Shown here: positions 1 through 64,000 of the stretch, one piece after another
Layout: each line of letters opens with the position of its first letter
Numbering within the stretch: the stretch's first letter is position 1
NCBI RefSeq assembly: GCF_016406325.1
Contig: NZ_CP066370.1
Coordinates: 3,968,001 to 4,032,000, forward strand
DNA length: 64,000 bases
DNA from: Shewanella putrefaciens
GTDB taxonomy: Bacteria > Pseudomonadota > Gammaproteobacteria > Enterobacterales > Shewanellaceae
Reading direction: 5' to 3'
Program-made: the position numbers and the translations under genes
Notes under the pieces: model-generated
Told to the model about the DNA's origin: nothing
Seen by the model: only the letters and a program-made list of their open reading frames with translations
The model's database searches: none

Positions 1-50
1 GTGCAATCGAACCAAGTGCAACCAAGCAAAATGCACTTAAGCATGAGTCA

Positions 51-704
51 GTGGTTGCCGAACAAAAACAGAAGGTTATTTTTATCGGCTTGCCTAGAAC
101 TGGGACAACGAGCGTAAGCGTGGCGCTATTGGAGCAAGGGCTTAAAGTGGCGCATATGGCTTTTACCAAAGAAGCCTTTATGCAGGCAGATGCGATTTCA
201 GATGCACCTTGTTTTAGTGATTTCAAGCAGTTAGATGAGTTATTCCCCAAAGCCAAGTTTGTCTATCTTGACCGCGAGTTAGATTCTTGGGTGCCGTCAA
301 TGCAGATGTTACTCAGTCGAATGCTGCCACATTTAGATGCAAAAATCGGACGTTTCCACCCAATAATGAAGCGCAGTTTTCGCCATACCTTTGGCGTAGG
401 TGTAGTCGAAAACCCGCAGGATGAACAACATCTTATCGATTGTTATCAACACCATAAAACAGAGGTGTTTAACTACTTTGCGGGCAGACAGGACTTGCTA
501 AGTATCGATGTCAGCCAGCAAGGTGCACTCGGTCAGCTATTGGCGTTTATGGAATTAACCAGCGCCGAAAATCACAATCTGAGTTTTCCTAAGCTCAATG
601 TCGGCCGCAATGTGGCCAGTTGGGATGAATATAAACATCCCAATAAGATCAGTGCTAATGCAGCGGGGCCTGAAAAGCGTAAATACTTTGATTACAAGGT
701 CTAG
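51..704 (+). CDS. sulfotransferase-like P-loop protein
   Basis: The protein (217 aa from this GTG) opens with GLPRTGTTS at residues 13-21, the 5'-phosphosulfate-binding loop typical of PAPS-dependent sulfotransferases. A later segment, FPKAKFVYLDREL, fits the second conserved strand, where sulfotransferases have an Arg/Ser for the 3'-phosphate. Family knowledge therefore suggests transfer of sulfate from PAPS to an unknown acceptor; short bacterial proteins of this type are rarely characterised. The reading frame stays open up to the left edge of the window and GTG 51 has no clear ribosome-binding site, so the gene may start outside the window. It converges on a sugar kinase/nucleotidyltransferase pair, with only 17 bases between the stop codons. 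Confidence 0.7.
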   Translation: MVAEQKQKVIFIGLPRTGTTSVSVALLEQGLKVAHMAFTKEAFMQADAISDAPCFSDFKQLDELFPKAKFVYLDRELDSWVPSMQMLLSRMLPHLDAKIGRFHPIMKRSFRHTFGVGVVENPQDEQHLIDCYQHHKTEVFNYFAGRQDLLSIDVSQQGALGQLLAFMELTSAENHNLSFPKLNVGRNVASWDEYKHPNKISANAAGPEKRKYFDYKV

Positions 705-721
705 ATTTTTGCAGCTAGAGT

Positions 722-1819
722 CTAGGAATGCTCAACCGCAGATAAGGGATTAAGCTCAAAACACGCTTTAAGTGCCACATCTTGGTCGAGTAGACTTTGA
801 TATAAGGTAAACTGGTTGGCAGCGCGATCGAGATTATGGCCTTCACGATGGATATGGAAATACACATCACCGTTAAGATAATCCGTTAAAAAACGCACAC
901 CTATCATCAAACAAATCACTCTGGCACCCAACCATAGACTGCGTTTTTCAACTTCGGTCAATACATCGCCAAGTTCACTTAAATACCCACGACAAATCGC
1001 GGCGAAGATCGACTGGCGCACTTTAACATTTTCAAGGGCGGTGGAATCCTCTGCCTCGGGCGAACAAAAGGTACGCACCATATCGCCAAAGTCATACATT
1101 AGATGACCCTTCATGCAGGTGTCTAAGTCGATAATTGCCATACTGGACATATCGCGTTTATCAAATAGCATATTGTTGATTTTTGTGTCGTTATGGCAAA
1201 TTCGTAGCGGTAGTTTTGGGGATATTTCAGCTAATTCATCCAATAAGGCCTGTTGGGACAAAGCATAATCGACCCAATGGCGGCAGAATGCTAAGCGATG
1301 TTGGCTATCGAGTTCAACCGCTTGTTTTAGCAAGGCCATGCGTCCTGGTAAATGGTGAAATTGAGGGATTACATCTTCAAGCTGAGTCGCATCAAAATCA
1401 CTTAACGCCGAGGCAAAATGTCCAAAGGCCTTGGCGGCCATTTCCGCTTCTTTTTCCGATTTAACAACTTCAATGCTATGGCTATGGGGCAAATAACTAA
1501 TTGCACGCCAGAATCCTTGCTCACCTAAATCGAGTGCTAATTCACCTTCTTTGGTCAAGCAAGGACTCACGACTTTTAAGCCATACTGTTGTTGCAATGC
1601 CTTAGCGCATAAATGATGGCTGATTTTATCCGCATTACTCACTAAAGCCTGTGGCATTTTAAATACTTGTGTATTAATGCGCTGCAGCACTAGCTCACCT
1701 GTCGGCCAACGCACTAATAGGGTTTCGTTAATATGCCCATTACCCAAAGCTGAGATTTTTGCTTCCGTTGCATCAATGCCAAAATGAGGCAATACAAACT
1801 GCCTGATGAGTTTAATCAC
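722..1819 (-). CDS. NahK-like sugar-1-kinase (APH-fold phosphotransferase)
   Basis: This 365-aa protein has the aminoglycoside-phosphotransferase fold. GNGHIN (26-31) forms the nucleotide loop, HNDTKINN (209-216) is the catalytic Brenner-type loop and DLDT (231-234) supplies the metal-binding aspartate. The pattern GNGHINxT...QRINTxVF...HNDTKxNN...DLDT resembles bifidobacterial N-acetylhexosamine 1-kinase (NahK/LnpB), recalled from memory. The likely reaction is phosphorylation of a sugar at the anomeric carbon. Its start overlaps the end of the upstream nucleotidyltransferase gene by 8 bases, so the two are probably co-translated as a kinase plus nucleotidyltransferase route to a nucleotide sugar. 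It is distinct in sequence from the AmgK/MurU recycling pair. The substrate is unknown; N-acetylhexosamine is a guess. Confidence 0.75.
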   Translation of the reverse strand: MIKLIRQFVLPHFGIDATEAKISALGNGHINETLLVRWPTGELVLQRINTQVFKMPQALVSNADKISHHLCAKALQQQYGLKVVSPCLTKEGELALDLGEQGFWRAISYLPHSHSIEVVKSEKEAEMAAKAFGHFASALSDFDATQLEDVIPQFHHLPGRMALLKQAVELDSQHRLAFCRHWVDYALSQQALLDELAEISPKLPLRICHNDTKINNMLFDKRDMSSMAIIDLDTCMKGHLMYDFGDMVRTFCSPEAEDSTALENVKVRQSIFAAICRGYLSELGDVLTEVEKRSLWLGARVICLMIGVRFLTDYLNGDVYFHIHREGHNLDRAANQFTLYQSLLDQDVALKACFELNPLSAVEHS

Positions 1820-2684
1820 TCAGTAACTCCACTAATTTTTGCTTTACCCAGACAGTATCCTGCGGATAGGTGACACAGAGCCAAGGCTCTGAGGCAATAT
1901 CAACACAAACAGCGACACCTTGCTCAATCCCAGCTTGTACCACGGCTGGTAGATAACATTCAGACTTAGGTTGCTGGCCTTCCAGCGCAATAAATTGACT
2001 TAATTCATGCTTAATAACATCAAAAATGCTGGGTGAAAAGCCCCAACATGTCATTGAAACTAAGGGCTGGTCAGGTAATATCGTCAATCCCTGTGGCCCA
2101 TCGCCCATCAATACCCCTTCACAAGCCTTGATATTCAGCCATTCGACAACGGACTTAAGCTGCCCACGCTCAACTTGACATAGACCACGGTTAACACCGC
2201 CATGTTCCGACAACGTGAGTGCTATGGGGTAAGCCACCATCATCCATTGCGTAGGTTTTACGCTTAGGCCTTTTGCTAATGCAGCAAATGCACTGTCGCC
2301 ATAAAAATCATCGGCATTGATGACCGCCATTGGCCCTTTAACTAAATGACGGGCGCACCAAAGCGCATGCGCTGTCCCCCAAGGTTTAAGCCGATGACTT
2401 GTATCCGTTAGCAGCGCCTCTTCTGGCAGGTCTGTTAAAGCTTGATAGCAAAAATGATACTCGAAATTGGCAGGTAAAAACCGCGTCAATATCTCAGTTA
2501 ATTCAAGCGCTAACTCAGGACGGATCACTAAGACCGCGCGATTAAATCCGCTTCGAATGGCAGACATAATCGACAGAACCAACATCGGCTCACCCGCTGG
2601 CCCTAGGGCCGCCAATTGTTTGTCTCCGCCGAAACGACTACCTAACCCAGCCGCCATAATGACTAAGGTCAATGCTGTATTCAT
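1812..2684 (-). CDS. sugar-1-phosphate nucleotidyltransferase
   Basis: The 290-aa product begins MAAGLGSRFGGDKQ near residue 10, a variant of the GxGxRxx..K signature of NTP-transferase enzymes such as UDP- or dTDP-sugar pyrophosphorylases. GTAHAL follows at mid-protein, then INADDFYG, whose aspartates should bind Mg2+ and the sugar nucleotide. The protein would join a sugar-1-phosphate to a nucleoside monophosphate in the cytoplasm. It is the first gene of an overlapping two-gene operon with the NahK-like kinase, which suggests that the kinase makes its substrate. The nucleotide and sugar cannot be read from sequence. Confidence 0.75.
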   Translation of the reverse strand: MNTALTLVIMAAGLGSRFGGDKQLAALGPAGEPMLVLSIMSAIRSGFNRAVLVIRPELALELTEILTRFLPANFEYHFCYQALTDLPEEALLTDTSHRLKPWGTAHALWCARHLVKGPMAVINADDFYGDSAFAALAKGLSVKPTQWMMVAYPIALTLSEHGGVNRGLCQVERGQLKSVVEWLNIKACEGVLMGDGPQGLTILPDQPLVSMTCWGFSPSIFDVIKHELSQFIALEGQQPKSECYLPAVVQAGIEQGVAVCVDIASEPWLCVTYPQDTVWVKQKLVELLSD

Positions 2685-2804
2685 GTTGGATTTCTATTCG
2701 TATTAAAGGGATCTCTCTAAACCACGGCGCAATACGCTAATAGACTTAAAATGGCGTTAGAGAAAAAGAAGAGCAAAAGTGTAATCTACCCCTCTGATTG
2801 TGGC

Positions 2805-2877
2805 TAGGGCATGTTGAGGTTTCAGGGTTATTTTTGCAGCGAACAAAAACATAACTTCAACATGTCAACATGCCCTA
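2805..2877. repeat. 73-bp TA-flanked palindromic repeat (short relative of the 14.1-kb element)
   Basis: The sequence lies between two TA dinucleotides. Its left end, TAGGGCATGTTGAGGTTTC, goes on through AGGGTTATTTTTGCAGCGA. That matches the inward-read right end of the 268-bp element at 14076-14343 with few changes. Its right end carries the same GGGCATGTTGA terminus and a TTTTGTTCGCT block that matches the other end of the long element. It therefore looks like an internally deleted copy of the same family. It lies in the gap upstream of the nucleotidyltransferase pair and just after the stop of the membrane-protein gene. Confidence 0.75.
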
Positions 2878-2885
2878 CGATGTCA

Positions 2886-4415
2886 TTAACGGGCTAAATA
2901 CTGCCCAAATGTGCGGTTTTGTTCCAAGACAGCCTGGCTGCCCTTTAGGCTAAACTTATATCCACATAGACCAATATTACCGCGACGAGCGAGATCAACA
3001 ATAATAGCCGCCGTATCCAAGGGCGAAAAACGTGCCTCTGTCGCTGAGTCAGCTTTCAAATCAACAGTCACTGGCCGATATTCTGTTCCATTATTAAAAA
3101 CTAAAGCGCCGCAGCTTCTATCTCCCTTAGCCGTTGCTAATGACCAGATATTTTGAGCAGCACCTTTTTCACCTAACCAGCGCAATATCAACACATCGCC
3201 TTCTAAAGCGACTGAAAAACCATCGGGTAAATCAAGCATAATCCGCTCAGCAGCCAAAGCTGCGCTACCATTATTATTGGCAACCTGCGTATCACTATCT
3301 AGCTCATCGCCGCCAGTGGGCCACAAGCCCCAAACCAGTACAACGAATAAAATCGCCCCACAACCAATACCCATAGGACGCCAATAACGACGGTCTGGCA
3401 TCGGAATTTTAGGCAACACCAAGTAGCGGCGATAAGGTGAAATAAACTCAAGCACGCCACGGAATAATTCCGTCATAGAGCCTGATTCTTTATCCTCAGC
3501 ACGGCGGCGACGCACCTCTTCAGCATATTCAATACTGTTAAAACCCTCGTGTTCATCTTCCGCGTCAAAACGCCATACAGGCTCATCATTCTGATCCCTT
3601 GTATAGACAGATGCCGCATTAGAATTCGTATGCTGTAGATCACCCCGCTCAATATCGACCTCGGAAAACGCGATATTGGCCTGTCCGATACGGCTAGAAT
3701 CGGCAGACCGAAAATCTGATTTTTTATCAATCATCACATCCTGTACGACAAAATCAGCAGGATTTTGCGTCATCCGAGTTAATGCATCAAAACGCAGTTC
3801 ATCTTGACGAAGCACATCTAAATCGATATCGGGAATTTTTGGTGTAATAACAGGCTCTGAATGTACATTGCCCCGACTTGCTTGCAGAGTTGAAGCGGCA
3901 TTGGGCGAATGGTGAGGCACATCGGTCTCGAGTGGGTTTGTACTCGCGAAAACGGGCGGTGCAATATCTGGTTTAGGCGTTAACATAGGCTCAACACGAC
4001 GACGTGGCATAGCCTGTGATATAGGCGCATCCATTGCTGGGCCATAGTAGCCAAATCGATAATCCACTATTGTTGGGGATGCTAAGTTTCCACCCCAAAA
4101 GGTCGCGCCCCCCGCCAGCACTAAACCCAATACGGCAATAAAAGGCGGAGCACCCACAATCAATAACGCGAGATAAACGGGTAATGGTAAGAGCAACAAG
4201 CCTGCCAATACTTTAGGTTTATTCGCATCGGCTACACGGCGCAAACTCGCAAACGCGAGTAAAGGTAAGCCTACCAGCGCAAATAAATACATTAAAAAGT
4301 GAGGCCCAAACACTGCGGCAGCAAGTGAAATACACGTATACACGCATACACTAATAGCGACAAAACGGGGACGAGAATCACGCCCGCGAAGGCAAAAAAG
4401 AGATTTTAACAGCAC
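2886..4415 (-). CDS. multi-domain inner-membrane protein of unknown function
   Basis: From GTG 4415 the protein has about 509 aa. The first 120 residues hold about four hydrophobic segments after LFCLRGRDSRPRF, vaguely like DUF805 proteins. A long polar, low-complexity cytoplasmic stretch rich in Pro, Asp, Glu and Arg follows. Another membrane segment (GCGAILFVVLVWGLW) comes next, and the roughly 140-residue tail is probably periplasmic. GTG 4415 was chosen because AAGGAAGGG sits directly upstream; a GTG at 4463 in the same frame has no ribosome-binding site. The gene diverges from gmk. No function is recognised, and the DUF805 resemblance is weak. Confidence 0.6.
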   Translation of the reverse strand: MLLKSLFCLRGRDSRPRFVAISVCVYTCISLAAAVFGPHFLMYLFALVGLPLLAFASLRRVADANKPKVLAGLLLLPLPVYLALLIVGAPPFIAVLGLVLAGGATFWGGNLASPTIVDYRFGYYGPAMDAPISQAMPRRRVEPMLTPKPDIAPPVFASTNPLETDVPHHSPNAASTLQASRGNVHSEPVITPKIPDIDLDVLRQDELRFDALTRMTQNPADFVVQDVMIDKKSDFRSADSSRIGQANIAFSEVDIERGDLQHTNSNAASVYTRDQNDEPVWRFDAEDEHEGFNSIEYAEEVRRRRAEDKESGSMTELFRGVLEFISPYRRYLVLPKIPMPDRRYWRPMGIGCGAILFVVLVWGLWPTGGDELDSDTQVANNNGSAALAAERIMLDLPDGFSVALEGDVLILRWLGEKGAAQNIWSLATAKGDRSCGALVFNNGTEYRPVTVDLKADSATEARFSPLDTAAIIVDLARRGNIGLCGYKFSLKGSQAVLEQNRTFGQYLAR

Positions 4416-4613
4416 GGCCCTTCCTTTATTGTTGAATAATTCAAGCGCAAACACGACTATCACTATTATCTGAACATGAGCGTACCGAATTTAGTTGCTG
4501 TTGTCAGTGCTTAAGACTCTAGTCGGATAAAAATGCCCATAATATCCTTATAAAACTAAAATAGGCTTAAATTCAAGGCAAACAGCCCCTAGCCTTTATG
4601 TGGTCAAAATCGG

Positions 4614-4619
4614 TATAAT
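4614..4619 (+). promoter_or_regulatory. putative -10 box for gmk
   Basis: A perfect TATAAT lies 49 bases before the gmk start codon. No good -35 hexamer was found at 16-18 bases upstream, so the assignment rests on the -10 element and its position. Confidence 0.4.
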
Positions 4620-4668
4620 GCACGGCTTTCTGGGCCCTTCTTGCGTTTACCAACTGGATATTTAGCTC

Positions 4669-5292
4669 ATGACCGCACGCGGAAATTTATTTATTGTGTC
4701 AGCGCCAAGTGGTGCGGGTAAATCCTCGCTAATTTCGGCATTGTTAAAAGACAAACCTGCCGATATGCAGGTTTCAGTATCACATACTACCCGCGCGCCG
4801 CGCCCAGGTGAAGTTGATGGTCAACACTACCACTTCGTTAATGTTGAACAATTTAAAACATTAATAGCTGAAAATGCCTTTTTCGAATGGGCTGAAGTAT
4901 TCGGTAATTACTATGGCACATCACGCCATGTGATCGAACATACGCTCACCCAAGGTATCGATGTGTTCCTCGATATCGACTGGCAAGGTGCCGAACAAGT
5001 TAAAGCGGTTATGCCTGAAGCCGTAGGGGTATTTATTTTACCGCCCTCGAAAGCTGAACTAGAGCGACGCCTGACTGGTCGAGGACAAGACAGTCAGGAA
5101 GTGATTGCCAGCCGAATGGCACAAGCGGTATCGGAAATGTCCCACTATAAAGAATATGATTTTATTATCATCAATGATGATTTTGATACAGCACTGGCCG
5201 ATCTGCGTGCCATCATTCGCAGCCAACGCTTAACAGGTGCTAGTCAGATCCACGCACAAAATGATATGCTTCACGATCTGTTGGCAGGATAG
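4669..5292 (+). CDS. gmk: guanylate kinase
   Basis: This 207-aa protein converts GMP and ATP to GDP and ADP in nucleotide synthesis. The P-loop [10 protein letters not shown] is at residues 11-20. [21 protein letters not shown] is the GMP-binding region with the TRxPRxGE motif, and [11 protein letters not shown] holds the Walker B-like strand. The length matches the family (about 207 aa). The gene heads the gmk-rpoZ-spoT block conserved in gammaproteobacteria, which groups GTP metabolism with ppGpp metabolism. A second promoter for rpoZ seems to begin inside its last codons. Confidence 0.97.
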
Positions 5293-5309
5293 CTGTCATA
5301 GTGTACAAT
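5281..5309 (+). promoter_or_regulatory. putative sigma-70 promoter for rpoZ
   Basis: TTGGCA (5281-5286) and TACAAT (5304-5309) are separated by exactly 17 bases. The -35 box overlaps the last codons of gmk. The position, 42 bases before rpoZ, suggests rpoZ-spoT can be transcribed independently of gmk. Confidence 0.5.
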
Positions 5310-5350
5310 TTTGCGTCATTTTTTCCCTAGATAAACTGGAGTTTCAACAC

Positions 5351-5629
5351 ATGGCTCGCGTAACTGTAGAAGACGCCGTAGAACAAATCGGCAACCGTTT
5401 TGATATGATCCTGGTTGCGGCGCGTCGTGCTCGCCAAATCGCCGTGCAGGGTAAAGACCCTATGGTTGAAGAGATGAACGATAAGCCAACGGTTATCGCC
5501 CTGCGTGAAATCGAATTAGGCTTAGTTAACGCTCACACCCTAGATGCTGATGAGCGTCAAACGGTGCGTGAACGTGAAGCTGCTGAAATTGCAGCGGTTG
5601 CAGCCATTGCTGAAGGCCGTTCATTATAA
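5351..5629 (+). CDS. rpoZ: RNA polymerase omega subunit
   Basis: The 92-aa protein starts [20 protein letters not shown] and contains ARRARQI, the hallmark of omega, which helps assembly of the beta' subunit and forms part of one ppGpp site on RNA polymerase. The ATG at 5351 follows a CTGGAG ribosome-binding site and matches the E. coli N-terminus; the frame is open further upstream, but that part lies in the gmk end and promoter. It lies between gmk and spoT, the usual order. The C-terminus is Ala/Glu-rich, as usual. Confidence 0.96.
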
Positions 5630-5674
5630 GCATTATTGCGTAAACACCTGTGTAGGTAAAAGGAGAGCTGCCAC

Positions 5675-7780
5675 TTGTATCTGTTTGAAGGTCTAAAGGA
5701 GTCTGCTTCCGGTTACTTAGAACCTGAACAGGTAGAATTACTCAAGCAGGCGTACCAGATTGCGCGTGATGCCCATGAAGGGCAAATGCGCACTAGCGGC
5801 GAACCTTATATTACTCACCCGGTTGCGGTTGCTCGCATCCTTGCCGAAATGCGTCTCGACCACGAGACGCTGATGGCGGCTCTGCTCCACGACACTATCG
5901 AAGATACGCATGTCACCAAAGAAGACTTGGCAGAGCGCTTTGGTGAGTCTGTGGCAGAGCTGGTCGAAGGTGTGTCAAAACTCGATAAACTTAAATTTCG
6001 CGATAAGAAAGAAGCGCAAGCCGAAAACTTTCGTAAAATGATGATGGCGATGACGCAGGATATCCGCGTTATCCTCATCAAGCTTGCCGATCGCACCCAC
6101 AATATGCGTACCTTAGGCGCACTACGTCCAGACAAACGTCGCCGTATCGCCCGCGAAACCTTAGAAATCTACGCGCCCATCGCCAATCGTCTTGGTATCC
6201 ACAATATCAAAACCGAGTTAGAAGACTTAGGTTTTCAAGCTTATTATCCAATGCGATATCGGGTGCTTAAAGAAGTGGTTAAAGCCGCCCGTGGCAATCG
6301 TAAAGAATTAATTCAGGGCATTGAAGCCGCTGTATATACCCGCTTAAACGATGCAGGTATTCCGGGCAAAGTGAAAGGTCGAGAAAAAAATCTTTATTCC
6401 ATCTATAACAAGATGCAGAGTAAAGAGCTGCAATTCCAAGAAGTCATGGATATCTACGCCTTCAGGGTGATAGTCGATTCCATCGACACTTGCTACCGCG
6501 TACTCGGCGCCATGCATGGCCTTTACAAGCCTCGTCCCGGTCGTTTCAAAGATTATATCGCTATCCCTAAAGCCAACGGTTATCAGTCACTCCATACCTC
6601 CTTGTTTGGCCCACACGGCGTCCCCGTTGAAATTCAAATTCGTACCGAAGATATGGATCAAATGGCAGACAAAGGGGTCGCTGCACACTGGGCCTACAAA
6701 GGTGGTGCTGAAGCAGGTCAAGGTACAACCACCCAAGTACGCGCCCGCAAGTGGATGCAAAGTTTGTTGGAATTACAACAAAGTGCCAGTACCTCATTCG
6801 AATTCGTTGAGAACGTGAAAACAGAACTCTTCCCCGAAGAGATTTATGTGTTCACCCCCGAAGGTCGCATTTTGGAATTACCCGTCAATGCCACCGCGGT
6901 CGATTTTGCCTACGAAGTCCACACTGATGTCGGTAATACTTGCGTAGGTGCCCGCGTGAATCGCCAAGCTTACCCGCTCAGTCAGCCATTAATTTCAGGT
7001 CAAACCGTTGAAATTATTACGGCTAAAGGTGCTCGTCCGAATGCGGCTTGGCTTAACTTTGTAGTTACAGGTAAAGCCCGAGCCAAAATTCGCCAAGTGC
7101 TTAAAAGCCTTAAAGGTGACGATGCGATCGCACTGGGTCGCCGTTTGCTAAACCATGCGCTGGGCAAAACTAAGCTCGACAGTATTCCACCAGAGCAAAT
7201 TGAAAAAGTGGTGCGTGATACTAAGCACGCTAACCTTAACGCCTTACTCGCCGATATCGGTCTTGGTAATGCGATGAGCATCGTTATCGCCCAACGTCTA
7301 ATTGGCGATAACCTTGAAAATCAAGAGAGCCGCGATGCGCACTTGATGCCAATCCGTGGCGCCGAAGGTATGCTAGTCACCTTTGCAAACTGCTGTCGCC
7401 CCATTCCTGGCGATGCCGTTATCGCCCACGTGAGTCCAGGTAAAGGCTTAGTGGTGCATATGGAAAACTGCGCCAACATTCGAGGTTACCAAGGTGAGCC
7501 TGATAAATACATTCCTGTACAATGGGATAATGTTGAAGGCGTTGAATATCAAGCAAATCTGCGAGTTGAGATCGTCAATCACCAAGGCGCATTGGCAAAA
7601 ATCACCTCGATCATTGCCGCCGAAGGTTCTAACATTCATAACCTCAGCACTGAAGAACGTGATGGCCGCGTGTATCTGATTAACCTGCGTATTTCGGTGA
7701 AGGACAGGATCCATTTAGCCAACGTGATGCGCCGTATCCGAGTACTTCCTGAAGTGTTACGTACATCCCGTAATCGTTAA
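5675..7780 (+). CDS. spoT: bifunctional (p)ppGpp synthetase/hydrolase SpoT
   Basis: The 701-aa protein has the full RelA/SpoT layout. The N-terminal hydrolase domain carries LLHDTIED with HD at residues 72-73. The synthetase domain contains [18 protein letters not shown]; the RxKD form is typical of bifunctional enzymes. A TGS domain ([14 protein letters not shown]) lies near residue 395 and a C-terminal ACT domain ends the protein. The start is TTG (MYLFEGL) behind AAAGGAGAG, and E. coli SpoT begins in the same way. It makes and destroys the alarmone ppGpp. It follows rpoZ by 45 bases in the same operon. All hydrolase and synthetase signature residues visible here are intact. Confidence 0.97.
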
Positions 7781-7805
7781 TTCATTCAATATTAGAGAGA
7801 ACGTC

Positions 7806-8189
7806 ATGGCAGAAAAAATCATTATAGCGACCGACAATGCCCCTGCGGCCATCGGCACCTATTCGCAGGCCGTTAAAGTCGGTAGTACAGTGTATTTATC
7901 AGGCCAGATCCCACTCGTGCCAAGCACAATGCAAATTGTCAGTGATGATTTTGAGGCCCAGGTTGTACAAGTATTTGAAAACTTAACGGCCGTCTGCAAC
8001 GCAGCAGGTGGGTCAATTAACGATATCGTTAAGCTCAATATCTTCCTGACTGATTTAAGCCACTTCGCTAAAGTGAATGAAATCATGAGTCGCTACTTCA
8101 GCCAACCTTATCCTGCTCGCGCCGCAATTGGTGTAAAGCAGCTGCCTAAGGATTCACAGGTTGAAATGGACGGCGTGATGGAGCTGTAA
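7806..8189 (+). CDS. ridA: RidA family enamine/imine deaminase
   Basis: The 127-aa protein has the RidA (YjgF/YER057c/UK114) signature. [10 protein letters not shown] is near the N-terminus and [21 protein letters not shown] near the C-terminus, including the arginine that binds the carboxylate of 2-aminoacrylate. RidA hydrolyses reactive enamines released by PLP enzymes. The gene follows spoT by 25 bases and is closed by a terminator, so it is the last gene of the gmk-rpoZ-spoT unit. In E. coli that position is taken by trmH/recG. Confidence 0.92.
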
Positions 8190-8211
8190 GCCCGAGCCTG
8201 TCTTACTAAAC

Positions 8212-8234
8212 AAAAGCGCTACTGCGCTTTTTTG
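8212..8234 (+). terminator. intrinsic terminator after ridA
   Basis: The stem AAAAGCGC / GCGCTTTT has a four-base loop (TACT) and a T run. It lies 22 bases after the ridA stop. Confidence 0.85.
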
Positions 8235-8428
8235 TTGCTCTTTTGACCCACATCATCAGCTCCGACCTCTCCCTAACTTCATCTTTATTTCATACTTCAC
8301 TTATAGATTTCATCCTACATTTAAAAAATTTGCAATCTTGTAAACTATTTGCGCAGCATCACAAAACTCGCCATACTGATACTTAAAGTGATGGGGTAAA
8401 AATAACAATAAAGAACAGGGAATTGCCT

Positions 8429-10093
8429 ATGGATACTGCGATTAAGACACCAATCGAAATGCTGGCACACTGGGCTAAAGCTCGTGGGGATGAAGTCTAT
8501 TTGCGCCAACCAATCAAGGGACAATACCTTGATTTTACGTGGGGTGAAGTGCAAGAGAAAGTGCAGCAATTAGCGGGTGCGCTACGTCACTTAGGATTTG
8601 AGTCTGGCGATAAAATTGCCGTCTTATCTAAAAACTGTGCAGAGTGGTTTATCACCGATCTCGCCTTGATGCACGGCGGCTATATCAGCGTGCCAATTTA
8701 CCCGACCGCCAACCCTGATACCATACGTTATGTACTACAACACAGTGGAGCTAAAGCCATTTTTGTCGGTAAGCTCGATCATTGGGCCGATCAAGAAGCT
8801 GGGGTTGGCGGAGAATTATTACGCCTAGCAATGCCCTACGACACTATGCCCGCCCAATATCAATGGGAACAATTGCTAAATCTAGGTCATCCTTTAATTG
8901 AAGCTCCCCTACCTAAGCTAGATCAAGTGATGACATTGATCTACACCTCAGGTTCGACAGGGCAGCCTAAAGGTGCCATTCAGACCTTTGCTAGCTACGG
9001 CTGGACCTGTAAAGCCGTTGTACGTGACTTACGCACCGATGGTGATGATAGACTCTTATCCTATCTGCCATTAGCCCATATCACTGAACGCGTTGCGATT
9101 GAAGGCTCATCCTTTTATTCGGGTAGCTCCGTTGCTTTTGTCGAAAGCCTCGACTCCTTTGTCGCCGATGTGCAACGGGCTAAACCTACAGTCTTTTTCT
9201 CCGTACCTCGTTTATGGAGCTTATTCCAGAAAAATATCATCGATAAAATTGGCCTAAGCAAACTCAATCTATTACTTAAAATTCCGCTACTTAGCAGTTT
9301 TGTAAAATACAAAATTCACAAGGGATTAGGTTTAAACCATTGTCGCCTGCTCGGCTCAGGATCTGCGCCTATTCCACCATCATTGATCCACTGGTATCAC
9401 AATATTGGCCTCAATATTTGTGAGGCTTGGGGAATGACGGAAAACTGCGCCTATTCGATTATCAACTATCCCTTTGATGCCCGTAAAATTGGTACTGTTG
9501 GACGTCCAATACAGGATTGCTTAATACGCCAAGGGGACGATGGCGAGTTACTGATCAAAAGCCCCGGTTTAATGACCGCCTATTATTTACAACCCGAAGC
9601 GACTGCGGCAGCCTTCGATGCCGATGGTTTTTTCCATACTGGCGATTTATGTGCCATCGATGCCGATGGCTGCGTGACTATTACTGGTCGTGTTAAAGAC
9701 AATTTTAAAACCGCCAAAGGTAAATATGTCGCGCCAGTTCCTATTGAACGTAAATTAGCTCAGGATCCCTATGTAGAACTGATTTGCGTTATTGGCTCTG
9801 GTTTGCCACATCCTGTCGCACTGGTACAACTATCAGAAGGGGCAAGCCTACAAGCCCGTGAAGAAGTGAGAGCCTCACTGAAAGCAACACTCGACAGTGT
9901 TAACCCACACTTAGAGTCCCATGAACATGTCGATGCAATTATCGTGGTCAGTGATCCTTGGACAATTGAGAATGATGTACTCACCCCTACCCTCAAAATC
10001 AAACGTCATGTGCTTGAAAAAGCCTTTAGCGAACGAGTCGATGGCATTAGAGGCGCTAAAATATGTTGGGAAGATGAGATTTCTATTAAATAA
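8429..10093 (+). CDS. AMP-forming long-chain acyl-CoA synthetase-like ligase
   Basis: The product (554 aa from ATG 8429) has the ANL superfamily motifs. LIYTSGSTGQPKGAI is the phosphate-binding loop, EAWGMTENC the A5 motif, FFHTGDLCAID the A7 motif, and GRVKDNFKTAKGKYVAP the hinge and catalytic lysine region of FACL-type enzymes. It probably activates a long-chain carboxylic acid to acyl-AMP and then acyl-CoA at the membrane. The start was taken at ATG 8429 behind ACAGGGA rather than at a TTG two codons earlier. It stands alone between two terminators. The chain-length preference is unknown. Confidence 0.85.
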   Translation: MDTAIKTPIEMLAHWAKARGDEVYLRQPIKGQYLDFTWGEVQEKVQQLAGALRHLGFESGDKIAVLSKNCAEWFITDLALMHGGYISVPIYPTANPDTIRYVLQHSGAKAIFVGKLDHWADQEAGVGGELLRLAMPYDTMPAQYQWEQLLNLGHPLIEAPLPKLDQVMTLIYTSGSTGQPKGAIQTFASYGWTCKAVVRDLRTDGDDRLLSYLPLAHITERVAIEGSSFYSGSSVAFVESLDSFVADVQRAKPTVFFSVPRLWSLFQKNIIDKIGLSKLNLLLKIPLLSSFVKYKIHKGLGLNHCRLLGSGSAPIPPSLIHWYHNIGLNICEAWGMTENCAYSIINYPFDARKIGTVGRPIQDCLIRQGDDGELLIKSPGLMTAYYLQPEATAAAFDADGFFHTGDLCAIDADGCVTITGRVKDNFKTAKGKYVAPVPIERKLAQDPYVELICVIGSGLPHPVALVQLSEGASLQAREEVRASLKATLDSVNPHLESHEHVDAIIVVSDPWTIENDVLTPTLKIKRHVLEKAFSERVDGIRGAKICWEDEISIK

Positions 10094-10138
10094 CTTTCCA
10101 AAACAGTGATATAGAAAACTTTTTTTATCACTAAATCA

Positions 10139-10164
10139 AAGCACGCGATGGAGCGTGCTTTTTT
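10139..10164 (+). terminator. intrinsic terminator after acyl-CoA synthetase gene
   Basis: The stem AAGCACGC / GCGTGCTT has a six-base loop (GATGGA) and is followed by a T run. Confidence 0.85.
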
Positions 10165-10273
10165 ATGACATATTCTGTCAAACAGTGTTAAAACCACGTA
10201 TCATGTATGGCTGTCGGTTAAGGTGTCCACACCTCAATTAATTCACTTAATCAAGATCAAACAGAGTCTAAAA

Positions 10274-11224
10274 ATGCTCATTGCACTTTCAATTATTGGT
10301 GGTTTTATTATTTTAACCTTAGGCGCAGAAGCCCTAGTTCGCGGTGCAAGTTCAATTGCCCTGCGTTTAGGTATTACGCCGTTAATTATTGGCTTAACTA
10401 TCGTTGCTTTTGGTACAAGTGCGCCAGAGTTAGCGGTCAGTGTTAAATCCGCATTAGCAGGTAACAGCGGCATAGCCCTAGGTAATGTCATAGGATCAAA
10501 CATTGCCAACATTGGTTTGATTTTAGCGATCACCGCGCTGATCCGCCCCATCCAAGTACAATCCCAAATTGTAAAACGGGATATTCCCCTGATGATCTTA
10601 GCCTCTATGTTGTTTTGGGGATTATTACTAGACGGTGAACTCAACCTCATTGACGGTGTAGTGCTACTTTCACTGTTGGTAGGCTATTTAGTGTTTAGTT
10701 ACATCAGTTCAAAAAACACTAAGGATGCCGATGCCGAGGCCATTGAAGAAGGCCCTAAAAACCCACTGTTATCAATTTTATTTATTTTAGTGGGCATCAG
10801 TATGTTAGTCGGTGGTGGAATTTTATTTGTGAATGGCGCCGTTGATCTGGCTAAAACCTTCGGCGTGAGTGAAGTGATTATCGGCTTAACGATTGTCGCG
10901 ATTGGCACCAGTATGCCGGAATTAGTTACCTCTGTTTTAGCAGCACTAAAAGGTGAAAGTGATATTGCTATTGGTAATGTCGTAGGCTCTAACCTTTTTA
11001 ATATCTTAGGTATTTTAGGTGTCACCGCCATAGTTCACCCAGTATCGGCTCTGGGTTTTCAATCCTTCGACTTTACCGTAATGTTAGCTTTAGCCGTAGT
11101 AATACTGCCCTTCGCTTGGACAGGTTTACGCATCGGCCGTAGAGAAGGCGCAGTTTTGTTGCTGAGCTATCTAGGTTATATGGGTTACTTAGTAAACCAA
11201 GCAAGTATGCAATCTTTAGTCTAA
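10274..11224 (+). CDS. calcium/sodium antiporter (CaCA family, YrbG-like)
   Basis: The 316-aa protein is almost entirely hydrophobic, with about ten membrane segments. It shows the two inverted alpha-repeats of the Ca2+/cation antiporter family. The first is GLTIVAFGTSAPELAVSV...GNVIGSNIANI and the second is GLTIVAIGTSMPELVTSV...GNVVGSNLFNI. The Glu in each PEL motif binds the cation. It resembles E. coli YrbG. The start was set at ATG 10274, because MLIALSIIGGFIIL matches the family N-terminus and skips 17 polar residues after a poorly placed GTG at 10223. The gene is monocistronic between terminators. Confidence 0.88.
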   Translation: MLIALSIIGGFIILTLGAEALVRGASSIALRLGITPLIIGLTIVAFGTSAPELAVSVKSALAGNSGIALGNVIGSNIANIGLILAITALIRPIQVQSQIVKRDIPLMILASMLFWGLLLDGELNLIDGVVLLSLLVGYLVFSYISSKNTKDADAEAIEEGPKNPLLSILFILVGISMLVGGGILFVNGAVDLAKTFGVSEVIIGLTIVAIGTSMPELVTSVLAALKGESDIAIGNVVGSNLFNILGILGVTAIVHPVSALGFQSFDFTVMLALAVVILPFAWTGLRIGRREGAVLLLSYLGYMGYLVNQASMQSLV

Positions 11225-11244
11225 GCCATAAATTGTGTTAACTA

Positions 11245-11271
11245 AAAACACCGGAGCCACTCCGGTGTTTT
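11245..11271 (+). terminator. intrinsic terminator after the antiporter gene
   Basis: A perfect 12-bp stem AAAACACCGGAG / CTCCGGTGTTTT has a three-base loop and lies 20 bases after the stop. Confidence 0.9.
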
Positions 11272-11491
11272 GCTATCTGTACTTTATATTAGCTTGTTAC
11301 CTAACGTATTTATCTCTTCGTAATACATTCTAATACTCATTCTTAACCTGTGTAGGTTAGCCATCTGCGCTAACTGTATCCCTTTGTAGTCAGCCGTTCA
11401 TCTCTAGCGATACTTCCCAGTAGATCAGGAGCAATTTCAAAAAACATAAATGTTATTTCTGTGGAATTCAACTTTTGATTGATCTTGCTAA
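11272..11491. other. gene-free stretch upstream of a TonB receptor gene
   Basis: Apart from a short palindrome (TAACCT/AGGTTA, 11344-11359), no gene or RNA is visible. The part closest to the receptor is AT-rich and leads into the Fur-type box. Confidence 0.5.
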
Positions 11492-11506
11492 TGTTAATCA
11501 TTATCA
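11492..11506. promoter_or_regulatory. putative Fur box
   Basis: TGTTAATCATTATCA matches the 7-1-7 Fur core TGATAATnATTATCA at 13 of 14 defined bases. It sits 59 bases before the TonB receptor start, as expected for iron repression. Confidence 0.7.
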
Positions 11507-11565
11507 TTCGCAAAATTATTTGTAAGTTACATTTGTGAATTAAGTTTACTAAACAGGAGAGGTTT

Positions 11566-13980
11566 ATGTTATTTCGTCAAACTTGCTTGGCCGCTGCCAT
11601 TACCGCTGTTTTTGCTGGTAATTTCGTCCAAGCTGAAGAGGCCCCAGACAGAAAAATGGAAGTTATCGTTGTTACCGCCTCTGGATATGAACAGAAATTA
11701 GTTGATGCACCAGCCAGTATTTCTGTTATCACCCAAGAAGATTTGATGATAAAACCTTATACCACTCTCCTAGATGCAGTACGTGACTTGGAAGGGGTTG
11801 ATATTGGTGAAACCCGTGATAAAACAGGACAAGGAACCATCAGCCTACGCGGTATGGGATCTGACTATACCCTGATCCTCGTCGATGGTAAGCGTCAGAA
11901 CAACCATGGTGATATTTATCCAAACAGTTTTGGCGGCAACCAATTTGGCCATGTGCCACCACTCGATGCAATTGACCGAATTGAAGTTATTCGTGGACCT
12001 GCATCAACACTATACGGCGCCGATGCGCTAGGGGGCGTGGTGAATATCATCACGAAAAAAGTGGGGGACGAATGGTCAGGCTCGGTCACTCACAGTCGCA
12101 CTAATCAAACAAATGATGCCTATGGCGAAGATATCACTACCGATTTCAGCGTAATGGGGCCGCTCATTAAAGGCGTCCTTGGACTCTCTGTCCATGGCAG
12201 TATTTATGATCGTATGGGGTCAACACCTGAGTATGCTCCCGTCAATTATCCGAATGGAGAAGTGCGTACCCGCTCACTCGGTTTTGGAGGCGGAGGCAAG
12301 ACTGTTGATAATGAAAACCATATGCTCGGTGGGAGCCTAAGTTGGACACCCAATGAACATCATAAAATTTGGTTTGACTTAGATTCATCCTCACAGGAAT
12401 ACGACAACACGCCATTAATCAATGCGGACGGTGTACGCGAGTATCCTCTTGGCACAGTTGATAATCTAGAAAGCCTTTGGGTAGCAAGTAATTTCTGTAA
12501 AGGTGGTGTAGGTTCCCGTGAGGCCGCCTGCCTTGCCAGTGGTGGAGAATGGGCAAGACGTTCTAATCCAAGAGTTGGTTATAGCGAAACTCAAAAATTT
12601 ACCCGTGATGCTTGGGCATTAACCCACGAAGGAGCTTGGGATTTTGGAACAAGTTTCGTTTCACTGTCATATGTCGACACGCAAAACCATGGCCGTACAC
12701 TCCCATTTACCACTGCTGAACGGACATTGTTACTGCAAATGATTGATGGTAAAGGGGCCTACACAGGTATGACAGAAGCAGAGCGTAAAGCAATTGTCTC
12801 ATCGACCTTCCTGCCTAGACCTAAACGTGAAATGGCAAGCAACCAATATACACTGGATATGAAACTCGACATTCCATTTGAAGCTGCTGGCAATCATGTC
12901 GCGGTAACAGGTGCGCAGGTGATACGAGGAGAATTAAAAGACGGTGTATTTGGTATGGAAGAAGGTACGCCAGGCGCAGTACAAGAACACAATATGTGGT
13001 CTGTTTTTGCTGAAGATACCTGGAGCATGACCTCTGATTTATCTGTTACTGCGGGTTTACGCCATGATGACCATGAAATATTTGGCAACCAACTCAGTCC
13101 ACGTCTATATGGCGTTTACACCATTAATAATGAGTGGACTGTAAAAGGTGGAGTGAGCACTGGTTTTAAAACACCTAAAACCACGCAATTATATGATGGT
13201 GTCGTTGGTTTTGGTGGCCAAGGAACCTCACCACAGTTTGGTAACCCAGATCTGGAAGCGGAAACCAGTGTCTCTAGTGAAGTGGCTTTATACTGGTCAC
13301 ATCCTGATGGCCATAACTTCAACGTAACCGTCTTTAAAAACGATTTTGACGATAAGATTGCTTCACAACCTTGTGGTACAGGTACAAGTATCGAATGTTC
13401 CGATGCGGGTGAATATGCTGATTTGGGCTATGCGGTTAGCACCAAGACAGTGAATATTGACAAGGTGACTATTCAAGGGGCTGAGCTAGCCGGACGTTGG
13501 GAAATCCTTGATGCCTTAACCTTTAATGCTAACTATACCTACACTGATAGCGAGCAAAAAAGCGGAGCAGAGCAAGGTCGGCCACTTGGCAACAGCGCTA
13601 AGCATATGGCAAATGCGACCTTAAAATGGGAGATAACCGATTCAGTTAATGTATTTTTGACCTCAGAATATCGCGCCAAACGCTATCGTTCTTGGGATAC
13701 GATTAATGATGCCCCACTCTATTACAAAGGCTACAACGTATTCCACCTCGGCGGTTCTTATCAGGCAAGTGAGTTTGTCACCTTTAATATGCGAATCAAC
13801 AACTTGTTTGATAAAGATTTTACAACATACGATATTGTCTTTACCGAATGTAGCGATACTAGCGCAACTTGTGTTTCTGACGATAATGGCCAAAACGGGT
13901 ACACAGCATCCTACGTTGATGACTATAACAACAAAGATAAAGCCCGTAATCTCTGGGTTAGTATGAATGTACGCTTCTAA
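11566..13980 (+). CDS. TonB-dependent outer-membrane receptor, probably ferric-siderophore
   Basis: The 804-aa protein has a signal peptide ending at VQA (about residue 23) and a TonB box-like EVIVVTAS. The plug domain includes VRDLEGVDIGETRDKTGQGTISLRGMGSD and IEVIRGPASTLYGADALGGVVNIITKK. A 22-strand-type barrel ends in the required aromatic residue (MNVRF). It resembles the FepA/CirA/IrgA catecholate group by memory, so a ferric catecholate is the best guess. Iron regulation is supported by the Fur-type box 59 bases upstream. It is monocistronic with its own terminator. The ligand is not certain. Confidence 0.85.
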   Translation: MLFRQTCLAAAITAVFAGNFVQAEEAPDRKMEVIVVTASGYEQKLVDAPASISVITQEDLMIKPYTTLLDAVRDLEGVDIGETRDKTGQGTISLRGMGSDYTLILVDGKRQNNHGDIYPNSFGGNQFGHVPPLDAIDRIEVIRGPASTLYGADALGGVVNIITKKVGDEWSGSVTHSRTNQTNDAYGEDITTDFSVMGPLIKGVLGLSVHGSIYDRMGSTPEYAPVNYPNGEVRTRSLGFGGGGKTVDNENHMLGGSLSWTPNEHHKIWFDLDSSSQEYDNTPLINADGVREYPLGTVDNLESLWVASNFCKGGVGSREAACLASGGEWARRSNPRVGYSETQKFTRDAWALTHEGAWDFGTSFVSLSYVDTQNHGRTLPFTTAERTLLLQMIDGKGAYTGMTEAERKAIVSSTFLPRPKREMASNQYTLDMKLDIPFEAAGNHVAVTGAQVIRGELKDGVFGMEEGTPGAVQEHNMWSVFAEDTWSMTSDLSVTAGLRHDDHEIFGNQLSPRLYGVYTINNEWTVKGGVSTGFKTPKTTQLYDGVVGFGGQGTSPQFGNPDLEAETSVSSEVALYWSHPDGHNFNVTVFKNDFDDKIASQPCGTGTSIECSDAGEYADLGYAVSTKTVNIDKVTIQGAELAGRWEILDALTFNANYTYTDSEQKSGAEQGRPLGNSAKHMANATLKWEITDSVNVFLTSEYRAKRYRSWDTINDAPLYYKGYNVFHLGGSYQASEFVTFNMRINNLFDKDFTTYDIVFTECSDTSATCVSDDNGQNGYTASYVDDYNNKDKARNLWVSMNVRF

Positions 13981-14024
13981 TTGAATCGTTGAATTAGCCA
14001 TTATTCAATCATAAGTGACTGAAC

Positions 14025-14063
14025 AAAAAAGAGTTACGCTTAATAAGAGGGTAACTCTTTTTT
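14025..14063 (+). terminator. intrinsic terminator after the TonB receptor gene
   Basis: An AAAAAAGAGTTAC / GTAACTCTTTTTT stem has a 13-base loop and a terminal T run, just before the MITE-like element. Confidence 0.85.
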
Positions 14064-14075
14064 ATCGTGAACTCA

Positions 14076-14343
14076 TAGGGCGTGTTGACGTTTCGAGATT
14101 AAATTTTGTTCGCTCTGGCAAGCTCGTGATCGCGAAACGAGGAGTGACGTGTAGTTATTCTACTCAAATGACGAGTGACAAAGAGCAAGAGCTTGCCAGA
14201 CGAACCCTTCGGGCAGCGTTTGGCTGGCGTTTTTGCTTCGTTATCGCCCGTTTATGTAGAATAACTACACCGCACGGGCTTTACCTTGCATAAAAGCCAG
14301 CCAACTCGCTGCAAAAATACCCCTGAAACGTCAACACGCCCTA
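14076..14343. mobile_element. MITE-like element with 19-bp perfect terminal inverted repeats, TA-flanked
   Basis: TAGGGCGTGTTGACGTTTC at 14076-14094 is repeated perfectly in inverted orientation at 14325-14343. If TA is the duplicated target, the mobile unit is 14078-14341 (264 bp). Internal nested inverted repeats are present: CTGGCAAGCTC (14115-14125) with 14189-14199, and GTGTAGTTATTCTAC (14149-14163) with 14256-14270. No transposase is encoded; the only sizeable frame is a by-product of the palindromes. A short relative lies at 2805-2877. TA target duplication is typical of IS630/Tc1-mariner transposases, so a related element elsewhere in the genome may mobilise it (inference). It sits between a terminator and the end of the DUF1963 gene, whose stop codon it supplies. 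Confidence 0.8.
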
Positions 14344-15465
14344 ATCATATATGCAGTAAATGCGCTCAAATTGACCCAACGCGAGATCGTCCCGGTGGAT
14401 AATAAAATTCAACCGCATAGAATGCTCACTATAGACAACTTTGAGCAGCACCAGATAATCTTCGGCATTGCCGCCTAACTCAGCCGCGGCGTGGAGTTCC
14501 GGGGCTTTATAGCGGCTATCTCCATGGCCATTAATGCTGGCGATACCATCGTAATACGGCAGCGGCTGCTCGGGGACGAGCAATGCCTGCAAGTTGGATG
14601 ACCGCCACCCGGGCAATGCAGCCCATTGCGGTTGAGTGAGAATCTGACCGGGGATTAACCCCTGCATATTCATTTGCATCAGCTCATAGCCCTTGAGCTG
14701 ATCTTGCCACTCAGATGCCAATTCGTCATCCACAACCTCAAGGGTTTGTAGCACCATAGCTTGCTGCTGTTCAGGTAGCGCTTGTAAACGTGCCTTGGCT
14801 AACTTTAATAAATGCGGGTTGTCACTATTAATCATGTCAGGGGCAATCATCTTAATGCTGGCAATCCCGTGGAGTTGATAAGCTGTCTCATACTCATAGT
14901 TTCCACATACAGAATCGTCGAACTTAAGATCGGCAATACATTTTCCAGAGTAAAGTTGCTGATCCTCAGCGACATAATAGACGTGACCGCGAAGCATTTC
15001 CGAGAAACGCCAACGCTCCAAAAAGAACAACAATCGGCCCTCTCTGGGCAAGTAGGGTTGTAACGCTTTCAGTTCACTACAATTAAGCTGCGCGATAAAT
15101 TGCATGGGAACGTGAAAGGCTTGCGCAGCCTCGTCCCAATGGTAATTCTCTTCAGCCCAATCTTCCCGCCAATGCTCCTCGATATACTCGCGAGTATGGT
15201 CGAATTCCTCAGCGTAAGCATCCAGCATCTCCTCCCGTCCAACCAAAGTCACCGGATAATCCATGCCGACAGGCAAATCCGGTAATCCACCCAGCCGGCT
15301 GTTACCTAACTTGGCATAGTGTTCGATTGCACAGGGATAGAGATCGACACTACTGCGAATAAACGCCGAGAGCGTATGGGCAAGATGCGGGTCTTTAAAC
15401 TGCGCCAGCTTTTGCTCTAACAACTGCCGACGAATGGGGGAATTTTCTGCTAACAACATATCCAT
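14341..15465 (-). CDS. DUF1963 (YwqG-like) family protein
   Basis: The protein (374 aa from ATG 15465) contains SRLGGLPDLPVGMDYP, FIAQLNCSEL and GRLLFFLE, the characteristic spacing of DUF1963/YwqG proteins. No biochemical function is established for the family. The start was chosen behind GTGAGGT at 15465; an in-frame start 15 codons earlier lacks a site. The last codon before the stop is the final base triplet of host sequence: the TAG stop (14343-14341) is formed by the terminal repeat of the MITE-like element. The C-terminus still ends close to the usual family end, so the protein is probably functional. Confidence 0.8.
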   Translation of the reverse strand: MDMLLAENSPIRRQLLEQKLAQFKDPHLAHTLSAFIRSSVDLYPCAIEHYAKLGNSRLGGLPDLPVGMDYPVTLVGREEMLDAYAEEFDHTREYIEEHWREDWAEENYHWDEAAQAFHVPMQFIAQLNCSELKALQPYLPREGRLLFFLERWRFSEMLRGHVYYVAEDQQLYSGKCIADLKFDDSVCGNYEYETAYQLHGIASIKMIAPDMINSDNPHLLKLAKARLQALPEQQQAMVLQTLEVVDDELASEWQDQLKGYELMQMNMQGLIPGQILTQPQWAALPGWRSSNLQALLVPEQPLPYYDGIASINGHGDSRYKAPELHAAAELGGNAEDYLVLLKVVYSEHSMRLNFIIHRDDLALGQFERIYCIYD

Positions 15466-15728
15466 ATTTACCTCACGACTCCAATGTTTGCTTTTTATCA
15501 TTTCTATCAACTATTTGCCATCATCAAATATAATAAATTGCAAGGCTGTCATAGGTTCTGCAAAGCTGGAGTAGCGTTTTGCTGATAAGACGAACAAAAA
15601 CTAAGACGATAGGAAACTCCTTCCGCTAATTGCTGCAGCACACTAACCCAATCAACACCGCCTTGGTTGAAAAATAAGCAGCCATTCTGTATGGTTAAGG
15701 CTAATTTTATTAAAAGGAGCACGATAAA

Positions 15729-16250
15729 ATGAACAAATTACACTTAGCCTCGCTCTCAATCTTGTTACTGAGTGGTACCGCGTTTGCACAAGAGTCCCAA
15801 GTAACCATGGAGTTGTTGAATGCAGAGGGTAATACTCCAATTGGCACTATTAGCCTAAATGACTCCGAATTTGGTCTTGTTCTCACCCCAAACCTGTCAT
15901 CTTTAACGCCAGGTGTACATGGTTTTCATGTACACCAAACTGGCAATTGCGAGCCAGTAACTAAGGATGGAAAAACAGTCTTAGGCGGAGGTGCGGGTGG
16001 ACATTATGATCCAGACAATACGGGTAAACATGGAACGCCATGGTCAACCGATAATCATAAGGGCGATTTACCGCCTTTATACGTCGATGAACATGGCAAG
16101 GCCACAACTGCTGTACTAGCTCCTCGCCTGAAGGTCAATGATGTTAAAGGTAAATCTTTGATGGTCCATGTTGGTGGAGATAATCATTCTGATCATCCAG
16201 CACCTCTTGGCGGCGGTGGTGCACGTATGGCTTGTGGTGTTATCAAGTAA
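15729..16250 (+). CDS. sodC: periplasmic Cu,Zn superoxide dismutase
   Basis: The 173-aa product has a signal peptide cleaved near residue 20 (TAFA/QE). The metal ligands are visible: His67 and His69 in [10 protein letters not shown], His92 in GGHYDP, His101, Asp113 and His147 in MVHVGG. The structural disulfide would be Cys74-Cys169. The enzyme turns superoxide into hydrogen peroxide and oxygen in the periplasm. An AAAAGGAGC ribosome-binding site precedes the ATG. It is a single-gene unit. Confidence 0.95.
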
Positions 16251-16409
16251 GTATTCATGGGCCAAAAACCATAATGTGTTGGTTTTTGGCCTAGTGCTAA
16301 AAGATGTAATCGCTTAATGACCTCTGTATACAGAACTGATAACAAGCCATCTTACCATTTACTGCTACACTCAAATTCTGCGTAAAAAGATCAACAAAAG
16401 GACTTGTTT

Positions 16410-17939
16410 ATGGCAATTGCCTGCGTTAACACTCGAGCCAGTTGCGGGGTTGAAGCCCCAAAAGTCACGGTTGAAGTACATCTTAGTAATGGGTTACCTG
16501 CATTTAATCTAGTGGGATTACCTGAAGCCTCGGTAAAGGAAGCCCGTGAACGAGTACGTAGCGCACTGATCAACGCAGGTTTTGAATTCCCAATGCGCAG
16601 AATTACTGTCAATCTCGCGCCGGCAGATTTGCCGAAACAAGGGGGGCGCTACGATTTACCTATCGCTGTGGGCATACTCGCGGCATCCGAACAAATCCCA
16701 GCTAACAGTTTAAAAAATTTAGAATTTGTGGGTGAACTGGCGCTTTCTGGACAGATTCGTTATTGCCAAGGGCTGCTACCTGCAATTATTGCAGCAAAAC
16801 GCCAAGACAATACTTTAATTTTGCCATTGGAAAATCGTCACGATGCCGAGTTAGTTGGCTATCAAAAGGTATTTTTTGGATCGCACTTACAAAGTCTCGC
16901 GGCATTTTTACAAGGTCAAGCACCACTACCGGAACTTGATACTCATCTTGAATGGGTAAGCGAAGAACAATCCTATGATTCAAGCCAATGCTTAAGCGAT
17001 GTGATAGGACAATATCAAGCCAAACAAGCACTGGAAATTGCGGCGGCAGGTAATCATAACCTTTTGATGCTGGGCCCGCCCGGAACTGGAAAAACCATGC
17101 TGGCCAGCCGCATGATGGCGCTACTCCCTGCCTTAAGTTATGAAGAAGCATTAGAAGTTGCCGCTATTCACTCCGTTGCAGGACTCGACATCAAGCCACA
17201 AGATTTTTTAAAACGCCCCTTTAGAGCACCACACCACACAAGTTCATCAATATCCCTCGTGGGTGGCGGAAGTATTCCAAAACCCGGTGAAATCTCCCTC
17301 GCACACCGTGGCGTCTTATTTTTAGATGAAGTTGCTGAATTTCCACGTAAAGTGCTCGACTGCCTACGTGAGCCTATGGAAACAGGCGAAGTAGTCATTT
17401 CCCGCGCCGCCGCTAAACTCACTTTTTTAAGCCGTTTTCAATTAATCGCCGCCATGAATCCTAGCCCTAGCGGTGATATTGATGCAAATAACCGCGCCAC
17501 TCCAGATCAAGTACAGCGGTATCTTGCAAGATTGTCGGGCCCATTTCTCGATAGATTTGATCTCACGATTGAAGTGCCAAAACTACCCGCAGGCACACTC
17601 ACCCAAGCCATGGCGCCGAGCGAAACTAGCCAAGATGTCGCGAAACGAGTTAGGCGCGCAAGGGATATTCAACTGGCTCGCTCAGGAGTGCTCAACAGTG
17701 AACTTACGGGTAAACAGCTTAAACTTTTCAGCGGTCTAACTGATGCAGACCTTATCTTTTTAGAGCAGAGCGTCGTCAAACTTGGACTTTCTGTGCGTAG
17801 CTTTCATCGTATTCAACGAGTCGCCCGCACGATTGCCGATCTAGAGCAGTCACCCAATACTGAAAGACGTCACTTGGCTCAAGCATTAGGATATCGCGCT
17901 ATGGATAGGCTGCTTGCGCGTTTATCTCAGCAATATTGA
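16410..17939 (+). CDS. comM: ComM/YifB family Mg-chelatase-like AAA+ ATPase
   Basis: The protein (509 aa) combines an N-terminal Lon protease-like fold region (GLPEASVKEARERVRSAL) with a Mg-chelatase AAA+ core. Walker A is GPPGTGKTML, Walker B is GVLFLDEV, and FRAPHHTSS and RFDL follow in the expected order. ComM proteins are hexameric helicases that aid branch migration during natural transformation in Vibrio; in other bacteria the same protein is called YifB. ATG 16410 lies behind AAAAGGA; a TTG two codons upstream was not chosen. The acyltransferases downstream start about 100 bases later and are probably unrelated. Confidence 0.93.
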   Translation: MAIACVNTRASCGVEAPKVTVEVHLSNGLPAFNLVGLPEASVKEARERVRSALINAGFEFPMRRITVNLAPADLPKQGGRYDLPIAVGILAASEQIPANSLKNLEFVGELALSGQIRYCQGLLPAIIAAKRQDNTLILPLENRHDAELVGYQKVFFGSHLQSLAAFLQGQAPLPELDTHLEWVSEEQSYDSSQCLSDVIGQYQAKQALEIAAAGNHNLLMLGPPGTGKTMLASRMMALLPALSYEEALEVAAIHSVAGLDIKPQDFLKRPFRAPHHTSSSISLVGGGSIPKPGEISLAHRGVLFLDEVAEFPRKVLDCLREPMETGEVVISRAAAKLTFLSRFQLIAAMNPSPSGDIDANNRATPDQVQRYLARLSGPFLDRFDLTIEVPKLPAGTLTQAMAPSETSQDVAKRVRRARDIQLARSGVLNSELTGKQLKLFSGLTDADLIFLEQSVVKLGLSVRSFHRIQRVARTIADLEQSPNTERRHLAQALGYRAMDRLLARLSQQY

Positions 17940-18040
17940 ACGAATAAATGTTAACAAATGCACCGACCAGCACTGGCTAAGATTGAGCCAAAGGCTGACA
18001 CCGAGTAACATAGGCCTCCAATTTTTGTCAGGGGGCTCGG

Positions 18041-18937
18041 ATGGGAACGGTGTTTTCACAGTTAAAAGGCTGCATAGCATTCTTAGGCTACGTCATTAAT
18101 ACGCTTTTTTGGGCTATTCCAATTGTCTTGATTAGCTTTATCAAGATTATTCCTTTTGGCCCAACCAGAACAGCCACTAGCTATGTGCTCGACTTCTGTG
18201 CCAGCGCTTGGATTAGCGTCAATGGCGTGATTGAGCGTTGCTTGCATCCCGTTAAAATAGAACTGAGTGGTGACACCGACTTTTCCACTAAAGAGTGGTA
18301 TATGGTGATTGCCAACCACCAGTCTTGGGTCGATATCCTGATCCTGCAGCGGATATTTAATCGCAAAATCCCCTTTCTTAAATTTTTCCTAAAGCAGGAG
18401 CTGATTTTTGTGCCTGTGCTTGGGCTTGCTTGGTGGGCACTGGACTTTCCGTTTATGCGCCGTTATAGCACTGCGCAGCTTAAAAAAAATCCGAAGTTAA
18501 AGGGTAAAGATATTGAAATCACACGTAAAGCTTGCGCTAAATTCAAAGCAAAACCTGTCAGTGTGATGAACTTTGTCGAAGGCACGCGCTTCAGCAAAGC
18601 CAAACATAAAAAGCAAAACTCACAGTTCCAACATTTATTAAAACCCAAAGCGGGCGGCATGGCCTTCGCGCTATCGGCCATGGGAGAACAGATCCACAAG
18701 TTAGTGGATGTGGCAATCTACTACCCAGACCATGTTCCAAGTTACTGGGACTACCTGACAGGCAAAGTGCCAAAGGTTAAAGTACACATTAACGTGTCTG
18801 ATATTGATCCTGCCATGCGCGGCGATTATATGAATGACCGTGATTTTAAAATTAGCTTCCAGGAACAGTTGAATCAACTCTGGCTCACCAAGGATCAAGT
18901 GATAAGCCAACTCGCAGGCCAAGTCGATAAAGAATAA
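18041..18937 (+). CDS. YihG-like lysophospholipid acyltransferase
   Basis: The 298-aa protein has an N-terminal membrane segment (about residues 10-35) and the four PlsC-type blocks. NHQSWVD contains the catalytic H(x4)D, FLKFFLKQELIFVP is block II, FVEGTRF is the glycerol-phosphate-binding block III, and a hydrophobic block IV follows. The enzyme probably acylates lysophosphatidic acid or another lysophospholipid in the inner membrane. It resembles E. coli YihG. A paralogue follows 13 bases later, so the pair is probably one operon. The acyl donor and acceptor are not known. Confidence 0.87.
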   Translation: MGTVFSQLKGCIAFLGYVINTLFWAIPIVLISFIKIIPFGPTRTATSYVLDFCASAWISVNGVIERCLHPVKIELSGDTDFSTKEWYMVIANHQSWVDILILQRIFNRKIPFLKFFLKQELIFVPVLGLAWWALDFPFMRRYSTAQLKKNPKLKGKDIEITRKACAKFKAKPVSVMNFVEGTRFSKAKHKKQNSQFQHLLKPKAGGMAFALSAMGEQIHKLVDVAIYYPDHVPSYWDYLTGKVPKVKVHINVSDIDPAMRGDYMNDRDFKISFQEQLNQLWLTKDQVISQLAGQVDKE

Positions 18938-18950
18938 GGGTTACACCAAT

Positions 18951-19895
18951 ATGTTGAATTTTCTCCCCGGTCCAGTGCTGTTTATACTCAGCCTGAGTTT
19001 GCTGATAATCAACACTGCCGTTTGGGGTTCACTTATTAGCCTTGGCGGATTGATGAAAATTGTAATGCCAGTGCAAAGGGCACGTAATGCCGTGACCACC
19101 GTCATGAATCGTTTTATGTGGGCTTGGGCCTGCTGTAACGGCGGCATTTTGTATCTCATCGCTAAAATTGAGTGGGATGTGCAAGGGCTCGAAGGACTCG
19201 ATAAAAATAGCTGGTATTTACTGATCAGCAACCACCTCAGTGGATTCGATATCGCCGCGCAAACTTACGTGTTACGTAACCATATCCCGATGCTTAAGTT
19301 CTTCCTTAAAAAAGAACTCATTTATGTACCCATTATGGGGCTGGGATGTTGGGCGCTGGATATGCCATTTATGAACAGAACTAGCCCCGCAAAACTTAAA
19401 AAAAATCCAAAGCTTAAGGGCAAAGATTTAGCAACCACACGCAGAGCCTGTGAAAAGTTTAGAAATATGCCTACCTCAATTATCAACTATGTTGAAGGTA
19501 GCCGTTTTACCCAAGATAAGCGCCAGCGTCAGAATTCTCCTTATCAATATTTACTGCGCCCTAAAGCAGGCGGTATCGCTTTTACTCTCTCGGCTATGGG
19601 CGAGCAATTTACTAATCTACTAGACATGACCATCGTTTACCCAGATGCACCTGAAGATATTCTATTTGGGGTGATGAACGGCAAAGTGAACAAAATAATT
19701 TTACGGATTAATGCCCTTCCAGTACCTCAGGTTGATGCAACACGCTATTTCTCTGAGTCTGAGTACCGCGTCGAATTCCAACGCTGGTTAAACCAAGTTT
19801 GGGCGGAAAAAGATCAACAAATTCACGCTTTGCTCCACACCAACCAAAATGTGGCAGATAGTGCCACCCGCCAAAATCATACTCAAGCTAGCTAA
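18951..19895 (+). CDS. YihG-like lysophospholipid acyltransferase (paralogue)
   Basis: This 314-aa protein is clearly paralogous to the upstream neighbour. The N-terminus is hydrophobic, NHLSGFD carries H(x4)D, PMLKFFLKKELIYVP is block II and YVEGSRFT is block III. The stretch AKLKKNPKLKGKD is almost shared between the two, which points to a local duplication followed by divergence. Its 3' end overlaps the end of the convergent DUF523 gene by four bases. It may differ in acyl-chain or acceptor choice (inference). Confidence 0.87.
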   Translation: MLNFLPGPVLFILSLSLLIINTAVWGSLISLGGLMKIVMPVQRARNAVTTVMNRFMWAWACCNGGILYLIAKIEWDVQGLEGLDKNSWYLLISNHLSGFDIAAQTYVLRNHIPMLKFFLKKELIYVPIMGLGCWALDMPFMNRTSPAKLKKNPKLKGKDLATTRRACEKFRNMPTSIINYVEGSRFTQDKRQRQNSPYQYLLRPKAGGIAFTLSAMGEQFTNLLDMTIVYPDAPEDILFGVMNGKVNKIILRINALPVPQVDATRYFSESEYRVEFQRWLNQVWAEKDQQIHALLHTNQNVADSATRQNHTQAS

Positions 19896-20398
19896 CGTCT
19901 TACACTGCTAGCTTCTAGCTCTGTAACGAATGCCGCCGCATCAGATAACTCAAATTCATTGAATACCGTTATCCCTGCGGCGCTGAGTTTTTCAGCCGTT
20001 AATCCTTGTCCCGCAATTAACTGTTTTACAAATTGACCATCGTAAATCTGCCTATTACCACAGGATGGACTGCGGGCTTTTAAAATCGCCACTTTAATCC
20101 CGTGTTGCTGCGCCAGTTTAAGCGCGAGATCGGCTCCCAGACTAAAAGCGTGGGTCACATCCTCACCTTGGGCAGTTAAGATGCGCTGTCCAATCCGCTC
20201 CGCTGGCGGTCTAGGTGTTGGCAAACCGCCTGCACATTCGGGACAAATTGCCACAATCCGCCCTTGCTCGAGCCACGTTTGCACCAGCTCGCTCTCCATC
20301 AAGTTATGGCCACCGTCGTAGCGCACCGCTTGTCCGAGTAAACAACTGCTCACTAACACTTTTTCCACTGTCATCCCCAAATGTCTCATTCCGCCCAT
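19892..20398 (-). CDS. DUF523 family protein (YbbK-like)
   Basis: The 168-aa protein starts its domain with KVLVSSCLLGQAVRYDGGHN, followed by CPECAGGLPTPRPPAE and LKARSPSCG. This cysteine arrangement is the signature of DUF523. Function is not established; the conserved cysteines suggest metal or sulfur chemistry (inference). Three in-frame ATG codons lie before the domain (20398, 20389, 20374). The first was kept, but MTVEKVLVSSC at 20374 is also possible. Confidence 0.8.
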   Translation of the reverse strand: MGGMRHLGMTVEKVLVSSCLLGQAVRYDGGHNLMESELVQTWLEQGRIVAICPECAGGLPTPRPPAERIGQRILTAQGEDVTHAFSLGADLALKLAQQHGIKVAILKARSPSCGNRQIYDGQFVKQLIAGQGLTAEKLSAAGITVFNEFELSDAAAFVTELEASSVRR

Positions 20399-20494
20399 AG
20401 CATAACGCGAAGGATAAACATGCCAAATGCATTTGGACGATTTACCCCAAAACCATCAACATCCGCAACGAGGTTGGAAGGTTAAAACCACGCT

Positions 20495-20506
20495 ATTGTT
20501 GACAAT
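20495..20506. promoter_or_regulatory. GntR operator 1 (prp operon)
   Basis: The palindrome ATTGTTGACAAT overlaps a TTGACA -35-like hexamer (20499-20504) with a CATAAC 18 bases downstream. It is the first of three copies of ATTGTyGACAAT before the GntR-family gene. Confidence 0.7.
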
Positions 20507-20625
20507 TTAATATTTAAATATTCATAACATAAAATATTAATAACGAGATAATAAAAATAAAATGATAAAAATCAATAACAAAAATAGAAAGCCATTGGAA
20601 TATAGACTTACGTCTAAGTAAACAC

Positions 20626-20637
20626 ATTGTTGACAAT
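20626..20637. promoter_or_regulatory. GntR operator 2 (prp operon)
   Basis: A second ATTGTTGACAAT. Its TTGACA (20630-20635) is spaced 17 bases from TATTTT (20653-20658), forming the promoter closest to the gene. A bound repressor would cover the -35 box. Confidence 0.75.
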
Positions 20638-20664
20638 CCACCAAGGGAGGGCTATTTTTTACCC

Positions 20665-20676
20665 ATTGTCGACAAT
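20665..20676. promoter_or_regulatory. GntR operator 3 (prp operon)
   Basis: ATTGTCGACAAT is a perfect palindrome placed at about the expected transcription start of the promoter at 20630-20658. Confidence 0.75.
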
Positions 20677-20689
20677 CCTATTAATAGTG

Positions 20690-21466
20690 ATGCGCTCTAT
20701 GTTGAAGCAAGACACGACGTTCGTTTCTGATGACACACATGTTTCCCACCTGCATAAGGTCAAATCGACCTCGGCAGATAAGACGTCGACCACATTAGCC
20801 GATCAAATTTTGGTGCAGATCCAAACCAGCATCATCAAGGGCGAACTGCCTGCGGGCAGCAAGATTAACGAGCAAGCACTGGCCGAAAAATACGGCATCA
20901 GCCGCGGCCCGACACGCGAAGCCCTGCAAACCTTAGAAAGACAACGTTTAGTAGTGCGGGCGCCCCATGTTGGTGCCCGCGTCGCCCAGCTAACAGTGAG
21001 TGAACTTAACGATTTATATCAACTACGTAGCGTGCTTGAAGGCATGGCCTGTGAACTCGCCGCCAGCCGTATTACCCCAGAACAATTAGCCAAATTAGAA
21101 GATCTGCTCGCAACGCAAGAAGCGGCGCTCGCCAAGGGCGATACTTACTTCCAAGAGGAAGGCGATGTCGACTTCCACTACCAAATTATTCAAGCCAGCG
21201 GTAACAAGCATCTGCAGGAAACCTTAGTCGGCGGCCTGTATCACTTGCTGCGTATGTATCGCTACCAGTGCACTAATAAAAATCGCCCCGTGAAAGCGAT
21301 TGCCGAACACAGACGCATAGTCGAAGCCATTGCCCAGCGCGATGGTGAGTTGGCCAGTTTGCTGATGCGCCGCCATATCGAACAGGGGCGTAAAAATACC
21401 GAATTACGCTTAATTGAATTGCAAGCCAATGCAGCCGCAAAAGAAACCTTAGCCAACATTAGCTAA
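20690..21466 (+). CDS. GntR-family (FCD) regulator of the propionate operon
   Basis: The protein (258 aa from ATG 20690) has an N-terminal winged helix ([49 protein letters not shown]) and a C-terminal all-helical FCD effector domain of the FadR group. FCD domains bind small carboxylic acids through a metal; 2-methylcitrate or a relative is plausible here. It leads the prpB-prpC-acnD-prpF cluster and sits right after three TTGTyGACAA palindromes, so it probably represses its own operon. This replaces the sigma-54 activator PrpR used by E. coli. A TTG at 20627 in the same frame lies inside operator 2 and was rejected; ATG 20699 is another possible start. Confidence 0.85.
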
Positions 21467-21518
21467 GTTCTTACGGCTCAATATGCCCACTTCCCATAAA
21501 ATGGAAAAGGATAACACC

Positions 21519-22397
21519 ATGACCCAAAGCGCAGGATTACGTTTTCGCCAAGCTCTTGCTAAGGCCAAACCGTTACAAATCGTTGGCACCACCAATGCCT
21601 ATTTTGCCTTAATGGCAGAACAAACAGGCTTCCAAGCCTTGTATCTTTCGGGCGCTGGCGTTGCCAATGCTTCCTACGGTTTGCCTGACTTGGGCATGAC
21701 CTCAATGAACGATGTGCTGATTGATGCCGGCCGCATCACCTCTGCCACGCAGGTGCCTTTATTGGTCGATATCGATACTGGCTGGGGCGGCGCATTCAAT
21801 ATTGCTCGTACCATCAAAGAATTCGAAAAAATCGGCGTCGCTGCAGTGCACATGGAAGACCAAGTGTCGCAAAAGCGTTGCGGCCACAGACCCAACAAAG
21901 CAGTTGTGAGCATTGAAGAAATGGTCGATCGCATTAAAGCGGCCGTCGATGCCCGTACCGATCCTAACTTTGTGATCATGGCGCGTACCGATGCAGTCGC
22001 CGTGGAAGGTTTAGAAGCGGGTATTGAACGTGCGCAAGCGTATATTGCCGCCGGCGCCGACATGATCTTCGCCGAAGCCTTAACTGAGCTAGACCAATAT
22101 CGCCACTTCAAGGCTCAAGTTAAAGCACCGATTTTGGCCAACATGACTGAATTTGGTCAAACCCAATTGTTCAATAAAGAAGAACTCGCCGAGGCGGGTG
22201 CCGACATGGTGCTCTACCCACTCGGTACTTTCCGTGCAGCCAACCAAGCCGCACTGAACGTCATGCAAGCGCTGATGAATGACGGTCATCAACGCAATGT
22301 GCTAGGCACTATGCAGACCCGTAAAGACTTGTATAAATACTTGGGCTACCACGCCTTTGAAGACAAGTTAGATCAACTGTTCAGCCAAGATAAATAA
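21519..22397 (+). CDS. prpB: 2-methylisocitrate lyase
   Basis: The 292-aa enzyme splits 2-methylisocitrate into pyruvate and succinate, the last step of the methylcitrate cycle. The catalytic KRCGH motif is at residues 119-123. Metal-binding aspartates lie in [10 protein letters not shown] (84-90). [18 protein letters not shown] is the substrate loop of the PEP mutase/isocitrate lyase superfamily. The ATG at 21519 stands behind AAAAGGA; upstream ATGs in frame lack such a site. The gene is 52 bases after the regulator stop, in the same operon. Confidence 0.96.
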
Positions 22398-22561
22398 CCG
22401 AAAAGCTGCAACCCTACAGGGTTTGGCGTTAAAGCAGATTTAGCGTTAAACAAGTTAAAAAAGTGCAGCCTTAACCAATAAATGTCGGCGAATGAGTGCT
22501 CTGAAATAAGCGTATTCATCCACCAGCAATAATCATACAGAGTTAACGGAAGGGAAGGATT

Positions 22562-23689
22562 ATGTCAGAAGCTAAAAAACTAAGCGGTGCAGGATTACGT
22601 GGCCAGAGCGCAGGCGAAACCGCATTAAGCACAGTGGGCGTATCAGGCTCGGGCCTCACATACCGCGGTTATGATGTGAAAGATCTCGGTGAAAATGCCA
22701 CCTTCGAAGAAGTCGCCTACCTTATTCTTTATGGCGAGCTGCCCACTCAAGCCCAACTTGATGCCTACAAAACCAAACTCAAAGGCCTTCGCGGTCTGCC
22801 GCAAGCATTAAAAGAAGTATTGGAGCGTATTCCAGCCGACACTCATCCTATGGATGTAATGCGTACTGGCTGCTCTATGCTAGGCAACTTAGAAGCCGAG
22901 CACAGCTTTGCCGAACAGAGTGAAATTACCGACCGTTTACTCGCCGCGTTCCCATCAATCATCTGTTACTGGTATCGCTTTAGCCACGATGGCGTGCGTA
23001 TCGACACTGAAACCGATGACGACCAAATTGGCGCACACTTCCTGCACTTGTTACATGGTAAAGCGCCGTCGGCACTGCATGCTAAAGTGATGGACGTATC
23101 GTTAATTCTTTATGCAGAACATGAATTTAACGCATCAACCTTTACCGCTCGCGTATGTGCTTCCACCCTGTCAGATATGCATTCATGCGTCACTGGGGCG
23201 ATTGGTTCACTGCGCGGTCCGCTGCATGGCGGCGCTAACGAAGCGGCGATGGAACTTATTCAAGACATGAAAGATGAAGCCGATGCGCGCGACATCTTAA
23301 TGGGCAAACTCGAGCGTAAAGATAAGATCATGGGCTTCGGTCACGCGATTTACCGCGACAGCGATCCACGTAACGCCATCATCAAAGAATGGTCAGAAAA
23401 ACTGGCGGCTGCCAACGGTGACGACCGCCTATACCGCGTATCAGTTGCCTGCGAAGCCCTGATGTGGGAACAGAAAAAACTCTTCTGTAATGCAGATTTT
23501 TTCCACGCCAGTGCTTACCACTACATGGATATTCCGACTAAGTTGTTTACGCCAATCTTCGTGTGTTCACGCGTCACAGGCTGGGCGGCGCACGTGATGG
23601 AGCAACGCTCTAACAACCGCATCATCCGCCCGAGTGCCGATTATGTGGGCGTTGCACCGCGCAAAGTGGTACCGATTGCCAACCGTTAA
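22562..23689 (+). CDS. prpC: 2-methylcitrate synthase
   Basis: The 375-aa protein is a short citrate synthase-type enzyme. It has GLRGQSAGETALSTVG at the N-terminus, SLRGPLHGGANEAAME with one active-site histidine, and GFGHAIYRDSDPR with another histidine followed by the catalytic Asp region. It condenses propionyl-CoA with oxaloacetate. It follows prpB by 164 bases and has a GGAAGGA ribosome-binding site. The operon position and AcnD downstream separate it from the housekeeping citrate synthase. Confidence 0.94.
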   Translation: MSEAKKLSGAGLRGQSAGETALSTVGVSGSGLTYRGYDVKDLGENATFEEVAYLILYGELPTQAQLDAYKTKLKGLRGLPQALKEVLERIPADTHPMDVMRTGCSMLGNLEAEHSFAEQSEITDRLLAAFPSIICYWYRFSHDGVRIDTETDDDQIGAHFLHLLHGKAPSALHAKVMDVSLILYAEHEFNASTFTARVCASTLSDMHSCVTGAIGSLRGPLHGGANEAAMELIQDMKDEADARDILMGKLERKDKIMGFGHAIYRDSDPRNAIIKEWSEKLAAANGDDRLYRVSVACEALMWEQKKLFCNADFFHASAYHYMDIPTKLFTPIFVCSRVTGWAAHVMEQRSNNRIIRPSADYVGVAPRKVVPIANR

Positions 23690-23705
23690 GCAAAATTGAC
23701 CACAC

Positions 23706-23743
23706 TTGGCGCGAGATTTCACTCAATGTAAGTCTCGCGCCAA
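23706..23743 (+). other. intercistronic hairpin prpC-acnD
   Basis: TTGGCGCGAGA and TCTCGCGCCAA form a perfect 11-bp stem with a 16-base loop. No T run follows, so it is more likely an mRNA stability or processing element than a terminator. Confidence 0.6.
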
Positions 23744-23769
23744 CTTCATTTTCCGAAATGGATGATGTT

Positions 23770-26373
23770 ATGAGCACTGCTATGAATACCCAATATCGCA
23801 AGCCCTTACCCGGCACTCAACTCGATTACTTCGATACCCGCGAAGCCGTAGAAGCCATTCAAGCTGGCGCGTATGCCAAGCTGCCTTATACCTCGCGCGT
23901 TTTAGCTGAAAACTTAGTCCGTCGCTGCGATCCGGCCGTTTTGACCGACTCGCTAAAACAGATTATCGAATCTAAGCAAGAACTGGATTTCCCTTGGTTT
24001 CCTGCCCGCGTGGTGTGCCACGACATTTTGGGGCAAACCGCTTTAGTTGACCTTGCAGGTCTGCGTGACGCTATTGCCGCTAAGGGTGGCGATCCGGCCA
24101 AAGTGAACCCAGTTGTACCAACACAATTAATTGTGGATCACTCACTCGCTGTCGAATTTGGTGGTTTTGATAAAGACGCCTTCGCCAAAAACCGCGCCAT
24201 CGAAGACAGACGCAACGAAGACAGATTCCACTTTATTGATTGGACGCAAAAAGCCTTTAAAAACATCGATGTTATCCCTCAGGGTAACGGCATCATGCAC
24301 CAAATTAACTTAGAACGTATGTCGCCTGTGGTGCATTCACGCAATGGCGTGGCCTTCCCTGATACCTTAGTTGGCACCGACAGCCACACACCACACGTTG
24401 ATGCACTGGGCGTTATCGCCATAGGTGTCGGCGGCTTAGAAGCCGAAAGCGTGATGCTAGGGCGCGCATCCTATATGCGTCTACCGGACATTATCGGTGT
24501 TGAGCTCACGGGCAAACCGCAGCCTGGCATTACGGCTACCGATATCGTATTAGCCTTGACCGAATTTTTACGCGCACAAAAAGTCGTGTCATCTTACTTA
24601 GAGTTCTTCGGCGAAGGAGCAGCGGCGCTGACATTAGGCGATCGCGCCACGATTTCGAATATGACACCTGAGTTTGGCGCTACTGCGGCCATGTTCTACA
24701 TCGACCAGCAAACCTTAGATTATTTGACCTTAACTGGCCGCGAAGCCGAGCAAGTTAAACTGGTTGAAACCTATGCCAAAACCGCAGGTTTGTGGGCCGA
24801 CAGCTTGACCGAAGTGCACTATCCACGCGTACTGCATTTTGATTTATCTTCGGTGGTGCGCACCATTGCAGGGCCATCAAACCCACATGCACGGGTGCCA
24901 ACGTCAGAATTGGCTGAGCGCGGAATTAGCGGCGTAGTCGAAAACGAGCCAGGCTTAATGCCCGATGGTGCTGTGATTATCGCGGCGATTACTAGCTGTA
25001 CTAACACCAGTAACCCACGCAACGTAATTGCCGCAGGTCTCATTGCCCGCAACGCCAACGCTAAAGGCTTAAGCCGCAAACCTTGGGTCAAAACCTCACT
25101 GGCACCCGGCTCTAAAGCGGTGCAATTATATTTAGAAGAAGCCAAGCTATTACCTGAGCTTGAACAACTCGGTTTTGGCATTGTTGGTTTTGCCTGCACG
25201 ACGTGTAACGGTATGAGCGGCGCGCTGGATCCTGTGATTCAAAAAGAAGTGATCGACCGCGACTTGTACGCCACCGCTGTGTTATCGGGTAACCGTAACT
25301 TCGATGGCCGTATTCATCCCTATGCCAAACAAGCCTTTTTGGCCTCACCGCCATTGGTCGTCGCCTACGCGATAGCTGGCACCATACGTTTCGATATCGA
25401 AAAGGATGTGTTGGGATTAGATAAAGACGGCAACCCCGTCAAACTTATCGATATTTGGCCATCGGATGAAGAAATCGATGCCGTGATTGCGACAAGTGTT
25501 AAACCTGAGCAGTTCCGTAAAGTGTACGAACCCATGTTCGATTTAGCCGTCGATTATGGCGAAAAAATCAGCCCGTTGTACGATTGGCGCCCGCAATCTA
25601 CTTATATTCGTCGCCCTCCTTACTGGGAAGGCGCATTGGCCGGAGAGCGCGCACTCAAAGGTATGCGACCACTGGCGGTGCTGGGTGACAACATCACCAC
25701 AGACCATTTATCGCCGTCGAACGCCATTATGATGGACAGCGCCGCAGGCGAATACCTGCACAAAATGGGCTTGCCGGAGGAAGACTTTAACTCCTACGCC
25801 ACCCACAGGGGGGATCACTTAACCGCCCAGCGCGCAACCTTTGCCAACCCTAAGCTTAAAAACGAAATGGCGCTGGTTGATGGCAAAGTGCAACAAGGTT
25901 CACTGACGCGTATCGAACCCGAAGGCCAAGTGACTCGTATGTGGGAAGCGATTGAAACCTATATGGAACGTAAGCAACCGCTGATCATCATTGCGGGCGC
26001 AGATTACGGCCAAGGTTCGTCCCGCGACTGGGCTGCCAAAGGCGTGCGTTTAGCGGGGGTGGAGGCCATTGTTGCCGAAGGTTTCGAGCGTATTCATCGC
26101 ACTAACTTAGTCGGTATGGGCGTGTTGCCACTGGAATTTAAAGCCGGTGACAACCGTGCCACCTATGGTATAGACGGCACAGAAGTGTTCGATGTCCTCG
26201 GCACGCCAGCGCCAAGAGCGAACTTAACCGTCGTTATCACCCGTAAAAACGGTGAGCGCATCGAAGTGCCGGTGACGTGTCGTCTCGATACCGCCGAAGA
26301 AGTGTCTATCTACGAAGCGGGCGGCGTATTGCAGCGTTTTGCTCAGGACTTTTTAGAATCGAATCTGAAATAA
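23770..26373 (+). CDS. acnD: Fe/S-dependent 2-methylcitrate dehydratase
   Basis: The 867-aa protein is an aconitase-family hydratase. The [4Fe-4S] cysteines lie in ITSCTNTSNP and in ACTTCNG. TDSHTPHVDALGVIAIGVGGLEAE and GADYGQGSSRDWAAKG are the usual substrate-binding segments. AcnD dehydrates 2-methylcitrate to an aconitate isomer and works with PrpF; together they replace PrpD. Start ATG 23770 gives MSTAMNTQYRKPLPG, the N-terminus recalled for the Shewanella enzyme. ATG 23758 and ATG 23782 are alternatives. Confidence 0.95.
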   Translation: MSTAMNTQYRKPLPGTQLDYFDTREAVEAIQAGAYAKLPYTSRVLAENLVRRCDPAVLTDSLKQIIESKQELDFPWFPARVVCHDILGQTALVDLAGLRDAIAAKGGDPAKVNPVVPTQLIVDHSLAVEFGGFDKDAFAKNRAIEDRRNEDRFHFIDWTQKAFKNIDVIPQGNGIMHQINLERMSPVVHSRNGVAFPDTLVGTDSHTPHVDALGVIAIGVGGLEAESVMLGRASYMRLPDIIGVELTGKPQPGITATDIVLALTEFLRAQKVVSSYLEFFGEGAAALTLGDRATISNMTPEFGATAAMFYIDQQTLDYLTLTGREAEQVKLVETYAKTAGLWADSLTEVHYPRVLHFDLSSVVRTIAGPSNPHARVPTSELAERGISGVVENEPGLMPDGAVIIAAITSCTNTSNPRNVIAAGLIARNANAKGLSRKPWVKTSLAPGSKAVQLYLEEAKLLPELEQLGFGIVGFACTTCNGMSGALDPVIQKEVIDRDLYATAVLSGNRNFDGRIHPYAKQAFLASPPLVVAYAIAGTIRFDIEKDVLGLDKDGNPVKLIDIWPSDEEIDAVIATSVKPEQFRKVYEPMFDLAVDYGEKISPLYDWRPQSTYIRRPPYWEGALAGERALKGMRPLAVLGDNITTDHLSPSNAIMMDSAAGEYLHKMGLPEEDFNSYATHRGDHLTAQRATFANPKLKNEMALVDGKVQQGSLTRIEPEGQVTRMWEAIETYMERKQPLIIIAGADYGQGSSRDWAAKGVRLAGVEAIVAEGFERIHRTNLVGMGVLPLEFKAGDNRATYGIDGTEVFDVLGTPAPRANLTVVITRKNGERIEVPVTCRLDTAEEVSIYEAGGVLQRFAQDFLESNLK

Positions 26374-26385
26374 CACTCGCGCTAA

Positions 26386-26420
26386 AAAGGCGGCGATACC
26401 CATTTAGAATCGCCGCCTTT
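26386..26420 (+). other. intercistronic hairpin acnD-prpF
   Basis: AAAGGCGGCGAT and ATCGCCGCCTTT form a perfect 12-bp stem with an 11-base loop, 12 bases after the acnD stop. Only three T residues end the stem. It may slow read-through or protect the mRNA. Confidence 0.6.
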
Positions 26421-26466
26421 GATACCGACGCTAACCTGTATCGCTATTCCCTATGGAGTTAATAGC

Positions 26467-27666
26467 ATGAGTAACAATCTTTTTCCGCCCCAAATAAAAG
26501 TCGCCGCGACCTATATGCGCGGCGGCACCAGTAAAGGGGTGTTTTTCCGTCTGCAGGATTTACCTCAGGCCGCACAAGTTGCTGGCCCTGCCCGTGATGC
26601 CTTGTTACTGCGAGTGATAGGCAGTCCCGACCCTTACGGTAAGCAAATCGATGGTATGGGTGGTGCCACCTCCAGCACCAGCAAGACGGTTATTCTGTCA
26701 AAAAGCAGTCAAGCCGACCACGATGTCGATTATCTCTTTGGCCAAGTGTCTATCGACAAACCTTTTGTCGATTGGAGCGGTAACTGTGGCAACTTGACCG
26801 CAGCCGTCGGAGCCTTTGCCATCAGCAATGGTTTGATTGATGCTGCACGTATTCCAAAAAATGGCATTTGTACCGTGCGAATTTGGCAAGCCAACATAAG
26901 CAAAACCATTATCGCCCATGTGCCAATCACCAACGGTGAAGTGCAAGAAACCGGTGATTTTGAGCTCGATGGTGTGACCTTTCCTGCCGCCGAAGTGCAA
27001 ATCGAATTTATAAACCCTGCTGCAGATGAGGATGCCAGCAGTGGCGGTGGCAACATGTTCCCTACGGGCAATCTTGTCGATGTGCTAGAAGTGCCGGGCA
27101 TTGGCAGCTTTAACGCTACTATGATCAACGCGGGCATTCCCACCATTTTTATCAACGCGCAGGACTTAGGCTACACGGGCACTGAGCTACAGGATGATAT
27201 TAATAGCGACAATGCTGCCCTTGCCAAATTTGAAACCATTCGCGCCTATGGCGCCGTGCGTATGAGCTTGATTTCGCATATTGATGAAGCAGTTGCACGC
27301 CAACACACGCCTAAGATCGCCTTTGTCGCTAAACCTAAAGCCTATGTGTCATCGAGCGGCAAAACCGTCAATGCCGATGAAATCGATCTACTGGTGCGCG
27401 CCTTGTCTATGGGCAAACTGCACCACGCTATGATGGGCACGGCTGCCGTTGCTATTGGTACGGCGGCGGCAATTCCCGGCACTTTAGTAAACCTCGCCGC
27501 AGGCGGTGGCGAAAAGGAAGCGGTACGCTTTGGGCATCCTTCAGGCACGCTGCGCGTGGGTGCGCAGGCCATTCAAGAAAATGGCGAATGGACAGTCGTC
27601 AAAGCCATTATGAGCCGCAGTGCTCGGGTGCTGATGGAAGGTTTTGTACGAGTACCCGCTACGTAG
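26467..27666 (+). CDS. prpF: aconitate isomerase PrpF
   Basis: The 399-aa protein contains YMRGGTSKGVFF near the N-terminus and DGMGGATSSTSKTVIL, hallmarks of PrpF. The fold is related to diaminopimelate epimerase. PrpF isomerises the AcnD product trans-2-methylaconitate to the cis form so that aconitase can use it. The ATG at 26467 follows GGAG and fits the family N-terminus (MSNNLFPPQIKVAATYMRGG). It is the last gene of the prp operon. Confidence 0.95.
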   Translation: MSNNLFPPQIKVAATYMRGGTSKGVFFRLQDLPQAAQVAGPARDALLLRVIGSPDPYGKQIDGMGGATSSTSKTVILSKSSQADHDVDYLFGQVSIDKPFVDWSGNCGNLTAAVGAFAISNGLIDAARIPKNGICTVRIWQANISKTIIAHVPITNGEVQETGDFELDGVTFPAAEVQIEFINPAADEDASSGGGNMFPTGNLVDVLEVPGIGSFNATMINAGIPTIFINAQDLGYTGTELQDDINSDNAALAKFETIRAYGAVRMSLISHIDEAVARQHTPKIAFVAKPKAYVSSSGKTVNADEIDLLVRALSMGKLHHAMMGTAAVAIGTAAAIPGTLVNLAAGGGEKEAVRFGHPSGTLRVGAQAIQENGEWTVVKAIMSRSARVLMEGFVRVPAT

Positions 27667-27705
27667 CTTTATATATCCTTTATATCTTAATAAAACAGTT
27701 TAACC

Positions 27706-27746
27706 AAAGACCTTGCTTCTCCCCCTTCCGGCAAGGTCTTTTCTTT
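27706..27746 (+). terminator. intrinsic terminator of the prp operon
   Basis: The stem AAAGACCTTGC / GCAAGGTCTTT has a 14-base loop and a T-rich tail. Confidence 0.85.
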
Positions 27747-27916
27747 TCCAATATCCCAAGTAACAGCACAGCAATAATTTGTTCGTCAGCTAATATGTTG
27801 GCATACCGTAAACAATGCTAAGATTCTTGGGCTAGGTAAAAACAATAATGACAACTGTGATATAGCCCAAAAATGAGTAGATAACGAAGCTAAGATCAGC
27901 ACTCATTTCAAACGGG

Positions 27917-30900
27917 ATGATAAAGGTTTTTATAGGGGTAAATTTGCGTCCATTCACCTACAAACTTGTTATATGCACTCTTTATATTTTGAGTTTATTG
28001 TGGATCCCACAAAATGGATGGGCACAGCCATTAAGTGCGGCGAATACTCAACTTAAATTTGAACATATTCGCAGTGAAGAAGGGCTAAACCAAAATACTA
28101 TCACGAGTCTATTTATGGACAGTGCTGGCATGCTCTGGATTGGTACTCAAGATGGTTTACACAGCTACAATGGCCATAGTTTTAATCTTTTTATTCACTC
28201 ACCGAATGATCCTACCAGCATTTCCGAAAGTTATGTGTCCGATATTATCCAAGATCCTGAAGGATATATTTGGGTGGGCACCTTTAGCCAAGGTGTTAAT
28301 CGTCTCGACCTCAGCACAGGGAAATTCGAGCATTTTGGGTTAGAACAAGGACTGACAGAACCGAGAGTCACTAAGCTTAATATTGTTGGCAATACCCTAT
28401 GGATTGGCACTCAATCAGGCTTATTTTCCTTATCAACAAAGACTCAACGTATAAATCAAGTCAACTTAGGTAACAGTGTTGAACCCTATATCACTAGCCT
28501 TGCCAATGTTGACAACACCTACTTATTAGCTGGTACACAAAATAGCGGGACCTTTGCTGTAAGTGCCAACACCATCACCCGTTTAAATGTGCCGCAGAAT
28601 GTGACTGCCTATCAAATAAAAGCCAATTCTAAACGCTCAATTGATCTCGCCCTTGGTAACCAACTTTGGCGTTATGATCTTATCTCCCAGCAGGGTGAAG
28701 TTTTATGGCAAGTCGATCCTGATATTCCTTACATTAAAGATTTTATTCAAACACCACTTGGGGTTATTTGGGCTGTAGGGCCAGAAGCCGGGCTGATCCA
28801 ATTAGATCGGGAGGCCGGGCAGCTTATCGCGACATATCATAAATACGATACTAAGCGTACAAACAGCATCAGTGAAAATAATATTTTAAGCCTACTGCAA
28901 GATCCTTTCGGCAACCTCTGGCTCGGCACCAGTTACTCAGGACTAAATAAAATCAACACTCGCCGTCAGTTTTTTCAGCATCTCTATGAGTCGACTATCG
29001 AACTGCCACAGCAAAGCAACAATATTCGCTCACTGCTACGCAGCAAAGACGGTGCATTATGGATAGGAACAGACGGTGCAGGACTAAAACGCTTACCCCA
29101 AGGCAGTAACCAATATGATTATTATTCGTCATATTTTGCTAAAGCGCTCGGTTCCAGCCAGCGCCACTTAAATCTAGTTATTCGAGATATTGCCCAAGAT
29201 AATCAAGACGTCCTTTGGATTGCCAGTAACTATGGACTCGGACGTTTAACACCCAGTGGTGAGTTTTCGCTGCTTAAAGTGACTCAAAATCAAGAGCACT
29301 CGGAACCAAACTATATCCGCAGTTTAGAAATTGATCACCAAGATAGACTTTGGATTGCCACTAGCCACGCACTTTACCGCAAAGCGCTAGATAAGGATGA
29401 ATTCATCCCCGTATCCCTAGCGAATATCGAGAATTTTTATCCCACACAAAACTTATTATTAACCCTTAAAGCCGATAAATATGATCTTTGGATAGGCTCG
29501 CTCAATGGACTTATCAAGCTAGATATGAAAACTGAATTAGGTCAGGTTTTTTACCACCAACCTAATCATAAAAACAGTATTATTAATAACCGTATTCGGG
29601 ATATTTTAGTCGCATCCAATGGGGATATTTGGTTTGCAACCCATGGTGGTATAAGTAAATGGTCTTCTACCAATGCAGATGTCGGTTTTAGCCATTACAC
29701 CCGCGAACAGGGCTTACCCAGTAACACTATTTATGCGCTGCTCGAAGATCAAAACCATCACATTTGGTTTAGCAGTAATGCAGGCATTGGTAAATTAAAC
29801 CCTGTAACTCACCGCATTATTAGCTTCAATGAACAGGAGGGATTGCAGTCGCTAGAGTTTAATGGCGCAGTAAAACTTAAAGATAGCGATGGTGACCTTT
29901 GGTTTGGTGGCATTAATGGTATTAATCGTTTTAACCCTCAAACTATACCCGAGCAAAGAGGTGAAGCCAAAGTTGCATTAACAGGCTACAAGATTGCGGG
30001 GAAGCATCACACTATTTTAGATTTAAGTCGCCCACCGCCGATTGTGATGAATTACGGCGAACAATTAGTGAGTTTTGAAGTGACCTCATTAGATTTTAGT
30101 TATACGGGGAAAAACCGTTTTAGCTATTTCCTTGAAGGCTTTGATCACCAGTGGCATCAATTACCCGCGGGTAATGAGATTACATTTACCAATATTAATC
30201 CCGGTCAATATGTGCTTCATGTACGCCACTCATTACAATATAACCGTGAAGGCTCACAAACCCTTTTAGTGAATCTAAAGGTACAAGCTCCCTTCTATAG
30301 AACCCCATTCGCCTACACCCTTTATTGCTTACTCGCTATAGGATTATTGATATGGGGACTTCATTGGCGTAAACAAAAACGCCAACAACAACGGGAGTTT
30401 GAAACCAGTATCCGAGCCTCTGAAGAAAGGCTAAAGCTCGCGCTATGGGCATCAGGCGATGGGATGTGGGACTGGAATATTAAAGAAAATAAAGTATACC
30501 GAACCAATATGGATGCATCTGTCTCACATTGGAGTAGCCACAATCTGCTGCACGAGAATATGCACCCTGAAGATAGGGAAAAATTTAAGTATGAATTGGC
30601 CGAACACCTACAGGGCCGAACCCCTTTCTTCGAAATCGAGTATCGGATTGAAGGTGCTTTTGGTAAATGGATTTGGATTTTGGACCGAGGTAAAGTCGTT
30701 GAAACTGACGCACATATGCAACCCATGCGTATGACGGGGACTAACCGCAATATAACCTCCCGTAAGCTGATTGAAAATGAACTGGTACTTTCATCCCAAG
30801 TGCTTAACAGCATGAATGAAGCCGTTGTCGTGGCTGGGTTAGATTATAAAATCCGCTCGGTGAATCCAGCATTTAGTGCTATTACAGGATATTCTGAACG

Positions 30901-32452
30901 TCAAATCACCGATAAATATTTAGTTCATCTGGCCTATAAACAACAACGCGAACTCTTCAATAGCATCGAGCAACAGTTACTTCGCCATAAACATTGGGTA
31001 GGCGAAATTTGGATCCGCAATAAACAACGCAAAGCCATATTGGTTTGGCTTGAGATCAACCAAGTTATCGATATAAAAGGTGAAACTAGCCACTTTGTTG
31101 CGGTATTTACCGACATTACAGAGCGAAAGAAAGCCGAGCAGGATCTGCGCTTCCTTGCCAGTTTTGATACTTTGACAGGATTGCCAAACAGAACCCTCTT
31201 CCAAGACAGGCTCAATCACGCAATCACCCAAGCACATAGGGCAAATAATATCGTTGCACTGCTGTTCCTCGATCTCGATCGTTTTAAGCATATTAACGAT
31301 TCTATGGGCCATCATGTGGGGGATTTATTGCTCAAAGCCGCGGCTAAGCGCCTGCAAAATGCCGTGCGAGAAGGCGATACGGTTGCCCGTCTGGGTGGCG
31401 ATGAATTCACTATTATTTTGGAAGGTGTAGCCAAAACCAAAGCCGCGACACTGATTTCGGAAAAAGTGCTACGCGCCTTCCAAACACCGTTTTTATTAGA
31501 GGATAAGTCCTTAACTATCTCAACCTCGATAGGAATTAGTCTCTATCCCAATGATGCCGACAATGCAGACTCATTAATTAAATTTGCCGATACGGCCATG
31601 TATCATGCTAAGTCTTTAGGTCGAAATAATTTTCAGTTTTACACCCATAAACTTAATGAAATCGCGACTCGCCATGTGCTATTGGAAGCTGGATTAAAAC
31701 AAGCCATTCATCGCAATGAGCTAAGTTTAGTCTACCAACCTAAGTTCAGTTTACGGGATGGCTCACTCACAGGGCTAGAAGCCCTATTACGTTGGCACCA
31801 TACTGAACTGGGCCCGATTTCACCCGTAGAATTTATCCCGCTAGCGGAAGAAACAGGGATTATTAATCAAATTGGACATTGGGTGATTAACCATGCCTGC
31901 CAACAACTGGCTGAGTGGAATGCATTAGGTTTCAATAACATTAGCATGGCGGTTAATTTATCGGCTCGACAACTCAAAGCCGATATCATCTCCACCATTG
32001 AAGTCGCCCTCGCCGTCTCTGGACTTCCCGCTCAATCACTAGAGCTTGAATTGACCGAATCGATGATCATGGGTAACCCCCAAGATTCTGTCAGTATTTT
32101 ATCTAAACTCAAGGCGCTGGGATTAACTATCGCGATTGATGATTTTGGGACTGGATATTCAAGCCTAAGCTATCTAAAACGCTTCCCGATAGACACGTTA
32201 AAAATTGATCGAGAATTTGTCAGAGATATCATCAACGATCCCGACGATGCAGCGATCACCAGTGCCATCATTGCCTTAGCACACAGTCTAGAACTTAATG
32301 TGGTTGCCGAAGGCGTAGAAACCCAAGCACAGCTAAACTTTTTAGGGCTACAGGGTTGCGATGAGGTACAAGGTTTCCTCCTCAGTAAACCTCTCAGTGC
32401 TAAAGACTGCTTAACCCTATTAGGTAATCAATCTAAACAACTGATGCAATAA
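27917..32452 (+). CDS. periplasmic-sensor diguanylate cyclase/phosphodiesterase hybrid
   Basis: The 1511-aa protein has a signal or anchor peptide (ending near WAQ, residue 37). A large periplasmic beta-propeller follows, built from repeats of the LWIGTxxGL type (two-component regulator propeller), then a Y_Y_Y-like domain (about 700-790). A membrane helix spans about 797-817, followed by two PAS domains (about 835-955 and 960-1075). The GGDEF domain has RLGGDEF at 1158-1164 and an RxxD inhibitory-site motif five residues before it. The EAL domain has GLEALLRW with EAL at 1288-1290, plus LELTES and IDDFGTGYSSL. Both catalytic sites look intact, so it could make or degrade c-di-GMP. The propeller should sense a periplasmic signal. 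A TTG at 27944 behind AGGGG is an alternative start. Confidence 0.9.
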   Translation: MIKVFIGVNLRPFTYKLVICTLYILSLLWIPQNGWAQPLSAANTQLKFEHIRSEEGLNQNTITSLFMDSAGMLWIGTQDGLHSYNGHSFNLFIHSPNDPTSISESYVSDIIQDPEGYIWVGTFSQGVNRLDLSTGKFEHFGLEQGLTEPRVTKLNIVGNTLWIGTQSGLFSLSTKTQRINQVNLGNSVEPYITSLANVDNTYLLAGTQNSGTFAVSANTITRLNVPQNVTAYQIKANSKRSIDLALGNQLWRYDLISQQGEVLWQVDPDIPYIKDFIQTPLGVIWAVGPEAGLIQLDREAGQLIATYHKYDTKRTNSISENNILSLLQDPFGNLWLGTSYSGLNKINTRRQFFQHLYESTIELPQQSNNIRSLLRSKDGALWIGTDGAGLKRLPQGSNQYDYYSSYFAKALGSSQRHLNLVIRDIAQDNQDVLWIASNYGLGRLTPSGEFSLLKVTQNQEHSEPNYIRSLEIDHQDRLWIATSHALYRKALDKDEFIPVSLANIENFYPTQNLLLTLKADKYDLWIGSLNGLIKLDMKTELGQVFYHQPNHKNSIINNRIRDILVASNGDIWFATHGGISKWSSTNADVGFSHYTREQGLPSNTIYALLEDQNHHIWFSSNAGIGKLNPVTHRIISFNEQEGLQSLEFNGAVKLKDSDGDLWFGGINGINRFNPQTIPEQRGEAKVALTGYKIAGKHHTILDLSRPPPIVMNYGEQLVSFEVTSLDFSYTGKNRFSYFLEGFDHQWHQLPAGNEITFTNINPGQYVLHVRHSLQYNREGSQTLLVNLKVQAPFYRTPFAYTLYCLLAIGLLIWGLHWRKQKRQQQREFETSIRASEERLKLALWASGDGMWDWNIKENKVYRTNMDASVSHWSSHNLLHENMHPEDREKFKYELAEHLQGRTPFFEIEYRIEGAFGKWIWILDRGKVVETDAHMQPMRMTGTNRNITSRKLIENELVLSSQVLNSMNEAVVVAGLDYKIRSVNPAFSAITGYSERQITDKYLVHLAYKQQRELFNSIEQQLLRHKHWVGEIWIRNKQRKAILVWLEINQVIDIKGETSHFVAVFTDITERKKAEQDLRFLASFDTLTGLPNRTLFQDRLNHAITQAHRANNIVALLFLDLDRFKHINDSMGHHVGDLLLKAAAKRLQNAVREGDTVARLGGDEFTIILEGVAKTKAATLISEKVLRAFQTPFLLEDKSLTISTSIGISLYPNDADNADSLIKFADTAMYHAKSLGRNNFQFYTHKLNEIATRHVLLEAGLKQAIHRNELSLVYQPKFSLRDGSLTGLEALLRWHHTELGPISPVEFIPLAEETGIINQIGHWVINHACQQLAEWNALGFNNISMAVNLSARQLKADIISTIEVALAVSGLPAQSLELELTESMIMGNPQDSVSILSKLKALGLTIAIDDFGTGYSSLSYLKRFPIDTLKIDREFVRDIINDPDDAAITSAIIALAHSLELNVVAEGVETQAQLNFLGLQGCDEVQGFLLSKPLSAKDCLTLLGNQSKQLMQ

Positions 32453-32471
32453 ACCGAGTCGCACAATAAAA

Positions 32472-32496
32472 AGGCTCCGTTATAGGAGCCTGTTTT
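32472..32496. terminator. terminator between the convergent c-di-GMP gene and ilvE
   Basis: The stem AGGCTCC / GGAGCCT has a six-base loop, with A residues before and T residues after it, so it may act in both directions. Confidence 0.75.
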
Positions 32497-32510
32497 ATAT
32501 CAATATAAAT

Positions 32511-33602
32511 TTAAGGTGCGATTCGCTCTACACGCTTTACCCAACCTTCAGGCCCTTTGATATGGCCTTTTTGGATATCGGTATAGAGTTTGTAGATACG
32601 CTGAATATGCTCACCCACTTCGCCATTACCGACAGTGACAACACGACCATCTTCAAAAATGTAGGAGCCCACAGCAGAAACCACAGCCGCCGTCCCAAAA
32701 CCACCCGCCTCGATAATTTCACCAGATTCAATATCAGCGATAAATTTATCCAGCATTACCGTTTCTTGGCGCACTTCACAACCGAGCATCCCACCTAATT
32801 CCATAATCGATTGCGAGGTAATGGATTTTAAGATGGTATCGGTGAAGGTCGGAATAATCACAGTGCCATCTTTGAGGATATGGAAGTGGTTCATCGCGCC
32901 CGCTTCTTCAATCTGTTGATTGGTCGAGTCAAGATATAACACTTGTGATGCACCAAACTGCGCCGCCGCTTTACCCGCTCGCAAAGAGGCAGCATAGTTA
33001 CCCGCCGCCTTCGATGCGCCAGTTCCACCCGATACCGCACGGTGATAGGTCTTGCTGATCAGCAAACGAATACCTTTATTCACGCCAGCAGCATAGTAAG
33101 CACCGCTAGGGCTTAATACCACACAGAAGGTATAACGAGAACTCGGGCTAACAGACAAACGATCTTCGGTCGCAAAAATAAAGGGGCGAATGTATAAACA
33201 GGCACCTTCTTGCATCGGGAACCAGAGACGATCCACATCGATCAACGCATTGATCGCATCAATTTGCATCTGCTCTTCAATATTAGGGATACAGACGATA
33301 TCGGCGGAGCGATTCATCCGCTCGGCGTTTTTATTGATACGGAAAGTATAAATCTCGCCATCTTCATGCATAAAGGCCTTCGCGCCTTCGAAGATTGACT
33401 GACCATAGTGTAATGCCATTGCACCCGGCGCCATTTCAAATGGACCATAGGGCACAATTCGCGGATCACGCCATTCACCATCGCGGTAATCCATTAAAAA
33501 CATATGATCGGTTCTGAGGCTACCGAAGCCCACATTCCCCTCGGGCTTGAATTGCTCAGTACGGCGCTCGGACGCAGGTTTTAAATTGTAAGTTATTTCC
33601 AT
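32511..33602 (-). CDS. ilvE: branched-chain amino acid aminotransferase
   Basis: The 363-aa protein is a PLP fold-type IV aminotransferase. The lysine expected to bind PLP lies in GGTGASKAAGNYAASL, and EAGAMNHFHI and IIEAGGFGTAAVVS are typical substrate and phosphate-binding segments of the longer (class II) BCAT group. It transfers amino groups between Leu/Ile/Val and 2-oxoglutarate. It is monocistronic with a GGTGG-type ribosome-binding site. The length suits the longer bacterial/eukaryotic-type BCAT rather than the 309-aa E. coli enzyme. Confidence 0.93.
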   Translation of the reverse strand: MEITYNLKPASERRTEQFKPEGNVGFGSLRTDHMFLMDYRDGEWRDPRIVPYGPFEMAPGAMALHYGQSIFEGAKAFMHEDGEIYTFRINKNAERMNRSADIVCIPNIEEQMQIDAINALIDVDRLWFPMQEGACLYIRPFIFATEDRLSVSPSSRYTFCVVLSPSGAYYAAGVNKGIRLLISKTYHRAVSGGTGASKAAGNYAASLRAGKAAAQFGASQVLYLDSTNQQIEEAGAMNHFHILKDGTVIIPTFTDTILKSITSQSIMELGGMLGCEVRQETVMLDKFIADIESGEIIEAGGFGTAAVVSAVGSYIFEDGRVVTVGNGEVGEHIQRIYKLYTDIQKGHIKGPEGWVKRVERIAP

Positions 33603-33728
33603 CGCATACCACCTTGATTACTGAACAAGCAGACTAGGGAGCGATAGGAATAAAGTCAAGGGGGCTAAAGCCAATGACAAGTATTTTTGCCACAATAGGG
33701 GCGAGCTTCAGTCAGATGAGATAAGCCA

Positions 33729-34001
33729 ATGTCAGATTATAAGATGATCCCCTGTGAGCACTATGATTACCTCGAACTCGCCTGCCTGCGCGGCTATCAA
33801 CTTAAGATAGAGTTGATTGATGGCACGCAATGCCAAGGCCAAGCCATCACCACGCAGACAAGGGCAGACAAAACTGAGTGGCTTATCATCCAAGAGCAAC
33901 AAACGAGACAATCCGTTAGACTCGACCAGATAACCGCCATCACGCCCCTTGATCCTAATGCTGAATTTGGCAGGGTATTGATTGCGACTAAACAACCTTA
34001 A
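33729..34001 (+). CDS. rof: Rho-binding antiterminator (Rof/YaeO family)
   Basis: The 90-aa protein contains MIPCEHYDYLELACLRGYQLKIELIDG, the defining N-terminal part of Rof, which has an Sm-like fold. Rof binds Rho and prevents it from loading on RNA, so Rho-dependent termination falls. The gene is followed 13 bases later by a small unknown gene with its own ribosome-binding site (AGAGGA). Length and motif fit the family well. Confidence 0.85.
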   Translation: MSDYKMIPCEHYDYLELACLRGYQLKIELIDGTQCQGQAITTQTRADKTEWLIIQEQQTRQSVRLDQITAITPLDPNAEFGRVLIATKQP

Positions 34002-34014
34002 CTAAGAGGATGAC

Positions 34015-34356
34015 ATGGCAAAAATGATTTTAGCAGTTGATATTGGTCACTGGACTGGTGGGCATAACGGTCAATATCCCCATCTCATTGAGTTTACTAT
34101 GGCGCACCTAAATAGACCCTTTCATGTCAGCGAAGGTTGGGGACATGGCTTAGGTGGCGCGGCTTACTCACTCGCACAATTTGTCGAAACGCCTTATTAC
34201 CTCAAACTCAAAACCGAGGCTCCTTGGGCGTTTGCCATTATCGAACAGAATTTAGCACAACAGAATATTGATGCGATCGCCGCCGCACTCTCAATGCGAT
34301 ATGCGGATCATCCACCCCTTGTCCCTGCTCATTTAATGGAGTACTTATTGGGCTAA
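34015..34356 (+). CDS. hypothetical protein, co-transcribed with rof
   Basis: This 113-aa protein is not recognised. It is rich in His, Trp and Gly in the first half (DIGHWTGGHNGQYPHL, SEGWGHGLGGAAY) and helical in the second. It has no signal peptide or membrane segment. It follows rof by 13 bases and has a good AGAGGA site, so translation is likely. A link to Rho is only suggested by position. Confidence 0.65.
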   Translation: MAKMILAVDIGHWTGGHNGQYPHLIEFTMAHLNRPFHVSEGWGHGLGGAAYSLAQFVETPYYLKLKTEAPWAFAIIEQNLAQQNIDAIAAALSMRYADHPPLVPAHLMEYLLG

Positions 34357-34399
34357 CAAAATGTAAGCTTAGATAAAGAGTGTATAGAGGATTAAGATT

Positions 34400-34421
34400 C
34401 ACCGAGTCATTACACTCGGTG
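34400..34421. other. hairpin between convergent genes
   Basis: CACCGAGT and ACTCGGTG pair around a six-base loop. Neither strand has a T run, so a terminator role is uncertain. Confidence 0.4.
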
Positions 34422-34481
34422 ACAGGATGCTAAATAAGGATCGAAGCCGTTTATAAATTGGGTGAAAAAGTTGTTTCCCGC

Positions 34482-34835
34482 TTAAACCGCAACCGCTGCA
34501 ATCACAGAGACTTCGACCAAATATTCCGGCTCGGCAATCGCTGCCTGTACACAGGCACGGGCAGGCGCATGACCCTTAGGCACCCAAGCATCCCAAACGG
34601 CATTCATTGCATCATAATCGCCCATATCTTTCAGATAAATTGTCGCTGATAGCAAATGCTCACGGGAACTCCCCGCCTGCGCTAACAAGGTATCGACCTC
34701 CTCAAGCATAGTAACGGTTTGTTCGGTGATATTTTGATACTTGTCCTTCGCCACTTGACCACACAGATACACAGTACCTTGATGGATCACTATGCTACTC
34801 ATTCGGGTACCAACATCTAAACGGGTAATGCTCAT
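34482..34835 (-). CDS. RidA family protein (YoaB-like)
   Basis: The 117-aa protein belongs to the same superfamily as ridA at 7806 but to the YoaB subgroup, with [16 protein letters not shown]-like spacing and [11 protein letters not shown] near the C-terminus. The arginine of the PARxCV motif is kept, so enamine or imine deamination is possible. It is a stand-alone gene between rof/unknown and the NhaC-type antiporter. The cellular substrate is unknown. Confidence 0.85.
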
Positions 34836-34899
34836 ATGGATAATCTCTTACATCAGATGGTTAAACGTTTATTGAATCAGGTATTTTAACAGCAAATAC

Positions 34900-36429
34900 T
34901 TAAGAAGTTTGCGATACAACTTTAGGCCAAAACGGATAAAAGCGTGACATCAAAGCCAATAACCCAAGACCTGTGCTAATCACACTTAACCACACAAGTG
35001 GTGTCGCTACGGCAAAATTGATTAGCTGAAATCCAACCAAAGCTGAACATGCCGCGATTAACGCAAAGGGCAACTGACTTACGACATGATCATGGGGCGC
35101 GCAACCCGAACTGGTCGCACTAAGTACGCTAGTATCTGAAATAGGAGAACAATGATCGCCAAATACGGATCCCGCCATCACAGCACTTAGGGTTGGTAAT
35201 AATAAATTAGCCTCTAGGTTATGGGCTATTTCACCACCAATGGGGATCATAATGGCAAAAGTCCCCCAACTCGATCCCGTTGCAAATGCCATAACAGCGC
35301 AGAGCAAAAACATGCCTGCCACCAGCAGCTGTGGCGATAGATACAGCTTTGCCCACGAGGCTAACAATGTTGCCACACCCAAATCTTGGATCACAGCGCC
35401 AATCATCCATGTACAAAGCAAAATAGCGATTGCAAAGGCGATAATGCGGATACCATGGCTCAAATCTTTGGATAAGGCCCCTATACGTCGACCAGAGAGA
35501 CGTAACATGACTAAAGTCACTAAGGTTGCCAATAAACAAGCATCGCGCATAGAGGCACCAATATCGGCCTTAGCTAACCAGAGTGATATATTCCAAGAAG
35601 AAACTTGCTGTGCCCCTGACCAAAGGGTTAATCCCACAGAAGCGGACAACAGCGTTAACATAGGGATCGCCAATAACCAAGGGCTACCATTTTGTTTGCT
35701 CTGCAGTTGTGAGGTGGCGGTGTCCTGCTGCAACGGCTCCTCAACCAAGAATCGCTCCTTCACCATTAACGAATGAAAACCTACGCCATACCAAGCGACC
35801 AGCACAGATAGACCTAAAGTGACAATCGCATAAAAGTTAAATAAGGCTATCTCGATAAAGGCTTCCAGCGGCGATACAGGTAAAAAACTGAGCCCAGCGA
35901 TAAGCGCCATTACGTAGGGCCCCCAACTGGAGAAAGGCAATAGCGCGCATAAAGGCGAAGCATTGGAATCCACTAGATAGGCGAGTTGCTCATGGCGAAT
36001 ACCATAACGCTGACTCAGCGGCTGACATACGTGACCAACGGCAAGACAACTGAAAATACCATCGATGAAAACAAACCAACCGAGAAAAACCACTCCAAGC
36101 CGAGCCTGTCGCTCAGAACGAATACGGCTATATAACCAATCGCCAAACTGGCCAACTGCGCCACCACGAGCCAAGAGTTGCGTCATGCTACCTAGCAGTA
36201 ACATGGCCAATAGCACATTAATGTGCCACCCTAGCCAAGCGCCTTGGTCATAAAACTGCTTAATGCCTGTCTCCAATAAATAATACACAGCTTGTAACAC
36301 ATCGAAATGGACAAACACCAAAGCACCTGAAACGATACCAACCCCGAGCGCAAGCAAAGTTCGACGTAATAATAAGGCTAAAGTAAGGGTCAATAACAGG
36401 GGAAGCACGGCAAGCAGATTCGGCAACAT
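34900..36429 (-). CDS. NhaC-family Na+/H+ antiporter-like transporter
   Basis: The 509-aa protein has about 12 hydrophobic helices and the NhaC/YfcC-type (ArsB/NhaD-related) motifs FATGSSWGTFAIMIPIG and GSVFGDHCSPISDTSVLSATSSGC. The latter is the conserved H-C-S-P-x-S-D-T core of NhaC. It probably exchanges Na+ for H+, or a metabolite for a cation, across the inner membrane. The ATG at 36429 (after GGAATGG) was chosen over a TTG five codons before it. Confidence 0.85.
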   Translation of the reverse strand: MLPNLLAVLPLLLTLTLALLLRRTLLALGVGIVSGALVFVHFDVLQAVYYLLETGIKQFYDQGAWLGWHINVLLAMLLLGSMTQLLARGGAVGQFGDWLYSRIRSERQARLGVVFLGWFVFIDGIFSCLAVGHVCQPLSQRYGIRHEQLAYLVDSNASPLCALLPFSSWGPYVMALIAGLSFLPVSPLEAFIEIALFNFYAIVTLGLSVLVAWYGVGFHSLMVKERFLVEEPLQQDTATSQLQSKQNGSPWLLAIPMLTLLSASVGLTLWSGAQQVSSWNISLWLAKADIGASMRDACLLATLVTLVMLRLSGRRIGALSKDLSHGIRIIAFAIAILLCTWMIGAVIQDLGVATLLASWAKLYLSPQLLVAGMFLLCAVMAFATGSSWGTFAIMIPIGGEIAHNLEANLLLPTLSAVMAGSVFGDHCSPISDTSVLSATSSGCAPHDHVVSQLPFALIAACSALVGFQLINFAVATPLVWLSVISTGLGLLALMSRFYPFWPKVVSQTS

Positions 36430-36608
36430 GAGCCATTCCGACAATAAATAAAACCAAGAATACTAACGAGTTAATAACAAATGCAAAAAAACTTAGTTTA
36501 GAACACTGTTATCGGGTATTTTTTCGCCAAACGGCAAGAATCACTATTCCTTATGTTCTTGGCACTGCTAGAATCACAGTCCCATCCAGAAACTATAGGA
36601 CTCTCCAG

Positions 36609-36830
36609 ATGAGCCTTGAATTACTGTCCAAACTGGAAACCAAAATCCAGGCTACACTCGAAACTATCGAGCTTCTTAAAATGGAGCTTGAAGAAGAGAA
36701 GCAAAAATCTTCAACTTTGAGTGAGCACAATCAACAACTGAACGAGCAAAACCAACAACTGCAGCAAGAACTCGCTTCTTGGAACGAAAAAGTCACTGGA
36801 CTGGTTGGTCTGCTCAACAGCGAAATCTAA
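36609..36830 (+). CDS. zapB: cell division protein ZapB
   Basis: The 73-aa product is one continuous coiled coil with leucines and hydrophobic residues in heptads, starting [20 protein letters not shown], close to the ZapB start in E. coli. ZapB binds ZapA and links FtsZ rings to the chromosome terminus. A terminator lies 54 bases further on, inside the antisense gene. The length is slightly below the E. coli protein (81 aa). Confidence 0.9.
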
Positions 36831-37039
36831 GCTGTTTTTGTTTGATGATTTTGAGCTTCAATCAATTCATTGAGTTCTAAAATAGCCTGCTTTACCTTTG
36901 GCAGGCTTTTTCTTGGCAACAAAAACCGACCTTTCTCAAATTCTAATCGCCCTAAATCTTTAACCCAAATAACACCAGTAAGGAAAATACGCGCGTGCTT
37001 AACGATAAGCTTAGGTGCGTAAACAGGGAAAACTCTCAT
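36827..37039 (-). CDS. conserved small protein, unknown function
   Basis: The 70-aa protein (from ATG 37039, behind AGGTGG) starts [20 protein letters not shown] and is basic with a short hydrophobic stretch (FLTGVIWV). No family name is certain; I recall similar small Shewanella proteins. It converges on zapB with a 3-base overlap of the stop codons. Its coding strand is antisense to the zapB terminator. Six codons of extra N-terminus are possible with the GTG/ATG at 37057. Confidence 0.6.
36884..36911 (+). terminator. intrinsic terminator of zapB, inside the convergent gene
   Basis: AGCCTGC and GCAGGCT pair around a ten-base loop and are followed by TTTTC. It lies 54 bases after the zapB stop and within the antisense coding region. 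Confidence 0.8.
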
Positions 37040-37059
37040 ATAACCACCTACAAGCATTC

Positions 37060-37238
37060 TTGTTGTTATTGAATACAGTGGTTTGACACAGCTTTTACCG
37101 TTTGAGTTTCATTTTTCTGGTATTTTTTTCATATTTTATAACGACAGAAAGCTAATCCACTGATTTAGTGTGAATATAGATATTAGCGTATCTAACAACA
37201 TCAACATGAACGTCATAATAATGACGCTTGCCATTTTT
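37060..37238. other. gene-free stretch with small hairpins
   Basis: Short potential stems occur at about 37158-37171 (CACT..AGTG), 37176-37193 (TAGATA..TATCTA) and 37211-37226 (CGTCAT..ATGACG). A TTGACA at 37083-37088 has a weak TTTCAT at 18-base spacing. No coding sequence is visible. Confidence 0.4.
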
Positions 37239-37332
37239 TTGACACTCTGATAGATTAAACGCGTTACTCAGGGTAAAAATGGGTCATATGGCTCAAGTCC
37301 GTGCTCTCCAATAGGAGGTACGGTTTTTTTTT
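37239..37332 (+). ncRNA. candidate small RNA with leader-like ORF and terminator
   Basis: A strong intrinsic terminator (CCGTG..CTCC / GGAG..TACGG at 37299-37323) is followed by about nine T residues. No gene precedes it on this strand after zapB, which has its own terminator. A TTGACA box at 37239-37244 could be the -35, though no good -10 was found. AGGG (37270-37273) precedes an 11-codon ORF, ATG 37279 to TAG 37314, coding MGHMAQVRALQ. Its stop lies inside the terminator stem, as in attenuators, but no gene follows on this strand. AGGAGGT in the stem may pair with 16S rRNA. A longer RNA from a second TTGACA at 37083 is possible. Confidence 0.45.
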
Positions 37333-37418
37333 GCCCATTTATAGGTAAATGTAATAGTGGTTGAGATCCCCCCATTTCGCATTATTCTAACGGTGTCAAA
37401 ATCATTATATCGGGCGAT

Positions 37419-37454
37419 AAATATCAAAAGAGCCCTTAGGCTCCTCTGATATTT
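37419..37454 (-). terminator. intrinsic terminator of dsbA
   Basis: Read from the dsbA strand, GAGCC-TAAG-GGCTC is followed by TTTT and flanked by an outer AAATATCA/TGATATTT stem. Confidence 0.75.
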
Positions 37455-37508
37455 ATGCTTTTGGCAAAAGTCCGCGATCATGTCACAGGTGTGCTAATGC
37501 AATTTGCC

Positions 37509-38117
37509 TTATTTTCTCGCAAGGAAATACGCAATCTCTAACAGTTCGTCGTATGACTTAATCGCTCCCGTTTCAACGCGATACTTTCCATTAACCACTA
37601 TCGCAGGCACACCCGTTAGCTTAGCGTTTTCAGTATCACGCTTCATCTTTGACATTTGTGCGTTAACCATAAAAGATTCTGCTGCTGCATCGAAATTTTT
37701 ACCATCAACACCATTAGCAACAAAAATCGCACGGATATCATTTCGGCTTGTAAAATGCTGTTTTTTATCATGAATAGCGGAGAATAATGCGGGTTCCACC
37801 TTATCAGCGACCTTTAATTGGTGCGCAACGGCAAAGGCACGTGACATTTCTACGCCCATTTCTTTACCAATAAAATCAACATGTGCTTGGTTAAAAGCGA
37901 TGCCTTCAGGCTTTTCTGCCAAGATTTTAGGCACGACAGTTTTAGAAAACGTGTAACAATGCGGGCAATAGAATGAGAAAAATTCAGTGATCTCAGGCTT
38001 TGCCGTTGCAGGGCCGTCGTTGATGACAGTGTAATGTACACCCTCTTGGTATTGCGCAGCCAATGCTGCCATTGGAGCCAGTAATAGAGCCGCTGCCATG
38101 AGTAATGCTTTTTTCAT
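37509..38117 (-). CDS. dsbA: periplasmic thiol:disulfide oxidase DsbA
   Basis: The 202-aa protein has a signal peptide cleaved after about residue 20 (ALA/AQ). The redox motif CPHC is at 51-54 in FSFYCPHCYTF, and the cis-proline loop GVP is at 169-171. Both are the E. coli DsbA forms, so it introduces disulfides into folding periplasmic proteins. It follows srkA by 124 bases, as in E. coli, and ends with a terminator. Confidence 0.96.
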   Translation of the reverse strand: MKKALLMAAALLLAPMAALAAQYQEGVHYTVINDGPATAKPEITEFFSFYCPHCYTFSKTVVPKILAEKPEGIAFNQAHVDFIGKEMGVEMSRAFAVAHQLKVADKVEPALFSAIHDKKQHFTSRNDIRAIFVANGVDGKNFDAAAESFMVNAQMSKMKRDTENAKLTGVPAIVVNGKYRVETGAIKSYDELLEIAYFLARK

Positions 38118-38241
38118 TAAAATTCCTTAAATCAATTTTATAAATAGTTTTGTACCGAAGACTAACATATTCCCATTTTTGAGTGTAACTCAAGCCTAAG
38201 AGTTCAATCTAATGTCACAGAAGAAGTCAGCAATCAGCCTT

Positions 38242-39279
38242 TTAATAAGGTATTAAACTTAACGGTGGTTCATCCAAGGCAAATAATTGCTCTTTGAAGG
38301 CTAAAATCTGCTGCTCCCAATATTTTTCATCCCCAAACCACGGGAAGTTCATTGGAAAAGCAGGATCCTGCCAACGTCTGCCAATCCAAGCATTATAGTG
38401 CACCATACGTAGTGCACGCAGAGGTTCAATCAATACCAATTGTCTTGTATCAAACTCACAAAACTCTTCATAGGCTTCGAGTAAAATCTCAAGCTGCATC
38501 AATTGCTGTTGCCTGTCACCCGTTAACATCATCCACAGATCTTGAATTGCCGGCCCCATACGCGCATCGTCTAAATCCACAAAACCTGGGCCGTTAGGCG
38601 TCCATAGGATGTTGCCAGGGTGCAGATCGCCATGCAGACGAATGGAGGTAAAAGCTTGTCGTTTCCAAATGGCATTTGCCTTCGCGAGCACTTGTTCCAC
38701 GACAGTGAAGAATGGCAGCCGTAAACTCGTAGGGACCAGATCAGACTGCTTTAACCATGCCAGAGGTTCTTCACCTAGGATCTGTGGGTTCAATGGTTCT
38801 CGCTCAGAAAAGACTTCCTGCGCGGCATATTGATGGATGCGACCGATAAATCGGCCAACTAATTCCAGCTGTTCTAAATTATCGACCTCAAAAGCGCGGC
38901 CGCCCAAGGAGGGGAATAGAGTAAATCGATAACCTCGATACTCATGCAATGTGTTTCCATTCAAGATCACTGGCACCGCCATAGGTATATCTTCAGCAGC
39001 GAGGGCCAGAGCATAATCATGCTCTTCTTGAATTTGAGCATTACTCCAACGATCTGGGCGATAAAACTTGACCACAAAACGCGCCCCTTCGTCGCTGCGG
39101 AATTGATATACACGATTCTCGTAACTATTAAGCGCAAGTAAGCCAGTTTCGGGATAAATGCCGAGACTCTCTATCGCATCTAAGATCAAGTCAGGTGTTA
39201 AAGCTTGAAAATGAAACTCAGCGCCGCTGCTTTGGTTTGCTGATGGCATATTGCTTTGATTAAGCTGTTCTGGGCTCAT
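38242..39279 (-). CDS. srkA: stress response kinase A (YihE/RdoA)
   Basis: The 345-aa protein is an APH-like kinase with HGDLHPGN at 216-223 and DLDD at 235-238. The order srkA-dsbA matches E. coli yihE-dsbA, where the kinase is linked to Cpx stress and protects from programmed death. It phosphorylates Ser/Thr of unknown targets. Here it follows a DUF3630-like gene by 10 bases and selO before that, so it appears to belong to a longer unit. The N-terminus has about 20 extra Gln/Ser-rich residues; the ATG has a weak site. Confidence 0.93.
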   Translation of the reverse strand: MSPEQLNQSNMPSANQSSGAEFHFQALTPDLILDAIESLGIYPETGLLALNSYENRVYQFRSDEGARFVVKFYRPDRWSNAQIQEEHDYALALAAEDIPMAVPVILNGNTLHEYRGYRFTLFPSLGGRAFEVDNLEQLELVGRFIGRIHQYAAQEVFSEREPLNPQILGEEPLAWLKQSDLVPTSLRLPFFTVVEQVLAKANAIWKRQAFTSIRLHGDLHPGNILWTPNGPGFVDLDDARMGPAIQDLWMMLTGDRQQQLMQLEILLEAYEEFCEFDTRQLVLIEPLRALRMVHYNAWIGRRWQDPAFPMNFPWFGDEKYWEQQILAFKEQLFALDEPPLSLIPY

Positions 39280-39289
39280 ATGGATTCAC

Positions 39290-39613
39290 TTATAGGTGAG
39301 ATTTCAGCAAAGTCGCTAAATATTCTAACACGTCAAAATCAGCTTCCCGTTCAGCCGAAAGCCAGCAAATGTTGCCGTAAAACTCATAGTTTAGCCAGAG
39401 TTGAGTCCCCTCAAACTCCAATAACCATTGGTGCCTATCTGCACCCCATTGGCGTTCGCGTACCGTGCAATCTAATGCGGCCACCAGCGGCTCGGCAAAA
39501 TCGGCGAAGCGGTCAAAATCGATATCAGCACTGATCGATAGACTTAATGCGTTTTTATCTAAGCTAATGGCATCTATGCTAATGGCTTTTATGTGAGAGC
39601 TCGGTAATTTCAT
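39290..39613 (-). CDS. DUF3630-like small protein
   Basis: The 107-aa protein contains RQWGADRHQWLLEFEGTQLWLNYEFYGNICWLS, which I recall from DUF3630 proteins next to srkA in Shewanella. No function is known and no catalytic motif is visible. It is tightly placed between selO (13 bases) and srkA (10 bases), so it is probably translated with both. A role as a partner of one of them is an inference. Confidence 0.65.
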   Translation of the reverse strand: MKLPSSHIKAISIDAISLDKNALSLSISADIDFDRFADFAEPLVAALDCTVRERQWGADRHQWLLEFEGTQLWLNYEFYGNICWLSAEREADFDVLEYLATLLKSHL

Positions 39614-39626
39614 GCTTTTTATCCAA

Positions 39627-41081
39627 TCAACTACTACATGACATAATTAACCCTTGGCCCCAATCGGGTGGACGCTTAGCTAACTCATCATGTTCAACTT
39701 GTTCTGCAAATGGCTGACTCAACACTTGTTGCAAACGCTGCAGTGGCGCAAGGTTACCTTCTTCTACGGCAATTATCGCCTCTTGAGCTAAATAATTGCG
39801 CAAAATATATTTAGGATTGACACTATTACGCTCAGTTTGCCAAGCCGCAATATCCGTAACGTCCCCTAATCTAAGCTGATAAGCTTTATACCAAGTGTCG
39901 AACTGATGAGTATCGATAAAATCATCCCGTAGAGAGCTATGTTGACTCCTTGGATCTAACTGACCAAATTGACGCCATGTTTGAGCGTAATCCAGTTGGT
40001 TTTTTTCCATCAACACAGTGAATTGACCTATAAGTTCAAGATCTTGCTTATCCTGCTCGGCCGTTGATTTATCCAATGTTGTCAGCCCCAATTTGGCGCG
40101 CATTAACAGCAAATAGGTCTGTACTAGCGCCTCTTGGTATTGATTAAGAATGGCAATTAAATCATCGGATGGGATCACAGGCGTGAGCGCCTGCGCTAAA
40201 CGCTGCAAATTCCATAAACCGACCCCAGGTTGCTGACCAAAGGCATAACGGCCTTCAGGGTCGGAATGATTGCAAATAAAATCTTCTTGAAAAGTATCAA
40301 GAAAGGCAAAGGGGCCGAAATCAAAACTATCCCCTAAAATCGACATATTGTCGGTGTTCATCACCCCATGGGCAAAACCCACCGCCTGCCAATGGGCAAT
40401 CATCTTAGCGGTATCTTGGACGACCTGTAAAAACCACGCTTTATAACCCGATGGATCGCAACTCAAATGAGGATAATGCTGAGTAATAGTGAAGTTGAGT
40501 AATTGGAGCAGCTTATCGGCACGTCCGCGTTCACTGTGGCAGAAAAATTCGAAATGGCCGAAACGAATATGGCTACGAGCTAAACGCACGGTAATCGCCG
40601 CAGTTTCTTGGCTCTCACGCCAGACAGGCATATCCGAACCGATTACGGCTAAGGCGCGAGTCGTAGGTACATGTAAATGATATAAGGCTTCCGAGACTAA
40701 GAACTCCCTCACAGCTGAGCGCATCACGGCGCGGCCATCACCATGACGTGAGTATGGAGTTGGACCACCGCCCTTAAGTGCCACATCCCATGCGCCATTC
40801 GGCCCTATCGCTTCACCTAAAATAATTGAGCGGCCATCGCCTAAACGCGGTGTATACCCGCCAAATTGGTGGCCGCTATACACTTGAGCATAATAAGTGG
40901 CGCCATCGATGGCGGCATTACCCGATAACCCCAACAGTAACTCGTCCGTAGGTTGAGTTAAGCCTATCAATTGGGCAGCATCATGACTCCACGCTAACCA
41001 CTGTGGATGACTGAGTCCCTGCGGATATACTTGAGAATAAAACTCAGGTAATTGAGTAAAAAAATCCTGCTTAAACTGCAT
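39627..41081 (-). CDS. selO: protein adenylyltransferase SelO (YdiU)
   Basis: The 484-aa protein is the bacterial SelO pseudokinase. [23 protein letters not shown] contains the glycine-rich loop, [32 protein letters not shown] follows, and [22 protein letters not shown] carries the N and D(F)G catalytic elements. SelO flips ATP and AMPylates Ser/Thr/Tyr of redox proteins. The chain ends MSCSS; Cys482 sits where eukaryotic SelO has selenocysteine. It leads a tight block with a DUF3630-like gene, srkA and dsbA, all linked to stress or redox. Confidence 0.95.
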
Positions 41082-41091
41082 ACTTACCCGC

Positions 41092-41385
41092 CTATTGACT
41101 CAAAGTCTTACAAACAAGCACAGAGTTAGCATCAATCTCACACAGATGCCCACATTGATACACTCCAGCAGTGCTAGACTGACTTAAACGCTGCATCCCA
41201 AGCGCCTTACGCTGACACTGCTCTAACGTATCGTAATAACCATTAATATCATCAACTTGCAAAGACTCTGCAGGCACTATATCGGTATTAGGATAATAGA
41301 AAAGAGTCCATTCAGGCGCTTTAGTACATCCACTCAGTAGCCATAATCCCAACAGGACACTGGGCAAGGTATAACGTAACTTCAT
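41092..41385 (-). CDS. small lipoprotein, unknown function
   Basis: The 97-aa product has a lipoprotein signal ([10 protein letters not shown], lipobox LSGC with Cys20). The mature part has four further cysteines, fit for disulfides in the periplasm. No family is recognised. It lies 10 bases upstream of selO and could share its transcript. A terminator separates it from the gene before. Confidence 0.75.
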
Positions 41386-41402
41386 CTTCTCTACCCCATA
41401 AA

Positions 41403-41426
41403 AAAAGCGAACCTTAGTTCGCTTTT
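41403..41426. terminator. intrinsic terminator before the lipoprotein gene
   Basis: AAAAGCGAAC and GTTCGCTTTT form a perfect 10-bp stem with a CTTA loop. It can work on both strands and probably ends the transcript of 41512-42393. Confidence 0.85.
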
Positions 41427-41511
41427 GCGCATTCAGTTAAGCTGGATTCTACACTGCCTAAGCGAGGGAAATAACCGCTTTTCACCTAAGGGATTAATCC
41501 ACTCATTTACG

Positions 41512-42393
41512 TTAAACCTTTGCTACTTTTGCCTGAGCTTTTTCGATACGACTAATTCGCCCCTCAAAGCCCGTCACAGTGCCATCACTTAAGCCTAGCA
41601 GTAATGCCTCTTGGCACAGTGCAATAGCGGCATCAAATGCCTGAGTATCACTGAGTAATGTAGCGAGTTGTAAAAAACCGGAGGTTTTTAGCTCAGACAC
41701 TTTGTCTTTCTCTGCAGAAACGGCGTGGAAAAGTGCAAGATAAGGCTGTGTTAGCTGAGCGCCATAGTTAAGATAATCCGCAGATTTACGCTGCTTGTAA
41801 CACTCACCAATCATATTTTGTAGCGCGGTGTATCGTTCAAGGGCAGAGCCCGCCTGTTGATATTCTTCAAAGGCGCGTTGTAATGTGATATTTGCCCACG
41901 TATCTGGCGCGGCAAAACTGATCTCTGACGTCGAGGAAGCTGAGTCCATATTTAATGTGGATTGCGCAGCCAGCTCTGATATTGGCTCGAATTTAGGTGT
42001 GGTTTCAACTGGATCACCCATTTCATTTGGTGGCGAGCCTAAAATAATAACCGCTTCTTCGTTATGGGCTGCTGGCGCATCTGCCTCGTTAACATCAGGA
42101 GCAATATGAAGAGTGTGTGTTTGAGACGCCGTCTGAGCTTGAGGTTCGCGGGGCATTAGCTCTGCTTCAACTTCTTTTGCGGTAACAACTTCAGATTCTG
42201 GCAAAACGACGGCCTTTACCTCATTAACGGCGGTGGTTGTTTCAACCTGCTCAGGATGCTCAGTATAAACCGTAGAGTTTTCAGTCGTCTTTTTAGGTGT
42301 TATTGCTTCTTGCTCCTCTTTCGCCAAGCGCTGCGCGCGACGAAATAGGAATACACCGATTGCAATCAGTATTATTACGACAATGATCTTCAT
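41512..42393 (-). CDS. membrane-anchored protein with TPR-like C-terminus
   Basis: The 293-aa protein begins with one membrane segment (IIVVIILIAIGVFLF). A charged linker (RRAQRLAKEEQEA) and a long acidic, Ala/Thr/Glu-rich region follow. The helical C-terminal 130 residues read ALERYTALQNMIGECYKQRKSADYLNYGAQLT and may be TPR-like. It is probably an inner-membrane protein with a cytoplasmic tail. No family is recognised. Confidence 0.6.
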   Translation of the reverse strand: MKIIVVIILIAIGVFLFRRAQRLAKEEQEAITPKKTTENSTVYTEHPEQVETTTAVNEVKAVVLPESEVVTAKEVEAELMPREPQAQTASQTHTLHIAPDVNEADAPAAHNEEAVIILGSPPNEMGDPVETTPKFEPISELAAQSTLNMDSASSTSEISFAAPDTWANITLQRAFEEYQQAGSALERYTALQNMIGECYKQRKSADYLNYGAQLTQPYLALFHAVSAEKDKVSELKTSGFLQLATLLSDTQAFDAAIALCQEALLLGLSDGTVTGFEGRISRIEKAQAKVAKV

Positions 42394-42664
42394 TCTTGTT
42401 CACCTTTGATGGCCGCTTCTCGTCAGAAGCTGTGTCAATTGGCTTACCAAGCCATATCCCTTGAGGTGGCTGGCAACGGGGTTTATCTAAAAATTGAGCA
42501 GAGATTAACCGCTATTAAAGTCCATACTATCAGTGTAAATCAAGTAATTATGCCTTTTTATACGATCTTACACTCAAATCGTTATAATAAATTGCATTAA
42601 ACTTAAGCTTTATCTCCCCACTTAGCGATAAGTCAACATTTTGCAACACTAAAAAAGGAATGCT
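42394..42664. other. gene-free stretch
   Basis: The 271 bases between the divergent genes show no convincing coding sequence; a 64-codon frame at 42406-42600 has no ribosome-binding site. No strong hairpin was seen. Confidence 0.4.
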
Positions 42665-43024
42665 ATGCAACAAATACTGATCGTCGCCCATGCAAGCCCA
42701 TACGGCACAGAAAAATTATTTAATACCTTACGGATTGCCATGGCATTGCAAGATCAAGAGGAACAACAGATAGGTCTAAAGATCTTTTTAATGTCAGATG
42801 CCATTTTTGGTGCCCTCAAAAACCAAACAACACCGGATTTAAGCTACAACTTACAACAAATGTTTGAAATCCTCAGCGCACAACAGGTCCCTATTTTACT
42901 CTGTAAAACCTGCGCACAGGCACGTGGTGTGAATGCAGAGATGATTATTGAAGGCGCTGACATTGGCACACTACAGGATTTAACTCGTTGGACCTTAGCC
43001 GCAGATAAAGTCATCCATATTTAA
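42665..43024 (+). CDS. DsrE/DsrF-like family protein
   Basis: The 119-aa protein has the DsrE fold pattern, with a hydrophobic first strand (ILIVAHASPYGTEKLFNTLRIA) and the cysteines of CKTCAQARG near residue 80, where DsrE/TusD sulfur carriers keep a reactive cysteine. It may carry sulfur or act as a small redox protein in the cytoplasm. It has an AAAAAGGAA site and is alone on its transcript. Confidence 0.78.
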   Translation: MQQILIVAHASPYGTEKLFNTLRIAMALQDQEEQQIGLKIFLMSDAIFGALKNQTTPDLSYNLQQMFEILSAQQVPILLCKTCAQARGVNAEMIIEGADIGTLQDLTRWTLAADKVIHI

Positions 43025-43162
43025 GATGCACCTTAAGATTATTTTCTTGATCAATTTAAAGCCTTATTTTGTGCGCACCTTCATAAATTGGCGCATCTCT
43101 TTTGTCAGCGCCAATCTCACTGCTTATGATAGGATATCCGAGTAACTGACTAAGGTATTCAA

Positions 43163-43564
43163 ATGGACGCAGCGGAACTACTCACAGGCAAGCTTCTATA
43201 CGAACACCAAACCATAGCTGCCATGGCGAAAATTTATTGCAAGGCACACCACCAAGGACAAGATGAAAATGGTCTGTGTTCTGATTGTCTTGAATTATTA
43301 GATTATGCCGCAACTCGTTTAGATCGCTGTCCTTACGGCCAAAACAAGCCGACCTGCAATAAATGCCCCGTGCATTGTTACAAGCCCGTCCAGAAACAAA
43401 TCGTGAAAGAAATTATGATTTACTCAGGACCTCGTATGCTGTTACCTCATCCGATACGCGCTATTAAACACCTACTCGCCGAACGGGTCCCTGTTCCGGA
43501 TACAGTGCCAGAGGCCGCATCCAATCGACATCAACGCATAGCCAATTCAAAGAAAAACCCCTAG
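43163..43564 (+). CDS. nitrous oxide-stimulated promoter family protein
   Basis: The 133-aa protein has seven cysteines in motifs YCKAHH, CSDCLELLDYA and CPYGQNKPTCNKCPVHCYKP, the pattern of the NOSP family (Pfam name from memory). The cysteines suggest metal or Fe-S binding. No enzymatic role is established. It is monocistronic. Confidence 0.82.
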   Translation: MDAAELLTGKLLYEHQTIAAMAKIYCKAHHQGQDENGLCSDCLELLDYAATRLDRCPYGQNKPTCNKCPVHCYKPVQKQIVKEIMIYSGPRMLLPHPIRAIKHLLAERVPVPDTVPEAASNRHQRIANSKKNP

Positions 43565-43618
43565 TAACACTTTTGCGACACCCATTTCCCTGTTATAACA
43601 AGGCTCGAGGTGTCGCAC

Positions 43619-44548
43619 ATGAACGAATTTAATACTTTTTTCGCTCAAGCTTATTGGTGGTTATCATTACTTGGAGGCTTGCATTGCCTCGCACTCGCTA
43701 TTTATATTCGCTATTTTTACCACGCAGACGGTAATCAAAAACTTCTGGCAAGCTTTCTCAGTCTTATTGCACTTTACTTTCTCACAGGCATGCTTAATCG
43801 CGATAATACGCCGATCCCTATTCATATTTTATTTAATCTTATCAATCCAATATATTTCCTACTTATGCCTTTGCTCTATCTTTATTGCAAACGCAGTTTA
43901 GAGCAACGCTTTGAACCTATTGGCTTTTCAAAACATTACTGGCCATCCATTTTTACTCTTTTTATCGCAGTAATCGATATCTTCCTCAGGATAGATTTAG
44001 AAAAAAATCCGATTTGGTTTCAAGCTGAAATTATCCTGCATCAAATCAATATTGATATCAGCCACTGGGGGATCCTGTTACCTCTGTTACTTTCGATACA
44101 AACCTGCGGATATTTTATTGCTCTGTGGATTTTATTTAGACGCTACAAAGTACCCAAACAAGAGTCCCCCAACGCACCACAGGCAAGCCTACGTTTAATC
44201 CGTTTTCGTTGGCTTTTTAGCCTAACCTTAGCCATGTTACTTAACTGGCTTATCCGCGTATTTGTCGTTGTTATCCCCTTTTATCTTGGTGACTCACTCT
44301 CCATATTCTCCCACGCTTTACCCCGACTAACCTTATTACTGAGCATCTATTTACTCGCAGCCTATGGCCTAAAACAAATTACCCGTATCGCCTATTTAAA
44401 AGGGCATCTTGCTGCGCCTACAACACCGACAACCACAGCCCAAACAGAAGAACTACTTACTCCAGAGGAGTTTGACTTTCTGCAACACCTTCAACAAGAA
44501 TCGAATGAAGTCAGTGACAAATCCGCAGAATCTAAACACAACGCTTAG
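43619..44548 (+). CDS. seven-helix membrane protein, AraC-sensor-like
   Basis: The 309-aa protein has about seven hydrophobic segments starting WWLSLLGGLHCLALAIYI and a short polar tail. The pattern resembles the N-terminal membrane part of AraC-type regulators that carry a 7TM input domain, but the DNA-binding helix-turn-helix is absent here. It could be a truncated regulator or a distinct membrane protein. ATG 43619 follows GAGGTG; an earlier GTG at 43610 is less likely. Confidence 0.55.
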   Translation: MNEFNTFFAQAYWWLSLLGGLHCLALAIYIRYFYHADGNQKLLASFLSLIALYFLTGMLNRDNTPIPIHILFNLINPIYFLLMPLLYLYCKRSLEQRFEPIGFSKHYWPSIFTLFIAVIDIFLRIDLEKNPIWFQAEIILHQINIDISHWGILLPLLLSIQTCGYFIALWILFRRYKVPKQESPNAPQASLRLIRFRWLFSLTLAMLLNWLIRVFVVVIPFYLGDSLSIFSHALPRLTLLLSIYLLAAYGLKQITRIAYLKGHLAAPTTPTTTAQTEELLTPEEFDFLQHLQQESNEVSDKSAESKHNA

Positions 44549-44698
44549 AACTAAAAGCATGATTCAATATCCAATACTGCATCAACCTCGCCGTTTCTCT
44601 AGCAAACTGAACCTCGGCTGACATGAACACAGTAATTAGCTGTCATTATTCACTATTAAGGGTACTCTGATGGAACTGAGTACTTGAGGAGAATCCAT

Positions 44699-45283
44699 AT
44701 GAAATCTTTTTTAACTGCAATTGCTGTATCAACATGCCTTATTGTGAGCCTCTTTACCGCCCCCGCTACACGAGCAGATGACAGCTATAACAAAGCCTTA
44801 GCGAATTTCCATCAAGCAAAAGAAACCCGTAAATTTTTCGATACTGCCTATGGTTATGCCCTATTCCCAACAATCGGGAAAGGCGGTATTGGCATAGGTG
44901 CTGCCTACGGAAAAGGACGAGTCTATCAAGCTGGTGTCTATACTGGTGATTCTAGTATGACTCAGCTATCCATAGGCTTTCAGTTAGGAGGACAAGCCTA
45001 CAGCGAAATCATCTTCTTTAAAGATGCAAAATCCTACGATGCCTTTACAAGCGGTAGTTTCGAGTTCGACGCCCAAGCTTCTGCTGTTGCGATAAATATG
45101 GGGGCAAATGCACAAGCGGGAACTAAGGGTAATTCTGCAGCTGCAGGCCAATCCGGTGGAAACCAATCCGCGACTGGGGCCTATATCAATGGTATGGCAG
45201 TATTTACCGCAGCAAAAGGTGGCTTAATGTTTGAAGCGGCGTTAGCGGGACAATCTTTCACTTTTGAGCCTAGAGCTAACTAA
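44699..45283 (+). CDS. secreted YSC84-like lipid-binding protein
   Basis: The 194-aa product has a signal peptide ending near TRA/DDSYNKAL. The YSC84 (SH3YL1) domain carries YGYALFPTIGKGGIGIGAAYGKGRVY and GFQLGGQAYSEIIFF, and a Gly/Asn/Ala-rich loop (about 140-165) precedes the last strands. Eukaryotic relatives bind phosphoinositides; bacterial ones have no clear role. GAGGAGAAT precedes the ATG. Confidence 0.82.
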   Translation: MKSFLTAIAVSTCLIVSLFTAPATRADDSYNKALANFHQAKETRKFFDTAYGYALFPTIGKGGIGIGAAYGKGRVYQAGVYTGDSSMTQLSIGFQLGGQAYSEIIFFKDAKSYDAFTSGSFEFDAQASAVAINMGANAQAGTKGNSAAAGQSGGNQSATGAYINGMAVFTAAKGGLMFEAALAGQSFTFEPRAN

Positions 45284-45325
45284 AACGACCTTAGCATTTA
45301 AGCTAAATCTTTTCCCTCCAATGTA

Positions 45326-45356
45326 AACGGCGAGTGATATCACTCGCCGTTATTTT
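45326..45356. terminator. terminator between the YSC84 gene and the siderophore cluster
   Basis: A perfect 26-bp palindrome built around GTGATATCAC is followed by TATTTTAT. It lies 43 bases after the stop and can serve both convergent genes. Confidence 0.8.
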
Positions 45357-45389
45357 ATCTTCAAGATAAACCGTGCTATGGGTCGTCAG

Positions 45390-46391
45390 CTACTTTACGT
45401 AACCCTTTAACACATCATCAATCATAATATTAAGGGATGTTATGCCCGCCCCAGTTATATACCAAGCCTCGGGATCCACAAAAATAATGTTCCCCGTCTT
45501 CCAAGCGTTAGTTTCACGCAAGAGAGGGTTATCGATAGATTGTTTATCCAATACAGGGCTTCGCTCCATCACTGCGGTTCTGTCAACCACGTAAATGATG
45601 TCGGGATTGTTTTCAAGAATAAACTCGCTTGATACAGGTTGGCCGTGCAGTCCCATCTGCTCTGATAAGCTGGCAGGTTTCACCCCTAGCGCACTGTAAA
45701 TAAACCCATACCGAGAACGAATACCTAAAAATCGAAAAGCGCCATTATTATGTAGCACCACCAAGGCTTTTTCTGGCCTGTCCTTAATCACCATTCTGGC
45801 GGCTTGGATCTTAGTTTCCAGTTCATCCACTTTATGTTTTGCCAAGGTTTGCTTATCGAATAATTTCCCCAGCATCAATAAGTGTTTTGTGACTATATCA
45901 AAGTAATCGCTGTTGCTGTCTTGGTAATCAATATCCAAATGAATGGTTGGTGCCAAATTGGAAAGCGCTTGATAATGACTAGCTTGAACGGATGACATTA
46001 GCACCAAATCGGGTTTAAGTGCATAAATACGTTCCATATTGGGTTGAACGATAGCACCTAAATCAACGATATCACTATTGTTGCTGTAGTCTTTCAGGTA
46101 GTAAGGAACAAAATCCTTTGGCATACCGACAATAGGAATACCCAACTGTTCGAGATAGTCGACTTCATTCATATCTAGGGCCGCAACACGTACTGGCCGT
46201 TTTGTAATAACAGTAGTGCCCAGCTTATGCTCTACCTCTATCGGGGCAAACTCCAACTCAACCGTTGAAGCACTCGTATCCGATGATGCAGGCTGTAATG
46301 ACTCGGTTTTATTGTCGCAGGCCAGCAAAAAAGCCGAGCTAAATAACAGAATCGCTATCACTTTAGTCCCACTTCTACATTTCGACGTCAC
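45390..46391 (-). CDS. ferric-siderophore ABC importer, substrate-binding lipoprotein
   Basis: The 333-aa protein has a lipoprotein signal (FSSAFLLAC, Cys25) and the periplasmic-binding fold of the FatB/CeuE/VctP group: RVAALDMNEVDYLEQLGIPIVGMP, LKPDLVLMSS and NPDIIYVVDRT. It should bind a ferric siderophore and hand it to the permease genes upstream in the operon. GTG 46391 overlaps the ATPase stop as GTGA and has AAGGAG 8 bases before it. It is the last gene of the six-gene unit that starts with the TonB receptor. Confidence 0.9.
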   Translation of the reverse strand: MTSKCRSGTKVIAILLFSSAFLLACDNKTESLQPASSDTSASTVELEFAPIEVEHKLGTTVITKRPVRVAALDMNEVDYLEQLGIPIVGMPKDFVPYYLKDYSNNSDIVDLGAIVQPNMERIYALKPDLVLMSSVQASHYQALSNLAPTIHLDIDYQDSNSDYFDIVTKHLLMLGKLFDKQTLAKHKVDELETKIQAARMVIKDRPEKALVVLHNNGAFRFLGIRSRYGFIYSALGVKPASLSEQMGLHGQPVSSEFILENNPDIIYVVDRTAVMERSPVLDKQSIDNPLLRETNAWKTGNIIFVDPEAWYITGAGITSLNIMIDDVLKGYVK

Positions 46392-47170
46392 TTGTATTCT
46401 CCTTGTAAGTTGAAGTTGAAATAGTTACATACTGTTCCTTGGTTCGTTTTCAGCACCTCAAGATCCAGTTCGTACAGGGCTTTTAACCTTTGTGCTGTGA
46501 CGACCTCTTCAACGGGTCCAGCGCAGTGCACAACGCCTTGCTTCATACCGACAATATAGTCGGAGTAGTTAGCTGCAAAATTGATATCGTGAACCACTAA
46601 CACTACCGTTCGTTTGTAATCGTCACACAGATGGCGAAGTGCCCGCATGATGCTAACGGCATGTTTCATATCCAGATTGTTGAGCGGTTCATCTAACAAT
46701 AAATAATCCGTTTGCTGCGCAATCGCCATTGCCAGAAAAGCCATTTGGCGTTGTCCGCCGCTAAGTTCATCAATAAATACATTGGCTAATGACTGTAAAG
46801 CTAAAAACGACAGCGCTTCATCAATGGCGCGATGATCTTCCTTTGTGAGTGCCCCTTGGCTATAGGGAAAACGACCAAATGCCACTAACTCCCTGACCGT
46901 CAGGCGTAAATTGAGGCTGTTAAACTGACGCATGGTTGCCACTTGCTTGGCATAATCCTTCAAGGGAATATTGTGGATAGCAGTACCTTTGAGTAATACC
47001 TCGCCCTGCTGGATATTCAGTAACCGACCAATCGACATCAGTAAGGTACTTTTGCCGGCACCGTTGGGGCCGATGAGAGAAGTCATCTGATGTTCGGGAA
47101 ATTGTGCAGTGACATTTTTTAGCACAGGTTTCGCGCCATAAGACTGATATAAGTTATTGACGGTTATCAC
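46388..47170 (-). CDS. ferric-siderophore ABC importer, ATPase
   Basis: The 260-aa ATPase has Walker A GPNGAGKST, the LSGGQRQMAFLAMA signature and Walker B YLLLDEPLNNLD, with the H-loop in VVHDINFAANY. It belongs to the FecE/BtuD-type iron-complex group and powers the two permeases encoded before it. The start overlaps the permease stop by 4 bases (ATGA) and its end overlaps the binding-protein start. Confidence 0.93.
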   Translation of the reverse strand: MITVNNLYQSYGAKPVLKNVTAQFPEHQMTSLIGPNGAGKSTLLMSIGRLLNIQQGEVLLKGTAIHNIPLKDYAKQVATMRQFNSLNLRLTVRELVAFGRFPYSQGALTKEDHRAIDEALSFLALQSLANVFIDELSGGQRQMAFLAMAIAQQTDYLLLDEPLNNLDMKHAVSIMRALRHLCDDYKRTVVLVVHDINFAANYSDYIVGMKQGVVHCAGPVEEVVTAQRLKALYELDLEVLKTNQGTVCNYFNFNLQGEYK

Positions 47171-48129
47171 ACTGCGCTCCGAGGTTTAAGAATTAAGACA
47201 AAGAAATAGGCGCCACAAAATAGATTAATTAACAGCCCAACACTGGTTTGATAATTAAACAGATGCTCAACAAGCATTTGCGCGATCAGAAAAACCGAGA
47301 TAGCAACGGCGCATCCTGTTATCAAGGTAAATGAGTGCGACGGATGCCTTGCCAGTGCATAGGCCATATTCGCGACAAATATCCCCATAAAAGCAGTCGG
47401 CCCCACTAAACTGGTTGATATTGCGACCAATACCGCGATAAGACCCAATAGCAGGCGCACCACTTTTTGATAATCAATACCAAGAGAGATAGCTTGCTCC
47501 CGCCCCATCAGTAATACATCAAGTACAGCACGCACTCTCCAAGCGGCAATACACACAGCACTGACAAGCACTAAAGAGATAAGCAATTGCTCTGGTTGAG
47601 CGCGGTTGAACGACGCTAGGCTATAGCTCTGGAAAATTGAAAATTCACCGGGACTGATAGAATATTGGATTAACTGAGTAAAACTGCCTAACACCACAGT
47701 GAGCACTAAGCCCACAAGCAGTAGGAAGAACACATCATGTCGATCTCCACTAAATAGCCAGCGGTGAATCGCCATTGAGTAAAGCAACATCACCACAACT
47801 GAGACAAAGAAATTGCTGTTAGCGGTGATCAGAATACTGCTGCCCGTCCCTAAGATAAGGATCAACAATGCCTGCAAAATCAAGTACACCCCTTCATACC
47901 CCATGATAGATGGCGTTAAAATGCGATTTCCGGCTAAGGTCTGAAACAATATCGAAGAAAACGCAATACAGACACCACCAAGGCAAATAGTGCCCAAACG
48001 CACCAATCGATTCGGTATGACATAGTCAAAATCAAAGCCTGAGCCCATCAATAAAAATGTGACTGCCAACATAATAGGCAGCCCCCAGCTCAAAAAACGC
48101 CATGCACTGTCTTTCATTTGATTTTCCAA
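47167..48129 (-). CDS. ferric-siderophore ABC importer, permease 2 (FecCD family)
   Basis: The 320-aa protein has about nine to ten hydrophobic helices and the FecCD-type motifs GRLT-like VRLGTICLGGVCIAFSSILFQTLAGNRILTPSIMGYEG and LVGPTAFMGIFVANMAY. It forms a heterodimer channel with the neighbouring permease. It overlaps the upstream permease by 16 bases and the ATPase by 4, a strong sign of co-translation. Confidence 0.92.
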   Translation of the reverse strand: MENQMKDSAWRFLSWGLPIMLAVTFLLMGSGFDFDYVIPNRLVRLGTICLGGVCIAFSSILFQTLAGNRILTPSIMGYEGVYLILQALLILILGTGSSILITANSNFFVSVVVMLLYSMAIHRWLFSGDRHDVFFLLLVGLVLTVVLGSFTQLIQYSISPGEFSIFQSYSLASFNRAQPEQLLISLVLVSAVCIAAWRVRAVLDVLLMGREQAISLGIDYQKVVRLLLGLIAVLVAISTSLVGPTAFMGIFVANMAYALARHPSHSFTLITGCAVAISVFLIAQMLVEHLFNYQTSVGLLINLFCGAYFFVLILKPRSAV

Positions 48130-49055
48130 ACGATAACTAAAAATATGAGTCCACCTAAACAGCTTGCCGTTAGACCTATAGGAATTTCAAAGGGATACAA
48201 AACAAGTCGACCAAGCAAGTCACAGATAATCAGTAGTGTTGCGCCAGCAAAGGCGATAATAGGCAAGGTACGTTTTAAATTATCGCCGTAACGCATAGCG
48301 ACAAGATTAGGAATAATCAAACCAATAAATGGAATGCTCCCGACTGTGATAACTGTGGTCGCTATGGTCAGGGAAACCAGCACTAACCCTAAGATAACTA
48401 GGTTGAAATAACTCAGGCCTAGTGTGGTAGCTAAGCCTTCGCCCATTCCCACTATGGTAAAGCGCTGTGCATAAAGGTAGGTCAGTATGACTACGGGAAG
48501 GATCAGATAGATGATTTCGTAGTTACCCTGCACGATTTTTGAAAAATCACCCAGCATCCATCCCTGCATACTCTGCATCATATTGTTTTGATAAGCATAA
48601 AGTTCCGCTATCGCACTGAGTACACTGCCAAACATAATCCCAATAATTGGAATGAGCACCGGACTCTTATACCGAATACCACGAATAATCAGAATAAAGG
48701 CTAAGCTCAAAAGCAAGCAAAAAACCAAAGCCCCCAACATTCTGGCGGTGACACCCATACTCGGGGCATGAATGATTGAAATTAATATGCCTAGTTTGGC
48801 GGCATCAAGCCCGCCACAAGTAGCAGGTTCAACAAACTTGTTTTGCACAATCTGCTGCAATATCACGCCACAGACAGCGAGCCCTACACCTGAGCAAATC
48901 AAGGCAAAGAGCCGCGGCAGACGACTCGCAGATAACACCAACCAGACATCATCCGATAACGTCAGCATCTGCGTCACAGAGGCATACTTTGCGCCTAGCA
49001 GCAATGAGGCAAAACAAAGCACAAAAAAGCACGTCAGTGCATAAACCACCTTCAC
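48114..49055 (-). CDS. ferric-siderophore ABC importer, permease 1 (FecCD family)
   Basis: The 313-aa protein is hydrophobic with the FecCD pattern: SRLPRLFALICSGVGLAVCGVILQQIVQNKFVEPATCGGLDAAKLG and SIPFIGLIIPNLVAMRYG. It begins with GTG after GGAAG. It overlaps the second permease by 16 bases. The TetR gene ends 72 bases before it, so the transcript from the TonB receptor promoter may include it. Confidence 0.92.
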   Translation of the reverse strand: MKVVYALTCFFVLCFASLLLGAKYASVTQMLTLSDDVWLVLSASRLPRLFALICSGVGLAVCGVILQQIVQNKFVEPATCGGLDAAKLGILISIIHAPSMGVTARMLGALVFCLLLSLAFILIIRGIRYKSPVLIPIIGIMFGSVLSAIAELYAYQNNMMQSMQGWMLGDFSKIVQGNYEIIYLILPVVILTYLYAQRFTIVGMGEGLATTLGLSYFNLVILGLVLVSLTIATTVITVGSIPFIGLIIPNLVAMRYGDNLKRTLPIIAFAGATLLIICDLLGRLVLYPFEIPIGLTASCLGGLIFLVIVWKIK

Positions 49056-49127
49056 AAACTGATACTTCCTATACGTAATAAATCTTGTACTAATCTGCAG
49101 CCGCTATGAAGTTTTCATATCGACGCG

Positions 49128-49838
49128 CTATGTTTGAGCCTTATCGGATCCCCCAGCCTTTTGGGCATGGGTAACGGCAATCCCCGCTAACACTAAGTCA
49201 CGTTTTCGCTCCCACCATTTGCGGGCGCCCACCTTCATGATGTCTACCATCGCATTTATCTGCTCAGCTTTATCAGGGAGCTTGGTGGCTTCATCTTCCC
49301 AAATTGCGATAATTCGCTCTTTACGTGTCCGGCCATCTGCTTCTGGTTTAGTGGTTGACCACCATCCCAAAAAGCACTCCCCCACCATGTCAACTAAGAT
49401 ATCAACGGCAAGCACTGCCTCATCGAGGGAGAAGCCTTTGCGTTGCAGCTTTTCGACCGATTCAGCAAAAGAACGTATACCCGATGACGGGGTAACACTG
49501 GCCTGATGAATAGATTCAGCGAGGCCAGGATGACGCTCATACAGTGCCCAAATGGCATCGGTCAATATGATCAATTCGCTCCGCCAATCGGTGGCCGCTG
49601 GCGCTCGCCAGTCAAGCTCATTGATAGCAAGCTCAGCAGCAATGGAGATAACATCATTTCGACCTGCTACGTGATGGTAGAGGGAAGAATGATCGACCTT
49701 TAAATGCGCGGCTATAGCAGGGATGGTCGCTTGATCAACCCCAATCACCAACGCAGCTCTGGCGATAGCCTCACGGGAAATACGGCTAGGTCTGCCACGC
49801 TGGCGTTTTTGAGTGGGTTGATCCGGTACTTGTGTCAT
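49128..49838 (-). CDS. TetR-family regulator
   Basis: The 236-aa protein has a TetR-type helix-turn-helix near the N-terminus (ISREAIARAALVIGVDQATIPAIAAHLKVDHSSLYHHVAGRNDV) with the LYHHV/F motif of tetracycline-type regulators. The C-terminal ligand domain contains LITDAIWALYERHPGLAE-like helices. A TetR gene between a TonB receptor and its importer is less common than Fur or AraC control and may sense the siderophore. DNA target and ligand are unknown. Confidence 0.87.
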   Translation of the reverse strand: MTQVPDQPTQKRQRGRPSRISREAIARAALVIGVDQATIPAIAAHLKVDHSSLYHHVAGRNDVISIAAELAINELDWRAPAATDWRSELIILTDAIWALYERHPGLAESIHQASVTPSSGIRSFAESVEKLQRKGFSLDEAVLAVDILVDMVGECFLGWWSTTKPEADGRTRKERIIAIWEDEATKLPDKAEQINAMVDIMKVGARKWWERKRDLVLAGIAVTHAQKAGGSDKAQT

Positions 49839-49930
49839 ATCGATAAGGTTTCCAAGGCAAAAATGCCATTCTAACCGCTCTTGCTACCCGCTGCATGGCA
49901 ATACCCAATACAGCGGGTAGAAGCTAGCCG

Positions 49931-52048
49931 CTAAAACTTCGCCCTAACGCCTACACCTATTTCTCGAGGTTCAAGTAAATATGCATCCACGCCTCCGGTA
50001 CTTCTGTCAGCCATTTTTGCCACGGGTGCACGTTCATCCAGCAAATTGCGTGCATAAACAAAGGCTTCAAAATATTGGTTGATTTGATAGGAAGAATTCA
50101 GGTTTACCGTAGTGTAAGATCCCACTCTTAACTCTGGCTCATTGGTATCCGTTGAAAAGTATCCATCCGTATGACGCACATCACCGCTCACTTTGATAGT
50201 GTCTGTGATTGAATAGTCAAACCCTATATTGAACATATATCCTGGTGCTTTACTAAACTCGTTGCCGACAAACTCCTCACCACGGTAGTCATTAAATTCA
50301 CTTATCTCAGTTTCAAGTAAACCCAGCCCACCATATAGGCTAAAACTATCCGCCACTTTAAAGTTCCAATCTAATTCAATCCCATAGCTTTGCGCTTCAT
50401 CAGCATTAATAATGACAGAACCAAAGGGTCGTCCATCGAGGTAGTCAGTAACAGAACGTTGTGAATCTTTAAAGCGGGTGTAAAAGAGATTGCTATTTAT
50501 GATTAAGCGCTGTTCAAGCAGATCGATACGGGTAAAAAGTTCATAGTTCCATGCCGATTCGGCATCGAATGTATAATATTCGCCGCCGCGGAAATTAATG
50601 CCTGTGCCCCCAGGAATGTTACCTTCACTGATCATAGCGCCGACCAAGACGTTATCTGTCAGATCATAGGACAGGGCAACCTTAGGTAATAAAGCCGTAA
50701 ACGTCTCTTCATATTGATGACGCACGTTTGGGATGTAGCTGGCAATACCATCGTGGCTAATTTCATCAGACTGATAACGGAGTGCGCTGGTGAATGCCCA
50801 CTTGGGTGAGAAGCGCCATATGACTTCACCGTAGGGGGCAAAACTGGTATGTCTCAGGTCGGCGTCGGCATTACCAAATACGTTGTTCAGCTTGTTGTTG
50901 GTTTTATCATCCCAGTAGAAGACACCGGCAACCCCACTAAACTCTGAACTCTTGTCACCAAAGTTCAGCCTTATATCATTCGAAAAGTTTTCATTATCTC
51001 GTTTTGCGATCCCTTGATAAGGTGCTGCAAATCGATAATCAAACTGCCCTTCTGAATACTGCAGTTGGTTATGCAACTTCATCCCATTGTCGAACACATA
51101 TTCAAGATCCAAAATTCCGACATGATTGCTGGCTTCTTGATTATCCTGAAAAATTGAACGATTTTCTAAGTCATCATAGGGTTCTGATACCACCTCGTTT
51201 CTGGGACGTTTAGCCTCAGTGGAGGAATAAGTCAGCATGGCGGAAAAGTTGCTGTATTTTTCGGGTTCCCATAGCAACTTCGCCCGTAGATTTTGGTTTT
51301 TAAACTCAAAATCTAAATCATGGGCAGTAAAATCGGGGTTAACGTAATCAACAAAGGTATCTCTAGCGCTGTAATCTGCGCTAATTCTTGCGGCAAAGTC
51401 ATTACTGAGCGCACCAGATGCCATAACCGAAAAACGCTGCTTATTCCGACTACCATAAAGTGCTTGCGCTGCAAACTCTGGCGTATAAGTGGGGTTATGG
51501 GTATGGATCACGACGGCGCCAGCAATACTGTTGGCTCCTTGACTGGTCGTTTGCGGACCACGGTAGACTTCAATAGACGACACATCCCACACGCCTGCGG
51601 CGCCTAAATCCAGTTCTGCGGGGCTCAGATATTTACCATCAACACTGATAGTTGCCCCGGGTACAGGCTTAGATAAATAGGCATTACCCGCTGCAACAGG
51701 CCCTTTGGTATCCGTACCGCGGATAATGGGCGCATCGGTATTTCCGGCATAAATTAAGTTTGGCGTACCGCCGAGAATTTCAGAAATCGTTGATTGGTCC
51801 GCATTTTTCCTCAACTGTTCTTCAGTGATCACTGTCACTGAGCTCGCCGTTTCCTTCAGCGTGCGCTCGATTTTCTGACCGTAAACTGTGATGACTTCAA
51901 TATTTCCCGCTGCATCTTGTTGCTTGGATTGCTTATCCGGAGCAGTTCCACTATCAGCAATAGTTGAGCCTGAAATAGCGCTAAGCCCCAGCGCAAGAGA
52001 ACCGATAACCCACTTTGATTGTGGGTAAAACTTACCAAATCGGGGCAT
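49931..52048 (-). CDS. TonB-dependent siderophore receptor
   Basis: The product (705 aa from ATG 52048) has a signal peptide ending near TIADSG, TonB box EVITVYG, a plug with NADQSTISEILGGTPNLI and IEVYRGPQTTSQGANSIAGAVVIHTHNPTY, and a barrel ending GVRAKF. ATG 52048 was chosen because AAGGAG lies before it. The Fur-type box at 52085-52099 is 37 bases upstream. It heads the operon with TetR, two permeases, ATPase and binding protein. Confidence 0.9.
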   Translation of the reverse strand: MPRFGKFYPQSKWVIGSLALGLSAISGSTIADSGTAPDKQSKQQDAAGNIEVITVYGQKIERTLKETASSVTVITEEQLRKNADQSTISEILGGTPNLIYAGNTDAPIIRGTDTKGPVAAGNAYLSKPVPGATISVDGKYLSPAELDLGAAGVWDVSSIEVYRGPQTTSQGANSIAGAVVIHTHNPTYTPEFAAQALYGSRNKQRFSVMASGALSNDFAARISADYSARDTFVDYVNPDFTAHDLDFEFKNQNLRAKLLWEPEKYSNFSAMLTYSSTEAKRPRNEVVSEPYDDLENRSIFQDNQEASNHVGILDLEYVFDNGMKLHNQLQYSEGQFDYRFAAPYQGIAKRDNENFSNDIRLNFGDKSSEFSGVAGVFYWDDKTNNKLNNVFGNADADLRHTSFAPYGEVIWRFSPKWAFTSALRYQSDEISHDGIASYIPNVRHQYEETFTALLPKVALSYDLTDNVLVGAMISEGNIPGGTGINFRGGEYYTFDAESAWNYELFTRIDLLEQRLIINSNLFYTRFKDSQRSVTDYLDGRPFGSVIINADEAQSYGIELDWNFKVADSFSLYGGLGLLETEISEFNDYRGEEFVGNEFSKAPGYMFNIGFDYSITDTIKVSGDVRHTDGYFSTDTNEPELRVGSYTTVNLNSSYQINQYFEAFVYARNLLDERAPVAKMADRSTGGVDAYLLEPREIGVGVRAKF

Positions 52049-52084
52049 GTGTAATAACTCCTTATACGAAAGATTTGTTGCCAA

Positions 52085-52099
52085 TGAGAATGGTTATCA
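52085..52099. promoter_or_regulatory. putative Fur box
   Basis: TGAGAATGGTTATCA matches the 7-1-7 Fur core at 12 of 14 defined bases. It lies between the divergent receptor operon and the exporter-fold ABC pair and may serve both. Confidence 0.6.
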
Positions 52100-52367
52100 A
52101 TTATATTATCGCCGTTCAAAACATTTATCAACACTATGTTGATAAATAAAAATGACCGCTTAATATGGTCGCCATCTCATGGCGGTTCAATTTTTATGAA
52201 ACAAGGAATTTGGCTCGTGGATGTTCATTTGCCCATAAACTCTGGCACTCAGACTATTTTTTACTCTGCAATATCAAGACTTCATCGCTTCATTGGCCTT
52301 GTGTTAATCACACTTTCCAGACCGAAGCCCAGCCTGTTCCACTTCGATTTTTTAGGTGAACATTAAA
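52100..52367. other. divergent regulatory region of the siderophore locus
   Basis: The 268 bases contain a small hairpin (CGCCAT/ATGGCG, 52170-52184). A 76-codon frame in here has no ribosome-binding site and was not called. The promoter of the ABC pair should lie in it. Confidence 0.5.
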
Positions 52368-53966
52368 ATGCAGCGACTTTTCAGTCCCACTTCAACATTA
52401 GCCTTCGCCCTACGTCCGGCGATTCCCGCACTCACTTTCGGAATGCTGCTAGCGGCAGGTGCTGGCGTGACGACACTAGGTGCACTCTGGTGCATGATTC
52501 AACTTATTGCTGGCCATCATTCGCTATGGTTAGCGGGGGCGCTCATATTTGGGGTCGTGTCAGCGTTGCTATCAGCTGGCGCATCTTGGGTTAACCACAA
52601 TGCTGAGGCGCAATTTTCTGGAAGATTAAGGCGTCATGTTGCAGCGCATCTTGTCAGGCTGCCACCAAGTACTTTGGCAAAATATAAGGGCGAAAAGTTA
52701 AAGCGATTAATGGTCGATGACATAGCGTCATTGCATCATATGATCGCGCATTTACCCTCTGAGTTAGCGACCTTTATCATTGTCCCTGCCATCACTATCG
52801 GTTTGCTGATCTTAAGCGCTGGCTTAGTGGCATTACTTGCCCTTATCCCAGGTCTAGTCGCAGCGCTTTTCTATTTGATGGTGATCCCAAGGCTTGCTGC
52901 AAAACAGGGGGAAGCACGAGTCAATGTGATGGGAAATATCACTGCAGCAGTAGATGACTACGCCCGTGGTGCACCTGTATTTCGCATTTATGGCGCACAA
53001 ACGGGTGCTATGGTCGACTACCAAAAGGCAACTAAGCATTTTATTGAGGAGATCATTGAGCGGGTAAACAAGGTATCCACTTCAGTCGCAGTGGCCACAT
53101 CACTACTGCAGGCTGTCTCTACTTTTGCCATTGTCTATTCCATCGGGTATGAATGGCCCCCAGAAAAGCTTGCTGCAGCCTTGTTCTTCAGTCTGGCCAT
53201 TGTCACACCAGCCCTAAAGCTCGGGCATGGGCTTGATTATCTTGCCACGGGCCGCGCTGCCGCTCAGCGGCTAACGGATTTTCTTGAGCAGTCGAGAGTT
53301 CCTGTTGGTAACGGCAATATTGAGCTTAATGCAAATATGCAGCTCACCCTCACGAATGTTGTGCCTTCACTGTCTACAAGCAATCAATCTGTGCCCATTA
53401 ACTATCAATTTAGATCTGGCAGAGTGACGGCAGTTACAGGGATCAGTGGTGTTGGCAAATCCACATTACTGCGCTTATTAGCTGGCATGGAGCCGCTACA
53501 TGCCGGAGATATTCGACTCGCTGGTATTGCACTCAATGAGATGGATGAAGCCTCAATTAATCGCGCGATCATGCTATTACCGCAAAGTACGGGACTACTA
53601 GCAACCTCCATCGCCGACAATCTCGCGCTCTCCGCACCTGATGCCACGGATGACGATTACTTAGCAGCATTACACTGTGCGCAATTGGATAAACCCTTAA
53701 ATACTCATGCAAGCACACTGTCTGGCGGTGAAATACAGCGCGTCAACCTTGCCCGTGTGTTTCTTTCACCCGCTAGGGTGATATTGCTTGATGAACCCAC
53801 ATCGGCCCTAGACAGCGAAACGGCGTTTAACGTGTTCACAGCACTACGCCATCACGCAAAAACAAACCACAAAACGATTGTGATGGTCACCCATGACTTA
53901 ACGCTTGCCGAGCTGGCGGATGACAAGCTCGCACTAAAGCACCACAGGGAAGGAGAAGGCCAATGA
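52368..53966 (+). CDS. exporter-fold ABC transporter, siderophore-linked (IrtA/YbtP-like)
   Basis: The 532-aa protein has an N-terminal membrane domain (about six helices) and a C-terminal ATPase with GISGVGKSTLLRLLAG, LSGGEIQRVNLAR and VILLDEPTSALD. The half-transporter is of exporter type, as in IrtA/IrtB and YbtP/YbtQ, which handle iron-siderophore complexes. It may form a heterodimer with the next protein. ATG 52368 follows AGGTG; a GTG at 52356 is four codons earlier. The direction of transport cannot be told from sequence. Confidence 0.85.
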   Translation: MQRLFSPTSTLAFALRPAIPALTFGMLLAAGAGVTTLGALWCMIQLIAGHHSLWLAGALIFGVVSALLSAGASWVNHNAEAQFSGRLRRHVAAHLVRLPPSTLAKYKGEKLKRLMVDDIASLHHMIAHLPSELATFIIVPAITIGLLILSAGLVALLALIPGLVAALFYLMVIPRLAAKQGEARVNVMGNITAAVDDYARGAPVFRIYGAQTGAMVDYQKATKHFIEEIIERVNKVSTSVAVATSLLQAVSTFAIVYSIGYEWPPEKLAAALFFSLAIVTPALKLGHGLDYLATGRAAAQRLTDFLEQSRVPVGNGNIELNANMQLTLTNVVPSLSTSNQSVPINYQFRSGRVTAVTGISGVGKSTLLRLLAGMEPLHAGDIRLAGIALNEMDEASINRAIMLLPQSTGLLATSIADNLALSAPDATDDDYLAALHCAQLDKPLNTHASTLSGGEIQRVNLARVFLSPARVILLDEPTSALDSETAFNVFTALRHHAKTNHKTIVMVTHDLTLAELADDKLALKHHREGEGQ

Positions 53967-55522
53967 TAAATCGTCCCCAAGATTACGCAGCCATAAAGCA
54001 CTTAATACCTGTTGCCTGCGGTTGGGCTGTGACGGCCATATTGGAAGCGGCATGCTACATTCAACTGGCTTTAGCCATTATTGAGCAGCAATCACCGCAA
54101 AAACTGCTATCGATTGCCGCAATAACCATACTCACCACAATACTGGCTTCGCGTTCAGGTTTTTGGGCTGGCGCAAGGCTGGCCAATGCGCTCTACAGTG
54201 CCTTAGGCACGACCATGCAACAAGCTAAACTCTCTTGGTTTACACCGAGTGTCAGGACACTACTCATAGAAACTGTCTCTCGGAGCATTCCTGGCTTTAT
54301 GAGTATTCCGGCACATCAATTTCAGGTATTTATTCATGCACCGCTTATTCCACTCTGCATTACCTTTGGCATAGGATTGATCGGTGGCATGCCACTGGTA
54401 CTGATGTTGGCTAGCTTGTTGCTGGTGTCATTTGTGATTCAGAGTTTGGCGCAACGAGCACTTGCCCGCGCAGATATGGACCGAAACAACACTGAATTAG
54501 CAGCAGAGCAGTCAACCCTTGAACTGATCGACCACCTAGAGTTACTGCGCACTGCAGCAGGATATAGCGGCGCAACAACACGGTTGGAGCAAAACTGGCA
54601 AACACAAGAAATCGCACTGGAACGAACTAATCGCGCCGCTGCTATAGCAACATTACTGTCGGCTATCGCCAGCTTTTTACCTATTGCAGGCATGGCACTC
54701 TATCTGGTGCTATCCGGTATAAACAATACGACAATGCTGCTCGCTGTCTTGATGTTGACCATGCGCGCGGCGGCGCCACTTGAGACTCTCGCCGTGGCGG
54801 GAATAGGCATTAATGATCAGCTAGCGGCTATTAAACACTATCGACAAGCGACTCATGCGCCAACGCTCAAAGAGCCAAGCCAAGCACAACAAAAGACACC
54901 GAACAGTCATACAATCGAACTGAATAACGTAACATTTCCTCCTGCGGTGCAAAATATCAATGCCACTATCGAGCCAGGTGAACGCGTGCTGATTGGCGGC
55001 CCGAGCGGTTCAGGTAAAACCAGCTTACTTAAGTTATTGATGCGCTTTGATGATCCCACCCTAGGCCTGATCACTTTGGGTAAGGTGCCACTCACGTCAG
55101 TCCCCACTGCTGAACTTGCCCGCTTTTTCGCCTATGTGCCGCAGGATCCACTCATCTTTACAGGCACCATTGCCAGTAATATTCGCATTGGTAACCCTGA
55201 TGCCGACGATCAAGCCGTAGATAAAGCAGCACGCCAAGTGGCGCTAGATGAAGTATTAGACAGATCAGAACTGGGCATTTACCAAGAAGTCGGCTTACAA
55301 GGTGCAGGGTTATCGGGAGGGGAACGCCAAAGGCTTGCCTTAGCACGTGCGCTTATCAAAAATGCGCCAATTCTGATAATGGATGAGGCCACCTCGGCAT
55401 TAGATGAAGAGACAGAAAAGCGCGTTGCTGAGATGATTTGCGAACAAAAATGCACGCTAATTTTGGTCTCCCACCACAATCAAACTATCTGGCAACCCAC
55501 TAAGATAATAGACATGAGGTAA
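53963..55522 (+). CDS. exporter-fold ABC transporter, siderophore-linked (IrtB/YbtQ-like)
   Basis: The 519-aa half-transporter follows its partner with a 4-base overlap (ATGA). The membrane domain holds about six helices and the ATPase has GGPSGSGKTSLLKLLMRF, LSGGERQRLALARALI and ILIMDEATSALDEET, ending with HHNQTIW. The gene pair is divergent from the receptor operon and ends with a terminator. Pairing with the IrtA/B group is by analogy. Confidence 0.85.
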   Translation: MINRPQDYAAIKHLIPVACGWAVTAILEAACYIQLALAIIEQQSPQKLLSIAAITILTTILASRSGFWAGARLANALYSALGTTMQQAKLSWFTPSVRTLLIETVSRSIPGFMSIPAHQFQVFIHAPLIPLCITFGIGLIGGMPLVLMLASLLLVSFVIQSLAQRALARADMDRNNTELAAEQSTLELIDHLELLRTAAGYSGATTRLEQNWQTQEIALERTNRAAAIATLLSAIASFLPIAGMALYLVLSGINNTTMLLAVLMLTMRAAAPLETLAVAGIGINDQLAAIKHYRQATHAPTLKEPSQAQQKTPNSHTIELNNVTFPPAVQNINATIEPGERVLIGGPSGSGKTSLLKLLMRFDDPTLGLITLGKVPLTSVPTAELARFFAYVPQDPLIFTGTIASNIRIGNPDADDQAVDKAARQVALDEVLDRSELGIYQEVGLQGAGLSGGERQRLALARALIKNAPILIMDEATSALDEETEKRVAEMICEQKCTLILVSHHNQTIWQPTKIIDMR

Positions 55523-55527
55523 TCAAT

Positions 55528-55560
55528 AAAACCCCGGTATCTCTCTAAAACTGGGTTTTT
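55528..55560 (+). terminator. intrinsic terminator of the ABC pair
   Basis: AAAACCC and GGGTTTT pair around an 18-base loop, then a T run follows. Confidence 0.7.
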
Positions 55561-55687
55561 ATTTAGTTTAGGAATAGCGCAATAACACATGCTGTTCACT
55601 TGTGGTAAGTGTTAATATTTTAGTCACCTGATTTAATAGGAAATGGTATTTATCATTTAATAAATACCATTTCACTATCACTGACAA

Positions 55688-56278
55688 TTACTTATGTCCC
55701 CACGGAGCGGGTGGCAAAGGCTGTGGCTGAGTTAGATCAAAATCCACTTTAAAATCGCGGTTTTCACGGGTGAGTTGATAGCTAAACATCGTTGGCGTTA
55801 TCGCCATATGCCACACATTCGTCACAGACTGAGTCAGACCATTTTTCATAAAGTTATCAATCGATTCTTTATCAATCGGAAATGACTGTTTTTGATTTGT
55901 CCCTTCATCTACAGTATCACCGCCATACATGGTCACAGCATCTTCGCTGCCATCTTGATGTCGATGATCGTGTTTTAGCCTAAGCCCTTGGGATGTCTTT
56001 GTCAGCACCCAAGTACGTGAGTGGTCATCACCCACATGAAAAGGAATTTTTAGCTCAATATCAGTGCATTCACGCACATGCATCACTAACGGCTTACCAC
56101 TAAATGCCGAATCGGCGCTATCACCTGATACCACTTTGCCCGCAAAGGCTTGCCCACAGTGGCTCGCTATTTGCGCAAAAAACGCATCCTGTGGCTTAAC
56201 AGTGTTAGCGAGTGAGGGCATGACCAGTAATGATAGCGTTGTGAGCCCAAGGCTCTGAAGGATAATGCTGTTTTTCAT
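55688..56278 (-). CDS. secreted protein of unknown function
   Basis: The 196-aa protein (ATG 56278 after GGAGAA) has a signal peptide ending at LAN/TVKPQ. Two cysteines (CGQAF and RECTD) could form a disulfide. The segment RLKHDHRHQDGSEDAVTMYGGD is His/Asp-rich, possibly metal-binding. No family is recognised. Confidence 0.65.
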   Translation of the reverse strand: MKNSIILQSLGLTTLSLLVMPSLANTVKPQDAFFAQIASHCGQAFAGKVVSGDSADSAFSGKPLVMHVRECTDIELKIPFHVGDDHSRTWVLTKTSQGLRLKHDHRHQDGSEDAVTMYGGDTVDEGTNQKQSFPIDKESIDNFMKNGLTQSVTNVWHMAITPTMFSYQLTRENRDFKVDFDLTQPQPLPPAPWGHK

Positions 56279-56360
56279 ATTGTTCTCCATTTTTGATGAA
56301 AAACAACTTAGCACAAGGGAATAAATTTAAACTGAATTTCCCTTGTGCTCGTGGTGTGGA

Positions 56361-57398
56361 TTACCAACCAATGTAAGTACGAGAACGATTGCCGAGGCGC
56401 TTTTTAATAAACCGTGCCGTAATAATACTGCCCACCATGAGGAATATGAAAATCCCCGCAGAAAACAGCACGCTAGTCACCCAAGACCCAGGTGGTAAAC
56501 GGTAACGTAATAGTTTAGTGACCACACCAATCAGCATATCGAAAAGAGGATGGATAAAGAAAATGGCAAAACTCATCTCCGCTATCTCTATCAGCCAAGG
56601 TAAACGGCTGCGCCCCGAAAGCCACTCACAGAAATTCAGTGCTAATACACACAAACATAACTTTTGGATAAATTGCCAATCGACACCATTATATTCAAAT
56701 GGCGCTTTATGATAGTTACCAATATGCCCCACTATATAGCTCTGCTCAACCAAACTCACGACTAAGAAAATGATCGCTAATCCAGTGATTATTCCTCCAA
56801 AGCGTGTCACAAGATGTTCATCTTGTGAATATAGAATGCCTATCAAATAGAAGGGCATAAAATACACCATAGAATGAATAAAATTGACGTTACCTATGGG
56901 GCGATGCAGATAAATAGCCACCACACAACTCAGTATAAAGAGTGTCCAGCGCATCGACTGTGAACACCGGATAAACCATAAAAATACGGGCGAGAATAGA
57001 AAAACCGCCATAATGAAGGGGATATACCAGTGGGGATAGAGGATATAACCATTCCTCACGGTATAAAAGATACTCAATAGCACGTTATCGAGCGGTTGTT
57101 GCTCCATGAATATCCAGCGCAAGCATAAGAAAAATAGGCCGACAAAGGACACGATTAAAAAGGGATAAAGTACATTATGTACTTTATTTTTCATAAACTT
57201 ACTATAATCAAAATCTTTGTAGAAAATACGATGAAAAAAATAGCCAGAGATAAACACAAACAGTGCAGTGCCTCCCCTGAGTAAGTTTTCTAATAGCAGT
57301 GGAAACCCTTGTCCAGAGTTATAAACACTGTGACCAAGTACGATTAAGATAATCGCGATGCCACGCATATAGGTAAATTCGAGTTGGTTTTTTCTCAT
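56361..57398 (-). CDS. acyltransferase 3 family membrane protein
   Basis: The 345-aa protein has about ten hydrophobic helices. The motif ILIVLGHSVYN in helix 1 carries the His needed by acyltransferase-3 (OafA/WecH) enzymes, and FVFISGYFF lies in helix 2. Such proteins acylate sugars or peptidoglycan using acyl-CoA. It starts 2 bases after the stop of the HExxH gene, so translation is coupled. Confidence 0.85.
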   Translation of the reverse strand: MRKNQLEFTYMRGIAIILIVLGHSVYNSGQGFPLLLENLLRGGTALFVFISGYFFHRIFYKDFDYSKFMKNKVHNVLYPFLIVSFVGLFFLCLRWIFMEQQPLDNVLLSIFYTVRNGYILYPHWYIPFIMAVFLFSPVFLWFIRCSQSMRWTLFILSCVVAIYLHRPIGNVNFIHSMVYFMPFYLIGILYSQDEHLVTRFGGIITGLAIIFLVVSLVEQSYIVGHIGNYHKAPFEYNGVDWQFIQKLCLCVLALNFCEWLSGRSRLPWLIEIAEMSFAIFFIHPLFDMLIGVVTKLLRYRLPPGSWVTSVLFSAGIFIFLMVGSIITARFIKKRLGNRSRTYIGW

Positions 57399-57400
57399 TA

Positions 57401-58798
57401 TTAATTCATCGCACAGTAGAGAGTTCGCCCCTCAACAACACTTGCAGAAACCCTGATTGTTCCATGGATTTCCAGTTCATTGAATACTAAATACTGCCCC
57501 TCGCGCTGGAAGGGAAATGCTAAAGGTAACAGAGTTGCGGCTTCAATGCCCTCACAATAATTCTGTAGAGGGACATCCAATAGTGGACTACCATTAACAT
57601 TTAAGTTGCTGAATTGTGAACTCATCCCTAAATAAGCTTGTGTCATCTCCCCTTGATAGGGCACCACGTAAAAGCCTGAGCGCACATCCCCCACATCGAT
57701 AAAACTACTGCTATCACTCACGCTTGGCATCACGAGTAAAGGCACTTTAGGGTCCTGAATATCCTTAAGCAACTGTGCTAATTTCTGATCAGTTGCTGGA
57801 TAATAGGCCAACATATTCTGTAAATTTTTTTTCTGCGCACTCTGTTTTTCAACGGGTGGCACTATCGGCTTCACACGATTAAGCAACAGATCTACGGCTA
57901 ACATGCCTGACATAACCGATTCTTTCCACACATAGGGATCTTGATTGATATCTAATAATATGCCCGCAATAGCGCCGATATTTTCCGCCTCAGCAGCCCA
58001 TCCACCCAGCATCTTTTGTTGTTGATAATAATTATGAACATACTGCAACAACAGCTTTTGGTAACCCAAGTAGGATTGATTTTGACTTAACAAGCGTGCG
58101 CCTGCCACTAACTCGATATACTTAGCGCTGCCTTCCACGAGATCATTTAAATACCCTACCCTATCCTCGTTAGGTGCAATTTGACGCCATAGCTGCAGCC
58201 AATAGGCGGCATAACCCAGTTGTACAGACTGTTGCTCGGGTTGCATTAACGCCACCATCAAGGCATTAAATAACTGTAAGCGGTAATAGCGAGCGTCAAG
58301 ATTGAGCGGAAAAACCTCACCTTCATAACGGCGTCCTTCTTCTAATATTCGCCATTCCGACTGAGCATAAAAATGAAATGCTTCGTGTAAGCTATTACCC
58401 GCCCAAACTAAAAAGGATAAATCGGTGATTTTTGTGTCAGCAGCAAATTGAATTGTCGGCGCTTCAAACTGAATTAAAACACCTGGTAGCCCCTGATATT
58501 GTGGAAATCCAAAGTTGACTGATAATCCAGAATGCAAGTTAACAGATTCTAACACGCTGTTATCTTGGATGATCTCGCCTCCTGGTTGGCGTAACCACAC
58601 ATTGCCACCATAGCTAAACAGATGGACTTTATCCTCAAGCTTAAATCCCGGCCACAGTACTTCACTCTGGCGACTACTTTGAGTCATATAATCGAGGTAT
58701 AGACGGGCAAGTTGTTCTGGAGATGCCTTATCAGCAAACGCGGGGATTGCAGCGGCGGCACCTAAAAACCATAGGAGCACCACCATCATATTTTTCAT
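57401..58798 (-). CDS. secreted putative zinc metallopeptidase-like protein (HExxH)
   Basis: The 465-aa protein has a signal peptide ending near AFA/DKAS. HEAFH at residues 138-142 matches HExxH. About 80 residues later VEGSAKYIE offers Glu222 or Glu229 as a third ligand, a gluzincin-like arrangement. No known family is recognised, so a peptidase role is an inference. It is followed by the acyltransferase-3 gene with a 2-base gap. ATG 58798 was chosen; a GTG six codons before is possible. Confidence 0.6.
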   Translation of the reverse strand: MKNMMVVLLWFLGAAAAIPAFADKASPEQLARLYLDYMTQSSRQSEVLWPGFKLEDKVHLFSYGGNVWLRQPGGEIIQDNSVLESVNLHSGLSVNFGFPQYQGLPGVLIQFEAPTIQFAADTKITDLSFLVWAGNSLHEAFHFYAQSEWRILEEGRRYEGEVFPLNLDARYYRLQLFNALMVALMQPEQQSVQLGYAAYWLQLWRQIAPNEDRVGYLNDLVEGSAKYIELVAGARLLSQNQSYLGYQKLLLQYVHNYYQQQKMLGGWAAEAENIGAIAGILLDINQDPYVWKESVMSGMLAVDLLLNRVKPIVPPVEKQSAQKKNLQNMLAYYPATDQKLAQLLKDIQDPKVPLLVMPSVSDSSSFIDVGDVRSGFYVVPYQGEMTQAYLGMSSQFSNLNVNGSPLLDVPLQNYCEGIEAATLLPLAFPFQREGQYLVFNELEIHGTIRVSASVVEGRTLYCAMN

Positions 58799-58986
58799 TT
58801 CTTGGCCTAAACACACACAATGAGTTCACAAAACAGCGTTAGCATATAGCGCAATTAAGCAATAGTGAAACATTTGCAAAAAAATAATTCCCCTTTAACA
58901 CGCTAAAATTCACACCGAATCAGTAACTGCTAATAAAATCATATTTTTACCGTAAAATATTCGTGTTACAAGTCATCGCAGAAGAC

Positions 58987-59337
58987 TTAACTTTTAGCAT
59001 TAGGTGACTCATCCCCAAACCAAAGTGCCAGTTTATCTGCTGCGAGGGATTTCACTTCATCATCAATATATAGAGCTACCATAGTCAAAGCAGCAGCGAG
59101 AGCGCCTAAATCGTCGGTAAAGCCAACTAAAGGTGTCAAGTCAGGGATCGCATCCAAAGGCGAGATAAAGTAAGCCAAGGCCCCAAAAATCACCGACTTA
59201 GCCCACTTAGGTGTATTCGGCCTTTGCGCGGCATAATAGAGCCATAGAGCGCGCTCAATGACATCCTTGCCCGCCTGACGGCTAAAGAGTTTGATTTTGC
59301 TCCAAAATCCCGTTTCAGTAAATTGCTCATCCGCCAT
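58987..59337 (-). CDS. DUF1232 (YkvA-like) membrane-associated protein
   Basis: The 116-aa protein has the DUF1232 core AYFISPLDAIPDLTPLVGFTDDLGAL with the conserved SPLDxIPD and GxxDD motifs, next to two hydrophobic stretches. Family function is unknown. It has a good GGAGAGAA site and its own promoter region. Confidence 0.88.
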   Translation of the reverse strand: MADEQFTETGFWSKIKLFSRQAGKDVIERALWLYYAAQRPNTPKWAKSVIFGALAYFISPLDAIPDLTPLVGFTDDLGALAAALTMVALYIDDEVKSLAADKLALWFGDESPNAKS

Positions 59338-59938
59338 GATATTCTCTCCAATAATATAGCTCTCACAGTGTACGACGATTTAGCACTGGGAACAGTGCAA
59401 AATAGTAACCTAAATACCAGTCAAACACTTACAACATAAAAAACGATTGAAATCAGTATACTGCTGCCTCTAAGTCAACGAGCACCATTTACGTCAAGCT
59501 AATCACGATATTAGGCACAAATGACAAATTTCAGATCTTTCCCCTCAAATCTAAGAATAAATCTAAGAACATTATCACTTTTAATAGGTAAAGATGATTT
59601 TATAAAGAATATTTATGCATAATAATTCAAATATGGCATGCGCTATAAATGATGTTCACCATTGTAGTAGTCATTTAATTATAATTAGAAAAATATCATT
59701 AAATGTTTTATGCAATATTTAATACTATAATGCATTAAGGATATTTACATTTGTAATTTAGATAATGGTACTTAAGGACGATTGACTGCTTTTAACAAAT
59801 ACAAAAATAGATGAAATAAATAATTACACTTAATTAAAAACAAGACACTGATCATATTTTTATTTATAACACACAGATAAACTCTATACCGTAATAAAAC
59901 GTTTCTATCATTTTCTCTAAGTCATAATGGAGTTGTAT
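59338..59938. other. gene-free AT-rich stretch upstream of the speF leader
   Basis: The 601 bases are AT-rich. An 11-bp direct repeat AAATCTAAGAA occurs at 59547-59557 and 59559-59569, and a GCACTG/CAGTGC palindrome is at 59383-59398. The promoter of speFL-speF should lie near the right end. No gene or further RNA was recognised. Confidence 0.5.
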
Positions 59939-60043
59939 ATGAAGAGGAAATCTAAAATTATGGCGCATATCCGGCGCACACGACATATCATGATGCCTAG
60001 TCAACGTGATTATTTCGACCATTCATTTATCTTTCTCCGCTGA
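59939..60043 (+). CDS. speFL: SpeFL ornithine-sensing leader peptide
   Basis: ATG 59939 (behind GGAG, 7 bases) opens a 34-codon frame that ends at TGA 60043. Residues 10-16 are HIRRTRH, the HIRRxxH sensor motif of SpeFL. From memory of E. coli SpeFL the two align over 34 residues without gaps, with about 16 identities, including Met8, Arg23, Phe26-Asp27, Phe30 and Arg34. In E. coli and Salmonella the ribosome that has made this peptide captures ornithine, arrests near the stop and blocks Rho-dependent termination, turning on speF. Here it stands 323 bases before speF. It is too short for routine gene calling. Confidence 0.88.
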   Translation: MKRKSKIMAHIRRTRHIMMPSQRDYFDHSFIFLR

Positions 60044-60366
60044 TCCTAGCGCAGGTAGTAAACTAAGTAACAGGTCTAAAGTGGTATTGTGTCAACTTAC
60101 GTAGGCACCTATCATACTGTATTAACTTAGTTTGTTATCTCGCACCCTTATCAAAGCATTCTTTTATTAGTGCAGATTTTCTGCGGCTACTCTATTCACG
60201 CATCCAATAAATATATTTCAAATTATATTTTATTTAGCGTATTACGTATAGCCACATCTAAGCTGCGCATGGAATAGCTATATCTAATTTTTATGCCATT
60301 AATATTTTTAATTAGGTATAGGCACTGTTGTATCCAAATTATTTAGTAGCAAAAAGGAAATTAACT
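60044..60366 (+). promoter_or_regulatory. leader region between speFL and speF
   Basis: The stretch holds AAACTAAGT (60060-60068) that can pair with ACTTAGTTT (60125-60133) and a small GCAG/CTGC hairpin near 60172-60184. In the known system this region carries the Rho-loading site and an RNase/attenuation structure. No intrinsic terminator with a T run was found, in keeping with Rho control. Confidence 0.55.
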
Positions 60367-62529
60367 ATGAAATCATTAAAAGTAGCCGCTAGCTTATCTG
60401 TCAGATCTTGTTTCGATATAGACAGAGAAGTCGTCAACGTATTAACCACTGATTTTTGCGATGTAGGTGCGGCTGTTGTCTCTGTTGATGATGTTAGAAA
60501 TGGTATTGTTGAAAAGATTAAAAATACCGGATTAAAACTACCGATTTTCGTTTCAGTTTGCTGTGAAGAAACCTTCCCAGATGATGTATGCTCATCAATT
60601 ACTGGGGTATTTGAACTCTGCGGAGATAACACTGACTTCTACGGAAAACAGGTGGAAACTGCGGTTAATAAATATGAGCAAGCTTTATTACCCCCTTTCT
60701 TTGGGACACTCAAAAAATACGTCGAAATGGGCAACTCCACCTTTGCTTGCCCTGGCCATCAAGGTGGACAATTCTTCCGTAAACACCCTGTAGGCCGTCA
60801 GTTCTTCGACTTTTTTGGCGAAACTATTTTCCGTGCTGATATGTGTAATGCCGACGTTAAATTAGGCGACCTACTCATCCATGAAGGTGCGCCGCTTGAT
60901 GCACAAAAATATGCGGCTAAAGTGTTTAATGCCGATAAAACTTATTTCGTACTCAATGGGACTTCTTCTTCCAATAAAGTGGCCACTAATGCGTTATTAG
61001 CAAAAGGGGATTTAGTACTCTTTGATCGCAATAACCATAAATCGAACCACCATGGCGCGCTAATTCAAGCGGGTGCAACACCGATTTATTTAGAAACAGC
61101 ACGTAACCCCTTCGGTTTTATTGGTGGTATAGATGCCCACTGTTTCCAAGAATCTTATTTAAGAGAACAAATTCGTGAAGTTGCCCCAGAACGCGCCGAT
61201 GAAAAACGCCCATTCCGGTTAGCGATTATCCAATTGGGTACCTACGACGGTACTATCTATAATGCTCGCCAAGTGGTTGATCGTATTGGTCATCTATGTG
61301 ATTACATTCTGTTTGACTCAGCTTGGGTGGGCTATGAACAGTTTATTCCCATGATGAATGACTGTTCACCACTACTGCTCGAACTGACGCCAGAAGATCC
61401 TGGTATTATCGTGACGCAGTCTGTACACAAACAACAAGCAGGCTTCTCACAGACCTCACAAATTCATAAAAAAGATAAGCATATCAAAGGCCAAACGCGA
61501 TACTGTAACCATAAGCGTTTCAATAACGCCTTTATGATGCATGCCTCAACCAGCCCCTTCTATCCTCTGTTTGCGGCGCTGGATGTGAACGCAAAAATGC
61601 ATGAAGGAGCAAGCGGTCGTTATCTGTGGCGCGAAGCGGTAAAAGCGGGTATCGAAGCACGTAAGCTATTGCTCAAAAAGTGTAAATATATCAAACCCTT
61701 CGTGCCAACCATGATCGACGGTCGCCTATGGCAAGAATATGAAACCGAGCAAATGGCCGACGATTTACGCTTCTTTGAATTCGAACCCGGTCAAAAATGG
61801 CACTCCTTCGAAGGTTATGAAAAAGGCCAATATTTCGTTGATCCTTGTAAATTCCTGTTAACAACTCCGGGTATTGATGCCGAAACGGGTAAATATACTG
61901 AGTTTGGAATTCCCGCGACTATTTTGGCTAACTTTTTACGGGAAAATAATATTATTCCAGAGAAGTGCGACTTAAATTCGATTTTATTCCTGATGACACC
62001 CGCAGAAGATATGGCAAAAATGCAACACTTAGTGTCGCAAATATCCCGCTTCGAAAAATTAGTTGATGAAGATGCACCATTATCCGAAGTCTTACCTAAT
62101 GTTTATAACGCCAATAAAGCCCGTTACAAAGATTATACTATCCGCCAACTCTGCCAAGAAATGCATAATCTTTATGTCAGCCATGATGTAAAACAATTGC
62201 AAAAAGAAATGTTCAGAAAAGCACATTTCCCAACTAAGGTAATGGACCCTCAAGAAGCTAATCTTGAATTTATTCGCGGTAAAGTAGAACTAGTCCCACT
62301 CTCTCAAATTGAAGGTCGTATCGCTGCCGAAGGTGCGCTGCCATATCCACCAGGAGTGCTATGTATGGTTCCAGGTGAAATATGGGGAGGTGCTGTACAG
62401 CGTTATTTCTTAGCCCTTGAAGAAGGTATCAACTTATTACCCGGATTCTCGCCAGAGTTGCAAGGTGTTTATCTCGAAAACACCGCCGAAGGCAAAATCC
62501 AAGCATTAGGTTATGTATTAGCTAAATAA
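60367..62529 (+). CDS. speF: inducible ornithine decarboxylase
   Basis: The 720-aa enzyme decarboxylates ornithine to putrescine, consuming a proton. It has the fold-I PLP decarboxylase layout: N-terminal wing domain, FACPGHQGGQFFRKHPVGRQF, LNGTSSSNKVATNALL, FDSAWVGYEQF, and TQSVHKQQAGFSQTSQIH with the PLP lysine. The sequence is close to E. coli SpeF. ATG 60367 follows AAAAGGAA; a TTG at 60328 in the same frame was rejected because the family starts with MKSLKVA-like sequence. Expression is probably controlled by SpeFL. Confidence 0.96.
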   Translation: MKSLKVAASLSVRSCFDIDREVVNVLTTDFCDVGAAVVSVDDVRNGIVEKIKNTGLKLPIFVSVCCEETFPDDVCSSITGVFELCGDNTDFYGKQVETAVNKYEQALLPPFFGTLKKYVEMGNSTFACPGHQGGQFFRKHPVGRQFFDFFGETIFRADMCNADVKLGDLLIHEGAPLDAQKYAAKVFNADKTYFVLNGTSSSNKVATNALLAKGDLVLFDRNNHKSNHHGALIQAGATPIYLETARNPFGFIGGIDAHCFQESYLREQIREVAPERADEKRPFRLAIIQLGTYDGTIYNARQVVDRIGHLCDYILFDSAWVGYEQFIPMMNDCSPLLLELTPEDPGIIVTQSVHKQQAGFSQTSQIHKKDKHIKGQTRYCNHKRFNNAFMMHASTSPFYPLFAALDVNAKMHEGASGRYLWREAVKAGIEARKLLLKKCKYIKPFVPTMIDGRLWQEYETEQMADDLRFFEFEPGQKWHSFEGYEKGQYFVDPCKFLLTTPGIDAETGKYTEFGIPATILANFLRENNIIPEKCDLNSILFLMTPAEDMAKMQHLVSQISRFEKLVDEDAPLSEVLPNVYNANKARYKDYTIRQLCQEMHNLYVSHDVKQLQKEMFRKAHFPTKVMDPQEANLEFIRGKVELVPLSQIEGRIAAEGALPYPPGVLCMVPGEIWGGAVQRYFLALEEGINLLPGFSPELQGVYLENTAEGKIQALGYVLAK

Positions 62530-62613
62530 CAGTTTTTGACTGCAGAGTTAATTAACCCCGCTCTGCAGTCAATCTCATCTCTCTAAAATGAATTATATAA
62601 TTAGGTCATTATT

Positions 62614-63933
62614 ATGAGTAAATCAGAGAATAAAATTGGTGTTGTCCAATTAACGATTATCACCATAGTCAATATGATGGGTTCAGGCATTATTATGTTG
62701 CCAACCCAATTAGCCCAAGTGGGAACCATTTCAATTTTATCTTGGCTCGTCACGGCCGCGGGCTCTACGGCGCTGGCCTTTGCCTTTGCTAAGTGCGGTA
62801 TGTTCAGTAAAAAATCCGGTGGTATGGGCGGTTATGCCGAGTATGCCTTTGGTCGTTCAGGTAACTTTATGGCCAACTATACCTATGCGGTTTCACTATT
62901 AATTGCCAATGTCGCGATTGCTATTTCGGCCGTAGGTTACGCCGCGGTATTGCTTGAGGTTAACCTAAGTCCTATCGCCATTTGCCTTGCGACGATTGGC
63001 GTGCTTTGGTTAGCGACAATTGCAAACTTTGGTGGTGCCCGCATTACAGGCCGCGTGAGTAGCGTAACAGTTTGGGGAATTATCATACCTGTGATTGGTG
63101 TGTCTTTAATTGGCTGGTACTGGTTTGATATTGACCTCTATAAAGGCGCTTGGAACCCGCATGATATGCCATTCTTTAAAGCACTAGGCGGCTCTATCGC
63201 AATGACATTATGGGCTTTCCTTGGTTTAGAATCAGCCTGCGCAAACTCTGAAGCTGTTGATAATCCAGAAAAAAATGTACCCATCGCCGTTATGGGGGGG
63301 ACATTAGGTGCGGCGATAATCTACATCGTTTCCACCAACGTTATTGCTGGTATTGTACCAAACGCTGAGCTTGCTATGTCGAATGCGCCATTCGGTTTAG
63401 CCTTCGCGCAAATGTTTAATCCTGTGGTCGGAAAAATCGTGATGGCCTGTGCCATTATCTCCTGTACTGGATCGCTATTAGGCTGGCAGTTCACTATTGC
63501 CCAAGTGTTTAAAGCCTCAGCCGATGAAGGATTCTTTCCAAAAATATTCTCTAAGGTCAGCAAAGCCGATGCGCCTATTTGGGGTATGACAATTATCGTT
63601 TCAATTCAAACTATGTTGTCATTAATGACCATTAGTCCCTCACTGAGCAAACAGTTTGAAGCCCTTGTCAATCTTGCTGTCGTCACCAATATTGTGCCCT
63701 ACATTTTATCGATGGCCGCCCTAGGTATTATGCAAAGACAGCTTAAAGTGCCTGCGAATAAGGCCCGTGTTGCCAACGTCATTGCCGTGATTGGTGCCCT
63801 ATATAGCTTCTACGCCCTTTATAGCTCCGGTGAAACAGCAGTAATGCTTGGTGCAATAGCGACCTTCTTCGGTTGGACTATCTACGGTGTTATTTCAAAT
63901 AAAACCCCAGTCGCTGAGGCGCGCCCAGTGTGA
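62614..63933 (+). CDS. potE: putrescine/ornithine antiporter
   Basis: The 439-aa protein has about twelve membrane helices. GVVQLTIITIVNMMGSGIIMLPTQLAQVGTISILSWL is near-identical in kind to E. coli PotE, and WAFLGLESACANSEAVDNPEKNVPIAV is the usual central segment. PotE swaps external ornithine for internal putrescine, so with speF it forms an acid-resistance and proton-motive cycle. It follows speF by 84 bases, presumably in one operon. Confidence 0.95.
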   Translation: MSKSENKIGVVQLTIITIVNMMGSGIIMLPTQLAQVGTISILSWLVTAAGSTALAFAFAKCGMFSKKSGGMGGYAEYAFGRSGNFMANYTYAVSLLIANVAIAISAVGYAAVLLEVNLSPIAICLATIGVLWLATIANFGGARITGRVSSVTVWGIIIPVIGVSLIGWYWFDIDLYKGAWNPHDMPFFKALGGSIAMTLWAFLGLESACANSEAVDNPEKNVPIAVMGGTLGAAIIYIVSTNVIAGIVPNAELAMSNAPFGLAFAQMFNPVVGKIVMACAIISCTGSLLGWQFTIAQVFKASADEGFFPKIFSKVSKADAPIWGMTIIVSIQTMLSLMTISPSLSKQFEALVNLAVVTNIVPYILSMAALGIMQRQLKVPANKARVANVIAVIGALYSFYALYSSGETAVMLGAIATFFGWTIYGVISNKTPVAEARPV

Positions 63934-64000
63934 ACACCCGACGATATTGTCTATGTTCACCCCCTAACGAATAGCGCCCTTAACATCAATACTCAGGGAC
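63934..64000. other. window end, no feature seen
   Basis: The last 67 bases show no coding sequence or clear terminator. Confidence 0.4.

Follow-up and report, generated by a model that had tools for sequence, protein, structure and literature searches.

We describe a 34-codon open reading frame upstream of speF and potE in Shewanella putrefaciens that is a well-supported member of the known SpeFL family of leader peptides. We suggest that it is the SpeFL of Shewanella and that it very probably acts by ornithine-captured termination arrest, by which Rho termination in the leader would be prevented and speF-potE would be expressed. The finding extends a metabolite-sensing arrest peptide of known structure to a genus that occurs in spoiled seafood, a setting in which putrescine production matters (PMC9808388). 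Moreover, the natural variants in the effector part, in the stop position and in the leader RNA provide material for testing the mechanism established in E. coli.

speFL and the downstream genes

The window, i.e. the whole stretch of 64,000 nucleotides that was analysed, contains speFL, speF and potE in this order and on the same strand (Table 1). A sequence-only reading had proposed a 34-codon ORF behind a good ribosome-binding site, with HIRRTRH at residues 10-16 together with R23, F26-D27 and R34, ending 323 bases before speF. All of these points are borne out: the ORF translates into MKRKSKIMAHIRRTRHIMMPSQRDYFDHSFIFLR followed by a TGA stop, its GGAG Shine-Dalgarno sequence is separated from the ATG by a spacer of 6 nt, and the gap to the speF ATG at 60367 spans 60044-60366. 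The start at 59939 is preferred to an in-frame ATG at 59927 because the latter is absent in some relatives. In the whole one-contig genome (4.39 Mb), this locus is the sole match to the peptide at E<=10. SpeF and PotE score above the cut-offs not only of the models given in Table 1 but also of NF010092 and TIGR04299, respectively, and SpeF shares 70% identity with its E. coli counterpart over the segment that aligns best.

Table 1. Features of the speFL-speF-potE region, in window positions
Feature	Position	Strand	Basis or detail
Candidate promoter -10 element, GATAAA (TATAAA in many relatives)	59876..59881	+	Conserved block in 28 aligned leaders
Shine-Dalgarno sequence of speFL, GGAG	59929..59932	+	Present in 28/28 aligned leaders
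speFL, 34-aa leader peptide and TGA stop	59939..60043	+	Pfam PF10940; phmmer to 6tbv/6tc3; synonymous-only divergence
HIRRTRH motif, codons 10-16	59966..59986	+	Arg codons CGG CGC and CGA
Pyrimidine-rich codons 28-34, candidate Rho-loading region	60020..60040	+	Analogy with Salmonella orf34
Hairpin downstream of the stop	60049..60143	+	z=-2.72 and -3.66 in the window; moderate covariation support
Conserved leader block	60262..60338	+	92-96 nt before speF in 18 close genomes
Ribosome-binding site of speF, AAGGAAA	60354..60360	+
speF, inducible ornithine decarboxylase, 720 aa	60367..62529	+	TIGR04301, 1432 bits (cut-off 1310)
potE, putrescine-ornithine antiporter, 439 aa	62614..63933	+	NF007938, 801 bits (cut-off 409)

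Relation to E. coli SpeFL and other leader peptides

The window peptide matches the Pfam SpeFL family (PF10940) with 45.3 bits against a cut-off of 25 (E=7.3e-12), and all seven members of our first alignment match the same family; in NCBIfam, no model matching the speFL peptide was found. In a phmmer comparison the peptide aligns without gaps over residues 1-31 to the E. coli SpeFL chain in 6tbv/6tc3, structures of that peptide within the ribosome (E=1.6e-4). The whole E. coli peptide, part of which is present in the PDB chain, is MENNSRTMPHIRRTTHIMKFAHRNSFDFHFFNAR according to the annotated speFL gene b4803, and alignment to it gives 47% identity over 34 columns and upholds the proposal that the two peptides have the same length and register.

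In addition to the 34 codons, the E. coli and window peptides (b4803; 6TC3/6TBV) have in common S5, M8, HIRRTxH at residues 10-16, I17, M18, R23, F26, D27, F30 and R34, and both ORFs precede speF-potE. They differ in that T15 of E. coli is replaced by R, in residues 19-22, 24-25, 28-29 and 31-33, in the stop codon (TGA in the window, TAG in E. coli) and in the distance between leader ORF and speF (323 nt in the window, 257 nt in E. coli). The divergence after the motif had been anticipated by comparison with KFAHRNSF at residues 19-26 of E. coli SpeFL, a stretch that agrees with the sequence records. These differing residues do not, by themselves, show that the effector contacts differ.

Salmonella orf34 (DUF2618) resembles the window ORF in being a 34-codon leader ORF before speF with a pyrimidine-rich end, and the hairpin described downstream of its stop also has a counterpart in the window. 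Pairing of the orf34 end with the speF ribosome-binding site was shown by mutation (PMC6386406), whereas none was seen in the window by what is a weak test. TnaC is a leader peptide whose termination arrest depends on a metabolite (PMC8429421), as is proposed for the window peptide, but it differs in sequence, in its ligand, tryptophan, and in the genes concerned. ORF34 homologues are described as widespread in gamma-proteobacteria and as typically preceding an inducible ornithine decarboxylase (Ben-Zvi et al., PMC6386406), in a paper the main text of which nowhere names Shewanella. In the literature searched, the scope of which did not extend to Herrero del Valle et al. 2020, we recognised no paper on the speFL leader in Shewanella and no experiment on it.

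Conservation of speFL and its association with speF

A speFL match at E<=1 occurs in 39 of 129 genomes of the genus, in 27 of them at E<=1e-3; the 12 matches at E 0.03-0.94 were left out of the speFL count. Full-length speF at an identity of at least 80% is present in 28 of the 129 genomes, and in seven others the speF matches are only partial or distant (32-36%). The speFL and speF sets (27 and 28 genomes, respectively) agree save for one genome, G104, i.e. of the 28 genomes that carry such a full-length speF, 27 also carry speFL (interrupted in one case), and none of the 129 genomes has speFL without speF. In all 26 intact loci of the genus, speFL precedes speF.

Three genomes deserve a separate description. 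In G104 (L180), speF is 81% identical to that of the window, no SpeFL match is found in the 2.7 kb upstream, and three near-copies of a 16-base repeat lie directly before the speF start codon. In the assembly of G043 (L181), speF is seen only as a C-terminal fragment of about 206 residues (89%). In G038 (L182:3070-3263 and L027), speFL is broken near codon 17, apparently by an insertion element: 9 bases are common to both contig ends, and inverted terminal sequences are present, which we take to resemble IS10-like ends.

In a sample of the order, 31/394 genomes have a match over the Pfam cut-off and 36 have one at E<=0.01; in a sample of the class, 1/369 exceeds the cut-off, namely the genome of the window itself. 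A contig scan identified 117 relatives, and in each of the best 80 of these 117, which were kept for counts, speF lies downstream on the same strand at a distance of 148-381 nt, with speF starts placed by alignment. Lack of conservation across relatives had been named beforehand as grounds for giving up the SpeFL assignment; the peptide is kept in Shewanella, Vibrio, Pasteurellaceae and enterics.

Several further matches were set apart. Six weak PF10940 matches outside the order (L172-L177) have no speF match in the flanking DNA examined; the flanks of L172 and L173 were inspected and contain other genes, and those of L174-L177 were scanned only. In L178, two PF10940 matches about 600 nt apart lie in a repeated stretch, with no speF match in the DNA examined, and were set aside. 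L183 and L184 have neither a SpeFL nor a speF match.

In the ten relatives that share the peptide exactly (L002-L011), 1-12 of the first 32 codons are synonymous variants of those in the window and no codon change alters an amino acid; in L012-L026, the same comparison gives 9-17 synonymous codon differences and 1-6 that change an amino acid. As judged from these codon comparisons, speFL is under selection as a peptide. Across 35 distinct peptides, R23 is present in 35, F26 in 34, F31 in 31 and D27 in 20, and positions 32-34 are variable. M8 and the HIRRT.HIM core are likewise invariant, or were all but required by the search patterns (M8 by one of the two scan patterns), so that their counts carry little weight; R23 and F26 lie outside the patterns.

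A model for ornithine-dependent control of speF-potE

E. coli SpeFL stalls its own ribosome in the presence of ornithine (PMC8429421, PMC7815308); the ribosomes halt immediately before the speFL stop, with an effect on Rho (PMC7815308). In Salmonella, Rho-dependent termination is prevented when orf34 is translated, and ornithine is an inducer of speF (PMC6386406). By homology to these systems, ornithine-dependent arrest by the window peptide is well supported, and it is from them that we infer ornithine capture, arrest at the stop codon and a role of Rho in Shewanella. In our model, (i) the N-terminal sensor around HIRRTRH would settle in the exit tunnel during translation and capture free L-ornithine, (ii) the C-terminal part would next prevent release of the peptide, leaving the ribosome stalled with TGA in the A site, (iii) the ribosome held there would shield the pyrimidine-rich end of speFL together with the foot of the hairpin that follows, and (iv) it would thereby prevent Rho termination in the leader, speF-potE being made when ornithine is plentiful. 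Weighing against the model are the residues that differ from E. coli SpeFL, a stop position that varies among relatives although termination arrest hinges on it, the Shewanella loci with no evident hairpin after the stop and, by a weak test, the lack of any sign in the window that the leader ORF end pairs with the speF ribosome-binding site.

Stop position and stop-shifted forms

By analogy with E. coli, termination arrest would probably take place at codon 35 in the window. TGA is decoded by RF2, and therefore inhibition of RF1 as such need not apply here. Because the stop codon of Salmonella orf34 is UGA (PMC6386406), the TGA in the window is no obstacle to the model.

Of the best 80 of the 117 relatives, 54 have the stop at 25 codons from H10 and the other 26 have it later, their frame running on for 4-9 codons. 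With groups assigned by record titles (that of the enteric-like locus L106 reads Chryseobacterium), the stop is at 25 codons in 43/43 enteric and 10/12 Shewanella loci and at 30 in 2/12 Shewanella loci; one Vibrio locus has it at 25 and one at 29, and all 23 Pasteurellaceae loci have it at 31-34. In 23 of the 26 intact loci of the genus the stop is codon 35, and the other three (L019, L020, L026) are 39 codons long and carry Pro33. The 26 ORFs end in TAA (23), TGA (two, including the window) or TAG (one). Pro33, a codon 35 that is not a stop and the lack of an evident hairpin after the stop characterise a Shewanella clade of L019, L020, L026, L072 and L073 that includes S. chilikensis and S. 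carassii.

In Salmonella, arginine control was lost when the orf34 stop was changed to Trp, a change that lengthens the peptide by 23 residues (PMC6386406), and natural stop-shifted forms are of interest for this reason. That the stop position is not conserved raises the question of elongation versus termination arrest. Tentatively, and with the odds against it, SpeFL might not be inherently a termination-arrest peptide: the stop-shifted lineages (the 23 Pasteurellaceae loci, Vibrio metoecus and the Pro33 Shewanella clade) would use the same sensor to arrest elongation at about codons 32-34, e.g. with prolyl-tRNA as a poor acceptor, and termination arrest at codon 35 would be one of several outputs fitted to a single ornithine sensor.

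Alternative explanations

For the window, ornithine-captured termination arrest is the preferred reading, and we consider it improbable that speFL functions by arginine-codon attenuation only, i.e. that slowing at R12, R13 and R15 when arginine is scarce changes the folding of the leader without any sensing of ornithine. Control by arginine via codons 12-13 has been described for Salmonella orf34 (Ben-Zvi et al., PMC6386406), and the window motif has three Arg codons, one more than that of E. coli; however, conservation extends past these codons to R23 (35/35 distinct peptides) and F26 (34/35), R12 and R13 are encoded by varying synonymous codons, and speF of Salmonella is induced by ornithine (PMC6386406). 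Less probable still is a Shewanella arrest peptide that senses another ligand, e.g. lysine, arginine or a polyamine. The residues between motif and stop do differ from those of E. coli, and S. oneidensis is said in a review to produce cadaverine with the participation of both SpeC and SpeF (PMC8891985). Against this reading, the motif has not changed, and curated models identify the downstream genes as those of an ornithine decarboxylase and a putrescine-ornithine antiporter. Finally, a chance ORF or a trans-acting small protein is very improbable: short ORFs are common and the ORF list has many of speFL size near the locus, but the Pfam match (E=7.3e-12) and the absence of amino-acid changes against 1-12 synonymous differences in ten relatives rule out chance, the place before speF is constant, and Salmonella ORF34 supplied in trans gave no arginine control to constructs without it (PMC6386406).

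The leader RNA

In 18 of the 26 Shewanella loci (L001-L018), a long hairpin (90-97 nt, roughly 95) starts 3-8 nt past the speFL stop (z -1.9 to -6.5). A ribosome with a stop codon in the A site covers about a dozen bases beyond the stop, and one stalled at the speFL stop would thus reach the foot of the hairpin. In L021 the hairpin is strong but of another kind (z -4.1), and none is evident downstream of the stop in the other seven loci (L019, L020, L022-L026; z -1.0 to +0.4), among which are the three stop-shifted loci L019, L020 and L026. A comparably placed hairpin is seen in E. coli (z -2.2). In an alignment of 13 hairpin sequences (12 distinct), 94.8% of cells pair, a level attained by 0 of 500 shuffles (92.9%), whereas 2 of 500 shuffles equal the covariation score, and slid structures pair in 26-48% of cells; the covariation support is only moderate because the aligned sequences are closely related.

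No intrinsic-terminator-like site is found on the + strand between 59400 and 60400, and one is present on the - strand. Rfam yielded seven matches in 59400-60600, all far below the gathering scores. Codons 28-34 of speFL are 81% C+T, a content reached by 0.25% of the 21-nt windows stepped along speF-potE; by analogy with Salmonella this tract would suit Rho loading, yet Phe, Ser and Leu codons alone can yield such a composition.

Pairing of the ORF end with the speF ribosome-binding site gave z -1.0 to +1.2 against base shuffles in 21 Shewanella leaders. When the test, a weak one in which E. coli itself gives +0.3, was applied to 26 Shewanella loci, the window gave +0.5 and z<=-1 was reached in 4/26 (mean -0.3); the enteric control was only partly positive, with z<=-1 in 21/44 and z<=-2 in 11/44 (mean -0.9). 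In a duplex scan of 95 leaders, some of the enteric best duplexes among those listed are at the speF ribosome-binding site, with energies no better than those of shuffles. RNAalifold on 17 leaders suggested that codons 18-28 of speFL pair at long range with the conserved block around 60270. Compared with synonymous variants, this pairing is at or below the 6% level in only 6/18 loci, and in the window 77% of the variants pair as well or better. The fold of the 60262-60338 block is not better than that of shuffles (z=-0.43), and the same holds for a hairpin at 60278-60321; the dyad in the block could represent an RNA hairpin or a protein site. In L022-L025, which are without the long hairpin, z values of -1.6 to -3.2 point to a possible pairing of the speFL end with the speF ribosome-binding site, and the genus perhaps has two alternative leader designs, one with the long hairpin and one with this pairing.

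Upstream of speFL, the candidate -10 element would place the transcription start near 59888; a consensus promoter scan made no call at the element. The element is part of a conserved block at 59839-59885, which reads GACAC..GATCATATTTTTATT and then GATAAA and may consist of an activator site and the -10 element. A study of arcA in S. oneidensis gives fold-change values for speF of -3.03 and -2.79, as listed there (PMC2262068).
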